Source: Chloroflexi bacterium HGW-Chloroflexi-2
GTDB lineage: Bacteria; Chloroflexota; Anaerolineae; Anaerolineales; Anaerolineaceae
DNA length: 51,935 nucleotides
Direction: 5' to 3'
NCBI GenBank assembly: GCA_002840735.1
Contig: PHBY01000022.1
Location: forward strand, 1-51,935
Program-made: the position numbers and the translations under genes
Notes under the pieces: model-generated
Seen by the model: only the letters and a program-made list of their open reading frames with translations
Databases searched by the model: none
What the model was told of the DNA's origin: nothing
Shown: in pieces, positions 1 to 51,935 of the stretch
Numbering within the stretch: position 1 is the stretch's first letter
Layout: each line of letters begins with the position of its first letter

Positions 1-502
1 AAAAACCATCATGATACTCCAATGAGAAAAAATCATAGTCCATCATAGTCATCCCCCATAATCATAGTTCAGTTTTTTATGATTTCATGATGGACTATGT
101 TAGCGATCTTCAGAAAACCATCATGATACTCCAATGAGAAAAAATCATAGTCCACCATAGTCATCCCTTGTAATCAAAGTTCAGACATCTTTTGAACTAT
201 GATTTGATTGATTTTTTGATGGACTATGATAATAATCAATGGTTCTTTTCCATAATTTTCATATTTGAGAAAAAATCATAGTCCACACCTGTACCCTTGG
301 GTATCATAGTCATCCCCCATAATCATAGTTCAGTTTTTTATGATTTCATGATGGACTATGAACGCGATTTTCAGAAAACCATCATGATACTCCAATGAGA
401 AAAAATCATAGTCCACACCTGTACCCTTGGGTATCATAGTCATCCCCCATAATCATAGTTCAGTTTTTTTGATTTCTTGATGGACTATGAACGCGATTTT
501 CA
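1..502. repeat. Array of ~120-130 bp units built from TCATAGTYCA decamers
   Basis: Four units follow one another (about 1-112, 113-235, 256-372 and 373-502), and the first is cut by the window edge. Each carries the decamer TCATAGTCCA or a close variant two or three times in direct orientation, for example at 33-42, 43-52 and 62-71, then once inverted as TGGACTATG. In unit 1 the arms 34-46 and 87-99 form a perfect 13-bp inverted repeat. Units 3 and 4 are nearly identical and share an extra stretch, CACCTGTACCCTTGGGTA. No open reading frame is convincing here. Repeated direct and inverted decamers resemble a protein-binding array, but no function can be assigned. Confidence 0.85.
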
Positions 503-710
503 AACTCATCATAAAAAATGAGGTTGTCTATTTTGAAATCCAAAAAATTGAGTAAAAAAAACCATCTCTGAAATTTCTAACATTATTTAAAATATCCATT
601 TTGAGCTATTCTTATAAATTTCAAAGGGATCATCTTCAGCAAAATTATTTTTACAACCATTTTAGGACATCTTTATTTACAATCGAATTTAAATTGGAGG
701 AAAAGTGTTT
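503..710. other. AT-rich intergenic stretch, no feature seen
   Basis: Between the repeat array and the end of the DUF190-CBS gene I see only AT-rich sequence. There is no convincing reading frame, palindrome or RNA. Short frames that overlap the next gene are antisense shadows. Confidence 0.6.
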
Positions 711-1982
711 TCAATCCAGATCGTGCGGAACATTGATCAAAGCTTCCAGCAGACTTTGTCGATCGACCAATCCCAATGGGTGCTTCTCATCATCCACAAT
801 CACCATGATTTTACGCCCTTCGGAGATCATCATTTGTATCGCTTCCGGGATGGGCAAATCCGCTTGCGCCTGGATAGGATCTTTCGACATGATCTGTCGT
901 GCGGTTACATTGCTGATGAGACTCTCCCCAGGTTGTTTGAAGGCGGACAAAATGGAAGATTTGGACTGCCCTGGTATGCGATTGACGATATCCACATCAC
1001 TGATAATGCCACTGACCCGGTTTTGATCATCCACGACAATCGAGCGATGGGATTGGTATCTCAGCAGGGTTTCGATGATTTTTTCAATCTGGTCTTCTTC
1101 CGCGACCAATGGAATCTCAGGAGACATAATATCCCCGACCAGTTTTGGGATAGTGAGAAATGGTGTGGCAATCGGAAGTGTGCTTTCGATGGAAGCAATC
1201 TGGCGCAATACATCCAGACGTGAGAGCATGCCCACCAATTTGCCTCCTTTGCCGGTGATCGGAATGCGTTTGAGATGATGTTTCTTCATCAATCCCACTG
1301 CATGACTCAGGGCTGTTTCCTCCGAGGTGATGATGACCGGCCGTGTCATAATATCTTCTACCAGTTGATGGCTTTCAGATAATTGGCGGATTTCCTCTTC
1401 AATGGTATCTGGACCCAGTTGTCTGGCAATGGATAGACGTTGTTGCAGACCAGCTCGGGCGATGAGATCTTCATCCGTGATAATGCCCACCACCTGCTGG
1501 TCTTCATTCACCACCGGCAAGGCTTTGAGTTGGAATTTGACCATTTTACTCCATGCCTGGGCGACACTTTCCTGCGGTGTAATGCTGATGGCAGGGCTAC
1601 TCATGACTTCTTTTACCAGGCGATATCCGGGCAGTGGATTGAGTCCACGGTGGGTATATTTCACGATTTTAACATCCTCCAGCGTGATCAATCCCTCGCG
1701 CACCATTGGGTAGACAGTATCCAGAATGGCGTCGATTTTCTCGGCGTAATCAATGACTTCAATGATGACTGGCAGGTCTTCTGAAAGGCGGATGATGGCA
1801 GAGGTATGAATGCGGGAACGGGCACCAAAGCCGGCGATCCCGCGGGTTACGGTGGCACCAGCCAGACCGGCATCAAGCAGCTTTTCCAACAGCGCCATAA
1901 ACAGCGGATTCCCGTGCCACATGTCGTTTTCCCCAATATAAATCTTCAGGCATTTTGTGATTTGTGAGGATTGAGTTTCCAT
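711..1982 (-). CDS. DUF190 (PII-like) protein with four CBS domains
   Basis: The start is the ATG at 1982, preceded by CAGGAGGTGGT. The frame is open further upstream but has no ribosome site there. The 423-residue product begins with a DUF190 domain (about residues 8-105, ending near VKIVKYTHRG), a small ferredoxin-like fold related to PII/CutA. Four CBS repeats follow, beginning at VKEVMSSP, VEDIMTRP, VGDIMSPE and ARQIMSKD. DUF190 proteins commonly accompany crcB, and CBS pairs usually bind adenosine nucleotides. The gene lies 73 bp downstream of crcB on the same strand, so it is probably controlled by the same fluoride riboswitch. I infer a cytosolic nucleotide-sensing role in fluoride or ion homeostasis. 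The ligand is unknown. Confidence 0.88.
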   Translation of the reverse strand: METQSSQITKCLKIYIGENDMWHGNPLFMALLEKLLDAGLAGATVTRGIAGFGARSRIHTSAIIRLSEDLPVIIEVIDYAEKIDAILDTVYPMVREGLITLEDVKIVKYTHRGLNPLPGYRLVKEVMSSPAISITPQESVAQAWSKMVKFQLKALPVVNEDQQVVGIITDEDLIARAGLQQRLSIARQLGPDTIEEEIRQLSESHQLVEDIMTRPVIITSEETALSHAVGLMKKHHLKRIPITGKGGKLVGMLSRLDVLRQIASIESTLPIATPFLTIPKLVGDIMSPEIPLVAEEDQIEKIIETLLRYQSHRSIVVDDQNRVSGIISDVDIVNRIPGQSKSSILSAFKQPGESLISNVTARQIMSKDPIQAQADLPIPEAIQMMISEGRKIMVIVDDEKHPLGLVDRQSLLEALINVPHDLD

Positions 1983-2055
1983 ACCACCTCCTGATTCACG
2001 CGGAATTGTGAACCTATCTCTATTATTGCACGTTTCTGGCCGAATAAAACCACCT

Positions 2056-2430
2056 TTACAGAATTTTTCCCAACCAGATGCCCAGAACAGCGAACAGCAC
2101 ACCCAGCAGGCTGGAACCGAGCAGGTTGAAGAGTCCCAACCCCCATTGTCCTTGCGAGATTAAAGCAACGGATTCATATGCATAGGTTGAAAACGTGGTG
2201 TAGGAGCCCAGAAAACCGATGGTTAACAGCAGTCGTAAGCGCGGATCAATGATGAAGTTTTCCATGCTCATGGAGACGATCAATCCCAGCAGAAAACTGC
2301 CGGACAGGTTGATGAGCAGTGTCCCATAGGGAAAACTGCTACCAAAACGTTGGGCAGCCCAATCACCCACCCAGTAACGCAAATTTGCCCCCAACACAGC
2401 GCCAATTGATATCCACAGAACTTTATCCAT
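2056..2430 (-). CDS. crcB: Fluoride ion channel CrcB/Fluc
   Basis: This small integral membrane protein (124 residues from the ATG; an in-frame GTG lies two codons upstream) has four hydrophobic helices. It carries the Fluc signatures GTLLINLSGSFLLG and GSYTTFSTYAYE, the latter providing the conserved phenylalanine/serine/threonine face of the fluoride pore. Length matches the family (about 120-130). Fluc channels work as antiparallel dimers that export fluoride passively. The gene is immediately downstream of a fluoride riboswitch and terminator, which independently supports the assignment. The DUF190-CBS gene follows. Start choice is uncertain, since AGGTG lies very close to the ATG. Confidence 0.95.
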   Translation of the reverse strand: MDKVLWISIGAVLGANLRYWVGDWAAQRFGSSFPYGTLLINLSGSFLLGLIVSMSMENFIIDPRLRLLLTIGFLGSYTTFSTYAYESVALISQGQWGLGLFNLLGSSLLGVLFAVLGIWLGKIL

Positions 2431-2440
2431 ATGCACCTAT

Positions 2441-2473
2441 AAACAAAAAAAATCTACCCAAAAACATGGGTAG
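2441..2473 (-). terminator. Riboswitch-controlled intrinsic terminator upstream of crcB
   Basis: On the minus strand CTACCCA (2473-2467) pairs with TGGGTAG (2460-2454) around a 6-nt loop, then a run of eight T. The 5' arm overlaps the CTACC segment that closes the fluoride aptamer pseudoknot. Ligand binding would therefore compete with terminator formation, the usual logic of a transcriptional ON fluoride switch. Confidence 0.9.
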
Positions 2474-2523
2474 AAGCTATCAGCCTTGCGGCGGTCTGGT
2501 TTCCCGAGCGAGCCTCATCGCTC
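2468..2523 (-). ncRNA. Fluoride riboswitch (crcB motif) aptamer
   Basis: Read on the minus strand the element starts GAGCGATGAGGCTCGCTC, continues through AAACCAGACC and ends GGCTGATAGCTTCTACC. This follows the layout I recall for the Thermotoga petrophila fluoride aptamer (GGGCGATGAGGC, AAAC, GGGCTGATGGCCTCTAC). The first hairpin GAGCG/CGCTC, the GATGAGGC loop that forms the pseudoknot, and the terminal CTAC are all present. A promoter places the transcript start at about 2524, at the aptamer's first base, and crcB lies downstream. A covariance-model hit (Rfam fluoride family) would settle it. Confidence 0.92.
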
Positions 2524-2530
2524 GATGATG

Positions 2531-2559
2531 ATTTTACAGGTGATCCGGCGATGCGTCAA
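2531..2559 (-). promoter_or_regulatory. Promoter of the fluoride-response unit
   Basis: On the minus strand, TTGACG (2559-2554) and TAAAAT (2536-2531) are separated by 17 bp. The expected start, seven bases beyond the -10, coincides with the first base of the riboswitch. Just upstream the 15-mer GATAAATAGTCCTGC is tandemly duplicated (2560-2589 on the plus strand). Confidence 0.75.
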
Positions 2560-2690
2560 GATAAATAGTCCTGCGATAAATAGTCCTGCGACAGCGTCAA
2601 CAACTGGTTTGCGAAGAATCTTATACGCTATGGTTAGCAGTGCTCATTTTGCATTTATAATCAGGAGGTAACAAGAAAAGAGGAAAAAAT

Positions 2691-2912
2691 ATGTATCACG
2701 GTGTTGGATTCGGATTTGGTTATGTGTTGGTTCAGGTACTGTTCTTTTTATTGATCGTGGCCTGGGTGGTTGCCAGTTTAGTGGCTGTGGTTGGGTTGAA
2801 AAAGGCAAAATTATCAGCGATTGCGAAAGCATTATGGGTGATGATCTTATTGGGTGTCCCGGTTCTGGGTGTGGTGGCTTACTTTATCATCAAACCCAGC
2901 GAAGAAGAATAA
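2691..2912 (+). CDS. Small membrane protein, PLDc_N-like
   Basis: The 73-residue protein has two hydrophobic segments (about residues 12-35 and 48-66) joined by a short basic stretch, VGLKKAKLSAIAKALWV, and a charged tail. This two-helix layout, with W and G residues in the second helix (ALWVMILLGVPVLGVVAYFI), fits the PLDc_N (phospholipase D N-terminal-like) family of small bacterial membrane proteins. Function is unknown. The start is preceded by GAGGAAAAAAT, and a strong CAGGAGGT lies further upstream. It stands alone between the fluoride unit and the polymerase cassette, 48 bp before the next start. Confidence 0.7.
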   Translation: MYHGVGFGFGYVLVQVLFFLLIVAWVVASLVAVVGLKKAKLSAIAKALWVMILLGVPVLGVVAYFIIKPSEEE

Positions 2913-2925
2913 TTAAAAACTCCTC

Positions 2926-2954
2926 TTGACGAAAGAACAAATGTTCTATACAAT
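2926..2954 (+). promoter_or_regulatory. Promoter with embedded LexA-like operator
   Basis: TTGACG (2926-2931) and TACAAT (2949-2954) are spaced by 17 bp. Between them lies the 14-bp palindrome AGAACAAATGTTCT (2934-2947), which contains GAAC-N4-GTTC, the Gram-positive-type LexA (SOS) box core. The predicted transcription start, seven bases past the -10, is the A of the ATG at 2961, so the mRNA would be leaderless. The operator fills the promoter spacer and would block polymerase when occupied. Confidence 0.7.
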
Positions 2955-2960
2955 AGAAAT

Positions 2961-3368
2961 ATGAGCATATGGCATACTTTTCAAAAGTTCTTTCGTCCGG
3001 AGACAACCCCTGTATCACAGCGTTCCTTTGCCCTGGAGGGAGATTTGTTGGTTTCCCTGGAGCAACTGGCGCGCTACCGTGGTTCCACGCCGCGCAAGGT
3101 GGCGGCCGATCTCCTTGAGCGCGAGCTGCAGCTGGTGGAGGTGGAACGCGAGACCTGGGAGAAATGGCAATCTCTGACCGAACGCGAGCAGCAGGTGGCA
3201 GCCCTGATCTGTTTGCAATACCGCACCCATCAAATTGCCACGCGTTTACAAATTGCGCCGGAGACAGTCCGCAGCCATGTGCACAATATTCTGCATAAAA
3301 TGGATCTGCCCAATCGCATCGCTCTGCGGCAGCTGCTGACAGGTTGGGATTTTAGCAGCTGGGCATGA
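2961..3368 (+). CDS. LuxR-type helix-turn-helix regulator, first gene of the polymerase cassette
   Basis: The 135-residue protein ends in a GerE/LuxR DNA-binding domain (about residues 70-128): LTEREQQVAALI, IATRLQIAPETVRSHVHNIL and the following KMDLPNRIALRQLL. The N-terminal half (about 20-60) is a short helical segment, LLVSLEQLARYRGSTPRKVA, which may be a dimerisation element. No receiver domain is present. The gene lies under a promoter carrying a LexA-like box and is probably translated from a leaderless message. Base composition turns markedly GC-rich here compared with its flanks. It is a plausible regulator of the downstream genes. The three genes after it have their own promoter, so operon membership is inferred. 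Confidence 0.8.
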   Translation: MSIWHTFQKFFRPETTPVSQRSFALEGDLLVSLEQLARYRGSTPRKVAADLLERELQLVEVERETWEKWQSLTEREQQVAALICLQYRTHQIATRLQIAPETVRSHVHNILHKMDLPNRIALRQLLTGWDFSSWA

Positions 3369-3380
3369 TGCCTTGCACGA

Positions 3381-3417
3381 ATAAACATCTTTAAACGATT
3401 CTTAAACATATTTAAAC
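3381..3417 (+). promoter_or_regulatory. Four helically phased WTAAAC repeats
   Basis: ATAAAC at 3381 and TTAAAC at 3391, 3402 and 3412 are spaced by 10, 11 and 10 bp, so all four fall on the same face of the helix. They lie upstream of the promoter for the RecA-like/polymerase genes. Phased direct hexamers are typical of sites for cooperatively binding activators such as PhoB/PhoP-type or LuxR-type regulators. The regulator is not known. The LuxR-type protein encoded just upstream is one candidate. Confidence 0.5.
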
Positions 3418-3438
3418 GAAAAATCATCTTAAGTGGGA

Positions 3439-3467
3439 TAGAAAATATTTTCTACAATTGATATGAT
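3439..3467 (+). promoter_or_regulatory. Palindromic operator and -10 of the RecA-like/polymerase operon
   Basis: TAGAAAATATTTTCTA (3439-3454) is a perfect 16-bp palindrome. Its core AGAA-N6-TTCT matches the outline of the operator at 2934-2947. TATGAT (3462-3467) lies exactly seven bases before the ATG at 3474, again suggesting a leaderless transcript. No good -35 hexamer is visible, which fits a weak or activated promoter. Confidence 0.5.
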
Positions 3468-3473
3468 GGGGGT

Positions 3474-4055
3474 ATGAAAAGCTTATTCCCCTCGCAACTG
3501 TCCAACCAGATCATCCTGGTGATGGGCGAACATGCCGCATCCAACTGGATGTGGGAGCTTTCCGCCTGGCTGGCGCTGCAGGGCAACCTGCGCGTGCTGG
3601 ATGCTGGCAATCGTTTCAACGCCTACCCGGTGGCGCAGGCCATCCGCCGTCAACACCAGAATCCACGTGTGGTGCTGGAGCGTATCCGGCTTTCGCGCGC
3701 CTTCACCTGTTATCAGGTGGATGTGCTGCTGGAGGAATGGCAGCCGTTGCCCTATCCGACCCTGGTGTTTGACCTGTTATCGACCTTTTATGATGAGAAC
3801 GTCAACCTGCCGGAAAGCCTGCGCCTGCTGCGCCAGGTGATCTGGCGTTTACAGCAGCTCAGCAAAATAGCGCCGGTGGTGGTCAGCACGCGTTTGCCGG
3901 CCAGCATCTGCGCCGAGCGTATGGTGCTGTACGATATGTTGAAAGCGCAGGTGGGCGAGCTGCGTCTGGAGACGGAACTGACTCCAGAGGATCGTGCTCC
4001 ATTACCCGCGCAATTGCCGCTCTTAGCGGCCAGTGATAACACTACGACAAGATAG
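3474..4055 (+). CDS. RecA/Rad51-like protein lacking the Walker A motif
   Basis: The 193-residue protein has the outline of a RecA-fold core. An opening strand, IILVMGE, stands where the P-loop should be (residues 13-24, ending HAASN with no GKT/GKS). LSRAFTCYQ resembles the Rad51/RadA motif ARAYNTDHQ. A Walker B-like strand, TLVFDLL, has its aspartate at residue 100, and a later strand reads APVVVSTR. Loss of the P-loop suggests a non-ATPase paralogue. ImuA and SulA, RecA-like accessory proteins of SOS mutagenesis, are functional parallels, not proven homologues. It sits directly upstream of, and in line with, a small protein and a family-B polymerase, so it may load or modulate that polymerase. 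It is GC-rich and probably leaderless. Confidence 0.65.
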   Translation: MKSLFPSQLSNQIILVMGEHAASNWMWELSAWLALQGNLRVLDAGNRFNAYPVAQAIRRQHQNPRVVLERIRLSRAFTCYQVDVLLEEWQPLPYPTLVFDLLSTFYDENVNLPESLRLLRQVIWRLQQLSKIAPVVVSTRLPASICAERMVLYDMLKAQVGELRLETELTPEDRAPLPAQLPLLAASDNTTTR

Positions 4056-4071
4056 AAAGGAAGGTGATTTT

Positions 4072-4344
4072 TTGGGACGTACCGTACCATCCATAACTCA
4101 GGTTTTTATGCAGGAGGAGCAATCCCTCTCGCGTTTTCGGCGCGCTTTGCGACGTAGCGATCAACTGGCACTGGATGAATTGCTCAGTATGGCACGTCAG
4201 CATATTGCCGCAGCCGCTTATGCCACGCATGTGCTGCCGATGGAGACTTTTCTGGTGGCCATGCTGCTGGAGGAGCACAAGGAAGTGCGCCGTTTGCGTG
4301 ATGAGGTCGAGCTTTTGCAGCGGAGGTTGAATGCAGGAAGTTAA
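4072..4344 (+). CDS. Small helical protein of the polymerase cassette
   Basis: I do not recognise this family. I place the start at the TTG at 4072, which has GAAAGGAAGGTG at good spacing. The in-frame ATG at 4033 lies inside the preceding gene without a ribosome site. The 90-residue product is almost entirely helical and amphipathic, with basic residues early (LSRFRRALRRSDQ) and a likely coiled coil at the C-terminus (EEHKEVRRLRDEVELLQRR). It begins 16 bp after the RecA-like gene and its end overlaps the polymerase start by 14 bp, so the three are translationally linked. A bridging or accessory subunit for the polymerase is a reasonable guess only. Confidence 0.7.
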   Translation: MGRTVPSITQVFMQEEQSLSRFRRALRRSDQLALDELLSMARQHIAAAAYATHVLPMETFLVAMLLEEHKEVRRLRDEVELLQRRLNAGS

Positions 4345-6661
4345 CGGCTGGCTGCTGGACGTGTTTGAGAATACCCAGACAACCGGGGCGGTGCTCTGGT
4401 TCCTGACGGAGAAGGGGGAGCGCCTGCGTCTGTATCAACCCCTCCCGATCAGGTTCTATGTGGCTGGCCCGGCGGTGCGTTTGCGCGAGGTCTGGCGCTT
4501 CTTGAAGGATCATCCCGCTGCACCGCGCCTGAGTCGTGATCAGAAGCGCGATCTTTTCCAGCCGGAGCCGGTGGATTTGCTGGCGGTGGAAGTGGCTTCC
4601 TTCAGTGATCAGCAGCGCCTCTTTCGCCAACTGCTGGATCAATTCCCCACGCTGACCTATTACGATGCCGATCTGAGCATCGCGGTGCGGCATGCCGCCA
4701 AATACAAAACCTTCCCGTTATGCCACTGCCGGGTGAAATTTTACGAGTCCTATCTGATTCAGGAACTGGAGGTGTTAGACACACGCTGGGATCTGGATCC
4801 GCAACTGCCGAAATTGCGCGTACTGCACCTGGAACCGGATTGCGATCCGGCGCATGCGGCCCCGCTGGCGTTGTGCGCACAGATGAACGGGCAATCCTAC
4901 CGCTTTTCGCTGCAGCCGGTGCGCCCGTTGCTAATCAACCTGCAGGCACTCCTCAAGCGCCTGGATCCCGACCTGATCCTGACACGCTGGGGTGATACCT
5001 GGCTGCTGCCTTATTTGTTCGACCTGATGGAGAAGCAGAAATTTGAACTGGCTTTGAACCGCGAGACAAGACGCAAATACATGCAGCGCCCGGAGCGCTC
5101 TTACTTTTCCTATGGGCAGATCATCTACAGCGGACAGCAGATTCACCTGTTCGGGCGCTGGCATATCGACCAGAAAAACGCCACCTTCTGGGGCGACCTG
5201 GGGCTGGATGGTATCTTTGAGATGGCGCGTGTGACCGCCCAGCCGGTGCAGGTGGCAGCGCGTACCTCGCCGGGCACCGGAATCTCAACCATGCAGGTGC
5301 TGACGGCGCTGGAGCATGATATCCTGGTGCCCTGGCATAAACAGCAGGGAGAACGCCCCAAAACAGCCCTGGAGCTGATTGAATCTGACCTGGGCGGGTT
5401 GGTGTACCAACCCATCGTGGGGTTGCACCGCGATGTGGGCGCCATCGATTTCATCTCGATGTACCCGGCCATCATGGTGCGCAGCAATATCTCGCCCGAG
5501 ACGGCTAAACCACGCCTGCTGGAGGTTTCCGCTGAGCCGCAAGGCTTGATCCCACTTACCTTAGAGCCACTGCTGGAAAAACGGGTGGCCTTGAAGCACC
5601 GTATGAGCTCGCTGCCACGCTGGGATCCGCGCCGCAAGCTGGATGCCGAGCGCTCCGGCGCGCACAAGTGGCTGCTGGTGACCTGCTTTGGCTACCTGGG
5701 TTACAAGAATGCCCGTTTTGGACGCATCGAATCGCATGAGGCCGTCACCGCCGGTGGGCGTGAAGCGCTCATGCGCGCCAAAGAAGCTTCCGAGGATTTT
5801 GGTTTTAATGTACTGCATATGTACGTGGATGGTCTGTGGGTGAAGCAGGAAGGCTACACCCAGCCAGCGGATTTCTCTCCTCTGCTGGATGAGATCGTGA
5901 CCCGCACGGGGTTGGCGATCTCATTGGATGGAGTTTATCGCTGGGTGGCTTTCCTGCCCTCGCGTGTGAACGAGCGCGTGCCGGTACCCAACCGCTATTT
6001 TGGTGTCTTTCAGGATGGCTCGCTCAAGGTGCGCGGTCTGGAAGCACGCCGGCGGGATTCGGCTCCCTGGGTGGCGCGCATGCAGATGCAATTGCTCGAG
6101 CACCTGGCGCAGGCGGAGAGTGTGGATGAACTGCCGGAGTACATTCCGGGTGCGCTGGCCATCCTGCGTCATCATCTGGCGGACCTGCGCAAGGGACGGG
6201 TGCCGTTGACCGATTTGTTGGTGGCTTTACGCCTGACGCGAGAACCGCAGGAGTACACGGTTAAGACCGCCGGGGCGCGTGCCGGGCAGCAATTACTGAC
6301 GATCGGCAAGTCGATTCGGCCCGGGCAGCGTGTGCGTCTGCTGTATATGCACGGTGGGGAGGTGCAGGCCTGGGACATGCCGCAGACCGTCGATCCGCGC
6401 CGGGTGGACCGGGCACGCTATTATGAGCTGGCAGTACGAGCGGCCTCTTCGGTCTTCTGGCCGATGGGCATCCCCGAAGCGGATCTGCGCGCCTGGTTGC
6501 AGGGTGGTATTCAGCTGTCCTTTGATTTTGCCCTGCCGGCCGGGAAGAGGCATATTTTGCTGCCGCCCAGGGAGGAAGAGAAAGAATGGGAGAGATTGTT
6601 TGTGCCAGGGGAGAGGAAATCAATACAGGTGGAATTGGGTGAAAAGGTTGTGGTTGGGTAG
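4331..6661 (+). CDS. Family-B DNA polymerase with degenerate exonuclease motifs (PolB2-like)
   Basis: The 776-residue protein has polymerase motif A as DFISMYPAIMVRSNISPET with the catalytic aspartate at residue 373. Motif B is K446-WLLVTCFGYLG, where the usual KxxxNSxYG has become KxxxVTxFG. Motif C is YVDG with the second catalytic aspartate kept at residue 500 and the first replaced by Tyr. The Exo I motif FDIE reads LHLE (residues 165-168, aspartate lost). The Exo II region DPDLILTRWGDTWLLPYL lacks the usual Asn and Asp. I infer an active or partly active polymerase without proofreading, as known for archaeal PolB2 (Dpo2), a damage-induced polymerase. The gene is co-directional and overlapping with the small helical gene. 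Codon use is much more GC-rich than in the surrounding genes, suggesting transfer. Confidence 0.88.
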   Translation: MQEVNGWLLDVFENTQTTGAVLWFLTEKGERLRLYQPLPIRFYVAGPAVRLREVWRFLKDHPAAPRLSRDQKRDLFQPEPVDLLAVEVASFSDQQRLFRQLLDQFPTLTYYDADLSIAVRHAAKYKTFPLCHCRVKFYESYLIQELEVLDTRWDLDPQLPKLRVLHLEPDCDPAHAAPLALCAQMNGQSYRFSLQPVRPLLINLQALLKRLDPDLILTRWGDTWLLPYLFDLMEKQKFELALNRETRRKYMQRPERSYFSYGQIIYSGQQIHLFGRWHIDQKNATFWGDLGLDGIFEMARVTAQPVQVAARTSPGTGISTMQVLTALEHDILVPWHKQQGERPKTALELIESDLGGLVYQPIVGLHRDVGAIDFISMYPAIMVRSNISPETAKPRLLEVSAEPQGLIPLTLEPLLEKRVALKHRMSSLPRWDPRRKLDAERSGAHKWLLVTCFGYLGYKNARFGRIESHEAVTAGGREALMRAKEASEDFGFNVLHMYVDGLWVKQEGYTQPADFSPLLDEIVTRTGLAISLDGVYRWVAFLPSRVNERVPVPNRYFGVFQDGSLKVRGLEARRRDSAPWVARMQMQLLEHLAQAESVDELPEYIPGALAILRHHLADLRKGRVPLTDLLVALRLTREPQEYTVKTAGARAGQQLLTIGKSIRPGQRVRLLYMHGGEVQAWDMPQTVDPRRVDRARYYELAVRAASSVFWPMGIPEADLRAWLQGGIQLSFDFALPAGKRHILLPPREEEKEWERLFVPGERKSIQVELGEKVVVG

Positions 6662-6680
6662 GGTGCGTTGGTAACGCACC
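6662..6680. repeat. REP palindrome at the polymerase stop codon
   Basis: GGTGCGTT-GGT-AACGCACC is a perfect 8-bp hairpin beginning one base after the polymerase stop. It lies on the 3' side of the transposase gene and matches the REPs at 7267, 7329 and 7463. It could also act as a weak 3' stabilising hairpin. Confidence 0.8.
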
Positions 6681-6687
6681 ATTATCC

Positions 6688-7236
6688 TCATTCCCAATCC
6701 AAACCCTGTATTCTGCCTTCATTCCCGCCAACCCAATCATTATCGTAAATACCCTGATGGACGAATTTGTGGAAACTTGACCACTGCCAATCTGACGCTT
6801 TTTCTACATATCCATGCTTGATGGGATTGTAATGAATGTAATCCAAATGTCTTTCGAAATCCCCATCATTCTTTATGGCATGCTCCCAAAATCGTCTTTG
6901 CCAGATGGCTGCTTCCTGTCGCTTTTGACGTGATTTATTCCTTTGTTGTCCAGGTCCGATTTCAATCAGATATTGTTTTGTAAATAGACGTTTGATTTCT
7001 TTCCAACGGACAGAATAATTAGCATCATCCTCTGGAAGTTGCCAGATACAATGTAAGTGATCGGGTAATAGGCAAATAGCAATTGTTTTGAAAGGGAATC
7101 TTCGTTGCGTATCTTCCCATGCATTATGAAGGATGCTGCGACATTTAGGATTTTTGAACAGAGGGATGCGGTTATAAGTAACCACGGTGAAGAAAAAAGT
7201 ACCCCCATTGATGAGAAGACGGCGATATTCAGGCAT
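6688..7236 (-). CDS. REP-associated tyrosine transposase (RAYT), Y1_Tnp family
   Basis: The 182-residue protein shows the IS200/IS605-like Y1 fold. The metal-binding HUH motif is LPDHLHCIWQLP, and the likely nucleophile tyrosine is in HLDYIHYNPIKHG. The N-terminus MPEYRRLLINGGTFFFTVVTYNR and the tail SDWQWSSFHKFV are typical of RAYTs. RAYTs are domesticated single-copy transposases that process REP hairpins rather than full insertion sequences. GGTGC-type palindromes flank the gene on both sides (6662-6680, 7267-7285). No insertion-sequence ends or target duplications are visible, so I do not call a complete IS. Confidence 0.93.
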   Translation of the reverse strand: MPEYRRLLINGGTFFFTVVTYNRIPLFKNPKCRSILHNAWEDTQRRFPFKTIAICLLPDHLHCIWQLPEDDANYSVRWKEIKRLFTKQYLIEIGPGQQRNKSRQKRQEAAIWQRRFWEHAIKNDGDFERHLDYIHYNPIKHGYVEKASDWQWSSFHKFVHQGIYDNDWVGGNEGRIQGLDWE

Positions 7237-7266
7237 GGAATAATTTTATGTGAAATTTGAAAAAAT

Positions 7267-7481
7267 GGTGCATCACGGATGCACCCTACATGAGGTCGTT
7301 GGACGAATCACACATGAAATTTTGGTAGGGTGCGTTATGAACGCACCGTTAATGCGATGGTTAATAAAAGAATCAATAATTTTCATGAATTTGAGTAGAA
7401 TAATGAAAGTAAAATGAGTGTAGTTTACAAATATAAATTGAGTGTAGTTTACAAATATAAATGGTGCATCACGGATGCACC
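7267..7481. repeat. REP cluster upstream of the RAYT gene
   Basis: Three hairpins occur: GGTGCATC-ACG-GATGCACC at 7267-7285 and 7463-7481, and GGTGCGTT-ATG-AACGCACC at 7329-7347. Arms change together (GTT/AAC to ATC/GAT), keeping pairing. The sequence following the first and third (CCTACATGARGTCGTTGGACG) is also duplicated. Between them a 24-bp unit is tandemly doubled (7415-7438, 7439-7462). The rest of 7237-7645 shows no gene. TATAAT at 7566-7571 may serve the aldo/keto reductase. Confidence 0.85.
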
Positions 7482-7645
7482 CTACATGAAGTCGTTGGAC
7501 GCATAATACATGAAATATTGGTAAGAATGTTCATAAAGCACCGTCATTGTTGGTTGTATTTTGGTTATAATTTAATAGTATTATAGATATTTGTTGATTA
7601 ATAACAACTACAAAGAAGCCTGCTTGAGGGAAAAAGGAATCTTAC

Positions 7646-8644
7646 ATGGCAATTAAACACAAACGTTTGGGGAAACATGGCGTGCTGGTAAGCAATATCT
7701 GTCTGGGCACAATGAATTTCGGTTGGCATACGACCGAAGAAGACAGTTTTAAAATCATGGATCGTGCCCTGGAGCTGGGGATCAATTTCTTTGATACCGC
7801 TGATGTCTATGGCAGGGGTGTGGAACATGGACACACCGAAGAAATCATCGGAAACTGGTTTGCTCTGGGTGGTGGACGCCGGGATGCGACGGTTTTGGCA
7901 ACCAAGGTGTTCAACCCGGTCACACGCAAGGCGAATTTGCCGGAGGTGAACAGTGATGGCCGTAGCCTGTCGGCTTATAAAATCCGCAAGCATTGTGAAG
8001 GCAGCCTTAAACGACTGCAAACGGAGTGGATCGATATCTATCAAATGCATCACATCGACCGTGATTGTCCCTGGGATGAAACCTGGCAGGCTTTTGGCAG
8101 TCTGATCAATCAGGGCAAGGTGGTGTATGTTGGCTCCAGCAATTTTGCCGGCTGGGATATTGCTACGGCCTGTCAGGAAGCTTCCAAACGCGGCATGGCA
8201 GGATTGGTCAGCGAACAAAGTATCTACAATCTGAATAACCGTATGGTGGAACTGGAAGTCATCCCTGCCTGCCGTCATTATGGACTGGGATTGATCCCCT
8301 GGAGTCCACTGGATGGGGGATTGTTAGGTGGCGTGCTGGAAAAAATGGAAACGGGTCGCCGCAAAGGCGAAAATTTTGAAAAGGAGGTAACCAAACATCG
8401 GGACAAACTGGAAAAGTATGAAGCCTTGTGTCGCGAAATTGGACATACATCCGGGGAGGTAGCATTAGCCTGGTTGCTGCATAACCCCATCGTCACCGCA
8501 CCCATCATTGGACCGCGCACCATGGAACAACTGGAGAGTGCTGTGCATGCGACGGAAATTGTATTGGATGCCGAAACACTGCAGAAGTTGGATCAGATAT
8601 TCCCCGGTCCTGGTGGTGAAGCACCCAACGCGTATGCATGGTAG
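7646..8644 (+). CDS. Aldo/keto reductase
   Basis: The 332-residue protein is a TIM-barrel NAD(P)H-dependent oxidoreductase of the YghZ/Tas-like aldo/keto reductase group. The catalytic tetrad is visible: D50 and Y55 in FDTADVYG, K87 in ATKVF, and the histidine in IYQMHHID. The cofactor-binding end includes LIPWSPLDGGLLGG and the C-terminal PIIGPRTMEQLESA. Length is normal for the family. AAAAAGGAATC precedes the ATG at suitable distance. It is monocistronic between REP clusters, so substrate cannot be inferred from context. Confidence 0.93.
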   Translation: MAIKHKRLGKHGVLVSNICLGTMNFGWHTTEEDSFKIMDRALELGINFFDTADVYGRGVEHGHTEEIIGNWFALGGGRRDATVLATKVFNPVTRKANLPEVNSDGRSLSAYKIRKHCEGSLKRLQTEWIDIYQMHHIDRDCPWDETWQAFGSLINQGKVVYVGSSNFAGWDIATACQEASKRGMAGLVSEQSIYNLNNRMVELEVIPACRHYGLGLIPWSPLDGGLLGGVLEKMETGRRKGENFEKEVTKHRDKLEKYEALCREIGHTSGEVALAWLLHNPIVTAPIIGPRTMEQLESAVHATEIVLDAETLQKLDQIFPGPGGEAPNAYAW

Positions 8645-8827
8645 GGATTTGGCAAACAACAAGCTCAAAGTGTGAAGATAGGTTTGCCAAATAATCAATG
8701 CTAATAATTTTGGAAGTCCGCAGTTGACAGGAAAGATGACAGATTTATCTTAACGGAATGGTGAGTTTAAAACACTCTAAAAATGGACTACATAATTTGA
8801 AATGGTCTATCAATTGTTGAAGAAAAT

Positions 8828-8844
8828 GTGCATCACCGATGCAC
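8828..8844. repeat. REP palindrome just upstream of the LLM oxidoreductase
   Basis: GTGCATC-ACC-GATGCAC forms a 7-bp hairpin of the same family as those beside the RAYT gene. It sits 22 bp before the next start codon and so would be in the 5' leader of that gene. Confidence 0.75.
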
Positions 8845-8866
8845 CTACAAGAATTGGAGGTAGAAA

Positions 8867-9745
8867 ATGAAGATTGGATTACAAATTCCCTCTTTTAAAT
8901 ACCCGGGTGGAACGGTAGCGATTCGACCCAAATTGAAAGAAATCGTTACAACAGCCGAAGAATCAGGTTTTTATAGCCTGTGGGTGATGGATCATTACTA
9001 TCAAATCAAAGGATTGTTTGGAGAAGCTTATACCGACCCGATGATGGAGAGCTATACCACACTTGGATATTTTGCGGGATTAACCGAAAAAGCGTACCTG
9101 GGTGTTTTAGTGACCGGTGTTATTTATCGCCATCCGGCTGTTTTGATGAAAATGGTCAACACCCTGGACATCCTTTCCGGAGGTCGGGCATATCTGGGGA
9201 TTGGGGCAGCCTGGTATGAAGAAGAAGCGAAAGGACATGGCATTCCATATCCTTCAACCTCAGAACGTTTCGAACTTCTGGAGGATAATCTGAAGCTGGC
9301 CAAAACACTCTGGAGTGGGGATGAGGTGTCTTTTGAAGGCCAGCATTTCTCTGCTCCAGCGATCACCAATAATCCACGACCGCTCTCACAGCCACATCCG
9401 CGCATCATGATTGGTGGCACTGGTCTGAATAAAACCTTGCGAATGGTTGCTCAATACGCGGATGCCTGCAATATCGGTGATTGGGTGGGTACGGAGAAAA
9501 TGCAGAAAGCACTCGACAGGCTCAAAGAACATTGCGAGGCTTTGGGGCGCGATTACGATAGTATTGAAAAGACATCTCTCAGTACGGTGCACATTTCCGG
9601 AAAGGACACGGTGGATGGGGTCTTAAGTCGGATCAAAGTGCTCTCCGAGATGGGATTTACTCACGCCATCTTCAACATGCCGGATGTGTATGAAATTACA
9701 CCGCTGGAGACTTTTGGAAAAGAAATTATCCCGGTCGTGGGGTAG
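8867..9745 (+). CDS. LLM-class F420-dependent oxidoreductase
   Basis: The 292-residue protein is a luciferase-like (bacterial luciferase/F420) TIM-barrel enzyme. It opens with MKIGLQIPSFKYPGG and contains GFYSLWVMDHYYQI, LGVLVTGVIYRHPAVL, TLDILSGGRAYLGIGAAWYEEE and HPRIMIGGTGLNKTLRMVAQYADACN, which are conserved family blocks for flavin/F420 binding. The ribosome site TTGGAGGTAGAAA is strong. Chloroflexota can make F420, so F420 is the more likely cofactor, but FMN cannot be excluded. Substrate is unknown. No operon partners are seen. Confidence 0.9.
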   Translation: MKIGLQIPSFKYPGGTVAIRPKLKEIVTTAEESGFYSLWVMDHYYQIKGLFGEAYTDPMMESYTTLGYFAGLTEKAYLGVLVTGVIYRHPAVLMKMVNTLDILSGGRAYLGIGAAWYEEEAKGHGIPYPSTSERFELLEDNLKLAKTLWSGDEVSFEGQHFSAPAITNNPRPLSQPHPRIMIGGTGLNKTLRMVAQYADACNIGDWVGTEKMQKALDRLKEHCEALGRDYDSIEKTSLSTVHISGKDTVDGVLSRIKVLSEMGFTHAIFNMPDVYEITPLETFGKEIIPVVG

Positions 9746-9752
9746 AAAAAAG

Positions 9753-9780
9753 CTGAAAGTCTAAAGTCGAAAGTCTAAAG
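9753..9780. repeat. Short heptad-like tandem repeat
   Basis: CTGAAAGTCTAAAGTCGAAAGTCTAAAG is built from AAAGTC(N) heptads. A similar pattern (TTTCAGCTTTCAGCTTTGAGC) lies at the far end of the same intergenic space, near 10190-10208. Confidence 0.5.
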
Positions 9781-9791
9781 GGTAAACTGAA

Positions 9792-9877
9792 AAGGTGCGT
9801 TGCACTTAGGATTAACTAAAAACCGCTGGACTGGAAATGATATGTGATAGCTCTTTAACCAGAAGTGCGATGCACCT
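9792..9877. repeat. Composite REP element, copy A
   Basis: The element is bounded by AAGGTGCGTTGCACTT and AGAAGTGCGATGCACCT, which are inverted relative to each other. Its inner ends, TAGGATTAAC and TTAACCAG, match the reverse complement of copies D and E near 17.6-17.8 kb, so it belongs to the same family in opposite orientation. Confidence 0.75.
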
Positions 9878-9991
9878 GGAGTAAGTAGTGGTATCTCTCA
9901 AGGTGCAATAATCTCTCGCTTCTCCTGCTGTCCGGGACTAACCGGATTACTTCCATTATCGAGAGTTTCCAAGCAATAATAGTATTGTAAA

Positions 9992-10079
9992 CAAGGTGCA
10001 ACGCACTTTTGGATTTTGGAAGATCAATCCTGTTGATCCATTCATGGAAACCGAACCCATCCTTAAGTGCATCGCACCA
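9992..10079. repeat. Composite REP element, copy B
   Basis: The element runs from CAAGGTGCAACGCACTTTTGG to CCTTAAGTGCATCGCACCA, the same ends and length as copies D and E, but with a different interior. Nothing else is visible in 9746-10212 apart from a possible transcription end for lysS. Confidence 0.75.
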
Positions 10080-10212
10080 AATCAATATTCCTTCGTCATT
10101 GCGCACCCAAAGGGTATAATATCTTCGCGGTTCGTTTTTTTAACTTCAAATATCCCCAACGAAGGATTGAAAATTCTCTTTTTTCTTTCAGCTTTCAGCT
10201 TTGAGCGTTCAG

Positions 10213-11727
10213 CTACTCCTCCAATTTTCGCAAATGCGGGAAGAGCAGCACCTCGCGGATGGTTTGCTGGTTGGTGAGCAGCATCACCAGGCGGTCAACA
10301 CCCATCCCGAAGCCGCCCATGGGGGGCATACCATAGGACATGGCGCGCAGGTAATCTTCGTCCATCGGGTGGCGTTCTTCATCATCCGATTCGTAGTCAC
10401 GTCCCATTTCGAGGAAACGTTGTTCCTGGTCGAGCGGATCATTCAGCTCGGTGAAAGCGTTACACAGTTCCATACCCGCCATGAAACCCTCAAAGCGTTC
10501 CGTCATGGTCGGATCACCGGGTTTGCTTTTTGCCAGCGGGGAGATATCACGCGGGTAATCATACAGGAAAGTAGGTTGGATCAAGGAAGGCTCGAGGTAG
10601 TCACCGATCAGGCTGTCGATCAGTTTACCGCGCGGACTGGTGGGTTTGAAAGCATATCCTTTGGCTTTCATGGCAGCTTCCAGGCTTTCGCCGGTGAGGT
10701 GCTCGTTGATATCGATGCCGGTGGATTCAATCAATCCCTGGCGTAATTCCATACGCCGCCAGGGTGGGGTGACATCCAGAGTATTGCCACGGAATTGCAG
10801 AGTGCGGGAGCCCAGCACCTGATCACAGACATAAGCAACCATGTTTTCGGTCAACTCCATGATGGAGTGGTAATTGGCATAAGCCATGTAGAATTCGATC
10901 TGGGTGAACTCCGGGTTGTGTTTGAAGGAGACACCCTCATTGCGGAAATCGCGTCCAATCTCATACACGCGATCAAAACCGCCTACGATCAGACGTTTGA
11001 GGTAGAGCTCAAAGGAAATGCGTAAATATAGTTCCTGTTTGAGTTGATTGTGGAAGGTAACAAAAGGACGCGCTGCAGCCCCACCGTAGATCGGTTGCAG
11101 GATGGGGGTTTCTACTTCAATGAAGTCGCGCTCATCCAGGAATTGTTGCAGGGCACGGATGGTTTTGGTGCGTATTTTGAAAATTTCGCGCACCTCTGGG
11201 TTAACCGCCAGATCGGCATAACGCTGACGGTAGCGCATCTCAGGGTCATTCAGGGTGGCATGCCGAACAATTTTGCCATCCACCTCTTCATCTTTGGCAG
11301 CCGGTAGTGGCGTGACTGCTTTTGCCAGCATACGGAAAGAGTTCACATGCAGCGATATTTCACCTGTTTTGGTGCGGAAGAGGTGCCCACTGGCTTCGAT
11401 GTAATCGCCCAGGTCATAATCCTCTTTTAGCCGTGACATTAACGCTTCACCTATATCATTGATGCGGAAGAAGAGTTGAATGCGGGCGGTACCATCTTCG
11501 ATGTGCGCGAAGGCAATTTTTCCCATTGGCCGCATGGCACGGATACGTCCGACCAGTGTCGCCTGAAGGGGCTCACTTCCTACTATCTGTTCTGCTGCTT
11601 CAAATGCCTGGATGGCTTCCTGATTGCGATGCGTGTAATCTGCAGTGGTGGGATAGGGTTCAATACCCGCTGCGCGCATGCTTTCAATTTTCTCCAGTCG
11701 AATTTTTTCCAGATCATTTCTTTCCAT
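10213..11727 (-). CDS. lysS: Lysyl-tRNA synthetase, class II
   Basis: The 504-residue protein charges tRNA-Lys in the cytosol. An N-terminal OB-fold anticodon-binding domain (about 55-160, LVGRIRAMRPMGKIAFAHI) precedes the class II core. The core has motif 1 around FIEVETPILQPIYGG, motif 2 YEIGRDFRNEGVSFKHNPEFT, and motif 3 GFGMGVDRLVMLLTNQ with the ATP-binding arginine. Length is standard. GAGGGTATC precedes the ATG. It follows greA on the same strand after 84 bp containing a hairpin terminator, so the two may be partly co-transcribed, as is common in bacteria. Confidence 0.98.
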   Translation of the reverse strand: MERNDLEKIRLEKIESMRAAGIEPYPTTADYTHRNQEAIQAFEAAEQIVGSEPLQATLVGRIRAMRPMGKIAFAHIEDGTARIQLFFRINDIGEALMSRLKEDYDLGDYIEASGHLFRTKTGEISLHVNSFRMLAKAVTPLPAAKDEEVDGKIVRHATLNDPEMRYRQRYADLAVNPEVREIFKIRTKTIRALQQFLDERDFIEVETPILQPIYGGAAARPFVTFHNQLKQELYLRISFELYLKRLIVGGFDRVYEIGRDFRNEGVSFKHNPEFTQIEFYMAYANYHSIMELTENMVAYVCDQVLGSRTLQFRGNTLDVTPPWRRMELRQGLIESTGIDINEHLTGESLEAAMKAKGYAFKPTSPRGKLIDSLIGDYLEPSLIQPTFLYDYPRDISPLAKSKPGDPTMTERFEGFMAGMELCNAFTELNDPLDQEQRFLEMGRDYESDDEERHPMDEDYLRAMSYGMPPMGGFGMGVDRLVMLLTNQQTIREVLLFPHLRKLEE

Positions 11728-11762
11728 TTTGATACCCTCAAGATTTGTTTTTTTAACAAAAT

Positions 11763-11791
11763 GCCCCGCCTAATGATAACACGGGCGGGGC
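11763..11791 (-). terminator. Hairpin between greA and lysS
   Basis: GCCCCGCC (11763-11770) pairs with GGCGGGGC (11784-11791). On the minus strand it is followed by ATTTTGTT, an imperfect U tract. It probably ends part of the greA transcript while allowing some read-through into lysS. Confidence 0.75.
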
Positions 11792-11811
11792 GAAGTGCTT
11801 GATTTTATTAG

Positions 11812-12276
11812 TTACTCAAATTTTACAATTTTGATTTTATAAGCGCCAGCCGGTGCATTCACAGAGACGATATCGCCCGCCTTATGGTTCAGCAATGCCT
11901 TACCTAAAGGCGACTCGTTTGAAATCTTACCTACGCTAGGCTTGGCTTCTGCCGCGCCAACAATTGTATACAATTCTTCTTCGTCAAGACCTTCTTCAAC
12001 GATGGTTACTTTTGAACCGACCTGAATGGTATCGGCTTTTTGAGATTCTGTAACAATACGTGCTGTGGCAAGGAGATATTCTAATTCATTAATGCGCCCT
12101 TCCGTAAATGCCTGTTCATTTTTTGCTGCTTCATATTCAGCATTCTCGATCAACTCGCCACCTTCCATGGCTTCATGCAGGCGTTGGGCAACTTCTTTGC
12201 GTTTGACGTTTCGCAAATACTCTAATTCATTTTGCAGTTCATCATAACCTTCTTGCGTCAGAAATGATACAGACAT
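11812..12276 (-). CDS. greA: Transcription elongation factor GreA
   Basis: The 154-residue protein rescues backtracked RNA polymerase by stimulating transcript cleavage. The N-terminal coiled coil carries the acidic tip GGELIENAEYEAAKNEQAF, with the two carboxylates needed to coordinate the catalytic Mg2+. The C-terminal FKBP-like domain contains VGKISNESPLGKALLNHKAGD. Length is typical. AAAAAGGAAAAG precedes the ATG. A TATAAT-like -10 on this strand (12372-12367) lies about 90 bp upstream. Confidence 0.98.
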   Translation of the reverse strand: MSVSFLTQEGYDELQNELEYLRNVKRKEVAQRLHEAMEGGELIENAEYEAAKNEQAFTEGRINELEYLLATARIVTESQKADTIQVGSKVTIVEEGLDEEELYTIVGAAEAKPSVGKISNESPLGKALLNHKAGDIVSVNAPAGAYKIKIVKFE

Positions 12277-12621
12277 GGCTTTTCCTTTTTGATAGTTTGT
12301 GATAATTTATCCCGATTAAAAAGAAATAAACCACTCCATGCGGAGCGATTTGATCTCTCAATCCTTATTATAAGTAGCAAGATATTATCATAATTCAAAC
12401 TGAAATGCAAGCTATTTTGATCACAATTTCATTTAATTCGACAAAAAAGGCTTGAGTTTTTGTATTGAATTTTGACACGGATCAATACAACTTTCAAACT
12501 TCAAAAACTCATCAATATAACCACATTTTTTCCATCTAATTGATAATCCAGTCAAATTCTGGATTGACATTGCAAGGGTGGTTTACTACTATTAATATTG
12601 GATATTATCATGCAGGAAATT
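12277..12621. other. Intergenic region upstream of greA and the lipoprotein gene
   Basis: This divergent space is AT-rich. I see a probable greA -10 (TATAAT on the minus strand, 12372-12367) and a weak hairpin in its leader (CTCC-ATGC-GGAG). No gene or RNA is recognised. Confidence 0.5.
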
Positions 12622-13866
12622 ATGCTTCAGAAGAAAATGCCATTTTTACCATTTGTATTCATACTTTTGATTGTTTTTGTGACCGCAACAGCCTGCCAAT
12701 TACCAATTCAACAACAAACTGACACCGAATCGAAACCGGATCTGGAAGCCACAATTATGGTTTTACAAACCCAGATGATTGAAGCATCAAAACAAACAGA
12801 GGAGCCTGGGCCAAAAGATTCGCTTTCACCTACAGAACACTCAAAGATAAAACAACCTGATCCTACGAGCAGCGATTTGTTTCAGGGATTTTATGCATTA
12901 CAGGATGGGAGATTTCGGGCTTATGATTTTTTCGGTAATTCATTGGGAGTTGATTTCCCGGCAGGAAGTTCAAACTGGTATGGTGATAATGAAATTAACG
13001 CATTCATCGATGAAATTTTTTACACTGAATTCAGCAGCAATTCCGGGGTTTTTAGGGTAAACGCAGAAGGTACACAAAAATTTAACTTCATTGATGCGCA
13101 GGATCCGGTATACATTGCCGTATCTCCAGATCGCCAAAAAATTGCATGGTCAACCAGCAGTTGGGGAGAAGGCAATTTAAAAACAGAAATTTTCTACGCA
13201 AACATGGACGGAAGTAATCAACAATTGGTTGATGTGATATCTACAGATGAGCAAGTAGACCTGAATCTAAATTTCTTCCCTGTTCGCTGGACAGATGATG
13301 GCCGCCTGATCTACGCAACCGGAATGACAGGCATTGGTGGTTATATGCTGTTCTGGGGATTTAACGGCATGTATCTATTCAATCCACTCAATAATTCCAT
13401 TCGCACCCTTGTCGATGACCAGGAGCGGTTGGGGATCTGTTTGAGTAGCATTTCGGATGATCTGACAAAAATTGCTATTGTGTGTGGAAGAGAGGGGAAT
13501 GTACGCGTGAGGAGTCTGGATTCAGGGACTGAAACGATATTTCCCATCATAGAAGATCAGGTGCTGGCAGGTGCAGCTCGATTTTCTCCTTCCGGAGAAT
13601 ATCTGGCTTATGTGGTTCAACGGGCTGACCCGATGCAGGAATTGGGTAAGATCGTGGTGGTTCCGGTGGATGGCAGTCAACCTCCACGTGTCTTGACAAC
13701 CGTAGAGGATGGATCATATACCGTGGAAGGATGGGTGTGTGAGGATTATTTTTTAGTGACCCAAACTTATTTGTCTACCAGTGAAATCAGTGTATTAAAG
13801 TTAAATCGTGATGGGAGTGAAGTGATACATATTGCTGATGGCAAATTTATGGATTTCATTCCGTAG
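12622..13866 (+). CDS. Lipoprotein with TolB/WD40-like beta-propeller
   Basis: The start is uncertain. ATG codons at 12610, 12622 and 12637 all give a short basic N-terminus, a hydrophobic stretch FVFILLIVFV and the lipobox TATAC. A 414-residue product results from 12622. After a low-complexity linker rich in E, K and P, the body contains repeated blade-like segments: AVSPDRQKIAWSTSSWGEG, IFYANMDGSNQQLV, RFSPSGEYLAYVVQR and VVPVDGSQPPRVLT. These resemble the WD40-like PD40/TolB repeats found in secreted or membrane-anchored binding proteins. The protein should be tethered to the outside of the cytoplasmic membrane. It lies upstream of the metal transporter but has no visible link to it. Ligand unknown. 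Confidence 0.8.
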   Translation: MLQKKMPFLPFVFILLIVFVTATACQLPIQQQTDTESKPDLEATIMVLQTQMIEASKQTEEPGPKDSLSPTEHSKIKQPDPTSSDLFQGFYALQDGRFRAYDFFGNSLGVDFPAGSSNWYGDNEINAFIDEIFYTEFSSNSGVFRVNAEGTQKFNFIDAQDPVYIAVSPDRQKIAWSTSSWGEGNLKTEIFYANMDGSNQQLVDVISTDEQVDLNLNFFPVRWTDDGRLIYATGMTGIGGYMLFWGFNGMYLFNPLNNSIRTLVDDQERLGICLSSISDDLTKIAIVCGREGNVRVRSLDSGTETIFPIIEDQVLAGAARFSPSGEYLAYVVQRADPMQELGKIVVVPVDGSQPPRVLTTVEDGSYTVEGWVCEDYFLVTQTYLSTSEISVLKLNRDGSEVIHIADGKFMDFIP

Positions 13867-13942
13867 AATTTTTAAAATGTTACTAACGTATCCATGAAGT
13901 AATGACTACCTGAAAAAAGATTATATGGAAATTTTCACACCG

Positions 13943-13990
13943 TTGACACCATTCTGATCTCTATTATAATTGAAAATGAAAATGATTTTC
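13943..13990 (+). promoter_or_regulatory. Promoter with Fur-family operator for the metal ABC transporter
   Basis: TTGACA (13943-13948) and TATAAT (13965-13970) are 16 bp apart. Immediately downstream GAAAATGAAAATGATTTTC (13972-13990) has the 6-6-1-6 arrangement of a Fur box and contains the perfect 7-1-7 palindrome TGAAAAT-G-ATTTTCA. It covers the transcription start, so repression by a metal-loaded Fur, Zur or Mnt-type protein is expected. Confidence 0.85.
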
Positions 13991-14044
13991 AATAAGGATT
14001 GAAATTTTATTATAGGTTGATGGAATTTCAATGAGGATGAAAGA

Positions 14045-14986
14045 ATGAGAAAAAAAATTAGATTTATTACTTTATTGGCGACATCACTTATTTTGCTGGT
14101 GTCTGCCTGTCAGGTAAATCCTGCCACTGATCAAGATGATCAAACGGGCATTAAAGTGATTGCGGTGGAGTCATTCCTGGCTGATATTGTGCAGAATGTG
14201 GCTGGTGATCGATTGATCGTCGAAACCCTGATGCCTGAGGGATTGGATCCACATTCATTTGAGCCGACGCCCATGGATGTAGCCAGGATCAGTGATAGTG
14301 ATATTCTATTTGTTAATGGCGCGGGTTTTGAAGAATGGTTGGAGGATATCATTGAAAATCTCCCCGCCGATCAAATAATTATTGAGACATCAACAGGATT
14401 GCAGAGCAGAACGATCGAAGAAGGTCATTCCGAGGATGATGGTCATGATCATGAAATTGATCCACACTTCTGGCTGGATCCTAATCTGGTCGTTACCTAT
14501 GTGGAAAATATCCGCGACGGATTAATTGCCGTGGATCCTCAGGGAAAGGATCAATATTCGGCCAATGCTGAGACGTACATTCAGCAGCTCAAAGAATTGG
14601 ATGAGTATATCCAGGAGAAAATTGCATCCATACCCCCAGAGCGACGTTTGATTGTGACCAATCATGAAAGTTTCGGTTACTTTGCCGACCGCTATGGTTT
14701 CAAAGTGGTCGGAACCATTATCCATAGCGTCAGCAGCGGATCAGCACCTTCAGCCCAGCAAATGGCTGAATTGGTGGACCAAATGCGTGCTTCTGGGGCG
14801 ATTGCCATTTTCATGGAGACCGGATCCAACCCACAATTAGCGGAACAGCTATCATCCGAAACGGGCATCAAAGTTGTTTATGATCTTTATACCCATTCAA
14901 TCAGTAAAGCTGATGGGAATGCACCATCGTACATAGGGTTGATGAAGTATAATGTTGAGCAAATGGTAAGAGCACTGGCCGAGTAA
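14045..14986 (+). CDS. znuA: Zinc/manganese ABC transporter substrate-binding lipoprotein
   Basis: The 313-residue protein is a cluster A-I (ZnuA/TroA) metal-binding component. It has a signal peptide with lipobox LLVSAC (C22) and the first metal histidine in GLDPHSFEPTPMD. A His/Asp-rich loop (EEGHSEDDGHDHEIDPHFW) of the kind seen in zinc binders follows, then NHESFGYFADRYG and FMETGSNPQLAEQL with further ligands. The charged His loop favours zinc over manganese. A Fur-type operator precedes it, and its stop overlaps the start of the ATPase gene (TAATG). The likely job is high-affinity Zn2+ (or Mn2+) capture outside the membrane. Confidence 0.93.
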   Translation: MRKKIRFITLLATSLILLVSACQVNPATDQDDQTGIKVIAVESFLADIVQNVAGDRLIVETLMPEGLDPHSFEPTPMDVARISDSDILFVNGAGFEEWLEDIIENLPADQIIIETSTGLQSRTIEEGHSEDDGHDHEIDPHFWLDPNLVVTYVENIRDGLIAVDPQGKDQYSANAETYIQQLKELDEYIQEKIASIPPERRLIVTNHESFGYFADRYGFKVVGTIIHSVSSGSAPSAQQMAELVDQMRASGAIAIFMETGSNPQLAEQLSSETGIKVVYDLYTHSISKADGNAPSYIGLMKYNVEQMVRALAE

Positions 14987-15780
14987 TGAAATCCATGGAT
15001 AATCTAACCATATCAGCCCAGCTGGATGTAGAAAATATTGAAGCCGGTTATAACGGTGAATCAGTGCTACAAAAAATCAGTTTTTCGGTACCAGCCGGAC
15101 AATCACTGGCTGTGGTTGGCCCCAATGGCGCTGGTAAATCGACCTTATTTAAAGTGCTGGTAGGTTTATTACCCATCCGCGCTGGAACCGTGCAAATACA
15201 TGGCAAGCCGTTAGGTTATCACATGGATTGTATTGCTTATGTGCCCCAGCGGGAAGTAATCGATTGGAAATTTCCGGTAACTGTAATGGATGTGGTAGTG
15301 ATGGGGCGATATGGAAAATTAAAATGGCTGCAAAAACCTCGCAAAGAAGACTTTGACATTGCGCTTCATAGCCTTGAACAAATGGGGATTGGCGATCTGG
15401 CGAAGAACTCCATTGTCGATCTTTCGGGAGGGCAACAACAACGGGTTTTCCTGGCACGTGCTTTGGCTCAGAAACCTCACATCCTCATAATGGATGAACC
15501 ATTCACAGGCGTGGATGCCAGCACGCAGGAAACCACCATGAATCTGCTGGAAGAATTACATCAAAAAGGCGTCACTACCATAGTTTCAACCCATGATCTC
15601 AATATGGCTGCCACCCGTTTTTCTCAGGTGCTGCTGATCAATCGCAAAATCATTGCTTATGGAAAACCAGATGAGGTTTTTACCCCCGAAAATTTACAGA
15701 TCGGATTTGGTGGGCAGGTACTTTCCATGCATGGTGTAATGGTGGTGGATGAATGCTGTCCTCCGGATGATCTCAGGTGA
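14986..15780 (+). CDS. znuC: Zinc/manganese ABC transporter ATPase
   Basis: The 264-residue nucleotide-binding subunit has Walker A GPNGAGKST, a Q-loop in YVPQR, the ABC signature LSGGQQQR, Walker B ILIMDEPFTGVD and an H-loop histidine in VSTHD. The closest family is the Mn/Zn ABC ATPase group (ZnuC/MntB/TroB). The start overlaps the last base of the binding-protein stop, with a second ATG three codons on. The C-terminus overlaps the region just before the permease start. It powers import with the two flanking gene products. Confidence 0.93.
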   Translation: MKSMDNLTISAQLDVENIEAGYNGESVLQKISFSVPAGQSLAVVGPNGAGKSTLFKVLVGLLPIRAGTVQIHGKPLGYHMDCIAYVPQREVIDWKFPVTVMDVVVMGRYGKLKWLQKPRKEDFDIALHSLEQMGIGDLAKNSIVDLSGGQQQRVFLARALAQKPHILIMDEPFTGVDASTQETTMNLLEELHQKGVTTIVSTHDLNMAATRFSQVLLINRKIIAYGKPDEVFTPENLQIGFGGQVLSMHGVMVVDECCPPDDLR

Positions 15781-15784
15781 GTAT

Positions 15785-16615
15785 ATGATTGAATTTATCA
15801 CCTCTCCGTTTACGTACTCCTTCATGCAACGTGGTTTCCTGGCAGCCCTCCTGGTAGGGGTGTTGTGCTCGGTGGTCGGTGTTTATATCGTTTTAAGAGG
15901 AATGGCATTTCTGGGCGATGCGCTGGCGCACGCCATCTTACCAGGCGTGGCGATTGCTTATTTATTGGGCGGCAATCTGATTTTAGGGGCATTTGTGGCT
16001 GCCATCGCTGTCGCCATCGGAATCGGGTTTTTCTCCAGTGAAGGCACGATCAAAGAGGATACTGCCATCGGTATTCTATTCTCAGCGGCTTTTGCATTGG
16101 GTGTGGCGCTCATCAGTAGTATTCGCACCTATGCTGTGGATTTGAGTCATATCTTGTTCGGAAATGTGCTCGGTGTGAGTGAAAAAGACCTGATCTTCAC
16201 CGCTGTGTTGACAATCATCATACTACTAATCGTTGCAGTAAATTACAAACAATTTATGGTGATTTCATTTGATCCCATTCTGGCAACCATGATGCGCTTA
16301 CCGGTACAATTTTTACACTATTTAATGCTGGTCATGCTGGGTCTAACCGTGGTGGTATCCATTCAAACGGTGGGTGTGGGGCTGGCAGCTGCGATGCTGG
16401 TGACGCCAGCTGCATCGGCTTATCTGCTTACCCGGCGCTTGCCCAGTATGATGATCGTATCCGCGATCATTGGGGCTATCTCCAGTGTGGTGGGGTTGTA
16501 CATCAGCTATTATATTAATATTGCGTCCGGTTCAGCAATTGTATTAACGGCGACCCTCATATTCTTATTGGCTTTTGCTTTTTCTCCCCGTCGCAGTAAG
16601 ATAACACATTCATAA
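15785..16615 (+). CDS. znuB: Zinc/manganese ABC transporter permease
   Basis: The start is the ATG at 15785, after CAGGTGAGT, five bases past the ATPase stop. An earlier in-frame ATG lies inside the ATPase gene. The 276-residue protein is an ABC-3 family permease with about eight hydrophobic helices and the family segment GMAFLGDALAHAILPGVAIAY. A later region reads QTVGVGLAAAMLVTPAASAYLLTRRLP. It forms the membrane channel of the znuABC-type importer, whose expression should be governed by the Fur-like box at 13972-13990. Confidence 0.94.
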   Translation: MIEFITSPFTYSFMQRGFLAALLVGVLCSVVGVYIVLRGMAFLGDALAHAILPGVAIAYLLGGNLILGAFVAAIAVAIGIGFFSSEGTIKEDTAIGILFSAAFALGVALISSIRTYAVDLSHILFGNVLGVSEKDLIFTAVLTIIILLIVAVNYKQFMVISFDPILATMMRLPVQFLHYLMLVMLGLTVVVSIQTVGVGLAAAMLVTPAASAYLLTRRLPSMMIVSAIIGAISSVVGLYISYYINIASGSAIVLTATLIFLLAFAFSPRRSKITHS

Positions 16616-16642
16616 AAAGACATCCTAAAAATCAGGAAAAAC

Positions 16643-17500
16643 ATGCGCAGAAATGAACAGGTTTTGAAACAAATCCAGGATTTTGCTCAAAATGATGCAA
16701 ACATTCGGGCAGTCGTGATGAATGGTTCACGTGTCAATCCCAATATTAGCCATGATATTTTTTGCGACTATGATATTGTCTGCTTTGTTCAGGATCTTGA
16801 AAAGTATGTGAATGATAAAAGCTGGATCCTAACCTTTGGTGAGCTGGTCATCATGCAATCTAACAGGCATGATGATTTTCCAGCGGACCAATTTGTGTTT
16901 CTGATGCAGTTTGCCGATGGGGTAAGAATTGATTTATCTTTTGCAAAAATGAAAATGATTCTCTCTTCAATGGAAGACAGCCTGACTGTGGTGCTTTTGG
17001 ATAAAGACCAGTGTATTCCACCCATCCCCGATCCTGATGAATCCAGTTACATCACCAAAAAGCCAGATCAGGCTGAATTTGATCTGATGGTGAACGAATT
17101 CTGGTGGGTGTCCACTTATGTTGCCAAATCTCTATGGCGCAACGAACCGGTGACAGCCAAATACTTGTTTGAGGTGATTATACGAGATTGCCTGAACAAG
17201 ATGGTTACCTGGTATATCGCTATGCAGCACGATTGGCAAATTAATGCGGGGAAAATGGGAAAGAAGTTCGGAAAATTATTGCCCCCTGACATCTGGCAAG
17301 AGCTTCTCATGACATATCCTGGAATCGAGGAAGAAGCTATCTGGCAGGCATTATTTAGAGCGGGAACACTTATGCGTAAGGTGAGTATTCCGGTGGCCGA
17401 AAACCTTGGATTTGCCTACCATTTTGAAGAAGATGAACGAGTGATAGCATATTTACAACACGTTATGAACCTGCAGAAAGACGCACAATCATTTGATTGA
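16643..17500 (+). CDS. Aminoglycoside 6-adenylyltransferase-like nucleotidyltransferase
   Basis: The 285-residue protein matches the ANT(6)/AadK family in length and motifs. VVMNGSRVNPN is the nucleotidyltransferase GS motif, CDYDIVCFV carries two metal-binding aspartates, and VRIDLSF provides the third carboxylate. The all-helical C-terminal half contains the family-typical FWWVSTYVAKSLWR and KYLFEVIIRDCLNKMVTWYI. Characterised members adenylate streptomycin, but many genomic homologues do not confer resistance, so the substrate is open. AGGAAAAAC precedes the ATG. It begins 27 bp after the transporter operon and may be read from the same promoter. Confidence 0.88.
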   Translation: MRRNEQVLKQIQDFAQNDANIRAVVMNGSRVNPNISHDIFCDYDIVCFVQDLEKYVNDKSWILTFGELVIMQSNRHDDFPADQFVFLMQFADGVRIDLSFAKMKMILSSMEDSLTVVLLDKDQCIPPIPDPDESSYITKKPDQAEFDLMVNEFWWVSTYVAKSLWRNEPVTAKYLFEVIIRDCLNKMVTWYIAMQHDWQINAGKMGKKFGKLLPPDIWQELLMTYPGIEEEAIWQALFRAGTLMRKVSIPVAENLGFAYHFEEDERVIAYLQHVMNLQKDAQSFD

Positions 17501-17513
17501 AACTAATTAGAAA

Positions 17514-17600
17514 CAAGGTGCGCTGCACTTCGGGGTCGGAAAGATACCCGTCTTGTACTTATGACGAGTGATCCTCCAAAATCCAAAAGTGCGTTGCACT
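17514..17600. repeat. Composite REP element, copy C
   Basis: It begins CAAGGTGCGCTGCACTT and ends AAAAGTGCGTTGCACT. Length and end sequences match the other composite elements, but the interior differs, as in copy B. Confidence 0.7.
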
Positions 17601-17630
17601 CTCTATCTCTAAATCATCGGCTACTAGTTA

Positions 17631-17719
17631 CAAGGTGCAACGCACTTCTGGTTGCTTGGTTTACCGTGTCGATTTCCGGTTTTTGTGTTAATTGGTTAAT
17701 CCCTAAGTGCATCGCACCA
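17631..17719. repeat. Composite REP element, copy D
   Basis: This 89-bp unit starts CAAGGTGCAACGCACTTCTGG and ends CCCTAAGTGCATCGCACCA. It differs from copy E at one base. Its ends form an imperfect terminal inverted repeat of the form GGTGC-NNN-GCACTT. Confidence 0.9.
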
Positions 17720-17745
17720 TGTCCCTAATCAAGCTCTCTTACATA

Positions 17746-17834
17746 CAAGGTGCAACGCACTTCTGGTTGCTTGGTTTATCGTGTCGATTTCCGGTTTTTG
17801 TGTTAATTGGTTAATCCCTAAGTGCATCGCACCA
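17746..17834. repeat. Composite REP element, copy E
   Basis: An 89-bp near-perfect direct duplicate of copy D (one mismatch, C to T in TTTAYCGTGTC), separated from it by 26 bp. It ends 19 bp from the end of the convergent oxidoreductase gene. Confidence 0.9.
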
Positions 17835-17853
17835 ACGACCTCAAAAAATCAGT

Positions 17854-18405
17854 TTACACTGAGATTGCTGCGGCTACATACGAGCCACCACGCTGCATGG
17901 CTTCTTTGTTGAGCGTTAATAATTTATGATGCTTTTCAGGCAGGTGTTCTTTGAGCGCTTTTTCAACAGCCTCTACAGGCAAAATATCCAGGTTGGCTAA
18001 CAAGGCACCCAACAAGACCATATTGGTCATGCGTTTGTCACCCAGTTCCTCTGCGATAGTGTTGGCAGGCACCATGGTCACTTTGATATCACTACGCCGG
18101 ACTTCGCGATCCACCATGGATTGATTGACTACCAGAACGCCACCATCCTTCACTTTGTCTTCATATTTATCCAGGGAAGGCAGGTTCATGGCAATCACGG
18201 CAGAGGGACGACTGACCATTGGCGATCCGATTTCATCATCACTGATGACTACCGTACAGTTGGCAGTGCCACCGCGCATTTCCGGACCATAGGAAGGAAT
18301 CCAGGTCACCTGTAAACCCTGGTCCATAGCTGCATAAGTCAGCAGTTGACCGGCGAATAGCACACCCTGGCCACCAAAACCTGCAATAATAATCTCTTTT
18401 TGCAT
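17854..18405 (-). CDS. korC: 2-oxoacid:ferredoxin oxidoreductase, gamma subunit
   Basis: The start is the ATG at 18405. GGTGGAGG lies just upstream, and the GTG four codons earlier is inside that ribosome site. The 183-residue subunit has the conserved opening [18 protein letters not shown] and the segment [28 protein letters not shown], diagnostic of the gamma/catalytic domain of KorC/VorC/PorC enzymes. It is the last gene of a delta-alpha-beta-gamma operon on the minus strand. With its partners it converts a 2-oxoacid and CoA to acyl-CoA, CO2 and reduced ferredoxin in the anaerobic cytosol. The substrate (2-oxoglutarate or branched-chain 2-oxoacid) is not decided by this subunit. Confidence 0.93.
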
Positions 18406-18417
18406 TTTTTCCTCCAC

Positions 18418-19197
18418 CTATATCTTCAGCTCTTTAAGCGCTGGATTTACCTTGTAATCACCAATGGGATAGTAGGGAATCATCGCATCTTCCACCCATT
18501 TAAGCGCCTGAACCGGTGTCAGTCCCCAGTTGGTAGGGCAGGTCGAGAGCAGTTCGACCAGTGAGAAACCAAGCCCATGTTTTTGCGTTTCAAATGCCAG
18601 GCGAATGGATTTTTTGGCCATGCGAATATTCTTGGGGTCATGCAAACTGCGGCGCACAACATAACCAGCGCCATCCAGCGTTGCCAGCATTTCAGCGGTG
18701 CGGATGGGGAACCCGGCTACCTCAACATCACGCCCACCGGGAGAGGAGGAAGTCTTTTGCCCAGGTAATGTTGTGGGTGCCATCTGACCACCGGTCATGC
18801 CGTAGTTGGCGTTATTTAAGAAAATAACAGTAATATTTTCTCCACGCGCAGCAGCAGCAACGATTTCACCCATTCCGATCGAAGCCAGGTCGCCATCTCC
18901 CTGATATGTCATCACAAAGCGATGTGGGAGGACACGTTTGACACCAGTAGCCATGGCAGGGGCACGGCCATGCGGCGCCTGAACAAAATCAAAATCAAAG
19001 TAATTGTAAGCAAACACCGAGCAACCGACCGAAGCCACGCCAATCATATTATCTTTGATGCCCATTTCATCGATCACTTCAGCTACCAGACGATGTGCGA
19101 CACCATGGGTACAGCCTGGGCAGTAATGGGTCTGGACACTCGCCATCGATTCTGGTCGATCATAAACCAATTGTTCTTCCATTGTTACATTTTCCAT
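18418..19197 (-). CDS. korB: 2-oxoacid:ferredoxin oxidoreductase, beta (TPP-binding) subunit
   Basis: The 259-residue protein carries the thiamine diphosphate and Mg-binding block [15 protein letters not shown] with the downstream [11 protein letters not shown]. It also has the early [11 protein letters not shown] motif typical of KorB/VorA-like beta subunits. The cysteine pattern for a full cluster site is only partly visible. TAGGAGATC precedes the ATG. It starts 10 bp after the alpha gene and ends 12 bp before the gamma gene, so the operon is tightly packed. The product forms the active site together with the alpha subunit. Confidence 0.94.
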
Positions 19198-19207
19198 TCC
19201 AGATCTC

Positions 19208-20320
19208 CTAGTTCATCTTTCCGAATCTAGCCAGCCAGCGATCACGTGGGTGACCATCGGTTTCTGTTGGATCATTGACCATGCGGTCGATTTCGGCTTC
19301 AATTTCCTCCGGCATGGGGAGAATACCACCCATCCGTCCATAGAATTCAACAGGAATTTGACTGCGGGTGATATTCAGCACATCCTCCAGCATCTGACCG
19401 GCATTCATCTCGACAACCAGCAGTCCCTTGAGCTGTTTGCTGAGTTCATACAATTCCTTTTCAGGATAGGGAGCCAGAGAAACAGGTCGGAATAATCCGA
19501 TCTTGATCCCTTTGGCACGGGCTGCACGAACCGCAGAAAGCGCTATTCGTCCGGAGGTGCCAAAACCAACCACAGCGTATTCGGCATCATCCAGATAATA
19601 TTCCTTATATTGGACTTCATTCGCTTTGATTTCCTGCCAGCGGTGTTCCAACCGGAAATTCGTCTTTTCCTGTTGTGATGGATCGAGATCAATAGAAGTT
19701 AAAAAGCGACGTTCTCGACCTTCGGAACCATAGGTTGCCCAATCCGGTGTGCGCATGATGGCTGGTTTCATTTCCGGTAATTCAGCCGGTTCCATCAATT
19801 GTCCCAGAGAGCCATCAGCCAGAATCACCACGATAGAACGGTATTTTTCCGCCAGATCAAATGCGCCATAGGTCAGATCGATGGCTTCCTGAATGTTGGC
19901 TGGTGCTAAAACGATGGGATGATAATCACCATGTCCGCCACCATGTACGATTTGATTGTAATCTGCTTGCGCTGGGGCGATATTTCCCAGTCCAGGACCA
20001 CCACGCATCACATCCACCAGAACAACTGGCAATTCTGTTCCAGCAATGTAAGAAACACCTTCCATCATCAGACTGACGCCAGGGCTGGAGGATGAACTCA
20101 TCACACGTGCTCCGGTACAGGCAGCACCATAAACCATATTGATAGCCCCTAATTCACTTTCTGCCTGTAAAAATGTGCGCCCTAATTCAGGCATGCGGGA
20201 TGAAAGATATTCCAGCAATTCAGTTTGTGGGGTGATCGGGTAACCAAAATAAGCATTTAAACCTGCTCGAACGGCTGCTTCTGCAATGGCAACATTGCCT
20301 TTCATTAATTCTTTCGCCAT
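19208..20320 (-). CDS. korA: 2-oxoacid:ferredoxin oxidoreductase, alpha subunit
   Basis: The 370-residue subunit opens with [16 protein letters not shown] and [17 protein letters not shown], contains the [23 protein letters not shown] region that contacts substrate, and ends with the transketolase C-domain-like block [15 protein letters not shown]. This arrangement without a fused gamma domain fits VorB/KorA of four-subunit enzymes. Many Anaerolineae homologues are labelled 3-methyl-2-oxobutanoate dehydrogenase subunit VorB, so either a 2-oxoglutarate or a branched-chain 2-oxoacid substrate is possible. AGAGGAGAAAA precedes the start. It is second in the operon after the ferredoxin gene. Confidence 0.93.
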
Positions 20321-20334
20321 TTTTCTCCTCTTTT

Positions 20335-20568
20335 CTATTGAGAACGACTCTTGACTTCACGATAAACAATTAACGCAGCTTCGGGACAGACTATGGCACA
20401 AATGCCACAACCGGTGCAGCCCTGTTCAATCAATTCTACAGGATGATACCCTTTGATATTCAATCTTTCTGGCGCAAGCTCTAAAACACCTTGTGGGCAG
20501 GCATCCACACAAATTTCGCATCCTTTACAATAATTATCTCGTACTTCAATTCGTCCCTGAGGGGGCAT
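20335..20568 (-). CDS. korD: 2[4Fe-4S] ferredoxin (delta) subunit of the 2-oxoacid oxidoreductase
   Basis: The 77-residue protein has two CxxCxxCxxxCP cluster motifs, [14 protein letters not shown] and [14 protein letters not shown], expected to hold two [4Fe-4S] clusters that pass electrons to external ferredoxin. AAGGAGGAACT precedes the ATG. It is the first gene of the operon and ends 14 bp before the alpha subunit. Its promoter must lie in the divergent space shared with the aldehyde oxidoreductase, where I could not place it with confidence. Confidence 0.95.
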
Positions 20569-20775
20569 AGTTCCTCCTTACTAATAATTTCCGACAACTC
20601 GGATAAAAGCAGTAAACAATTCCATTTCATTATCAGTGTTGATGAAAACTTTGGTAAGTGTCTATTGTCACGACGGGTCTCCACAATTTTCCTTGATTGA
20701 ATGATACGGTTTATTTCTCACCACCCAATTGAATTGCCTCTTATTGAACTTTGTGTTAATGATCGTTGTGATAAT

Positions 20776-20803
20776 TTGACAATGAAACGAATTTTATTAT
20801 AAT
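20776..20803 (+). promoter_or_regulatory. Promoter of the aldehyde ferredoxin oxidoreductase unit
   Basis: TTGACA (20776-20781) and TATAAT (20798-20803) are 16 bp apart. Transcription would start near 20810, about 55 bases before the structured leader element, giving a leader of roughly 275 nt. Confidence 0.85.
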
Positions 20804-20864
20804 GAAAATGGATGATAAATCAAAACACTTCAGCCAAATCCAATTATATACGTTAGTTTTTATA

Positions 20865-20997
20865 CACCTCCGATTCGTTGATTCCGTCCCGGATAAACGA
20901 ACGATAAGGCAAGGAGAGTAATTTCCTTCGCCCGCCAGTGCGCAAAGGAGGTAAGGTGACCTAAAATTGGTTAACCTTAGCTTTGCGTATTTTTTTA
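20865..20997 (+). ncRNA. Candidate Moco/tungsten-cofactor riboswitch with terminator
   Basis: The leader holds nested helices. P1 pairs ACCTCC (20866-20871) with GGAGGT (20947-20952). P2 pairs TTCGTT (20874-20879) with AACGAA (20896-20901). P3 pairs GGCAAGGA (20908-20915) with TCCTT-C-GCC (20924-20932). A competing terminator pairs CGCAAAG (20941-20947) with CTTTGCG (20981-20987) and TAAGGT (20952-20957) with ACCTTA (20974-20979), followed by TATTTTTTT. The GGAGGT strand is shared between P1 and the terminator, which is the classical layout of a transcriptional switch. Because the first gene downstream is a tungsten-type oxidoreductase, the Moco RNA family and its proposed tungsten-cofactor variants are the leading identification. 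I did not verify the consensus nucleotides. Confidence 0.65.
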
Positions 20998-21085
20998 TTA
21001 TCGAACCAAGGAGGAAAAAAAAGATATCATTTATGAAAAATCAAAGCTCATTGTTCATTAAATAAAAAATTGAAAGGAGTTTACT

Positions 21086-22849
21086 ATGTGGATTTTAAGA
21101 ATTAACATGTCTGATCTGAGCTATAAGCTTGAAGAATTACCTGAAAAATATAAGTTGCTATATGGTCGAGCGTTAACATCACAGATGGTTTTTGATGAAG
21201 TTCCACCGCTATGCCATGCATTGGGACTGAACAACAAACTGGTTTTCTCTGCTGGAGTTGTGACTGGCACAGCTGCACCAACATCAGCCCGTGTCTCAGT
21301 GGGTGGTAAATCACCATTAACGGGGGGTATTAAGGAAGCCAATGCTGGCACCGCCTGGGGACCGGATCTGGCAAAGATGCATATTCGTGCCCTGGTGGTG
21401 GAAGGTCTCCCGGAAAAGAAGGATGTTTATTGGGGTGCAAAGGTCAAGTGGGATGATACAGCTGGAAAACCTGTTGTGGAATTCTTCGATGCAACCGAAC
21501 ACATTGGTAAAGATGTTTATAAAATTTACCCGCAGATTTTTGAGAAATTTGGAGAAAAAGTCTCCATCGCTAGCATGGGAACAGCTGGTGAATTAGGATA
21601 TGGCAATTCCGGTATTGTCTTCAATGATATGGCAAAACGCCCCAGTCGCTATGCAGGTCGTGGTGGTCTGGGTGCTGTTCTGGCATCCAAGCGACTCAAA
21701 TTCATCATTCTGGATGCTAAAGGCGCACCAGGAATCGATATGGTTGATAAGTCTCTCTTTGATGAGGGTCGCAAGAAATTAATTGATGCCATTCGCAGTC
21801 ATCCCATTTCCCAACCAAAGGGTGGCTTGAATAGCTATGGAACAGCGGTTTTGGTCAATATTCTAAATGAAGCGGGTGGATTGCCAACCCGCAACTTCTC
21901 GGCAGGCCGATTTGAAGGCGCAGCCAAGACTTCGGGTGAAGCCATTTTTGAGACCAATAAAGAACGTATGGGCAAAGAAATTTACAACCATGCCTGTTCA
22001 CCTGGTTGTATCATTCAGTGCTCCAACACCTATTACAATGAAGATCAAACCGAAGCTACATCCTGTATTGAATATGAATCGACCTGGGCATTGGGTGCTA
22101 ACCTTGGTGTTGATAACCTGGACGACATTGCAACCATGGTGCAGCTCTGTAATGCATATGGCCTGGATACAATTGAAACCGGTGGCACGCTGGGAGTAGC
22201 CATGGAAGGTGGTTTGCTTGAATTTGGCGATAGCAAGGGTGCCATTCAAATGATCCACGAAATGGGAAAAGGTACGGCCGTTGGACGCACATTAGGTGGC
22301 GGTACAGAAGTCACCGGCAAGATTTATGGCGTCAAACGAGTACCGGCTGTTAAAGGACAGGGTATGCCAGCCTATGAGCCCCGTGCGGTCAAAGGTATTG
22401 GCATCACTTACGCAACCACCACCATGGGTGCAGACCATACAGCCGGTTATACAATTTGCCCAGAAATTTTAGGTGTTAGTGGAAAACTGGATCCATTGAG
22501 CCCGGAAGGCAAAGCGGCTCTGAGCCGTGCATTCCAGGCGACTACTGCCTTTATTGACTCCTGCGGACATTGTCTTTTCATTGCCTTCCCCATTCTGGAC
22601 ATCGCCACTGGGTTTGAAGGGATGATTCAGGAATGCAATGGCGTTTTAGGAACCAACTGGAACGCGGATGACATTGTTGCATATGGCGCTGAGACTCTTA
22701 AAGTAGAGCGTAAGTTCAATGAAGCTGCCGGAATTGGCAAAGAAGCGGATCGTATTCCAGAATTCATGAAGATTGAACCTTTGCCACCCCATAATCAGGT
22801 TTTTGATATTTCTGATGAAGCCCTGGACTCTGTTTATAAAGATCTGTAA
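21086..22849 (+). CDS. aor: Aldehyde ferredoxin oxidoreductase (tungsten family)
   Basis: The 587-residue protein belongs to the AOR family, which oxidises aldehydes to carboxylates with ferredoxin as acceptor, using a tungsto-bispterin and a [4Fe-4S] cluster. The N-terminal domain has TGTAAPTSARVSVGGKSPLTGGIKEAN-type family blocks (here split around residues 60-90). RYAGRGGLGAVLASKRLK is a pterin-contact block, CSPGCIIQC with the later DSCGHCLF provides the cluster cysteines, and YEPRAVKGIGITYATTTMGADHT is the family's conserved central segment. AAAGGAGTTTACT precedes the ATG. It follows the riboswitch-like leader and heads a module with a radical-SAM maturase and two MoaD-like genes. Subgroup substrate is unknown. 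Confidence 0.94.
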   Translation: MWILRINMSDLSYKLEELPEKYKLLYGRALTSQMVFDEVPPLCHALGLNNKLVFSAGVVTGTAAPTSARVSVGGKSPLTGGIKEANAGTAWGPDLAKMHIRALVVEGLPEKKDVYWGAKVKWDDTAGKPVVEFFDATEHIGKDVYKIYPQIFEKFGEKVSIASMGTAGELGYGNSGIVFNDMAKRPSRYAGRGGLGAVLASKRLKFIILDAKGAPGIDMVDKSLFDEGRKKLIDAIRSHPISQPKGGLNSYGTAVLVNILNEAGGLPTRNFSAGRFEGAAKTSGEAIFETNKERMGKEIYNHACSPGCIIQCSNTYYNEDQTEATSCIEYESTWALGANLGVDNLDDIATMVQLCNAYGLDTIETGGTLGVAMEGGLLEFGDSKGAIQMIHEMGKGTAVGRTLGGGTEVTGKIYGVKRVPAVKGQGMPAYEPRAVKGIGITYATTTMGADHTAGYTICPEILGVSGKLDPLSPEGKAALSRAFQATTAFIDSCGHCLFIAFPILDIATGFEGMIQECNGVLGTNWNADDIVAYGAETLKVERKFNEAAGIGKEADRIPEFMKIEPLPPHNQVFDISDEALDSVYKDL

Positions 22850-22874
22850 AAATTTACCCTAAATTACACAGAAA

Positions 22875-22913
22875 GGATGATTTTTGTCAGATTAACACTG
22901 ATAAAAATCATCC
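22875..22913 (+). terminator. Strong hairpin after the aldehyde oxidoreductase gene
   Basis: GGATGATTTTT (22875-22885) pairs perfectly with AAAAATCATCC (22903-22913), with a further TCAG/CTGA inside. There is no U tract on the plus strand, so it may be an mRNA-stabilising or processing hairpin rather than a true terminator. Confidence 0.65.
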
Positions 22914-22951
22914 CATTTCCAATTAATATACTGATACAATCTTAATACGAT

Positions 22952-22976
22952 TGGGTGGGTTTAAATCACCCACCCA
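22952..22976 (+). other. Inverted repeat in the leader of the radical-SAM gene
   Basis: TGGGTGGG (22952-22959) pairs with CCCACCCA (22969-22976) around a 9-nt loop, 30 bp before the next start codon. It could terminate read-through from the oxidoreductase gene or regulate translation. Confidence 0.55.
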
Positions 22977-23005
22977 TATTATAAGATTCAACCTAGGGAC
23001 AAAAA

Positions 23006-24193
23006 ATGGCAAAGATTAAGCCAGATGCGAATGGTCACATTGAAATTCCTCCTTCTTTTTATCAACGGAGACGTTTTAATCCGCAGACCGAATTCTGGCT
23101 CGATGAGCGTGATGGTGATCTATTACTACTCCCGAGATTACCGGATGCGAAAAAACTGTACATAGAAGTTACTACCTCCTGTAATCTTAACTGCCAGACC
23201 TGCATTCGCCATTCCTGGACAGATCCACATGCACATATGAAACAATCCACCTTTCAGCATATTCTGAATAGTCTGGATGAGTTGCCTTCACTGGAGAGAG
23301 TTATTTTCACCAGTTTTGGTGAACCGTTGATGAATCGTAATTTACTCAGGATGATCGAAGAAATTCGAAAACGGGATCTGGCAGTGACCCTGGGAACGAA
23401 TGGGGTCTTGTTGACCGAAAATGTGGTGCGTGAACTCTTCCGTCTCGGTGTGGATCAGATGGTGGTTTCCATCGATGGTGGTAAACCGGAGACTTATGAA
23501 GGTGTGCGTGGCACCCAGCTGTCGCTCATCCTGGAAAATGTAAATCGTTTCAATCAAATCAAGAAAGAACTGGGTGTAGTTAAACCAACACTGGCAATTG
23601 AATTTGTTGCCATGCAAAGCAATCAGGGTGAATTGAACGATTTATTGGAACTGGCTTCCGAATTGAACGCAGCACGGTTGGTTGTCTCCCATGTTTTACC
23701 TTACACCAAAGAAATGGATGCAGAAAAATTGTATGGGTATGGTCCCCGTGAACCGCTCAAAACAGGTGGTTGGCCTGTAAAATCGGATGTGTGGGTACGT
23801 TGGGGATTGATTGAATTACCGCGTATGTTTTGGGGCGCTGAAAGACGCTGTAAATTTGTTCAGGAAAAATCGATTGTCGTTGGATGGGATGGAAATATTT
23901 CTCCCTGTTATGCATTTTCACATAGTTATAAATATCATGCCATTGATGGTGTTGAGAAGAATGTGGAGCGTTATATCCTGGGGAATGTAAATGAACAATC
24001 GTTGGCTGAGATCTGGATGAGTGAGGAATTTACGCGCTTCCGAAGCAATGTCAGATCTTTTCATTTCCCTTCCTGCCCGGATTGTGATCTGCGTGAGACG
24101 TGTGATCTTCGCAAAAATAATGAAGGTTGTTGGGGACATAATCCTTCCTGTGCTGATTGTCTGTGGGCACAGGATATTGTACGCTGTCCGTGA
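23006..24193 (+). CDS. Radical SAM/SPASM maturase of tungsten oxidoreductase
   Basis: The 395-residue protein has the radical-SAM cluster motif TTSCNLNCQTCIRH (C59, C63, C66) and the family block SFGEPLMNR (GGEP-type). A cysteine-rich SPASM-like tail follows, CPDCDLRETCDLRKNNEGC, then SCADCLW, for auxiliary iron-sulfur clusters. The first about 45 residues (IPPSFYQRRRFNPQTEFWLDERDGDLLLLPRL) look like an AbrB/SpoVT-type fold. Proteins of this kind are known beside aldehyde ferredoxin oxidoreductases as tungsten-cofactor oxidoreductase radical SAM maturases. Its position between the oxidoreductase and MoaD-like genes supports that role, though the chemistry is not established. Confidence 0.88.
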   Translation: MAKIKPDANGHIEIPPSFYQRRRFNPQTEFWLDERDGDLLLLPRLPDAKKLYIEVTTSCNLNCQTCIRHSWTDPHAHMKQSTFQHILNSLDELPSLERVIFTSFGEPLMNRNLLRMIEEIRKRDLAVTLGTNGVLLTENVVRELFRLGVDQMVVSIDGGKPETYEGVRGTQLSLILENVNRFNQIKKELGVVKPTLAIEFVAMQSNQGELNDLLELASELNAARLVVSHVLPYTKEMDAEKLYGYGPREPLKTGGWPVKSDVWVRWGLIELPRMFWGAERRCKFVQEKSIVVGWDGNISPCYAFSHSYKYHAIDGVEKNVERYILGNVNEQSLAEIWMSEEFTRFRSNVRSFHFPSCPDCDLRETCDLRKNNEGCWGHNPSCADCLWAQDIVRCP

Positions 24194-24197
24194 TGAT

Positions 24198-24443
24198 ATG
24201 ATTGTTAAAGTGAAATTGTTTGCTACGTTACGTAAATACTTACCCGGTGTGGAACTTGGAAAATCATCGGATATCGAGTTGGAATCCGGCTCTTCGATTG
24301 CTCAACTGTATGATGTGCTGGGAATCCCAGCTGAAGAAATAAAATTAGCTTACGTAAATGGAATTTTTTGTGAAATGGATACGGAATTGAAGGATGGGGA
24401 TGAGATTGGAATCTTTCCCCCGATTGGCGGAGGGAGTCTTTAA
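24198..24443 (+). CDS. MoaD/ThiS-like sulfur carrier protein
   Basis: The start is the ATG at 24198, four bases after the upstream stop. The frame is open earlier only as an overlap. The 81-residue product has the ubiquitin-like beta-grasp pattern of MoaD: VKVKLFATLRKYLP at the start, YVNGIFCEMDTELKDGDEIGIFPPIGGG near the end. It ends GGGSL rather than the canonical terminal GG, so two residues would need trimming before activation, or the tail is used differently. In molybdopterin synthase MoaD delivers sulfur to the pterin dithiolene. Here a dedicated carrier for the tungsten cofactor is likely. Confidence 0.88.
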   Translation: MIVKVKLFATLRKYLPGVELGKSSDIELESGSSIAQLYDVLGIPAEEIKLAYVNGIFCEMDTELKDGDEIGIFPPIGGGSL

Positions 24444-24444
24444 C

Positions 24445-24813
24445 ATGAAAATTGATGTCTGGTTGTATGGAGTATTATCACTGTATGCAAGCGAAAAAGC
24501 TGAAAAAGGATTTGCCAGCGTTCAATTTGAACTGCCTGAAGGCACTAAAGTGGGGGAGTTATTAAAAACCCTGAACATGCCCACCGAAGAGCGTGGTATC
24601 ACATTTATCAATGGGAATTTAAGTGCCCTGCCTGGATTACAACCAGACCTGGATCAGGAACTCACCGATGGAGATCGAATTTCATTCTTTGATCACCGCA
24701 GTATGTGGCCATTCCAATACCGGCATGGTGCTGCCATGGCGTCTGGCTTGAACCAGATACTAAATACCGATCCAGAAACAATCATGCATCACAAACAAAA
24801 AGATGAGGATTAG
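24445..24813 (+). CDS. Second MoaD/ThiS-like protein with extended C-terminus
   Basis: GGAGGGAGTC precedes the ATG at 24445, one base after the previous stop. The 122-residue protein has the MoaD-like core (KIDVWLYGVLSLYA, FELPEGTKVGELLKTLNMP, GITFINGNLSALPG, LTDGDRISFFDHRSMWP). Where a carrier would stop at Gly-Gly, it runs on for about 40 residues (QYRHGAAMASGLNQ and beyond) and has no GG terminus. It therefore probably cannot form a thiocarboxylate and may be a structural or scaffold relative. The end lies only three bases from the end of the convergent reductase gene. Confidence 0.8.
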   Translation: MKIDVWLYGVLSLYASEKAEKGFASVQFELPEGTKVGELLKTLNMPTEERGITFINGNLSALPGLQPDLDQELTDGDRISFFDHRSMWPFQYRHGAAMASGLNQILNTDPETIMHHKQKDED

Positions 24814-24816
24814 CGA

Positions 24817-25821
24817 TTAATTTTCGCTATGATTTTTAAACCAGATATACGCATCCTGCATGGCTTGAGATGCGGTGTGTTGATATTGCAGATTCAAGTC
24901 TTGCATACTTTTACGGTTATTGAAATAAAAACCATAACCTGCGAAGCGAATTAACTCTACCGGAACCGGTAAATTAAAAAATGATCGAAAAAATTGTAAT
25001 GGGATGACGGTTGGTCGGGCAATTTTTCCATGCAACAATAATCGAGGAGCAGGAACAGCGGTGATTGTCGATAATTGCGAAAACATCTGCTTGAAGGTCA
25101 GATTTTCATTTGCCAGAATGTAACGTTCACCGCGTTTGCCATATTCCATGGCTGCCAGGTGTCCGGCAACCACATCTTTGATATGAACGATATTGATGCC
25201 ACCGGTTGGTATAAAAGGCATTTTTTTCTGATAAAAACTGACAATCGGGGAATTTTCTGTTCGATAAAGATCACCAGGTCCAACCACATAGGATGGATTG
25301 GTGATAACTACATCCAACCCCTGTGCTACTATTTTTTGAATTTCCATTTCTGCCTGGTATTTGCTGAAGCCATAAAGCCAGTGGCTCGGGTGAACATTCC
25401 AGGTGGCGTGCTCATTTAACTGCGGTGAACTCTCGGGAGGTGTCAATTCACTGGGTATTGGCGGAACACCCAGGGCTGCTACCGAACTGGTGTGAATCAC
25501 ACGCTGCACACCTGCTCTTAAAGCCGTCTCCATCACCGACCGCGTACCCAGAATGGTGGTGGCAGTGTGTTGTGCAGCGTTAGATTTGATTCCCAGCATG
25601 GCAGCGGTGTGAAAAACAATATCGATCCCCTGCATAGCAGATGCCAGGCTGGCTGGTTGGGTAAGATCTCCAATGACATGCTCAACGGGTAAATCCTTGA
25701 TTAATGTAAGATTGCTGGTGGATCGGTGAAATGCACGAACTGAGAAACCTTTTTCAACCAATGCGGTGCAAAGTGCACTACCAATAAACCCTGTGGACCC
25801 GGTTACCAGTGCTTTCATCAT
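24817..25821 (-). CDS. NAD-dependent epimerase/dihydroflavonol-4-reductase-like SDR
   Basis: The 334-residue protein is an extended short-chain dehydrogenase. It has the nucleotide-binding loop [16 protein letters not shown] at the N-terminus, the active-site SSVAALG with a later YGFSKYQAE (Tyr/Lys pair), and the [10 protein letters not shown] segment. It most resembles the DFR/hopanoid-associated sugar epimerase group. Its first codons overlap the end of the thiolase gene (ATGATGA), so the two are co-translated. A role in reducing a 3-oxoacyl or other aldehyde/ketone product next to the thiolase is possible but unproven. Confidence 0.88.
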
Positions 25822-27035
25822 GGAATTGCCTCAATAACGGTAGCTTCACCCTGTCCGACGCCAACACATAGCGTTGCCAATCCATACATGGATTTCTGGC
25901 TTGAGCCTGTCATGCGCGTCATTTCATGCAACAAGGAGGTGAAAATTCTGGCGCCGGAACATCCCAGAGGGTGCCCCAGGGCGATTGCGCCACCATTGAC
26001 ATTCACGATCTCCGGATTAAGCGCCAGTTCCTGCATAACAGCCAGTGACTGGGCTGCAAAGGCTTCGTTTAATTCAATTATTTCAATATCTTCCAGCGAT
26101 AAACCGGTTCGTTGCAACAATTTTTGGGTGGCAGGTACCGGCCCGATACCCATGATACGCGGTGGAACGCCTGCAGCTGCGCTACCCACCCAGCGAGCTA
26201 CCGGTTTCAGACCTAATTCAACGGCTCGTTTCTCACTCATTAATAAAACAGCTGCGGCACCATCATTCATTCCGGAGGAATTGCCAGCTGTAACACTGCC
26301 ATCTTGCTTAAAAGCAGGTTTCAAAGATGCCAATTTCTCCAGGGTTGTATCCCGTCGTGGTCGTTCATCCTTGGTAACCAGCGTGGGCTCTCCTTTTCGT
26401 TGAGGGATCACCACTGGCGCGATTTCGAATGCGAATTTGCCATTGTCCATCGCAGCGATCGCTCGTTGGTTACTTCTCAAAGCGAATTCGTCCTGTTGAC
26501 TTCGCGTGATCAGATATTGTTCTGCTAAATTCTCAGCGGTGATGCCCATGGGGTCAATGCCATATTGAGCTTCGATTTTTCGATTGGGATAACGCCAGCC
26601 GATAGCTGTGTCGTAAGCGGTCAGGTTACCATATGGAAACGCATTCTCAGCTTTTGGAAAAGAATATGGTGCCCGGGACATACTCTCGACACCACCGGCG
26701 ATGAATACATCGCCCTCTCCACAGCGGATGGCTCGGGCTGCCATGTTGATGGCATTCAGTCCGGATGCGCACAGTCGATTGACCGTAACAGCAGTGACTT
26801 CTACCGGGAAACCTGCTAACAGGGTTGCCATACGGGCAATATTGCGGTTATCTTCTCCCGCCTGGTTAGCGCAACCCAGGTAAACTTCCTCTACAATTGC
26901 CGGGTCAATTTGTGTTCGTTGAACCAGACTGGTAAGAATATGAGCAGCCAGGTCATCCGGCCGAACTTTGGAAAGAACGCCACCCAATGCACCGATGGGT
27001 GTGCGCACAGCATCAATAATGACAACATCCTGCAT
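25818..27035 (-). CDS. Thiolase (acetyl-CoA C-acetyltransferase family)
   Basis: The ATG at 27035 follows GCGGAGGATC. The longer frame lacks a ribosome site. The 405-residue enzyme begins [15 protein letters not shown] and shows the three thiolase signatures: the acylated cysteine in [11 protein letters not shown], the histidine in [12 protein letters not shown], and the C-terminal [16 protein letters not shown] with the second catalytic cysteine near LCVGVGQG. Length and motifs fit PcaF/FadA-type degradative or AtoB-type thiolases. It is the first gene of a two-gene unit with the SDR gene. Confidence 0.95.
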
Positions 27036-27082
27036 GCGATCCTCCGCAAATGAATATCTTTTCAATGATCAAATTCACTGTG

Positions 27083-27167
27083 ATCTTTCAATCATTAGCG
27101 ATCTAGGCGTTTTTGACGTGCAGGCGCACACCAAAAACACCTGCTCACCCCGATTTATTGAGATGAT
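27083..27167. repeat. 85-bp hairpin repeat, copy 1
   Basis: This element lies upstream of the thiolase gene. It runs from TTTCAATCATTAGCG to CCCCGATTTATTGAGATGAT and contains the central hairpin TTTTTGACGTGCAGGCGCACACCAAAAA (arms TTTTTG.CGTG and CAC.CCAAAAA). This copy has the least perfect arms. See copies at 33929, 39851 and 45672. Confidence 0.8.
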
Positions 27168-27204
27168 ACAATTCATTCTACTATGAAAATAATCAGGAGA
27201 TTCA

Positions 27205-29358
27205 TCAGGAAGAAGATTGGTTTGCCTGAATGTTTAGGATTGTTTCCTGGTGTTGGTCTGCTTGTTTGATTGTGATCTGCATAGGATTCAAATGGAGATG
27301 CCATGTTTTGGAATGAATGCTGAAATCATCGCCGTTGTCAACCGGTTTGTGACTGGCTGTACCAAAGAAACTCCAAAACAGTGCTTGCTTATTTTGTGTG
27401 GTCAATTGAACCGATAGAGCGGGTTCCTTGTGTCCATAATATCGTGAAACCCAACCACGCTCACTCGTTTCATCAGCGCTGACAACATCAATCGGAGTGT
27501 GTTTTCCAAGTAAACCAAATTGTGCGTTAAGTGTCCTGGATTTATATTTAAGTTGAAGTGTATTCTCTGTGTTTTTCAGTTGCAGGAAGTCATGACACAA
27601 TGACCAATTTAACATGAATTGATGATCTAATTCTCCCTGTAGATGGTCAACCACAAACCAATTTGTGTTATCCAGGAGTATAACCGTTCGTTTATGCATA
27701 ACAGGATCTTTTAACCTGGTAAATCCATTCTGCTGACCTTGCCAGAAAATGAGCCCTTTTTTGTATTCGAATGCAAGGATATCTCCCTGCGACCAATCCA
27801 CCCAGATAAAACGGCTGAATTTTTCCATCTGATCCTGTTCATCGACGGTAACCGTATTATGAACCCGGGTGCTGGCGAGTCCATTGCGCCAGTGACCATC
27901 ACCACTATACAGAAAAGTGCCGGGGTCCATGGCTATGTTTTTACCTTGCCACCAGATATCCATGTGATTCTGATCGGCATGTGAAGGGCGATCGCGTATG
28001 GGACCACAACGAATAAACGCCCGGGTTTGTTCTCCGCTGATTTTAGTGATTCCACCATCTAAAAACAGCTCGTCAGTAGGTTGTGATTTGGTTTCTAACG
28101 AGGAATCCAACGCTTCTTTACCATAGAACCAGAAAAGATCCTCATCCCAACCGCCTGGCGGGAATATTCTTTGTTTATGTAAAGTGTAATAACCAAGCTG
28201 GATCAAAGGGCGGTAATCCATGTAATCACAGCTGTTCAGTGGCAATACCAGAGCCCCATCGTTAGAGCCGTATTGAGGCATCTGACCGGTTTGTAGGTCA
28301 ATCAATGTATATAGATATTCAATCGATCGTTCAACTGCCTGATAGACCGATAGCGAAAATTTCTGATTGTTCACCTCAGCAATCCGCATCGCAAATAGAT
28401 AGATATGCAGGATAAAGCGGTGATAATTGAGAGAGTGCATCGCGTAACTACCATCGGGATAAATCTGTGTGGAAGCTTCCTTCTCCAGGATTTGTTGACC
28501 AAGCTTGCGATATTTTTTTGCATTTTTTAATTCGGGAAAAAGTATTCCTGCCAGCCAGACACCAAAACTCTCACTAATGGTGTGGTTACTACGTGTGTAA
28601 ATCGCATACCCCAGGTTCATATAGATGCGTTCCGCCAGAGCAGCTACCAGAATGGTTAATTGAGAAACTCTTTCAGAAGTTGATTGCGGTTGGTCTTTAA
28701 AAGCATAGTAGCCAAAACATAAAGCCATCAATCGTAGCGTGGCTTCCTGTCCACATTTCCAGTTGGGACCCATACCGGGTGGGTTTTCCTGCATCCAATC
28801 TTCCACCACCTGCCAAAACGCAGCCGGGTAGTTCTCATCCTGCGTACGAGCGTATGCGCGCACTAATGTGTAAACCTGGGACAGGCGGCTGGCTTCCCAG
28901 ATGAACTTGATATCATAAGGACCGTCATCTGGGATTTGCGACCAGTGTTTATCGGCTAATAATCTGATATTTCGGAAAGGATCCAACAACCAATCCGGTG
29001 GAAAACTGGTCTGGTAATCCGTTTTGGAAAAATAACGGGTGATCCCAGCCAGGTAATGATCTGCTTCTTTGACCACCTCTATCTGATCCCAGGAATTTTT
29101 TTGTGGAAAGTTGATCGAATCAAAGAAGAAATCAGGCTGGTTTTCTTTTCGATAAGTTCGATAGGCTTCAGGGTCGGATGGAATTTGACTTTTAACCCAA
29201 TAACGCAAAGGGCGATCTTTCCAGTGATAAGAGGGGATTTGCCAGCGCATGATACCCGTTCGCATCCGCACAGCATAACCAATGCGAAATAACACCCAGC
29301 GAGCACCAAAATGGCGATATAAAGATTTTAAAGTCTTGATTCTACGATTTATTTTCAC
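27205..29358 (-). CDS. Heparinase II/III-family polysaccharide lyase-like protein
   Basis: The 717-residue protein combines an alpha/alpha toroid N-terminal domain (IKFIWEASRLSQVY, NWKCGQEATLRLMALCFGYYAF, SNHTISESFGVWLAG, DGSYAMHSLNYHRFILH) with a C-terminal beta-sandwich heparinase II/III domain (SHADQNHMDIWWQGKNIAMD, STRVHNTVTVDEQDQ). Tyr/His residues typical of the lyase site are in these blocks. No signal peptide is seen. It starts with GTG and overlaps the end of the phosphotransferase gene, as the last gene of a glycan operon. Such lyase-like proteins in exopolysaccharide loci can trim or release the polymer. The substrate is unknown. Confidence 0.9.
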   Translation of the reverse strand: MKINRRIKTLKSLYRHFGARWVLFRIGYAVRMRTGIMRWQIPSYHWKDRPLRYWVKSQIPSDPEAYRTYRKENQPDFFFDSINFPQKNSWDQIEVVKEADHYLAGITRYFSKTDYQTSFPPDWLLDPFRNIRLLADKHWSQIPDDGPYDIKFIWEASRLSQVYTLVRAYARTQDENYPAAFWQVVEDWMQENPPGMGPNWKCGQEATLRLMALCFGYYAFKDQPQSTSERVSQLTILVAALAERIYMNLGYAIYTRSNHTISESFGVWLAGILFPELKNAKKYRKLGQQILEKEASTQIYPDGSYAMHSLNYHRFILHIYLFAMRIAEVNNQKFSLSVYQAVERSIEYLYTLIDLQTGQMPQYGSNDGALVLPLNSCDYMDYRPLIQLGYYTLHKQRIFPPGGWDEDLFWFYGKEALDSSLETKSQPTDELFLDGGITKISGEQTRAFIRCGPIRDRPSHADQNHMDIWWQGKNIAMDPGTFLYSGDGHWRNGLASTRVHNTVTVDEQDQMEKFSRFIWVDWSQGDILAFEYKKGLIFWQGQQNGFTRLKDPVMHKRTVILLDNTNWFVVDHLQGELDHQFMLNWSLCHDFLQLKNTENTLQLKYKSRTLNAQFGLLGKHTPIDVVSADETSERGWVSRYYGHKEPALSVQLTTQNKQALFWSFFGTASHKPVDNGDDFSIHSKTWHLHLNPMQITIKQADQHQETILNIQANQSSS

Positions 29359-30361
29359 GATATTTCGTAAAGCCTATCAGAATAATCCACAGTAATGGTA
29401 AGCCGATAATGATGGCAGCTGGAGCAAATTCGTATCCTTGAATCCAGGCATATGCCAGAACAACACCAAGGGAAGTCAGCAATAAGTAAAGACTGGTGAT
29501 CGAGGACACCTGAAAACCACTGATGACCAGACGTTGATAAATGTGGGTGCGATGAGCCGAAAAAACTCGTTCGCGCTTGAATAAGCGCCGAATAAAGGTG
29601 ATCAATGTATCCAGAATGTAAGCCCACATGACGATGACGCCCAGCAGGAATGCATCCTGCACTTTGTCGACCGATAAAAGCGGCAGTACAGCAAAACAAT
29701 ACCCCAGAAAGGTACTGCCAACATCACCCATAAAGATACGGGCAGGCGACCAGTTATGCCCCAAAAAGCCCAGGTTCGAAGCAGCAATTGCCAGTGCAAT
29801 CCAGAAGAGTGGGCTGGAAAATTGACCGTTTACCCCGAGAAAGAGCATCCAGCCTATGGCAGCTGTCAGTGCAACACTGCCGGAAATACCATCGATACCG
29901 TCCATAAAATTATAGGCATTGATCAATCCCATTATCCAGAGCAGGGTAATGGGTATGCCCATGAGACCCAGATGAAGTACACCCAGCAGAGGGATCGTAA
30001 CCGTATCGAAATATCCCAAACCCAGAATGGTGGCAAGCGCTGCCAAGCCCTGCAACAGAAAACGAACTTTGGGGGAGAGCGATTTTAAATCATCCTGCCA
30101 GCCGATCCAGGCAACACCGCAACCGACAATCACAAAAACCAGACTTTCTTTCCAACTCTGTGACAGGAACATACTCACCAGCGCAACTGCAAGCGTGATC
30201 ATCACGATCACCAGCCCCCCTCCGCGTGGCGTGGGGACAGAATGGGAGCTGCGTTCGTTTGGTAGATCAATCACCTGGCGTTTCATCAACCAGTTGCGAA
30301 CGATCTCAACTCCCAGGTAGGCAAGTGCTGTCATAACAAAGAAGGCGATCAATTCTTTCAT
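29342..30361 (-). CDS. Undecaprenyl-phosphate sugar-1-phosphate transferase (WecA/WbpL family)
   Basis: The 339-residue polytopic membrane protein (about ten helices) belongs to the MraY/WecA polyprenyl-phosphate HexNAc-1-phosphate transferases. Key cytosolic motifs are visible: PNERSSHSVPTPRGGG, WQDDLKSLSPKVRFL (DD), NAYNFMDGIDGISG, and GDVGSTFLGY. This enzyme starts assembly of a glycan on undecaprenyl phosphate. The start overlaps the preceding epimerase stop (ATGA). Which UDP-sugar is used cannot be read from sequence. The WbpL-like opening hints at a modified HexNAc. Confidence 0.92.
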   Translation of the reverse strand: MKELIAFFVMTALAYLGVEIVRNWLMKRQVIDLPNERSSHSVPTPRGGGLVIVMITLAVALVSMFLSQSWKESLVFVIVGCGVAWIGWQDDLKSLSPKVRFLLQGLAALATILGLGYFDTVTIPLLGVLHLGLMGIPITLLWIMGLINAYNFMDGIDGISGSVALTAAIGWMLFLGVNGQFSSPLFWIALAIAASNLGFLGHNWSPARIFMGDVGSTFLGYCFAVLPLLSVDKVQDAFLLGVIVMWAYILDTLITFIRRLFKRERVFSAHRTHIYQRLVISGFQVSSITSLYLLLTSLGVVLAYAWIQGYEFAPAAIIIGLPLLWIILIGFTKYRENKS

Positions 30362-31233
30362 GCTGTTATGTTTAAAATTGAATTGATTTCAGTCCGGATG
30401 CCCTCTTCAAACGAACATGGTTGAAAATTAAAATCAATTTGGGCTTCATCATAGGAAAAATCCTTATTTTCATTTAAACGTTTTACCTGTTCAGCTTTGA
30501 TCGGTAAGGGTATCCTCATTTTTTCTAACAATCTTAAAAATTTGACAACGATTTTATCCGGTAGATAAAGTTTGTAAATTTTACGATTCATGATGGTTGC
30601 GATGCTGTCAATGACTTCATTATATGTAAGAGCCTGTTTTCCGGCAATATTGTAACTTTTACCAATCGTTTTGGGCTGCTCCAGACATTGGAGGATGGCA
30701 CTCGCCACATCATCCACAAAGACTGGTTGCTGCAGGTAATTTCCTTTGCCAAAGATTGGGATCATCTGAAATCGTCTTAACAGGCGTATCAAGCGGTACA
30801 TATTACGATCACGCTGGCTGCCGTAGATCATAGTGGGTCGCAGAATGGTATATGCCAGATCACTACTCTGAATGGCTGCTTCTGCTGCCAGTCGAGTACG
30901 CTTACTTTGGCTGTTCAATTTGGTAAATATCGCGGTTGTGCTGATGAAAATGGCTCGTTGGATCCCGGCTGCCTGGGCGGATTTGACAATATTCTCAGCA
31001 TGACCAAATCCCAGGGAAGCGATATTAACGAGTGTATCACAGCCCTGCATGGCTTCGGTTAGTTTCTCCTGATTTTCCAGGTTTCCCAGGTGCCAGTGGA
31101 TTTCCGGTTGCGGCAATACGCTTCGATCACTACTTTCGCGATACAAACAATGTACTTCCCATCCTCTTTCTAACAAAAGGGGAACGGTTCGGCTGCCTGT
31201 AAATCCGGTTGCACCTGTTACGAATACTTTCAT
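30358..31233 (-). CDS. NAD-dependent epimerase/dehydratase (extended SDR)
   Basis: The 291-residue protein starts MKVFVTGATGFTGSRTVPLL, a Rossmann loop. It continues with VNIASLGFGHAENIVKSAQA, a serine/threonine cluster IFISTTAIFTKL, and TILRPTMIYGSQRDRNMYRL. The usual YxxxK pair is not clear (the place of Tyr seems to be LNSQSKRTRLAAE), so it may be an atypical SDR. Context (ATGA overlaps with both neighbours) puts it in glycan precursor synthesis, probably acting on a nucleotide-sugar such as UDP-GlcNAc derivatives. Confidence 0.82.
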   Translation of the reverse strand: MKVFVTGATGFTGSRTVPLLLERGWEVHCLYRESSDRSVLPQPEIHWHLGNLENQEKLTEAMQGCDTLVNIASLGFGHAENIVKSAQAAGIQRAIFISTTAIFTKLNSQSKRTRLAAEAAIQSSDLAYTILRPTMIYGSQRDRNMYRLIRLLRRFQMIPIFGKGNYLQQPVFVDDVASAILQCLEQPKTIGKSYNIAGKQALTYNEVIDSIATIMNRKIYKLYLPDKIVVKFLRLLEKMRIPLPIKAEQVKRLNENKDFSYDEAQIDFNFQPCSFEEGIRTEINSILNITA

Positions 31234-32450
31234 TCTTGCCTCAATCGCAGGAAAAGATCACGTGTTTTCTCCAACATGACCTGCCGATCCAGATGTTTTT
31301 CCAGATACGAACGGGCATTGGTTCCCATTGCTTGGATTCGATTCGGTTGAGAGGATAAAGCAAGAATAGTATCTGCTAATTGTCGATCGTCGCCAGGAGC
31401 CACGTATACCCCTGCCTGACTTTCTTCGATGACCTTGCGAATGACCCCATCAATCACCAGAATGGTGGGTTTACCAGCCGCCATGTAATCAAAAACCTTA
31501 TTGGGGTAGGTAGTGCGGAACATGGGAATGTCCTGCAGAATCGCCAGACAGACATCCGCTGATGCGATGATGGCGGGAATTTGATGCTTGGGTCTGACAC
31601 CGGCAAAGAGCAGGTTATTTAATTGCAACTTTTGAGCCTCTACCTGTAGTTTTGGGCGTTCTTTCCCGTCCCCAAATAACACAAATTGAATCTCTTCCTC
31701 TTCCTTTAAATGGCTGGCAGCTCGCAGGATGGTGTAAATATCATTTGCCTGTCCGAGTGCTCCCGTATAAAGTACCAGAAATTTATCCTGCAGGTTGAGT
31801 TCCTGCCGCAGATGGCTACCATCCAATTCTGGATGAAACATCTGGATATCAGCGCCATATGGGATAAAGGTGATTTTTTTTGCGGGAATACCTTTTTCTT
31901 CTATATAGGTTTTATAAGCTGGTGAATTGACCAGGATATGGGTGGCACGCTTGTATAAGAACATCTCCAACATGCGCGCTAGTTTAATCAGAATTGGATT
32001 GTTGAAAACACCCATGCTGACAATGAACTCCGGCCATAGATCGCGCACTTCCAATAAGAATGGTTTGCGGCGCAGGAAGGCTACTAACCAGGCAGAAAAG
32101 GCCTGAAAAATCGGTGGGCTGGTACCCATGATGATATCAACATCCTTCACCCGCATGGCAGTGATGAACGAACTGAACACGAAACTGAAGAATGACAATA
32201 TGCGCCAGAAATAACTGCGATGAATGGCAGGGTAGATGTATGTACGGTAGATGCGCACCCCTTCAAGCACCTGTTCTGTAACCAGACCCTTATGATCAAC
32301 CGTGCGTTGACCGGTTTGATAATTTAAATCCGATGCGACGATGACCAATTCGTCTCCGTACTTTTGTAAGTATTTTGCCATTTCATAATGCCGGGTGTGT
32401 CCCGGTTCATCTGGGGAGACAAATACCTGGTTAATTAACAGGATTTTCAT
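31230..32450 (-). CDS. Glycosyltransferase family 4 (WbuB-like)
   Basis: The 406-residue GT-B enzyme begins KILLINQVFVSPDEPGHTRHYEMAKYL, resembling WbuB-type transferases. LLEVRDLWPEFIV is a family hallmark. The C-terminal domain has FIPYGADIQMF, VLYTGALGQANDIYTIL and KVFDYMAAGKPTILVIDG with the nucleotide-sugar-binding acidic residue after it. It is the first gene of the four-gene minus-strand glycan operon. Its start is divergent from the alkylation-repair glycosylase gene 68 bp away. It probably transfers a sugar to a lipid-linked acceptor at the inner face of the membrane. Confidence 0.92.
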   Translation of the reverse strand: MKILLINQVFVSPDEPGHTRHYEMAKYLQKYGDELVIVASDLNYQTGQRTVDHKGLVTEQVLEGVRIYRTYIYPAIHRSYFWRILSFFSFVFSSFITAMRVKDVDIIMGTSPPIFQAFSAWLVAFLRRKPFLLEVRDLWPEFIVSMGVFNNPILIKLARMLEMFLYKRATHILVNSPAYKTYIEEKGIPAKKITFIPYGADIQMFHPELDGSHLRQELNLQDKFLVLYTGALGQANDIYTILRAASHLKEEEEIQFVLFGDGKERPKLQVEAQKLQLNNLLFAGVRPKHQIPAIIASADVCLAILQDIPMFRTTYPNKVFDYMAAGKPTILVIDGVIRKVIEESQAGVYVAPGDDRQLADTILALSSQPNRIQAMGTNARSYLEKHLDRQVMLEKTRDLFLRLRQE

Positions 32451-32518
32451 ATCGATTATTTTACCATCCAGAAAGAAATCTCAGCCTGCTTTTGCGTGGT
32501 TCATGTAAAATTACTTCT

Positions 32519-33133
32519 ATGATGAAGGATGAGATTCTCCCGGAGCGTTTTTATAACCGCAATGTAGTTGATGTAGCCAGGGATCTTCTGGGCAAACGTC
32601 TGGTGCGGAGATTGGATGGGCAATATATTTCCGGCATTATTATCGAGACGGAAGCATATGATGGTATGCAGGATCTGGCATGTCATGCCAGGGTTGGGAA
32701 GACAAAAAGAAATGCAGTCATGTTTGGAGCAGCAGGACGGGCTTATGTGTATTTTACCTACGGCATGCACTGGTGTTTGAATGTGGTCACTGGTAAGCAG
32801 GATTATCCAGCAGCTGTTCTGATACGGGCGATTGAACCCCAGGATGGTGTAGCAATCATTGCTGAAAACCGCAGCCATGTCAATCGAAAATACTGGACCA
32901 ATGGTCCCGCCAAGTTAACCCAGGCGATGCAAATTAATGGTGCCCAGAATGGGATCAATATCACCCGACGGGATGCTAATTTATGGATTGAAACCGGATG
33001 GCAGATCGAAGAATCGCTGATCCAAACAGGTCCGAGGATTGGAATCGAGAATACACCGGAACCCTGGCGAAGTATGCCCTGGCGGTTCTGGTTTGATGTC
33101 ACGCAAACCAAAGAAAAGAGCATTCATTCATGA
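32519..33133 (+). CDS. 3-methyladenine DNA glycosylase (AAG/MPG family)
   Basis: The 204-residue protein matches the AAG fold: ARDLLGKRLVRRL, GIIIETEAYDGMQDLACHA with the catalytic glutamate, FGAAGRAYVYFTYGMHWCLNVV, AVLIRAIEPQDG and NGPAKLTQAMQI. It removes alkylated purines to start base excision repair. No clear ribosome site precedes the ATG. A -10-like TGTAAAAT ends eight bases upstream, so a leaderless message is plausible. Its stop overlaps the next start (ATGA). Confidence 0.94.
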   Translation: MMKDEILPERFYNRNVVDVARDLLGKRLVRRLDGQYISGIIIETEAYDGMQDLACHARVGKTKRNAVMFGAAGRAYVYFTYGMHWCLNVVTGKQDYPAAVLIRAIEPQDGVAIIAENRSHVNRKYWTNGPAKLTQAMQINGAQNGINITRRDANLWIETGWQIEESLIQTGPRIGIENTPEPWRSMPWRFWFDVTQTKEKSIHS

Positions 33134-33924
33134 AGTGGTGGGGGAGTGTCTTAATTTTAATGATTTTATTTTCCGGTTGCAGTAATTTAAATTTATCGCC
33201 AACACCGGTTGATGATGGATTTGAACATTTTCTGTGGGTGGGGGATGATCAACTGCAAACCGGCCCATTGGATATGCAGACTTTGTTATTGCTGGAACTG
33301 GCAGGTGATTCACAGTCGCTGCGCATGTATCGAGCGATTTCTCCGCGTTTCACATTCGTATCATCATTTGATCAGGAGGAATTATTACAATCAACCAATT
33401 TGCGGATCATGGATGTAGTCATTATTCAGGCCTTCGGGGTGCAACGCGATTTTTCTGATGAAGATTTCAAGAAGAATGCAAAAAACTGGGTTGATTTCTT
33501 CAAAAAGCAGGGTACACAGGTTGTCGTTTTTTACCCATGGAGTTCAGCTGTTGATTCTTTACCTGAAAAGGAGAGATTGGATCGCCTGATCCACCAATTG
33601 GGATGGCAGGAAGATCTGACTATTATACCGGTTGGGCCAGCCTGGCAGGCTGCGCTGAGTAGTAGACCTGATCTAAAACTGTATGCCAGTGATGGGATTC
33701 ATCCTTCTGCGTTGGGGGTCTATTTATCAGCCTGTGTGTTGTATGCCAGTATCACAGGTGAATCCCCACTCGATAACCCGGTTTATACTTCGATTGGATT
33801 TGATGATTCTGATGAAATTGTCAAGTTGGATGGAGATACAATACAATTTTTACAGGAGATTGCCTGGGAAACAGTCAACGATTATCTCCAAAAAGATGAA
33901 TTTCGCGTTATTATTAAGCGGTAA
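33130..33924 (+). CDS. SGNH/GDSL-hydrolase-like lipoprotein
   Basis: The 264-residue protein starts with a short signal peptide and lipobox LFSGCS. It ends with DGIHPSALGVYLSACVLYASI, the Asp-x-x-His block (block V) of SGNH hydrolases, and has a central QVVVFYPWSSA strand-loop. The block I serine is not obvious: the expected position reads FLWVGDDQLQTG. It may therefore be inactive or use a divergent nucleophile position. It overlaps the glycosylase stop. It should be membrane-anchored on the outside; substrate unknown. Confidence 0.72.
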   Translation: MKWWGSVLILMILFSGCSNLNLSPTPVDDGFEHFLWVGDDQLQTGPLDMQTLLLLELAGDSQSLRMYRAISPRFTFVSSFDQEELLQSTNLRIMDVVIIQAFGVQRDFSDEDFKKNAKNWVDFFKKQGTQVVVFYPWSSAVDSLPEKERLDRLIHQLGWQEDLTIIPVGPAWQAALSSRPDLKLYASDGIHPSALGVYLSACVLYASITGESPLDNPVYTSIGFDDSDEIVKLDGDTIQFLQEIAWETVNDYLQKDEFRVIIKR

Positions 33925-33928
33925 TTGT

Positions 33929-34013
33929 ATCATCTCAATTAATCGTGGTAAGCGGGTGTTTTTGGCGTGCACCTGCACGCCAAAAACACCCTACCGCTAA
34001 TTATTGAGATGAT
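33929..34013. repeat. 85-bp hairpin repeat, copy 2
   Basis: ATCATCTCAAT at the left pairs with ATTGAGATGAT at the right. Inside, GGGTGTTTTTGGCGTGC pairs with GCACGCCAAAAACACCC almost perfectly. It fills most of the space between the lipoprotein and bactofilin genes. Confidence 0.9.
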
Positions 34014-34062
34014 ATCGGTAATTGACTTAATGCAGTGATTTTTGTACCTAAGGAGTAAAACT

Positions 34063-34479
34063 ATGTTTCGAAAAACACCTACTTCACCATTGACTCCACA
34101 GGCTCCTATCGAACGTGTTACCTCAGTACTGGGACCTGGCATTAATTGGAAGGGTGATTTACGAGGTAGTGGTGGTGTTCGTATTGAAGGATCCTTTGAA
34201 GGCGAAATTAGTATCCGTGGTCTGGTGGTGATCGGAGAGACAGGTCGTGTCAGCTGTGAACAAATGCAAGCGAATTCTGTCATAGTCGCAGGTGCACTCA
34301 AAGGGAATATTATTGCCGAAAAAATAGAAATCCGCAGTACCGGCCGTGTTTGGGGGGATGTCACGACTGTGGCTTTTTCCACAGAGGAAGGTGCATTCCT
34401 GCGTGGTCAGGTTCGGATGGAAGAACGTGTGGAGTTATCCCTGATTGAGGAAGTAAATCCAGCTACGGATTCCGAATAG
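34063..34479 (+). CDS. Bactofilin
   Basis: AAGGAGTAAAACT places the start at the ATG at 34063. The 138-residue protein has a proline-rich N-terminus, then the DUF583/bactofilin beta-helix: GINWKGDLRGSGGVRIEGSFEGEI, GLVVIGETGRVSCEQMQA, SVIVAGALKGNIIA and EIRSTGRVWGDVTT. The C-terminus is acidic. Bactofilins polymerise without nucleotides into cytoskeletal filaments that position envelope enzymes. Downstream are a lipoprotein and a membrane protein in close spacing, suggesting an envelope-related unit. Confidence 0.94.
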   Translation: MFRKTPTSPLTPQAPIERVTSVLGPGINWKGDLRGSGGVRIEGSFEGEISIRGLVVIGETGRVSCEQMQANSVIVAGALKGNIIAEKIEIRSTGRVWGDVTTVAFSTEEGAFLRGQVRMEERVELSLIEEVNPATDSE

Positions 34480-34485
34480 GATGAT

Positions 34486-35586
34486 ATGAGAAAAATAAAA
34501 ATAATTTCCATTTTCTTAGTTTTAGTATTATCAAGCCTGGCTTGTTCTTCGGAATTTCGAAATTCGATAATTGATCGCTTTCCAGACGAAGTAGGTGAAG
34601 TGTTAACGAATCCAGGTCAAATTGCCACGCTGGTGGTTAATGAGGTGGCTGAAATTAATAATGAAGAAACAGGAAATTCAATTCAACCTCATTTTGATGA
34701 TATTGCATTTGGAATGGATTCTCTGGAAAGCTTCCGTTTTCGATTTGTTCAATCTTTACAAGGTACAGATGATGCAGGAAATTCGACCAATATTACCGTC
34801 GTTAATGATCAGGAGGTCATTAAATCTCTTCAGATTGCCCATATGCGTATGGAGACCACCACTGAAGTAAAGCCATTACAAATTGTGGAAGTGTATCGCT
34901 TTGGTAATGAGGTTTACCTTGTGGGTGCAGACACCGAATGTACTGCATTTACTGAAAACCTTACCGTTATGGGCTCTGAAGGCACCGACCTTGGTTTATC
35001 ATCGATTTTTAGTAACCTGGAGATTGGAAATTTAAAGCAACAGGCTGAAATGATAAACGGGGTGGTTACGAACCGATATCAGGTTAAGAACGTTGAGATG
35101 GTTAATTCGACGCTTTCGAACGTAAATGCTCAGATCTGGTATTCACAGGAAGGTGGATATATTGTCCGATTTGCAGGAGAAGCACAGGGAGAAGCATATT
35201 CTGAAGCCGAAGATTTAAAAGTGTCCGGCACCATTCGTTGGGAGTACGATCTGACCGATATCAATAGCATTACTGAAATTCCGTTACCAGAAAATTGCAA
35301 TTTGGCAGCACAAGGAGGTGTGAATGATCTCCCCGTGCCCGATAACGCACAGGAACTCTCCACTATCGGATCGATGTTGAGTTTTAACTCTCCTGATGAT
35401 GCATCTGCATTGGCTGATTTCTATCGATCGTCAATGCCTGCTGCAGGGTACATCCTGAGTGATGAGACTGTGTATGATGACTTTTACGTGATCACCTATG
35501 TAAAAGCAGAAGAAACCATCACGATCATGATTTCAGGCGTGAATGGTGGCGGAAGTGATGCGATCATAACGGTTGAAGTGAAATGA
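34486..35586 (+). CDS. Lipoprotein of unknown function
   Basis: I do not recognise a named family. The 366-residue protein has a signal peptide with lipobox LSSLAC and a beta-rich body. FDSF-like DSLESFRFRFVQSLQ, HMRMETTTEV and EVYRFGNEVYLVGADTECTAF resemble the LppX/LprG/LolA-type lipoprotein fold that handles hydrophobic ligands. A second part, ALADFYRSSMPAAGYILSDE, resembles a small domain found in other Chloroflexota lipoproteins. It starts seven bases after the bactofilin stop, and its own stop overlaps the next start (ATGA). Confidence 0.75.
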   Translation: MRKIKIISIFLVLVLSSLACSSEFRNSIIDRFPDEVGEVLTNPGQIATLVVNEVAEINNEETGNSIQPHFDDIAFGMDSLESFRFRFVQSLQGTDDAGNSTNITVVNDQEVIKSLQIAHMRMETTTEVKPLQIVEVYRFGNEVYLVGADTECTAFTENLTVMGSEGTDLGLSSIFSNLEIGNLKQQAEMINGVVTNRYQVKNVEMVNSTLSNVNAQIWYSQEGGYIVRFAGEAQGEAYSEAEDLKVSGTIRWEYDLTDINSITEIPLPENCNLAAQGGVNDLPVPDNAQELSTIGSMLSFNSPDDASALADFYRSSMPAAGYILSDETVYDDFYVITYVKAEETITIMISGVNGGGSDAIITVEVK

Positions 35587-36503
35587 GTTTCACCGATCAA
35601 AAATCTCAGATTTTCTTTCCTGATCGAAAACAGGGGATTATTCTGCATGGGATTTTGCTGGTTATTCTGGTTCTTATGATGGGGATGGCTTTATGGGCTA
35701 CAACCAGATGGGCTGAAGGAAGTATTTTTGTGGTTTTTATGATCCTGATCGTTATCCTGACAGCGCTGATTCCCTTCGTTTTGTATCGTGGATATGCATT
35801 AATCAATGCCAGATATATTCTGGAAAGGGATGGGTTGCGTATCCGCTGGGGCTTACGCACAGAAGATATCCCATTGACTGAAATTGAGTGGCTGCGTCGT
35901 GCCAACGAATCTGGTTACTCCATTCAAGCTCCTGTGCTTGCCTGGTCTGGAGCCGTTTTGGGTGAGAAGCATTCTGAGAGTTTAGGGACGATTGAATTCA
36001 TCGCCTCAGATGTTGCAAAAATCATTCTTGTTGCAACACCGGGTAAGGTGTATGCCATTTCACCGCAGAATCCACGTGATTTTGAATTGGCATTTCAAAG
36101 AACATTTGAGATGGGTAGTCTCTTCCCGATTGAATCGCTGTCCACCAGACCAGCAGCCTTTATTCAACAGGTGCTCAAGGATAAATATGCAAAATATCTG
36201 GTGCCTTTGAACATTGGATTGACAATGGTTCTTTGGTTGGTTAGTGGATTCATCATCGCCAATCACCAGCAATTACCCTTGGGTTTCTCGCCGCAAGGTC
36301 AACCGTTAGAATTAGTCACCTCCCAACAATTATTATTAATACCGATATTAGGATTATTTATTCTGGTTATCAATATAATTTTGGGATTATTTTTTTTCCG
36401 CAGAATTGAATATTTTCAGATTTCATATCTACTTTGGTCAGGTGGTGTAATTACCCCCATTCTACTTATTGTGTCAATGATCATTTTATCCATTTATGTT
36501 TAA
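35583..36503 (+). CDS. Membrane protein with bacterial PH-like domain
   Basis: The 306-residue protein has two N-terminal transmembrane helices (about 20-42 and 48-70). A soluble segment follows with YALINARYILERDGLRIRWGLRTEDIPLTEIEWLRR, typical of the bPH_5/PH_10-like domain, and a C-terminal pair or triplet of helices. The role is unknown; the class is common in Chloroflexota and Firmicutes. Translational overlap with the preceding lipoprotein suggests that the two act together at the membrane. Confidence 0.75.
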   Translation: MSFTDQKSQIFFPDRKQGIILHGILLVILVLMMGMALWATTRWAEGSIFVVFMILIVILTALIPFVLYRGYALINARYILERDGLRIRWGLRTEDIPLTEIEWLRRANESGYSIQAPVLAWSGAVLGEKHSESLGTIEFIASDVAKIILVATPGKVYAISPQNPRDFELAFQRTFEMGSLFPIESLSTRPAAFIQQVLKDKYAKYLVPLNIGLTMVLWLVSGFIIANHQQLPLGFSPQGQPLELVTSQQLLLIPILGLFILVINIILGLFFFRRIEYFQISYLLWSGGVITPILLIVSMIILSIYV

Positions 36504-36513
36504 GTGATGTATC

Positions 36514-37347
36514 ATGGCAATTTCTATTTCCCAATTATTCGTTGGTTTTTTACTGGCTGTTCTGATCGCTTTTTCTTCATTTAAGATTGGATTTTTATCC
36601 AAAAGTGGTGCAATAGCAGCCTGCTTATTGGGTACCATCGTGTTTGGTTTGGGTGGTTTCTCCTGGGCAGTGGTGCTGATGGGCTTTTTTATTTCCTCCA
36701 GTATGCTTTCAAAACTTTTTAAACGGCGCAAGGCTAGCCTGGAAGAAAAATTTTCTAAAGGATCAAAACGCGATGTCTGGCAGGTTTGGGCAAATGGTGG
36801 CATCGCAGGTATTTTTGTCATCCTGCATGCGATCTTTCCGGATAGCAGCTGGCCATGGCTGGCTTTTTGTGGCACTATGGCTGCTGTAAGTGCAGATACC
36901 TGGGCGACGGAATTAGGTGTACTGAGTAAAAAATATCCTATCAACCTGGTAACAGGTCAATCATTAGAGCCCGGAGAATCGGGTGGGGTAACTTCTTTAG
37001 GTACTTTTGCAGCATTTCTTGCTTCTCTTTTCATCGCAATTCTGGCAATTTTATTCTGGCCAGCGTTTCTTCAAAAACTTACCGGTGCAGAAACCTGGAT
37101 CCTTCTTGCAGGCATCACAGCTGCCGGTGTTTTTGGCAGTCTGGTGGACTCTTTTCTGGGGGCAACCGTGCAGGCTATTTATTTTTGTCCTGCTTGCGCA
37201 AAAGAAACCGAAAAACATCCCCAGCATACTTGCGGTAGAACCACTGAACTCGTTCGGGGGTGGAAGTGGTTTACCAATGACGTGGTGAACAGCTTTTGTG
37301 CATTCATGGGGGGATTTGTCATGATTCTTTCAGCTATGCTTAAATGA
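36514..37347 (+). CDS. DUF92 family membrane protein
   Basis: The 277-residue polytopic protein has the DUF92 hallmarks: FKIGFLSKSGAIAACLLGTIVFGLGG at the start, SADTWATELGVLSKKYP, SLEPGESGGVTSLGT, GSLVDSFLGATVQA and NDVVNSFCAFMGG. Plant VTE6, a phytyl-phosphate kinase, belongs to this family, so a CTP-dependent prenyl-phosphate kinase-like activity is possible. Bacterial function is not established. The stop overlaps the start of the broken transporter gene (ATGA). Confidence 0.88.
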   Translation: MAISISQLFVGFLLAVLIAFSSFKIGFLSKSGAIAACLLGTIVFGLGGFSWAVVLMGFFISSSMLSKLFKRRKASLEEKFSKGSKRDVWQVWANGGIAGIFVILHAIFPDSSWPWLAFCGTMAAVSADTWATELGVLSKKYPINLVTGQSLEPGESGGVTSLGTFAAFLASLFIAILAILFWPAFLQKLTGAETWILLAGITAAGVFGSLVDSFLGATVQAIYFCPACAKETEKHPQHTCGRTTELVRGWKWFTNDVVNSFCAFMGGFVMILSAMLK

Positions 37348-37925
37348 TCAGATTGAACAAAAAACAAAGTCCCGAGGCTATATTTTTACAATACAGTGTT
37401 TTTACCAGTACATTTATGACCATGGTTTTCACAGTCAATTTGATTTATTTTGTGACGGTGCTGGAACTTGATCCATTACAGATGGTACTGGTGGGTACAA
37501 CCCTGGAATTATCAATCTTTTTGTTTGAGATACCTACAGGCGTGGTCGCGGATACCATCTCACGGAGAACCTCCATCATTATTGGCGTATTTTTAATAGG
37601 TATAGGATTTGTGGTGCAAGCCACTTTCCAGTCCTTTGTATTTATTTTGATAGCGCAGGTCATTTGGGGACTGGGTTACACTTTTACCAGCGGAGCGACC
37701 CAAGCCTGGATCACCGATGAAATTGGTGAATTCCAGGCGGGATCAGCCTTTTTGCATGCAGCCTAAATAGAACAGGTAGGTGCTTTGATCGCCATTGGTT
37801 TGAGTGTGCTATTTTCAACCATCTGGGGGATGCGGATTCCAATGCTGCTTGGGGGGCTTTTCTTCTGGTTGTTGGGATTCTACTTACTGATCTGGATGCC
37901 AGAAAATGCCTATTTGCTTCACAAA
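37344..37925 (+). pseudogene. Broken MFS transporter (internal stop and lost 3' half)
   Basis: The first 140 codons encode the N-terminal helices of a major facilitator transporter, including the loop signature FEIPTGVVADTISRRTSIIIG. A TAA at 37764-37766 interrupts the frame, which then continues in register as IEQVGALIAIGLSVLFSTIWGM and through another helix to PENAYLL near 37920. Similarity then ends where the convergent OB-fold gene begins. About half of a normal 400-residue transporter is missing. A CAA-to-TAA change would explain the stop. The gene is most simply a decayed remnant, and sequencing error alone would not restore the 3' half. Confidence 0.85.
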
Positions 37926-38446
37926 ACAAAAATGGGTGGGGGTTCCTCTTCGCTGATTTTTCCTAACCAGAGCGGTTGATTGGGATCTCCATTACGGAAA
38001 CTAATCCAGACCAGGTCACCCACCGCAGGTCGAATGCGATCATTTTCTTTTAAGGGCACCACCGATGCTGCCCATAGTAAGCCCATTTCAGGAATTGCAT
38101 CAATTTTCACCTGCACTTTCATCCTGTTATCAGGATCTTCATTGGAGATTACTACTGCGCGATAGATGCCTGCCAGTGGATTCATCGGTTTATTACCATT
38201 CGGAAAAACAACAGGCTGCTGAATTTCATCCTGCCTAACAGTCTGTAGCTTATAAGGGCTGGCAAATTTTCCATAGCGCTCCGATGGCCGGCATCCCTTT
38301 TCCCCATTTCCGAAGATAAAAACATCATGTCCATTCTGCAAGCGTTTAATCATGAAATGACGGTCATAAGGTGTCGATTCGTTAAAATCAGACACCTGAA
38401 GCCATATCTCCCCATCAATAATCAACTGGACAGAATTTTTACTCAT
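37919..38446 (-). CDS. Phage-baseplate/VgrG-like OB-fold protein
   Basis: The start is the ATG at 38446 (an in-frame TTG lies four codons upstream). The 175-residue C-terminal half reads like the gpV/gp5 OB-fold of contractile-tail spike bases: YRAVVISNEDPDNRMKVQVK, WAASVVP, then RPAVGDLVWISFRNGDPNQP and LWLGKI. The N-terminal part (HFMIKRLQNGHDVFIFGNGEKG) is of unknown kind. No sheath, tube or other injection-system gene is nearby, and the protein lacks a spike beta-helix. It may be a remnant or an unlinked component of a contractile injection system or prophage. Confidence 0.72.
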   Translation of the reverse strand: MSKNSVQLIIDGEIWLQVSDFNESTPYDRHFMIKRLQNGHDVFIFGNGEKGCRPSERYGKFASPYKLQTVRQDEIQQPVVFPNGNKPMNPLAGIYRAVVISNEDPDNRMKVQVKIDAIPEMGLLWAASVVPLKENDRIRPAVGDLVWISFRNGDPNQPLWLGKISEEEPPPIFVL

Positions 38447-38545
38447 GCAGCTTTCCAAGAATCAGGTATCTTAATTATAGTACGGTAATCAAGTGGGGTG
38501 ATTAATTATCATCCACTTATTTTTGAACGCCGGAGCTTCTTTGCT

Positions 38546-39763
38546 TTAAATTTTCACCAAATGAAAATTCTTCTCAGCCATAGCGGCGATTGTTTCACCA
38601 ATGGCGAGAGAGGCTGTAGCAGCCGGCGAGGGAGCATTTAATACATGTACCTGGTGTGGTCTTTCCACAATGCTGAAATCATCCAGGAGTTTTCCATCGG
38701 ATGATAATGCCTGGGCTCGCACACCGGAACCAGCCGGATGTACATCTTCCATCTGTAAATCAGGAATCAGTCGTTGTAATGCCTTTACGAAAGCAGCTTT
38801 GCTAAAAGAACGATATGTTTCGGAAATACTCATTTTCCAATACTTGAAAGCCATCTTCCAGAAGCCAACATAAGTACCATAATAAGCAATATCAGGAATG
38901 GAAATATCTGATTTTTTATAGCCTTCCCGTTTGAGTGCCAAAACTGCGTTTGGTCCAGCTTCTACGCCGCCATGTACCATGCGCGTGAAGTGCACACCCA
39001 GGAATGGGAAACGTACATCCGGTACTGGATAAATCAGATTTTTTACCAGATATTCCTTCTCCGGTACCATTTCGTAATATTCACCCCGGAAAGGAATGAT
39101 TTGTAATCCTGGTTCAACACCGCATAACCGCGCAATCTTATCCGACCGCAGCCCGGAGCAGTTGATCAAATTTTTCGTTTCAATTTCACCGCTGGACGTC
39201 TGTAATTTGATGAGATTGTGATCGTTATTGAATCCGATCACGCGGCTATTGGTTTTGATTTCTCCGCCGTATTCCACAATTAGTCGGGCATATGTTTTAG
39301 CAACATCCAAATAATCCACAATACCTGTTTGAGGAACCCAGAGCCCATCGATCCCATTCACATAAGGTTCAATTTCGCGGATTTCCTGCGGGGAAAGACG
39401 ACGAATGCCATCCAGCCCATTGGCACGTCCGCGTTCTTCCAGCATATTTAAGGAAGAAATCTCCGCTGGATGGGTGGCAACCACTACTTTTCCACAATGA
39501 TCATGCACAATATCATTTTCTTCACAAAAGCGATACATGGCTTCTCGACCAGATATACAATTGAGCGCTTTCATTGATCCTGGTTTGTAATACAAGCCGG
39601 AGTGAATCACACCACTATTATGCCCGGTCTGGTGAGCAGCCACTTCATTTTCAGCTTCGAGGATAATTAACGATAATCGATACTTTTGCACTAATTTTAA
39701 AGCTGTGGCCAGACCTACAATTCCAGCCCCAATAATTACCACATCATAAGTTGATGATTTCAT
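38546..39763 (-). CDS. lhgO: L-2-hydroxyglutarate oxidase
   Basis: The ATG at 39763 follows GGGAGAACG. The 405-residue flavoprotein begins YDVVIIGAGIVGLATALKL (FAD-binding) and contains HQTGHNSGVIHSGLYYKPGS, PYVNGIDGLWVPQTGIVDY, IPFRGEYYEMVPE and HPAGSGVRAQALS, which match LhgO. It oxidises L-2-hydroxyglutarate to 2-oxoglutarate, passing electrons to the membrane quinone pool or oxygen in known members. In an anaerobe the acceptor is uncertain. It stands alone. Confidence 0.93.
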   Translation of the reverse strand: MKSSTYDVVIIGAGIVGLATALKLVQKYRLSLIILEAENEVAAHQTGHNSGVIHSGLYYKPGSMKALNCISGREAMYRFCEENDIVHDHCGKVVVATHPAEISSLNMLEERGRANGLDGIRRLSPQEIREIEPYVNGIDGLWVPQTGIVDYLDVAKTYARLIVEYGGEIKTNSRVIGFNNDHNLIKLQTSSGEIETKNLINCSGLRSDKIARLCGVEPGLQIIPFRGEYYEMVPEKEYLVKNLIYPVPDVRFPFLGVHFTRMVHGGVEAGPNAVLALKREGYKKSDISIPDIAYYGTYVGFWKMAFKYWKMSISETYRSFSKAAFVKALQRLIPDLQMEDVHPAGSGVRAQALSSDGKLLDDFSIVERPHQVHVLNAPSPAATASLAIGETIAAMAEKNFHLVKI

Positions 39764-39850
39764 CAATCGTTCTCCCTCACCATCCGTAAATTCTCTCTGT
39801 AGTTTAGCAAATAAAGCCGGAGAAACGAAATATTTGTGTAGTCTCTACGT

Positions 39851-39901
39851 ATCATCTCAATAAATCGGGGCAACACCCTGACCGCTAATTATTGAAAGGA
39901 C
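39851..39901. repeat. 85-bp hairpin repeat, copy 3 (internally deleted)
   Basis: Both ends are present, ATCATCTCAATAAATCGGGG and GACCGCTAATTATTGAAAGGA, joined by CAACACCCT. The whole left arm and loop of the central hairpin are missing, giving about 51 bp instead of 85. Confidence 0.8.
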
Positions 39902-39907
39902 ACGCCT

Positions 39908-40387
39908 CTACCATAAAAAAAGGGCAGGGAGATATCTGGACAATAAGGTGAATATAAAGATTGCCAGCATGTTCATAAAAAGGATCAGAAGCAGTCGCAA
40001 ACCTCCTGGATATGAACTGCGTAATATCCGGATATTGATTAGAAAACCGATCATACCCAGTAAGCCGCCATATCCTCCTCCGTACAGGACCAGAATCAGG
40101 CTTAATCCGGCAAATACATATTGATACCAGGTTAAAGGGGGCAGAATTTCATAAGCTTCGCCATGAACCAATACTTTAGGGATCGCATCAAAAAAGGTGT
40201 TTTGTAATTGAGCACTCACCCGAACGCCGTCAGGTTGATAAAGGATAAATTCATCTTTACGATGACCTTTTTCTGCAGGATTACCGTTTAATAAAATGCG
40301 GGTTTTTCCCAGGAATCCTGAAATCTCCAACTCGATTTTTTGTTTTCCAAATCCAGGAATCTTGATAGGGTATCTGGAGTTCATCAT
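39908..40387 (-). CDS. Hypothetical membrane protein
   Basis: I do not recognise a family. The 159-residue protein has a soluble beta-rich N-terminal half (IPGFGKQKIELEISGFLGKTRILLNG, GVRVSAQLQNTFFDAIPKVLVHGEAYEIL) and three C-terminal hydrophobic helices (YVFAGLSLILVLYGGGYGGLLGMIGFL, then LLLILFMNMLAIFIFTLL). It begins 14 bp after the helicase-loader gene and may be transcribed with it. GGAAGA precedes two adjacent ATG codons. Confidence 0.7.
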   Translation of the reverse strand: MMNSRYPIKIPGFGKQKIELEISGFLGKTRILLNGNPAEKGHRKDEFILYQPDGVRVSAQLQNTFFDAIPKVLVHGEAYEILPPLTWYQYVFAGLSLILVLYGGGYGGLLGMIGFLINIRILRSSYPGGLRLLLILFMNMLAIFIFTLLSRYLPALFLW

Positions 40388-40401
40388 TCTTCCAAAAGCA
40401 G

Positions 40402-41799
40402 CTAATTTTTCTTACGTGGTTTCGATGAACTTTCAGCAGAACGAATGTATGCAGGTGCCAGGATGAGATGCATGGAACACAGTCTTGAATCCAGCATTCG
40501 ACTGCGGATCCGTGGATCCATTTCTCCCAGATCATTGGAAGTCGTGATTACCGTTGGTAATTTAGCGTTATAACGATAATTGAAGATCTGGTAGAGTTTT
40601 TCACGAGCCCATGGGGTAGCCGATTGGGTGCCGAGATCATCCAGAATGAGCAGAGAAGCAGAGCGTACCTGTTCAAAGAGATGGTCATAGGAGGTATTGC
40701 TGGTGGGATTAAATGTCGCTCGCAGGTGATCCAGAAAATCAGGAACAACCACAAATATGGGTTCTTCTCCAAAAGCCAGTCGATAATTGCCAATGGCGGC
40801 AGCCAGATGGGTTTTTCCACATCCATACGTGCCTACAAATACCAGCCAGCCATGCGGGTCGTTGGCGAAGGAATTAGCTGCATCGAAGGCTCCCTCAAGA
40901 CTGCGTTTTTGTTCAGGTGTCAATTTTTCGCGATCCCGTAAGTTAAACGTTCCAAAGGTGCAATCTGAAAGTAATTCCAGGGTGGAAATTGTTCTTTTTT
41001 CTTCCCGAACAGGAGATCGAAAATCGGGCGCCAGAATACGCACAATTGTCACGAGGTCAGGATCCTGCAGCCGCGAACGGATGCGTCCTTCAATCTCTAT
41101 TAGTTCTTGATTCGTAGTGATGACAGTGGGGAGGTGGTGGGTATAACGATGATTTAAAATCTGATAGAGCTTCTCTTCTGCCCAGGGGGTGGTGTTCTGT
41201 GTTCCGAGATCATCAAGCACCAGTAATCGAATATTGCGGATCTCCTCAAATCGTTCCTCAAAACTGCTTTCATTCGATCCATAAGTGTATCGGAGCCAAT
41301 CCAATAGGTCCGGTACCGTCAGGAACAACGTGGGGAATCCTAATTCAATCACCTTATTCGCGATGGCGGCAGCCAGATGGGTTTTTCCACTGCCATAGGT
41401 ACCCATGAACAACAGCCAACCGCTAGGGTTTTGAGAAAAATGAGAAGCCTGGTTGTGAGCTACCTGTAGAGATGAGACTTGTTGGTCACCCAATCCCATC
41501 CTACCCTCGGTTTTGAAAGAGTCCAGCGTCATTTGGGAAAAGGCTTGCAAATTACTCAGGCGAAAGAGACGTGCCTGTGCCTGTTGAGCAACTTTCGATT
41601 GACGACATTCACAGACCTGCATACGGCCAAAATCGGGATGTGAGATTGGTAAATCCTGGCGAACCCAACCGATTCCACCACAAATTTCGCACTCAGGATC
41701 TCCCAGCGCGGTATCTCTATCCGGTTTTGAAAAATTGTCCAAATTCTCCGTCGAGGAATCTTTTTGAATCTTCTTGAGTGTCTCGTCTATCTTTTTCAT
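40402..41799 (-). CDS. DnaC/DnaI-type helicase loader with two tandem AAA+ domains
   Basis: AGAGGACGTG places the start at the ATG at 41799. The 465-residue protein has an N-terminal zinc-binding segment (CEICGG at 37-42, CEC at 63-65) as in DnaI/DnaC. AAA+ domain 1 has Walker A GTYGSGKTH (133-141), Walker B LLVLDD and arginines GRIRSR. A second complete copy has Walker A GTYGCGKTH (323 on), LLILDD and PRIRSR. Normal DnaC/DnaI loaders have one domain and about 250-310 residues, so this is a fused duplication. It overlaps the DnaD-like gene by 83 bp and is two genes after dnaB. Loading DnaB at origins or restarted forks is the expected role. Confidence 0.93.
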   Translation of the reverse strand: MKKIDETLKKIQKDSSTENLDNFSKPDRDTALGDPECEICGGIGWVRQDLPISHPDFGRMQVCECRQSKVAQQAQARLFRLSNLQAFSQMTLDSFKTEGRMGLGDQQVSSLQVAHNQASHFSQNPSGWLLFMGTYGSGKTHLAAAIANKVIELGFPTLFLTVPDLLDWLRYTYGSNESSFEERFEEIRNIRLLVLDDLGTQNTTPWAEEKLYQILNHRYTHHLPTVITTNQELIEIEGRIRSRLQDPDLVTIVRILAPDFRSPVREEKRTISTLELLSDCTFGTFNLRDREKLTPEQKRSLEGAFDAANSFANDPHGWLVFVGTYGCGKTHLAAAIGNYRLAFGEEPIFVVVPDFLDHLRATFNPTSNTSYDHLFEQVRSASLLILDDLGTQSATPWAREKLYQIFNYRYNAKLPTVITTSNDLGEMDPRIRSRMLDSRLCSMHLILAPAYIRSAESSSKPRKKN

Positions 41800-42421
41800 C
41801 ACGTCCTCTTTCTTTCCAGGATGCCAGAATTGCTTCAACGTATCGCCAACGACGTACGTTATTTTCGACTGCTATTCTGATGGCCTGTTCAATCCAGATC
41901 ATAGGATATGTTTCTTCGGCTTCTTGCAATGTTTCTGCAATCATCGGGGTTAATGGTCCAATATTGGCTTCGTATAATTTAAAGATGTTGGGTCGCACCG
42001 TTTGGCGTGCAGGAACAGGTTGATCCTCGACTTGCCAGGAACCTGCCATAAGTCCTTTATGGGCAGCTCTACCGCGTGGTGTATTAATAAAATAAATGGC
42101 ATCTTCCAATGGCTGATTTTCATCAGATCCTTTTAACAAGGTATTACGATCGACAGCCAGCTGTAATCCCAGATGGAGATTTTTTATGGCCTCATCCCGA
42201 GTTTTGCCCATACCAGCAAAAAAGGCATCATCGGAAACAAAATTCTGATAATGGATGAACTTAATCCTGCCTTCCAGTTGTTCCAGGAACCAGATTGCAT
42301 ACAGAGTCACCTTCAATTCGAATAAATTATCAATCAGGGGCAATAGATTGACGAAGAATTCCGATGGAATGGACGTCATCTGAGCCCCATCACTCCTGGA
42401 AAAGCCTGAAAATGACTTCAT
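41717..42421 (-). CDS. dnaD: DnaD-domain primosome protein
   Basis: The 234-residue protein has a winged-helix-like N-terminal domain (SEFFVNLLPLIDNLFELKVTLYAIWFLEQ) and a C-terminal DnaD/DnaB2 domain. The latter starts FKLYEANIGPLTPMIAETL and continues to AIRIAVENNVRRWRYVEAILASW, whose YIxxIL-type ending is diagnostic. The tail is charged (GRDEKDRRDTQED). AGAGGTAGG precedes the ATG, overlapping the end of dnaB. Position between helicase and loader matches a role in origin or fork remodelling before DnaB loading. Confidence 0.9.
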   Translation of the reverse strand: MKSFSGFSRSDGAQMTSIPSEFFVNLLPLIDNLFELKVTLYAIWFLEQLEGRIKFIHYQNFVSDDAFFAGMGKTRDEAIKNLHLGLQLAVDRNTLLKGSDENQPLEDAIYFINTPRGRAAHKGLMAGSWQVEDQPVPARQTVRPNIFKLYEANIGPLTPMIAETLQEAEETYPMIWIEQAIRIAVENNVRRWRYVEAILASWKERGRDEKDRRDTQEDSKRFLDGEFGQFFKTG

Positions 42422-42422
42422 C

Positions 42423-43802
42423 CTACCTCTTCTTGAATGCTGGTTTTTCAGATTTGGCTGCGTTTTCGAAGCGTGCCAGGTTGTTCAGGAACACTAGCTC
42501 AATGCCAGGATGGGTAGGACCATTACGGTGTTTGGAAATGATGATCTCGGCAATATTCTGGCGTGGATTGTCAACGTCTTTTTCATCAGGTCTGTGAATA
42601 AACATAACGATATCGGAATCCTGCTCCAAACTACCGGATTCGCGCAGGTCAGAGAGAACCGGGCGCTTATCAGCTCGTTGCTCAACCGCACGTGAAAGCT
42701 GTGCGCCTACCAGAACGGGAACATTCAATTCTCTGGCCAACACCTTCAAATTACGGGATATATACGACACTTCCTGCACGCGATTTTCGGTACGCGTGTC
42801 TCCAGCCATCAGCTGCAGATAGTCGACAATAATCAAATCAAGTTGATGTTCCATATGCAGCCGGCGACATTTGGTCCGCAACGATAGCGGGGTAATCGCC
42901 GGGGTATCATCCAACCAGATATGGGTATCACTCAAGACCTCAATAGCATGGTTGAATTTTGACCATTCATCATCATGCAATTGTCCTGATCGTAATCGTT
43001 GTGTATCAATACCAGTTTCCTGAGCAATCAAACGTTGAATCAATTGTTCGTTCGACATTTCCAGCGAGAAGATAGCCACATGTTTGCGGTGCTTCTGAGC
43101 TGCATTTTTTGCTACCGACAGCATAAAACCAGTTTTGCCCATACCAGGGCGACCGGCAATAATTAATAAATCGGATTTTTGCAAACCGCCCAGAATTTTG
43201 TCCAGATCGATTAAGCCGGTTGGGACACCAAAGATTTCATCCGGGCGTTGAGAAAGCTGATCAATACGATCGTAATAGCTGCCCAGAACTTGCTGGATCG
43301 GTTGGAGGTCATATGTAATACGTCTTTCACTTAAACCAAATACTGCTTTTTCTGCTTCATCCAACAGGGTATTGACTGATTTTCCGCGATCATAAGCCTG
43401 TTTTGCCAGGTGATTGGCAGCCTCCAACATCCTGCGGCGCATCGCATTTTCTTCTACAATTTCGGCATACGCTTCAGCATGCAGGGAAGTTGGTGTTTGA
43501 TTGATCAGCGTTGCCAGATAAGCGGTTCCACCGATTTCCTCGAGATGGTTCTTCTCGTTCAGGGCAGCGCTCACTGTTAGCAGGTCAATCTTCTGACGCC
43601 GCTCTATCAAGGTTGAGTATGCTTCCCATACCCAGCGGTTACGAATGATGTAAAAATCATCCCCTTTAAGTTTTTGTGAGAGATCAAAATATGATTCAGG
43701 GAATATTAAAACAGCGCCTAATACAGCTTCTTCAGCTTCGCGATTATGTGGTTGTTGTGAAGAGATTGAGTTTGTTTCTTCCGGAGGTAAATAATCCATC
43801 AT
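42423..43802 (-). CDS. dnaB: Replicative DNA helicase DnaB
   Basis: The 459-residue helicase has the N-terminal DnaB domain (NREAEEAVLGAVLIFPESY, LATLINQTPTSLHAEAYAEIV), a linker, and the RecA-like motor. The motor has Walker A IIAGRPGMGKTGFMLS, Walker B LDLIIVDYLQLMAGD, the H4 loop and the arginine finger region SGSLEQDSDIVMFIHRPDE. No intein interrupts it. It heads the minus-strand primosome cluster dnaB-dnaD-loader. Upstream 43803-44037 contains no gene. Confidence 0.98.
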   Translation of the reverse strand: MMDYLPPEETNSISSQQPHNREAEEAVLGAVLIFPESYFDLSQKLKGDDFYIIRNRWVWEAYSTLIERRQKIDLLTVSAALNEKNHLEEIGGTAYLATLINQTPTSLHAEAYAEIVEENAMRRRMLEAANHLAKQAYDRGKSVNTLLDEAEKAVFGLSERRITYDLQPIQQVLGSYYDRIDQLSQRPDEIFGVPTGLIDLDKILGGLQKSDLLIIAGRPGMGKTGFMLSVAKNAAQKHRKHVAIFSLEMSNEQLIQRLIAQETGIDTQRLRSGQLHDDEWSKFNHAIEVLSDTHIWLDDTPAITPLSLRTKCRRLHMEHQLDLIIVDYLQLMAGDTRTENRVQEVSYISRNLKVLARELNVPVLVGAQLSRAVEQRADKRPVLSDLRESGSLEQDSDIVMFIHRPDEKDVDNPRQNIAEIIISKHRNGPTHPGIELVFLNNLARFENAAKSEKPAFKKR

Positions 43803-44037
43803 GATTTTCCAGCTTTCGGGACTTGGATGTCAATTCTACCAAACAACTGCCCCAATTGAAATTGCAACGAGTTGTGGATTCTACATAAGTTCAATTAAAT
43901 AGAAATAGGCATTAAACGCTTCCTGTTTCAATTTATCTACCTAAATTATATAAGTGATCAGGAGGTAAAACAAATAACTTGCAAGTTGAAATTTATTTTG
44001 TTATTGATACAATGTGGGTAATTGAATTATCCAAGAA

Positions 44038-44637
44038 TTACTTATCCGGTTCCTCATCGGATGGATTATCCTCTTCGTTGTCTTCGTCCAATCCACCGAT
44101 ATCGAGAGATCCCAAAAAATCTTCAAAAACAGATAATCTTTCTTCGCTGATGTCATCTTCTGGTTGCTGCGTATTGGTTAAAGGAGCTTGTTTTTGATGA
44201 ATATCACTTTCCTGGATATCCACCTCAGGAATGATACCGGCGGAGCTCATTACCTCTTCGGATACAAGAATCTTGGCATGTGTTCTTACAGCCAACGCCA
44301 ATGCATCGGATGGTCTTGAATCGATTTCGATTACATCGCCGTTGATGTCAACGATTAAATTTCCATAAAACACGTCATCTTTTAAGGAAAGCACTTCTAC
44401 CCTGAGCAAACGGGCATTCATTTGATTGAAAATGTTCTTTATTAAATCATGTGTCTGAGGTCTGGATACTTCAATCTCCTGTAAGGCAATGGTGATTGAT
44501 TCAGCTTCATAAGGGCCGATCCAAATAGGCAGGTAACGTTCAGCGTTGATATCACGTAGAACAACGATTCTTTGTTGATTGGTCAGACTGACACGTACGC
44601 TATCGATGATCACTTCGACCATTTTTGTGTTTGACAT
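44038..44637 (-). CDS. Bifunctional nuclease family protein (DUF151)
   Basis: GGGAGGAAAA precedes the ATG. The 199-residue protein has the DUF151/BFN core: VEVIIDSVRVSLTNQQRIVVLRD, RYLPIWIGPYEAESITIALQ, RPQTHDLIKNIFNQMNARL and EIDSRPSDALALAVR. The C-terminal third is acidic and low complexity (DEDNEEDNPSDEEPDK). Members have been reported with DNase/RNase activity in some organisms, but their physiological role is poorly defined. The gene is divergent from the response-regulator gene. Confidence 0.9.
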   Translation of the reverse strand: MSNTKMVEVIIDSVRVSLTNQQRIVVLRDINAERYLPIWIGPYEAESITIALQEIEVSRPQTHDLIKNIFNQMNARLLRVEVLSLKDDVFYGNLIVDINGDVIEIDSRPSDALALAVRTHAKILVSEEVMSSAGIIPEVDIQESDIHQKQAPLTNTQQPEDDISEERLSVFEDFLGSLDIGGLDEDNEEDNPSDEEPDK

Positions 44638-44740
44638 TTTTCCTCCCGCAGGGAAATGAACGGATCCTTATCCTTATTTTAACATGGTGATACTCTGCAT
44701 GCAAATGATCGTACAGTTTGTTATTTGGTTTGGTTTTTTG

Positions 44741-44807
44741 TTTTTCTTAAGATTGGCTAATCTTAAGAAAAACTGTTAAGTTGAATTTTTTAAGGTTAAG
44801 GTATAAT
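44741..44807 (+). promoter_or_regulatory. 28-bp dyad plus promoter upstream of the response regulator
   Basis: TTTTTCTTAAGATT (44741-44754) and AATCTTAAGAAAAA (44759-44772) are perfect 14-bp arms around GGCT. Downstream lie TTGAAT (44781-44786) and TATAAT (44802-44807), spaced 15 bp. The dyad could be an operator in this 337-bp divergent region, or a hairpin in an RNA crossing it. Nothing else is seen between 44638 and 44974. Confidence 0.6.
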
Positions 44808-44974
44808 GAATTCACTTATTATTCAAACGGCATCATTTTTACGATAGGTATAAAAAAATTCATTCACTTTTTTGTTTTGCATATTGAATAAGAGTATATA
44901 ATCGATAAACACCGTTTTAACAATAACACTTTCTTTATAAGTTTTATCAATCATAAGAATAGGTGGTAGTGTAA

Positions 44975-45637
44975 TTGTCAGGCAAAATCTTGGTAATCGA
45001 GGGAAAAAGAGCAGAACGAACTTCGTTTGTGGGGGGATTAACGAAGAAGGGTTTTCGCGTGATCAGTGTGCCCAGTGGAAATGCTGCTTTAAATAAATTA
45101 GAAAAAGAACAGCCAGACGTCATTGTTATCGATGCAGATTCAATGCGAACCAGTGGAAAGCGAATTTGCCAATCATTAAGATCAGCTACCAGCCAGACCC
45201 CAATCATATTAATCCTTGGGAATGGTGTAAAAGAGAAAGATGAATTTGACGCGGATGTCATCATGCACTTACCTTTCACCCTGCAAAAATTACTCAACCG
45301 GATTAAGGTGTTGTTGCCGCTAAAATCCAGCAATGATTTGGAAAAAGCTGGACCGATTGAATTAGATCTAACCCATCGATTCGTTAAGATAAATGAAAAA
45401 CAAATCAGTCTGACGCCCCGTTTAACCCGACTTTTGCAAGCGCTCATGCAAAAACCCGGTCAGGTTTTTGGACGGGATGAGTTGTTCAAATTTGTGTGGG
45501 AAACAGATTATATTGGCGATACCCGCACGTTAGATGTACATGTCAGCTGGTTGAGAAACCTGATTGAAGAAGACCCACGCCATCCTGATTTCATTAAGAC
45601 AGTCAGAGGGATTGGTTATCGACTTGATTTTGATTAG
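44975..45637 (+). CDS. OmpR-type response regulator with degenerate receiver domain
   Basis: The start is a TTG at 44975 with AGGTGG seven bases upstream. The 220-residue protein has a receiver-like domain (residues 1-115) and a winged-helix DNA-binding domain (FVKINEKQISLTPRLTRLLQAL, GRDELFKFVWETDYIGDTRTLDVHVSWLRNLI, IKTVRGIGYRLDF). The receiver keeps the phospho-aspartate strand (VIVIDAD), but the acidic pair is reduced (LVIEGKR) and the conserved lysine of KPF is replaced (MHLPF). It may therefore act without phosphorylation. No histidine kinase gene is adjacent. Confidence 0.88.
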   Translation: MSGKILVIEGKRAERTSFVGGLTKKGFRVISVPSGNAALNKLEKEQPDVIVIDADSMRTSGKRICQSLRSATSQTPIILILGNGVKEKDEFDADVIMHLPFTLQKLLNRIKVLLPLKSSNDLEKAGPIELDLTHRFVKINEKQISLTPRLTRLLQALMQKPGQVFGRDELFKFVWETDYIGDTRTLDVHVSWLRNLIEEDPRHPDFIKTVRGIGYRLDFD

Positions 45638-45671
45638 TTGAAATCATTTTATTTCTGTTAAATAAATTCGT

Positions 45672-45757
45672 GTCCTTTCAATAATTAGCGGTCAGGGTGT
45701 TATTGGCGTGCGGACGCGCGCCAATAACACCCGCTTGCCTCGATTTATTGAAATGAT
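45672..45757. repeat. 85-bp hairpin repeat, copy 4
   Basis: The central arms read GGGTGTTATTGGCGTGC and GCGCGCCAATAACACCC. Compared with copy 2, a T-to-A change in one arm is matched by A-to-T in the other, preserving the hairpin. The ends GTCCTTTCAATAATTAGCGG and CGATTTATTGAAATGAT match the other copies. Confidence 0.9.
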
Positions 45758-45772
45758 ACTTAAATTTGCAAT

Positions 45773-45809
45773 AAAAAAGACTGAAACCAAATTGATTCCA
45801 GTCTTTTTT
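45773..45809. terminator. Bidirectional intrinsic terminator
   Basis: AAAAAAGACTG (45773-45783) pairs with CAGTCTTTTTT (45799-45809). The A and T runs make it work in both directions, between the convergent response-regulator and decarboxylase genes. Confidence 0.9.
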
Positions 45810-45832
45810 GTAAGAATTAAAAAATTTCTTAA

Positions 45833-46954
45833 TTAGCCCATGATTCCAAGCGTGATGGCTAATAATAGTCCACCAGCAATAACAGAACCTAATTGACCAG
45901 CAGTGTTTGCGCCCATGGCATGCATCAGAATGAAGTTTTCAAAATCCTCTTCTTGTGCGGCTTTTGCAGCTAGACGACCAGCCATCGGGAATGCGCTGAT
46001 ACCGCAAGCTCCAATCAATGGATTGATTTTTCCACCTGATAGGACTTTCATTAACTTTCCGAACATGAGTCCTGCCACTGTGTCCAATATAAAAGCAAAT
46101 AAACCGATCAGCAGAATACCAAGTGTCTTCACATTTAAGAAAGAACTACCAATCATTGTTGCACCGACAGCCAGACCCAAAAACAAAGTCGAAATATTAA
46201 TTAATTCGTTTTGAGCAGCTTTATTAAGGCGATCAACGACACCTGATTCTTTTAAGAGATTTCCAAGCATCAGAGTTGCAATCAGTGGAGCTGCATCAGG
46301 AGCCAATAAACTGATGATGATTGTGATAACGATTGGAAAAGCTATTACTGCTTTATTTGATACCGGTTTTGCAGAATACTCCATCCGAATTAAGCGCTCT
46401 TTTCGGGTTGTAAGGAGTTTCATCAATGGAATTTGAATGACCGGGATCAAGCTCATGTAAGAATAAGCTGCTACTGCAACAGGAGCGAGGATCTCGGGAG
46501 CTATTTTGGTTGTAACAAAGATTGCGGTTGGACCATCAATGGCACCGATCGTTCCAATTGCGGCAGCTTCATTTAAGGGGAAACCCAGTGCTAAAGCAAC
46601 CATTAATGCACCGTAAATACCAAATTGACCTGCAGCTCCTAATAAAACCATTCGAGGCATGGAAAGCAACGGTCGAAAATCGATCATTGCACCGACACCA
46701 ATGAAAATTAAGAGAGGGAATAATTCGGTTTTAATACCTGCATCGTAAATTACTTTAAAGACCCCATGGTCAGCAGACATGCCTAAGTTAGCTAAAATAC
46801 AACCAAATCCGATTGGAAGTAATAATACCGGTTCATATTCTTTAATGATTGCCAGAGCAATTAAAGTCAAACCAATCAGTATCATTACCCCGTTTTGCCA
46901 GGTAAAGTTCGTAAAACCACGGGTAATTTCAGTAAGTAATTGGGTAAAATCCAT
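45833..46954 (-). CDS. mmdB: Na+-translocating decarboxylase beta subunit
   Basis: The 373-residue polytopic membrane protein belongs to the OadB/GcdB/MmdB family, which couples decarboxylation of the carboxybiotin carrier to Na+ export. Visible signatures are LLPIGFGCILANLG, the family's LLIFIGVGAMIDFRPLL, and GTIGAIDGPTAIFVTTKIAPEI with the aspartate implicated in Na+/H+ exchange. The ending is IGACGISAFPMAGRLAAK with the tail MHAMGANTAGQLGSVIAGG. GTGGAGG precedes the start. It is the last gene of an operon with carboxyltransferase, OadG-like and biotin carrier genes. Confidence 0.95.
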   Translation of the reverse strand: MDFTQLLTEITRGFTNFTWQNGVMILIGLTLIALAIIKEYEPVLLLPIGFGCILANLGMSADHGVFKVIYDAGIKTELFPLLIFIGVGAMIDFRPLLSMPRMVLLGAAGQFGIYGALMVALALGFPLNEAAAIGTIGAIDGPTAIFVTTKIAPEILAPVAVAAYSYMSLIPVIQIPLMKLLTTRKERLIRMEYSAKPVSNKAVIAFPIVITIIISLLAPDAAPLIATLMLGNLLKESGVVDRLNKAAQNELINISTLFLGLAVGATMIGSSFLNVKTLGILLIGLFAFILDTVAGLMFGKLMKVLSGGKINPLIGACGISAFPMAGRLAAKAAQEEDFENFILMHAMGANTAGQLGSVIAGGLLLAITLGIMG

Positions 46955-46966
46955 GAATAGCCTCCA

Positions 46967-47407
46967 CTAATCAGCGAAGTCTAGTAATACATGGTTGTGT
47001 GGAACTTGATCACCTACCGAAACATAAATTCGTTCGATTTTTCCGTCACGCGTTGCACGGATAGCATTTTTCATTTTCATTGCTTCTAGGATCAACAGTT
47101 CCTGACCATTTTTAACTTCCACGCCTTCTCGCACTTTAATCGAATCAATTACACCAGGGATTGGTGCAACGACTGATTTGCTACCGGCTGAAACTGCTGG
47201 AGCTGCCGGTTTGGGGGTTGCACGAACAGGAGTAGGTGCTGCAGATTTAACTGGTGCAGGTGTGGAAACAAATGATTTTACGACCTGGGTTTCTTCAGGA
47301 AAAACTTCAAATGTTTCTCCATTTACTGTTGCCAGAATGGGTCGAGATTCCAAATCGTCTATTTCCACTTCATAAGTTTCATTTTCAATCTTGATTTTCA
47401 TTTTCAT
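46967..47407 (-). CDS. mmdC: Biotin carboxyl carrier protein of the decarboxylase
   Basis: The 146-residue protein has a beta-rich N-terminal segment, a long Ala/Pro/Val-rich flexible linker (about 50-75) and a C-terminal biotinyl domain with EAMKMKN. The modified lysine lies 35 residues from the C-terminus, the standard spacing. PGVIDSIKVREGVEVKNGQ is the preceding hairpin. It starts with ATG overlapping the stop of the OadG-like gene. The biotin arm shuttles CO2 from the carboxyltransferase to the membrane beta subunit. Confidence 0.95.
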   Translation of the reverse strand: MKMKIKIENETYEVEIDDLESRPILATVNGETFEVFPEETQVVKSFVSTPAPVKSAAPTPVRATPKPAAPAVSAGSKSVVAPIPGVIDSIKVREGVEVKNGQELLILEAMKMKNAIRATRDGKIERIYVSVGDQVPHNHVLLDFAD

Positions 47408-47775
47408 TTTGTAGTCCCTCGAGATTTTCGATTTAATAAAGCGGCACTTTGATTAAGTACTTGGGATCTTCTAGATGATTGCCAAGCGCTGATTGTGCCA
47501 GGTTCTTGTGGTTTAATAATGGGAAACTGCTTCTGAAGGCTCATAGCAATTGCAACAGCAACTGAAGCGACATGATGTAATCGTTGAGATTTATCTTCGG
47601 TTTCGATTACTGGTTCTTCAATAATTTTCTCAACATTCACAGGTGCATTTTTAGTTGGTTTATCATTTGTTATGCGAACGAGAAAATCCATTAAAGCCCA
47701 TAATAATAGAATTGCAAGAAAAACCAATCCCATGCCAATAGCAGTTATAAGTAAACCTTGAGTAATTGGATTCAC
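47404..47775 (-). CDS. mmdD: OadG-like gamma/delta subunit of the decarboxylase
   Basis: AAGGAG precedes a GTG start. The 123-residue protein has a single N-terminal transmembrane helix (ITAIGMGLVFLAILLLWALMDFLV), typical of OadG/MmdD anchors, then an acidic linker. The C-terminal region, HHVASVAVAIAMSLQKQ, with basic IKPQEPGTISAWQSSRR, resembles OadG_1. It links the soluble carboxyltransferase to the membrane pump. It starts 10 bp after the carboxyltransferase gene. Confidence 0.85.
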   Translation of the reverse strand: MNPITQGLLITAIGMGLVFLAILLLWALMDFLVRITNDKPTKNAPVNVEKIIEEPVIETEDKSQRLHHVASVAVAIAMSLQKQFPIIKPQEPGTISAWQSSRRSQVLNQSAALLNRKSRGTTK

Positions 47776-47785
47776 GTGATTCTCC

Positions 47786-49336
47786 TTAAAGTGGAATATT
47801 ACCGTGTTTGCGGGCTGGCAAACTCACAGATTTATCCTTAATGGCATGAAGAGCAAGAATAATTTTTTGTCTGGTTTCACGAGGTTCGATAACATCATCT
47901 ACATACCCAGCTCTAGCAGCAGCATATGGATTGAGGAAAGTTTGACGATATTCTTCTGTCAATCTTTCTCTTTCAGCATTTTTATCTTCGGCTTCATTGA
48001 TTTGTCTACCATAAAGAATATTGACTGCTCCGCCAGGACCCATAACTGCAATTTCTGCGCTTGGCCAGGCTAAGGTAACATCGGTTCCAATAAATTTTGA
48101 ACTCAATACAACATATGCGCCACCATATGACTTTCTTGTTGTCACTGAGATCTTTGGAACTGTGGATTCAGAATAAGCGAAGAGAACTTTCGCGCCGTGT
48201 CGAATAACGCCATTATGTTCCTGGTTGACGCCAGGTAAGAAGCCAGGAGAATCAACAAATGTGATAACGGGAATATTGAAAGCATCACACATGCGGACAA
48301 AACGGGCAATTTTATCCGCGGAGTTGATATCCATGACGCCAGCTAATTGGCTGGGTTCCTGAGAAACAATACCCACAGACATCCCGTCCATCCTGGCCAA
48401 TCCAACGATCGCATTTTGTGCAAATGTTGTCTGTAATTCAAGGAACGAACCTTTATCAACAATTAGGTCAATTGCTTCATGCATACTATAAGGTGCATTT
48501 GGATCCAATGGAACCAGGCTATTTAATGCTTCTTCCGCACGGTTTGGATCATCGTCAGTGGGAATCACGGGGGGATTCTCAGCATTGTTGGATGGAAAAT
48601 AAGATACAGCCTGACGGGCTAATTCAAGCGCTTCTTTTTCATCCTGACCAACCAGATGGGCTAAGCCGCTCTGTCCTAAATGAACTTGAGCGCCACCAAG
48701 ACTTTCAAAATCAACATCTTCACCGGTGACCGACTTAATAACTTGTGGACCTGTTAAGAACATGTAGGACTGTTTATCCACCATAATAATCAGGTCAGTC
48801 ACTGCAGGAGAATAGACAGCTCCACCTGCGCATGGTCCTAAGATTACGCTAATTTGAGGAATTACACCTGAGTAAATAGCGTTACGCTTAAAAATTTCAG
48901 CATAAGCGCCTAAGCTATATACTCCTTCTTGAATTCTTGCTCCACCTGAATCAAGCATACCAATAACCGGGCAGCCAGTACTGGCAGCCAGATCCATTAA
49001 TCGGGCAATTTTCTTTCCTTGCATCTCTCCAAGCGAACCACCCTGGATTGTAAAATCCTGAGAGTACACGTAAACCGTTCTATTATTGATTTGACCAAAT
49101 CCAGTAACGACGCCATCAGTCATCTCGTTACCTGAACCACCCATATGATCTCCACGTTGCACAGTGTATGGTTCTAATTCGTAAAATGTCCCGGGGTCAA
49201 GGAGTAGTTCAAGACGTTCGCGCGCGAATAATTTACCTTTAGAATGTTGTGACGCGATCCGTTTTTCTCCACCACCAAGCTTAGATTGTTTGCGTTTTTC
49301 ACGCAACTCAAGAATACGGGGATCTATTTCTTGCAT
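47786..49336 (-). CDS. mmdA: Methylmalonyl-CoA decarboxylase/acyl-CoA carboxyltransferase alpha subunit
   Basis: The 516-residue protein has the two crotonase-like carboxyltransferase domains of the MmdA/PccB group. The N-terminal half contains GTFYELEPYTVQRGDHMGG, GFGQINNRTVYVYSQDFTIQGGSLGEM and MLDSGGARIQEGVYSLGAYAEIF. The C-terminal half contains ITFVDSPGFLPGVNQEHNGVIRHGAK and TRKSYGGAYVVLSSK. With OadG-, biotin- and OadB-type partners downstream it most likely transfers the carboxyl of (S)-methylmalonyl-CoA to biotin, making propionyl-CoA while pumping Na+. Glutaconyl-CoA is an alternative substrate. AGGAGA precedes the ATG. Confidence 0.93.
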   Translation of the reverse strand: MQEIDPRILELREKRKQSKLGGGEKRIASQHSKGKLFARERLELLLDPGTFYELEPYTVQRGDHMGGSGNEMTDGVVTGFGQINNRTVYVYSQDFTIQGGSLGEMQGKKIARLMDLAASTGCPVIGMLDSGGARIQEGVYSLGAYAEIFKRNAIYSGVIPQISVILGPCAGGAVYSPAVTDLIIMVDKQSYMFLTGPQVIKSVTGEDVDFESLGGAQVHLGQSGLAHLVGQDEKEALELARQAVSYFPSNNAENPPVIPTDDDPNRAEEALNSLVPLDPNAPYSMHEAIDLIVDKGSFLELQTTFAQNAIVGLARMDGMSVGIVSQEPSQLAGVMDINSADKIARFVRMCDAFNIPVITFVDSPGFLPGVNQEHNGVIRHGAKVLFAYSESTVPKISVTTRKSYGGAYVVLSSKFIGTDVTLAWPSAEIAVMGPGGAVNILYGRQINEAEDKNAERERLTEEYRQTFLNPYAAARAGYVDDVIEPRETRQKIILALHAIKDKSVSLPARKHGNIPL

Positions 49337-49503
49337 ACGTTCTCCTCTTTCAATCTGATAATAAATTTTTCCATTAGATAGAAAGCATCCAATGGTGCCA
49401 ATAAAAGTGTGGGTGCTCTGCCTAAGTTGTCATACAACTAACACCCAAGTCTATTTTAGCTTTAATGAAGAGAAAGTGACAATATATTTCGGTTACAATC
49501 TGA

Positions 49504-49556
49504 GTGATTTTCTTCCTTTTAATAATTTATTTGTATATTTAAAGGAAGAAAATCAC
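49504..49556. terminator. 16-bp hairpin downstream of the VanW gene
   Basis: GTGATTTTCTTCCTTT (49504-49519) pairs perfectly with AAAGGAAGAAAATCAC (49541-49556) around a 21-nt AT-rich loop. It begins directly after the VanW stop on the minus strand but has no U tract, so it may protect or process the 3' end. Confidence 0.65.
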
Positions 49557-49557
49557 T

Positions 49558-51420
49558 TTATTCATCAGAATCTTCGGATTGATCCGGTATTTCCGTGCCG
49601 GGACCATATTCGTATACTGCTTGCCAGGGGCGATAACGGGTGAAGATGGTGTCCGTTATGATCACCTCGCCATTTCTGGTAACTGTTCTGGAGACGGTAA
49701 CATCCGCGCCATCTGCAGCCCAATCGATTTGTTTAATTTGGCCTTCCTTCAGGTCCGGGTTTTCCACGTATTTGGGTTTTGGCGCTTCGATGACGTTGGT
49801 CACACCGGTTGTTGACCAGTTGACCTGTCTGCCATCCGATGTGGAGTAAAATTTCCAGACAATACTTGAATAAGTCGGGTTAACATACGTTTCCATCAGT
49901 AACCAGTTACTGGTATCGTTGATGAACTTAAAATCCACGATGGGCACAAACACTGTTGCATCCAGACCAGCCAGGCGTTGATCAATGCGATTGCCTGCTA
50001 CTTTTTCATAATAAGAAACACGATAGGCGTGTGGATAACGCTCCACGATCGGGAATCCGGCAAAGAATGCGGCTCGAAATAGTGTGGTACTCACCTGGCA
50101 AACACCACCACCTACTCCCTGGATAGTCTGGCCGCCGGCAATGATTAATGCCTCTGCATACCCATTTTCCAGTGTAATGTCTCCCAAAGCTTCCGCCATG
50201 GAGAAGGTAGCTCCTGGAGGAACCATAACGCCGTGAAACTTACTGGAGGAAACAATAATATTATGAACGCGGTCACTACTTGAACCATAAAAATATGAAA
50301 CCTCTTCATGTACCAATTCTGTTATTCCTAAATCGGTCCCTTTTACATCATTGGTCAGGAATGGTTTGTTAATATCAAAAACCAGTGCAACTTCGTGGCT
50401 TTTGTCGGTGACGATTTGCTCCTGTATCGCTTTAATGGTCGCATCTATATTCAATTCCCTGCCGATAATGGCTGATTCAATCACCTCTAATTCATGCGTC
50501 TCATCATTGAAAATATAATGTGCGTCTTTGGGATCAAGTTTTAAAGAAGGGGAAATTTGATTCAGAAAATCTTTCAGAAAATCACTATTAATACCCACCT
50601 GGTAACGGTTTCCATCCCCATCAATAATGCGTTCAATGCGCAGGTTCGCAGCAAGGGTATTGATATCAAATTCCCACGGGCTACCTTCGGCATTTTCAGC
50701 GGTCAATATCAGGGGTTGACTCAATATTTTTTTTGCCAGGGCAGCCTGTTCTTCAACTTCCAGGATATAGGGTGGCGTCTCTTCAATCACGAGTTCAACC
50801 ATACCATCCTGCATTTGATGTAATAGAAGCGCTATTTTCTCGATGGTAGCATCAATATTGACTGTTCTACCAATTTGGCCGCTACGGACCACTACTTCGG
50901 CTCCATTCAGACCTAATTCGGCTTCAATAACAGGTTTGTCGATCAGACTTGCCACCTGTTTAACTTGCATATAAGCCACCCGCTGGTCAAATATAAAACT
51001 GGGTGAAATACTTTGACCATATCGCCAGGCCATCCATTGTTCATTTAATCGTGCGATCAAATTTCCATCGCGACCAATCTCAAATGCATGCGCAGCCGTC
51101 GATTCAGGCTCCATGTACATCCCAAGTTGAGCCGGAGTGAGCAACCAGATTTGTTCACCGTCCCTTAATAAAATTCGACCTTCTTCAAGGTATGATACCT
51201 GATCATTCAGGATCAACGCGGCTTCCTGAGGGGTCATGCCGCCTACATCAATACCAGAGACTGAAACGCCAGGTGTGATACGGCCAGTCAGCCAGACCTG
51301 AATCCCCAGGCCGAAAGCGATTAATAATCCGGTACCGATAATACAACCGGCAAATATAGCAATCAGAATTTGCTCTAAAACCGGTAAAGTCTTTTTTTGT
51401 TGGTATGTAATACTAGCCAT
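49558..51420 (-). CDS. VanW family cell-wall protein
   Basis: The 620-residue protein has an N-terminal transmembrane anchor (about 17-42) and two YoaR-like peptidoglycan-binding domains, beginning near ISVSGIDVGGMTPQEAALIL (read from residue 50) and DFLNQISPSLKLDPKDAHYI. The VanW domain carries GATFSMAEALGDITLENGY and GGGVCQVSTTLFRAAFFAGFPIVERYPHAYRVSYY. A C-terminal G5-like domain reads VSRTVTRNGEVIITDTIFTRYRPW. It should face the cell wall. VanW proteins accompany peptidoglycan remodelling, but their biochemical function is unknown. The tail is acidic (DQSEDSDE). Monocistronic. Confidence 0.92.
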   Translation of the reverse strand: MASITYQQKKTLPVLEQILIAIFAGCIIGTGLLIAFGLGIQVWLTGRITPGVSVSGIDVGGMTPQEAALILNDQVSYLEEGRILLRDGEQIWLLTPAQLGMYMEPESTAAHAFEIGRDGNLIARLNEQWMAWRYGQSISPSFIFDQRVAYMQVKQVASLIDKPVIEAELGLNGAEVVVRSGQIGRTVNIDATIEKIALLLHQMQDGMVELVIEETPPYILEVEEQAALAKKILSQPLILTAENAEGSPWEFDINTLAANLRIERIIDGDGNRYQVGINSDFLKDFLNQISPSLKLDPKDAHYIFNDETHELEVIESAIIGRELNIDATIKAIQEQIVTDKSHEVALVFDINKPFLTNDVKGTDLGITELVHEEVSYFYGSSSDRVHNIIVSSSKFHGVMVPPGATFSMAEALGDITLENGYAEALIIAGGQTIQGVGGGVCQVSTTLFRAAFFAGFPIVERYPHAYRVSYYEKVAGNRIDQRLAGLDATVFVPIVDFKFINDTSNWLLMETYVNPTYSSIVWKFYSTSDGRQVNWSTTGVTNVIEAPKPKYVENPDLKEGQIKQIDWAADGADVTVSRTVTRNGEVIITDTIFTRYRPWQAVYEYGPGTEIPDQSEDSDE

Positions 51421-51602
51421 CTTCCGTCCATTAAATTGTTTTTTGAATTTCCTGTTGCAAATAAGACGCCAGAATAGCGCGAAAAGTTCCTTTTAAATAG
51501 ATTTGTCAATCCATTATACCGGATTTGGATTTTCCCTCAATGGAAGGGTATAAAGAATGAAAGAGAATCTGAAATTGAATCAAAAATTGGTCATTGAATC
51601 AC

Positions 51603-51630
51603 TTGACTCTTATGGCGGTTGCGGTATAAT
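51603..51630 (+). promoter_or_regulatory. Strong promoter P1 of a non-coding leader
   Basis: TTGACT (51603-51608) and TATAAT (51625-51630) are 16 bp apart. The predicted start is near 51637. No protein start follows within the window. Confidence 0.8.
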
Positions 51631-51636
51631 TCTGCT

Positions 51637-51935
51637 CGCTGCAAGAAACAAAGCAGCCCGGTCTAATCAGAGATGAGAGATCGTTCACAAAAGAATACTT
51701 GAAGAAGGCTATTATAAAGTCAACGCAGGAAACCATAACGCACCGGTGTCCGCCCGAAAATGGAGTACATCGGTTGTTTTTTGCCACTTGACAGAATAAC
51801 AACTGCTGAGTAAAATCGGCAAGCCTTAAAAAAGTACAGCACCTTAACAACTGAAGAGTGATAGGAAAGACGAAGAACCTGTTAATTTTTTAATCCGCGA
51901 AGAAAAAATAAACCGAAGCACCTCGAAAGAGGTGA
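51637..51935 (+). other. Structured non-coding leader, possibly of an rRNA operon
   Basis: About 300 bases after P1 contain no plausible reading frame on this strand. A hairpin forms between ACCGGTGT..CC (about 51741-51751) and GG..TACATCGGT (about 51763-51774). GCACCTTAACAACTGAAGAG (51839-51858) resembles the boxA-containing leaders (CTTTGAAAACTGAA-like) found before 16S genes. CACCTC-GAAA-GAGGTG (51919-51934) is a GNRA hairpin at the window edge. This pattern suggests an rRNA or other stable RNA transcription unit continuing beyond the window. Confidence 0.45.
51788..51816 (+). promoter_or_regulatory. Strong promoter P2 of the same leader
   Basis: TTGACA (51788-51793) and TAAAAT (51811-51816) are separated by 17 bp, 185 bp downstream of P1 and in the same direction. 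Tandem strong promoters are typical of stable-RNA operons. Confidence 0.75.

Follow-up and report, generated by a model that had tools for sequence, protein, structure and literature searches.

A probable PolB2 mutasome operon under predicted LexA control in Chloroflexota

The closest described counterpart of the locus studied here is the iRadA-PPB2-PolB2 operon, for whose products a heteropentameric mutasome has been modelled (Timinskas et al., 2025; PMC11791011). As far as the available text of that paper goes, this is the sole gene order reported for bacteria, an earlier notice of the operon is cited, and the assembly of the subunits is drawn from AlphaFold models only. On the archaeal side, the available parts of the Dpo2 literature describe Sulfolobus Dpo2 as damage-inducible (PMC8764526; PMC7390963) and as having extender activity (PMC8764526). 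The original prediction for this DNA held that no described system has its composition and that the polymerase stands among unrelated partners. Neither statement survives, as the core was modelled in 2025 (PMC11791011) and the partners are homologues of the archaeal PolB2 partners. The three-gene core is not new; it is a bacterial copy of the described PolB2 complex. The mutasome logic, offered at the time as a hypothesis, fares better and agrees with the published model of that core (PMC11791011). Based on homology, motifs, gene order, operator conservation and co-occurrence, the locus very probably encodes a bacterial PolB2 mutasome controlled by LexA.

Layout and composition of the operon

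The window, a stretch of 51,935 nucleotides from Chloroflexi bacterium HGW-Chloroflexi-2, contains by ORF calling four co-directional ORFs (2961-6661) downstream of a LexA-type box at 2935-2946, as predicted (Table 1). The proposed gene identities also hold, through the Pfam matches listed in the table, the RadA/Rad51 profile and the MGRT start.

Table 1. Features of the operon and the evidence for each.
Feature	Position	Strand	Basis
Sigma-70-type promoter, TTGACG-17 bp-TACAAT	2926..2954	+	Sequence read; similar layout in many relatives
LexA-type SOS box GAACAAATGTTC	2935..2946	+	Promoter spacer; related boxes at recA and lexA promoters
Small NarL/LuxR-type predicted DNA-binding regulator, 135 aa	2961..3368	+	Pfam GerE 5.5e-13
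Palindrome TAGAAAATATTTTCTA	3439..3454	+	Overlaps second promoter-like site upstream of iRadA
iRadA, 193 aa, RadA/Rad51-like ATPase domain, Walker A absent	3474..4055	+	Profile and model
PPB2, small, putatively helical partner, 90 aa, MGRT start	4072..4344	+	TTG start; alignment
PolB2 DNA polymerase (probable bacterial G2 group), 776 aa	4331..6661	+	Pfam DNA_pol_B 1.4e-22

The box GAACAAATGTTC sits within the 17-bp spacer of TTGACG...TACAAT, and the promoter spacing relative to the ATG at 2961 suggests that the operon transcript would be almost without leader. The second promoter-like site, before iRadA, has a -10 element TATGAT ending at 3467, which recurs in 6 of the 7 same-genus loci examined; a palindrome like TAGAAAATATTTTCTA was found by eye in all seven, imperfect in five. 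The last two genes, PPB2 and PolB2, overlap by 14 bases. PPB2 likely starts at TTG 4072 and not at GTG 4033, which gives MGRT after the Shine-Dalgarno-like AAGGAAGGTGA.

The cassette has 57% GC and its flanks 45%. Recent transfer was considered as an explanation and rejected because 38 of 39 loci show an excess of the same sign. In two other genomes (G006 and G007) both flanks match the window.

The conserved three-gene core

Scanning 61 genomes gave 41 that were PolB2-positive, of which 39 were analysed; the other two, G001 with a remnant and G012 at a contig end, were set aside together with further partial PolB2 matches in G020 and G043. In all 39 Chloroflexota loci (the window plus 38), iRadA and PPB2 lie upstream of and co-directional with PolB2. 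The adjacent order iRadA-PPB2-PolB2 is found in the window and 38 relatives, with iRadA and PPB2 in one ORF in L088. A second set consisted of loci from genome contigs with at least 1300 bp upstream, 4 of its 35 Chloroflexota loci duplicating the first set. Both partners were found at 35/35 Chloroflexota, 15/17 other bacterial and 13/14 archaeal loci, the upstream and co-directional arrangement holding for 10 of the 14 archaeal ones because the iRadA match in L191, L199 and L201 is on the other strand, past the polymerase start. Of the predicted conserved neighbourhood, the three core genes are upheld at 39/39 Chloroflexota loci, and the LuxR gene adjoins them in 20/39 only. The operon also occurs in the named strains Leptolinea tardivitalis YMTK-2 and Pelolinea submarina MO-CFX1. 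It is dispensable, since all that G001, of the same genus as the window, retains of it is a C-terminal piece of PolB2, and the regulator is missing there.

Taken alone, the iRadA sequence of the window has no match in Pfam, NCBIfam or PDB sequences. Its putative assignment uses a family profile including archaeal members and a structural model derived from that family. The profile places the 193-residue protein inside RadA/Rad51 (9.6e-13), and 17 of 44 family members match Pfam Rad51 at E up to 1 (best 8e-8). The AF2 model (pLDDT 90.7) resembles RadA; all 50 Foldseek matches listed are of RadA, Rad51 or Dmc1 type, with TM about 0.5-0.6. The N-terminal helical domain of RadA is missing, as the model opens with a core strand at residues 13-17. 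The Walker A pattern GxxxxGK[ST] occurs in 1 of 39 iRadA ORFs (L070), there upstream of the conserved domain. Profile, predicted fold and pattern scan agree with the earlier description of a RecA/Rad51-like protein without Walker A. The C-terminal QLPLL is a beta-clamp-like motif, present in 27/39 iRadA tails (shuffle mean 2.0, maximum 7 in 1000) by an expression that was written after the sequences had been seen and that also matches 12/39 PolB tails (last 60 residues, no shuffle control), not the window PolB.

PPB2 is present at 39/39 Chloroflexota loci. Its start is MGRT at 36 of them, counting LGRT where the codon is TTG; the other three have MGKS, MGHT and MGKT. For the D(K/R) motif expected in the PolB2 loop that would bind PPB2 (253-DK in S. 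islandicus), the candidate position among the rows compared here is Asp280, kept in 108/110; the next residue is R in 47 rows and Q in the window.

The polymerase matches NCBIfam NF004416 at 5.4e-111, but with 372 bits, below the cut-off of 516. Canonical PolB enzymes carry a catalytic Asp at Exo II. In the window the aligned site reads GDTWLLPYL, with Leu at that position, and the exonuclease-dead polymerase of the original prediction is supported at Exo II, the site scored. Motif C is YVD instead of DTD, so that the first DxD Asp is Tyr; Asp373 of motif A, Lys446 of motif B and the second motif C Asp (D500) are kept. Among 110 rows of at least 560 aa, from 119 sequences including a few duplicates, the first DxD Asp is lost in 110/110. 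Losses at DxD and Exo II would also fit a catalytically dead polymerase in an operon whose complex has a structural or regulatory role, perhaps in modulating the RadA/RecA filament or the replication fork, and inactivation was argued by Rogozin et al. (2008; PMC2527604, as far as the available text goes). We give this explanation very little weight: 110/110 rows retain the Asp of motif A, the Lys of motif B and the second Asp of DxD, and archaeal Dpo2, of the same group, is described in the available text as an active polymerase (PMC8764526).

In the PolB2 tree, where L165 (title without phylum) is counted as Chloroflexota, a branch with support 100 sets the 15 archaeal rows apart and the window groups with same-genus rows. 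With a midpoint root and PolB2 rows only, the archaeal side also includes 8 Thermodesulfobacteriota/Myxococcota-type rows.

The operator and the NarL/LuxR-type regulator

In the same genome and the same setting, the recA promoter carries GAACATTTGTAC and the lexA promoter GGACACATGTTC, each with one mismatch to GAACN4GTTC. These related boxes agree with the predicted LexA-type operator, and an operator common to the operon, recA and lexA promoters of one genome marks the operon as a putative member of the LexA regulon. The short box alone shows no clear enrichment in the genome (35 sites versus 27 for the reversed control), and the E. coli-type box CTGTN8ACAG gives no signal (27 versus 31 in the control). 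The promoter-embedded pattern TTGACN4GAACN4GTTCTAT has its sole 0-mismatch genome site at the operon promoter and two 1-mismatch sites, one of them at recA, a ranking that is partly circular because the pattern was drawn partly from the operon site and its relatives. Only these 0- and 1-mismatch sites were used, because at up to 3 mismatches there are 39 sites versus 36 in the control.

Comparison with 255 other palindromes of the same form is free of this circularity. Within -200..+40 of the assigned first start, GAACN4GTTC occurs near the first gene in perfect form at 23 and with at most one mismatch at 33 of the 39 Chloroflexota loci; the next best of the 256 palindromes has only 3 perfect copies. 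In 31 non-duplicate Chloroflexota loci of the second set (-150..+140 around the ORF opening), 14 boxes are perfect and 24 have at most one mismatch, and the next best palindrome has 2 perfect. A box with at most one mismatch is absent in 6/39 and 7/31 loci of the two sets. It was found at 0/15 loci of other bacteria (L165 counted among them) in the stretch before the iRadA ORF opening, a count that may miss promoters where that ORF is extended. The box follows the head of the operon, lying before luxR, where luxR is first, in 18/20 and 13/13 loci of the first and second sets, and before iRadA, where iRadA is first, in 15/19 and 11/18, the start codons of first genes being assigned heuristically.

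A position before luxR in LuxR-headed loci is also what autoregulation would give, and no LexA footprint for this group was found in the literature searched. It is nevertheless highly improbable that the box serves a regulator other than LexA, for instance the LuxR-type protein, in view of the one-mismatch copies at the recA and lexA promoters, the box kept in 15 of 19 loci without adjacent luxR, and a perfect box at the start of an imuB-like gene in 3 of 4 loci of PolB2-negative relatives.

The regulator is without a receiver domain and has a C-terminal WDFSSW, variants of the WDFSxW form in L067, L071, L072 and L089 being counted as present. Its AF2 model (pLDDT 88.0) finds StyR, VpsT, FixJ and NarL as best Foldseek matches (E 7e-4 and weaker). 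A by-eye reading of its N-terminus as ribbon-helix-helix is supported by no Pfam or listed Foldseek match. The family occurs in 27/61 genomes, 27/27 of them PolB2-positive, and in 0/20 PolB2-negative genomes (Fisher 2e-7, uncorrected for phylogeny), at a threshold of E below 1e-25 that was set after seeing a gap from 3e-27 to 5e-18. Because the profile was built from copies adjoining the operon, it could overlook more distant relatives in genomes negative for PolB2. Matches in L152 and L153 look like generic HTH proteins without WDFS and were rejected; these two, with L133, L143 and L185, are rows of set A3 left out of A4. By sequence, the LuxR/NarL-type gene represents a family of its own that is tied to PolB2. 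Neither such a first gene nor the shared Chloroflexota operator was found in the main text of PMC11791011, where "LuxR" and "Chloroflex" have 0 occurrences.

The regulator cannot be essential to the complex, because it is not beside iRadA in 19/39 loci. This separation, together with seven unlinked copies near which no match to iRadA, PPB2 or PolB2 lies and no neighbor recurs by eye, could mean that the gene has no functional tie to the mutasome and only shares its SOS promoter. We regard this as possible, if rather unlikely, given that strong family members are confined to PolB2-positive genomes (27/27), that the gene directly precedes iRadA in 20/39 loci with the box before luxR in 18/20, and that 7/7 unlinked copies have a box with at most one mismatch.

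Proposed mechanism and comparison with known systems

The induction, assembly and mutagenesis that we infer for this bacterium, and the targets of the regulator, may be pictured as follows. Upon DNA damage, RecA-stimulated cleavage of LexA would free the promoter at 2926-2954, and the operon would yield the small NarL-type regulator and the three subunits iRadA, PPB2 and PolB2. PPB2 trimers would join the polymerase complex through the MGRT arm, iRadA could dock on PolB2 as one Rad51 subunit does on the next, and its QLPLL tail might tether the complex to the beta clamp. Exonuclease-free PolB2 would then extend primers past lesions. The regulator probably tunes the operon itself or a second tier of damage genes.

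No Y-family polymerase match was obtained in this genome, and a second DnaE is encoded elsewhere with no box found nearby. The lack of a detectable Y-family polymerase raises the question of whether PolB2, an extender in archaea, works without one. Across the 61 genomes, 30 have both PolB2 and a Y-family polymerase, 12 the Y-family only, 11 PolB2 only and 8 neither, with no association (Fisher p 0.38). Four PolB2-negative relatives have imuB-dnaE2-like operons, names given on size, the beginning of the sequence and a weak match to the Y-family. The idea that PolB2 and ImuB-DnaE2 exclude each other is unsupported: among 297 genomes of the class, 1 of the 8 with a strong ImuB-profile match (E below 1e-80) is PolB2-positive, versus 44/297 overall. 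It is doubtful, though conceivable, that the NarL-type protein serves the mutasome specifically, as a second tier of SOS regulation (LexA first, then this protein at the internal palindromic promoter before iRadA), and that, in genomes without the Y-family, PolB2 and its partners act as the principal inducible translesion polymerase, inserting at lesions as well as extending past them. Genomes with PolB2 and without a detectable Y-family polymerase offer a clean setting for asking whether PolB2 is only an extender. An operator kept across many genomes of the phylum turns the predicted bacterial mutasome into a concrete SOS-regulon claim. A further addition is the PolB2-linked regulator family, which we did not find in print.

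The imuA-imuB-dnaE2 cassette has ImuB, of the Y-family, and DnaE2 in its operon. The present locus resembles it in the logic of an SOS-controlled multi-gene mutasome with a RecA-like partner and differs in polymerase family and partners, with no ImuB or DnaE2 in the operon. By the comparison drawn in the available text of PMC11791011, E. coli Pol V (UmuD'2C-RecA) likewise joins a polymerase to a RecA-fold partner, although Pol V is a Y-family polymerase with other accessory subunits. Like the window enzyme, Sulfolobus Dpo2 is a family-B polymerase of the PolB2 group that lacks exonuclease and has an altered DxD (PMC8764526, available text); its host also has a Y-family polymerase, none being detectable in this genome. 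The greatest likeness is to the PolB2 mutasome of PMC11791011, whose available text shares with this locus the three homologous genes in the bacterial order, the MGRT arm, the DxD loss, a clamp-like motif in iRadA and a link to LexA; compared with its main text, the operon described here is set apart by a first gene of LuxR type and by the SOS box within its promoter.

Core genes and their order

The original prediction described four co-directional genes in the window, and these were confirmed (see table). The 193-aa protein, the small helical protein and the polymerase are the subunits iRadA, PPB2 and PolB2 of Timinskas et al. 2025 (PMC11791011). Queried singly, the 193-aa protein gave no match. 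The profile of its 44-member family, archaeal members among them, matches Rad51/RadA at 9.6e-13, and 17 of the 44 members match Pfam Rad51 with E up to 1. Its AF2 model (pLDDT 90.7) retrieved RadA, Rad51 or Dmc1-type entries in 50 of the 50 Foldseek matches listed; Walker A is absent. The likely start of the small protein, a TTG behind a Shine-Dalgarno-like sequence, yields the N-terminus MGRT found in 36/39 members of the PPB2 family, and the listed GTG at 4033 is unlikely. The polymerase retains the motif A Asp, the motif B Lys and the second motif C Asp, with YVD replacing DTD; none of the 110 PolB2 rows with 560 aa or more, whether from Chloroflexota, other bacteria or archaea, has the first motif C Asp. 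In one relative (G051:C103, L091) the PolB2 match is split in two, ~300 bp apart within a single 859-codon open frame, by an in-frame insertion following motif A.

Coordinates of features in the window and in other contigs
Feature	Location	Strand	Remarks
Operon promoter TTGACG-17-TACAAT	window 2926-2954	+	spacer contains GAACAAATGTTC
Four-gene operon	window 2961-6661	+	order: GerE/LuxR HTH protein, 193-aa protein, small helical protein, family-B polymerase
First-gene ATG	window 2961		hardly any leader after promoter; many relatives alike
Palindrome plus promoter-like site, luxR-iRadA gap	window 3439-3467		palindrome perfect, 16 bp, TAGAAAATATTTTCTA; overlaps second promoter-like site upstream of iRadA
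Likely TTG start of small protein	window 4072		
IS200-like transposase-type gene	window 6688-7236		convergent with polB2; Y1_Tnp, 2.3e-5
Second DnaE, window genome	G000:C17 (L220) 3550-6660		1037-1043 aa
SOS promoter pattern, one mismatch	G000:C38 (L094) 17588-17611		upstream of unidentified gene
PolB2 C-terminal remnant, same genus	G001:C29 (L211) 5901-6308		adjoins same IS200-like gene

Co-directional iRadA and PPB2 genes lie upstream of PolB2 in 39/39 loci of a first set, the window and 38 relatives, representing 39 of 41 PolB2-positive genomes in a group of 61. A second set came from the best 80 of 534 relatives in a genome_contigs scan, counting loci with at least 1300 bp upstream. There, both partner profiles match in 35/35 Chloroflexota loci (4 duplicating the first set), 15/17 loci from other bacteria and 13/14 from archaea; by profile, L165 and L198 lack both partners and L173 lacks iRadA alone. 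Since iRadA in archaeal L191, L199 and L201 matches on the opposite strand and not upstream, the upstream, co-directional arrangement holds for 10/14 archaeal loci among these best 80 of 534. In a PolB2 tree of the 110 rows, built without an outgroup and by a short search, the window sits among same-genus sequences inside Chloroflexota. A branch with support 100 separates the 15 archaeal rows from all others, and the labelled Chloroflexota group has support 70, or 98 without L165.

Probable SOS operator

The LexA-type box GAACN4GTTC was scanned from -200 to +40 relative to the assigned first start in the first set; it is perfect in 23/39 loci and within one mismatch in 33/39, the best other palindrome among 256 reaching 3 perfect occurrences. 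The second set adds 31 Chloroflexota loci that do not duplicate the first (best 80 of 534 relatives); from -150 to +140 around their ORF openings, the box is perfect in 14 and within one mismatch in 24, and the next-best palindrome gives 2 perfect. The box precedes luxR, the small NarL/LuxR-type regulator gene, where this heads the operon (18/20 in the first set; 13/13 in the second, best 80 of 534), and iRadA where it does not (15/19 and 11/18, respectively, the latter again from the best 80 of 534). In other bacteria it was found within one mismatch in 0/15 loci (best 80 of 534 relatives), a result that would fit a phylum-specific LexA box, although some promoters may be concealed by extended ORFs. 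In the window genome, recA and lexA carry related boxes (GAACATTTGTAC and GGACACATGTTC, respectively) in the same promoter setting as the operon. The 12-base box by itself showed no clear genome-wide enrichment (35 vs 27).

A perfect GAACN4GTTC also lies where the imuB-like gene starts in the ImuB-DnaE2-like operons of three PolB2-negative relatives (L214, L215, L217); in a fourth such operon (L216), whose locus starts at a contig edge, no box was seen.

The palindrome in the luxR-iRadA gap is a candidate second operator. By eye, TAG[AG]AA...TTCTA is kept in the gap of 7 same-genus loci; perfect copies occur in the window and in L055, and TATGAT accompanies the palindrome in 6/7. In L077 a perfect LexA-type box lies within this gap.

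LuxR-type regulator

The regulator has no receiver domain, and its C-terminus reads WDFSxW or a near variant. A family profile of 24 rows, all from copies adjoining the operon, gave strong matches (E below 1e-25, a threshold chosen afterwards at the gap) in 27/61 genomes, a clearly separated set. All 27 are PolB2-positive, G012 being counted through a PolB2 fragment at a contig end, and 0/20 PolB2-negative genomes have a strong match (Fisher 2e-7, phylogeny ignored). Seven copies lie away from the operon, all 7 with the box within one mismatch; in the fetched stretches they show no iRadA, PPB2 or PolB2 match and, by eye, no recurring neighbour. As several genomes are fragmented, such copies are surely unlinked only in long assemblies such as G047 (one contig, two copies); an additional copy in G012 is truncated by the contig end. 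The regulator looks like an SOS-regulon member whose presence tracks PolB2.

Host polymerases and relation to described systems

No Y-family polymerase match was found in the window genome, which is 99.87% complete in 40 contigs, or in same-genus G001 and G007; such matches occur in 42/61 genomes, with no association between PolB2 and Y-family presence (p 0.38). No box was found in the 11-kb stretch around the second DnaE of the window genome. Archaeal Dpo2, in the available text of PMC8764526, extends but inserts poorly opposite lesions; bacterial PolB2 must therefore be unlike it, or insertion must fall to a different enzyme. The C-terminal remnant is the sole PolB2 trace in G001, where no regulator family member was found, so the operon can be lost; G001 is a natural loss of the cassette.

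What the operon does, we infer. Among the open-access papers listed, we found neither the operon in Chloroflexota nor an SOS-controlled LuxR gene adjoining PolB2, and in the available text of Kazlauskas et al. 2020 (PMC7544198) Chloroflexi, PolB2 and LexA are each mentioned 0 times. The prediction that no system of such composition had been described fails, because the available text of Timinskas et al. 2025 (PMC11791011) already names iRadA, PPB2 and PolB2 and models a heteropentamer. That text also reports iRadA-PPB2-PolB2 as the sole gene order in bacteria, lexA enrichment in bacterial neighbourhoods, and beta-clamp motifs commoner in iRadA than in PolB2; the mutasome view is repeated in the available part of a 2026 survey (PMC12926913). 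The core system was thus previously described; the novelty lies in the Chloroflexota SOS operator and in the regulator there that is tied to PolB2.
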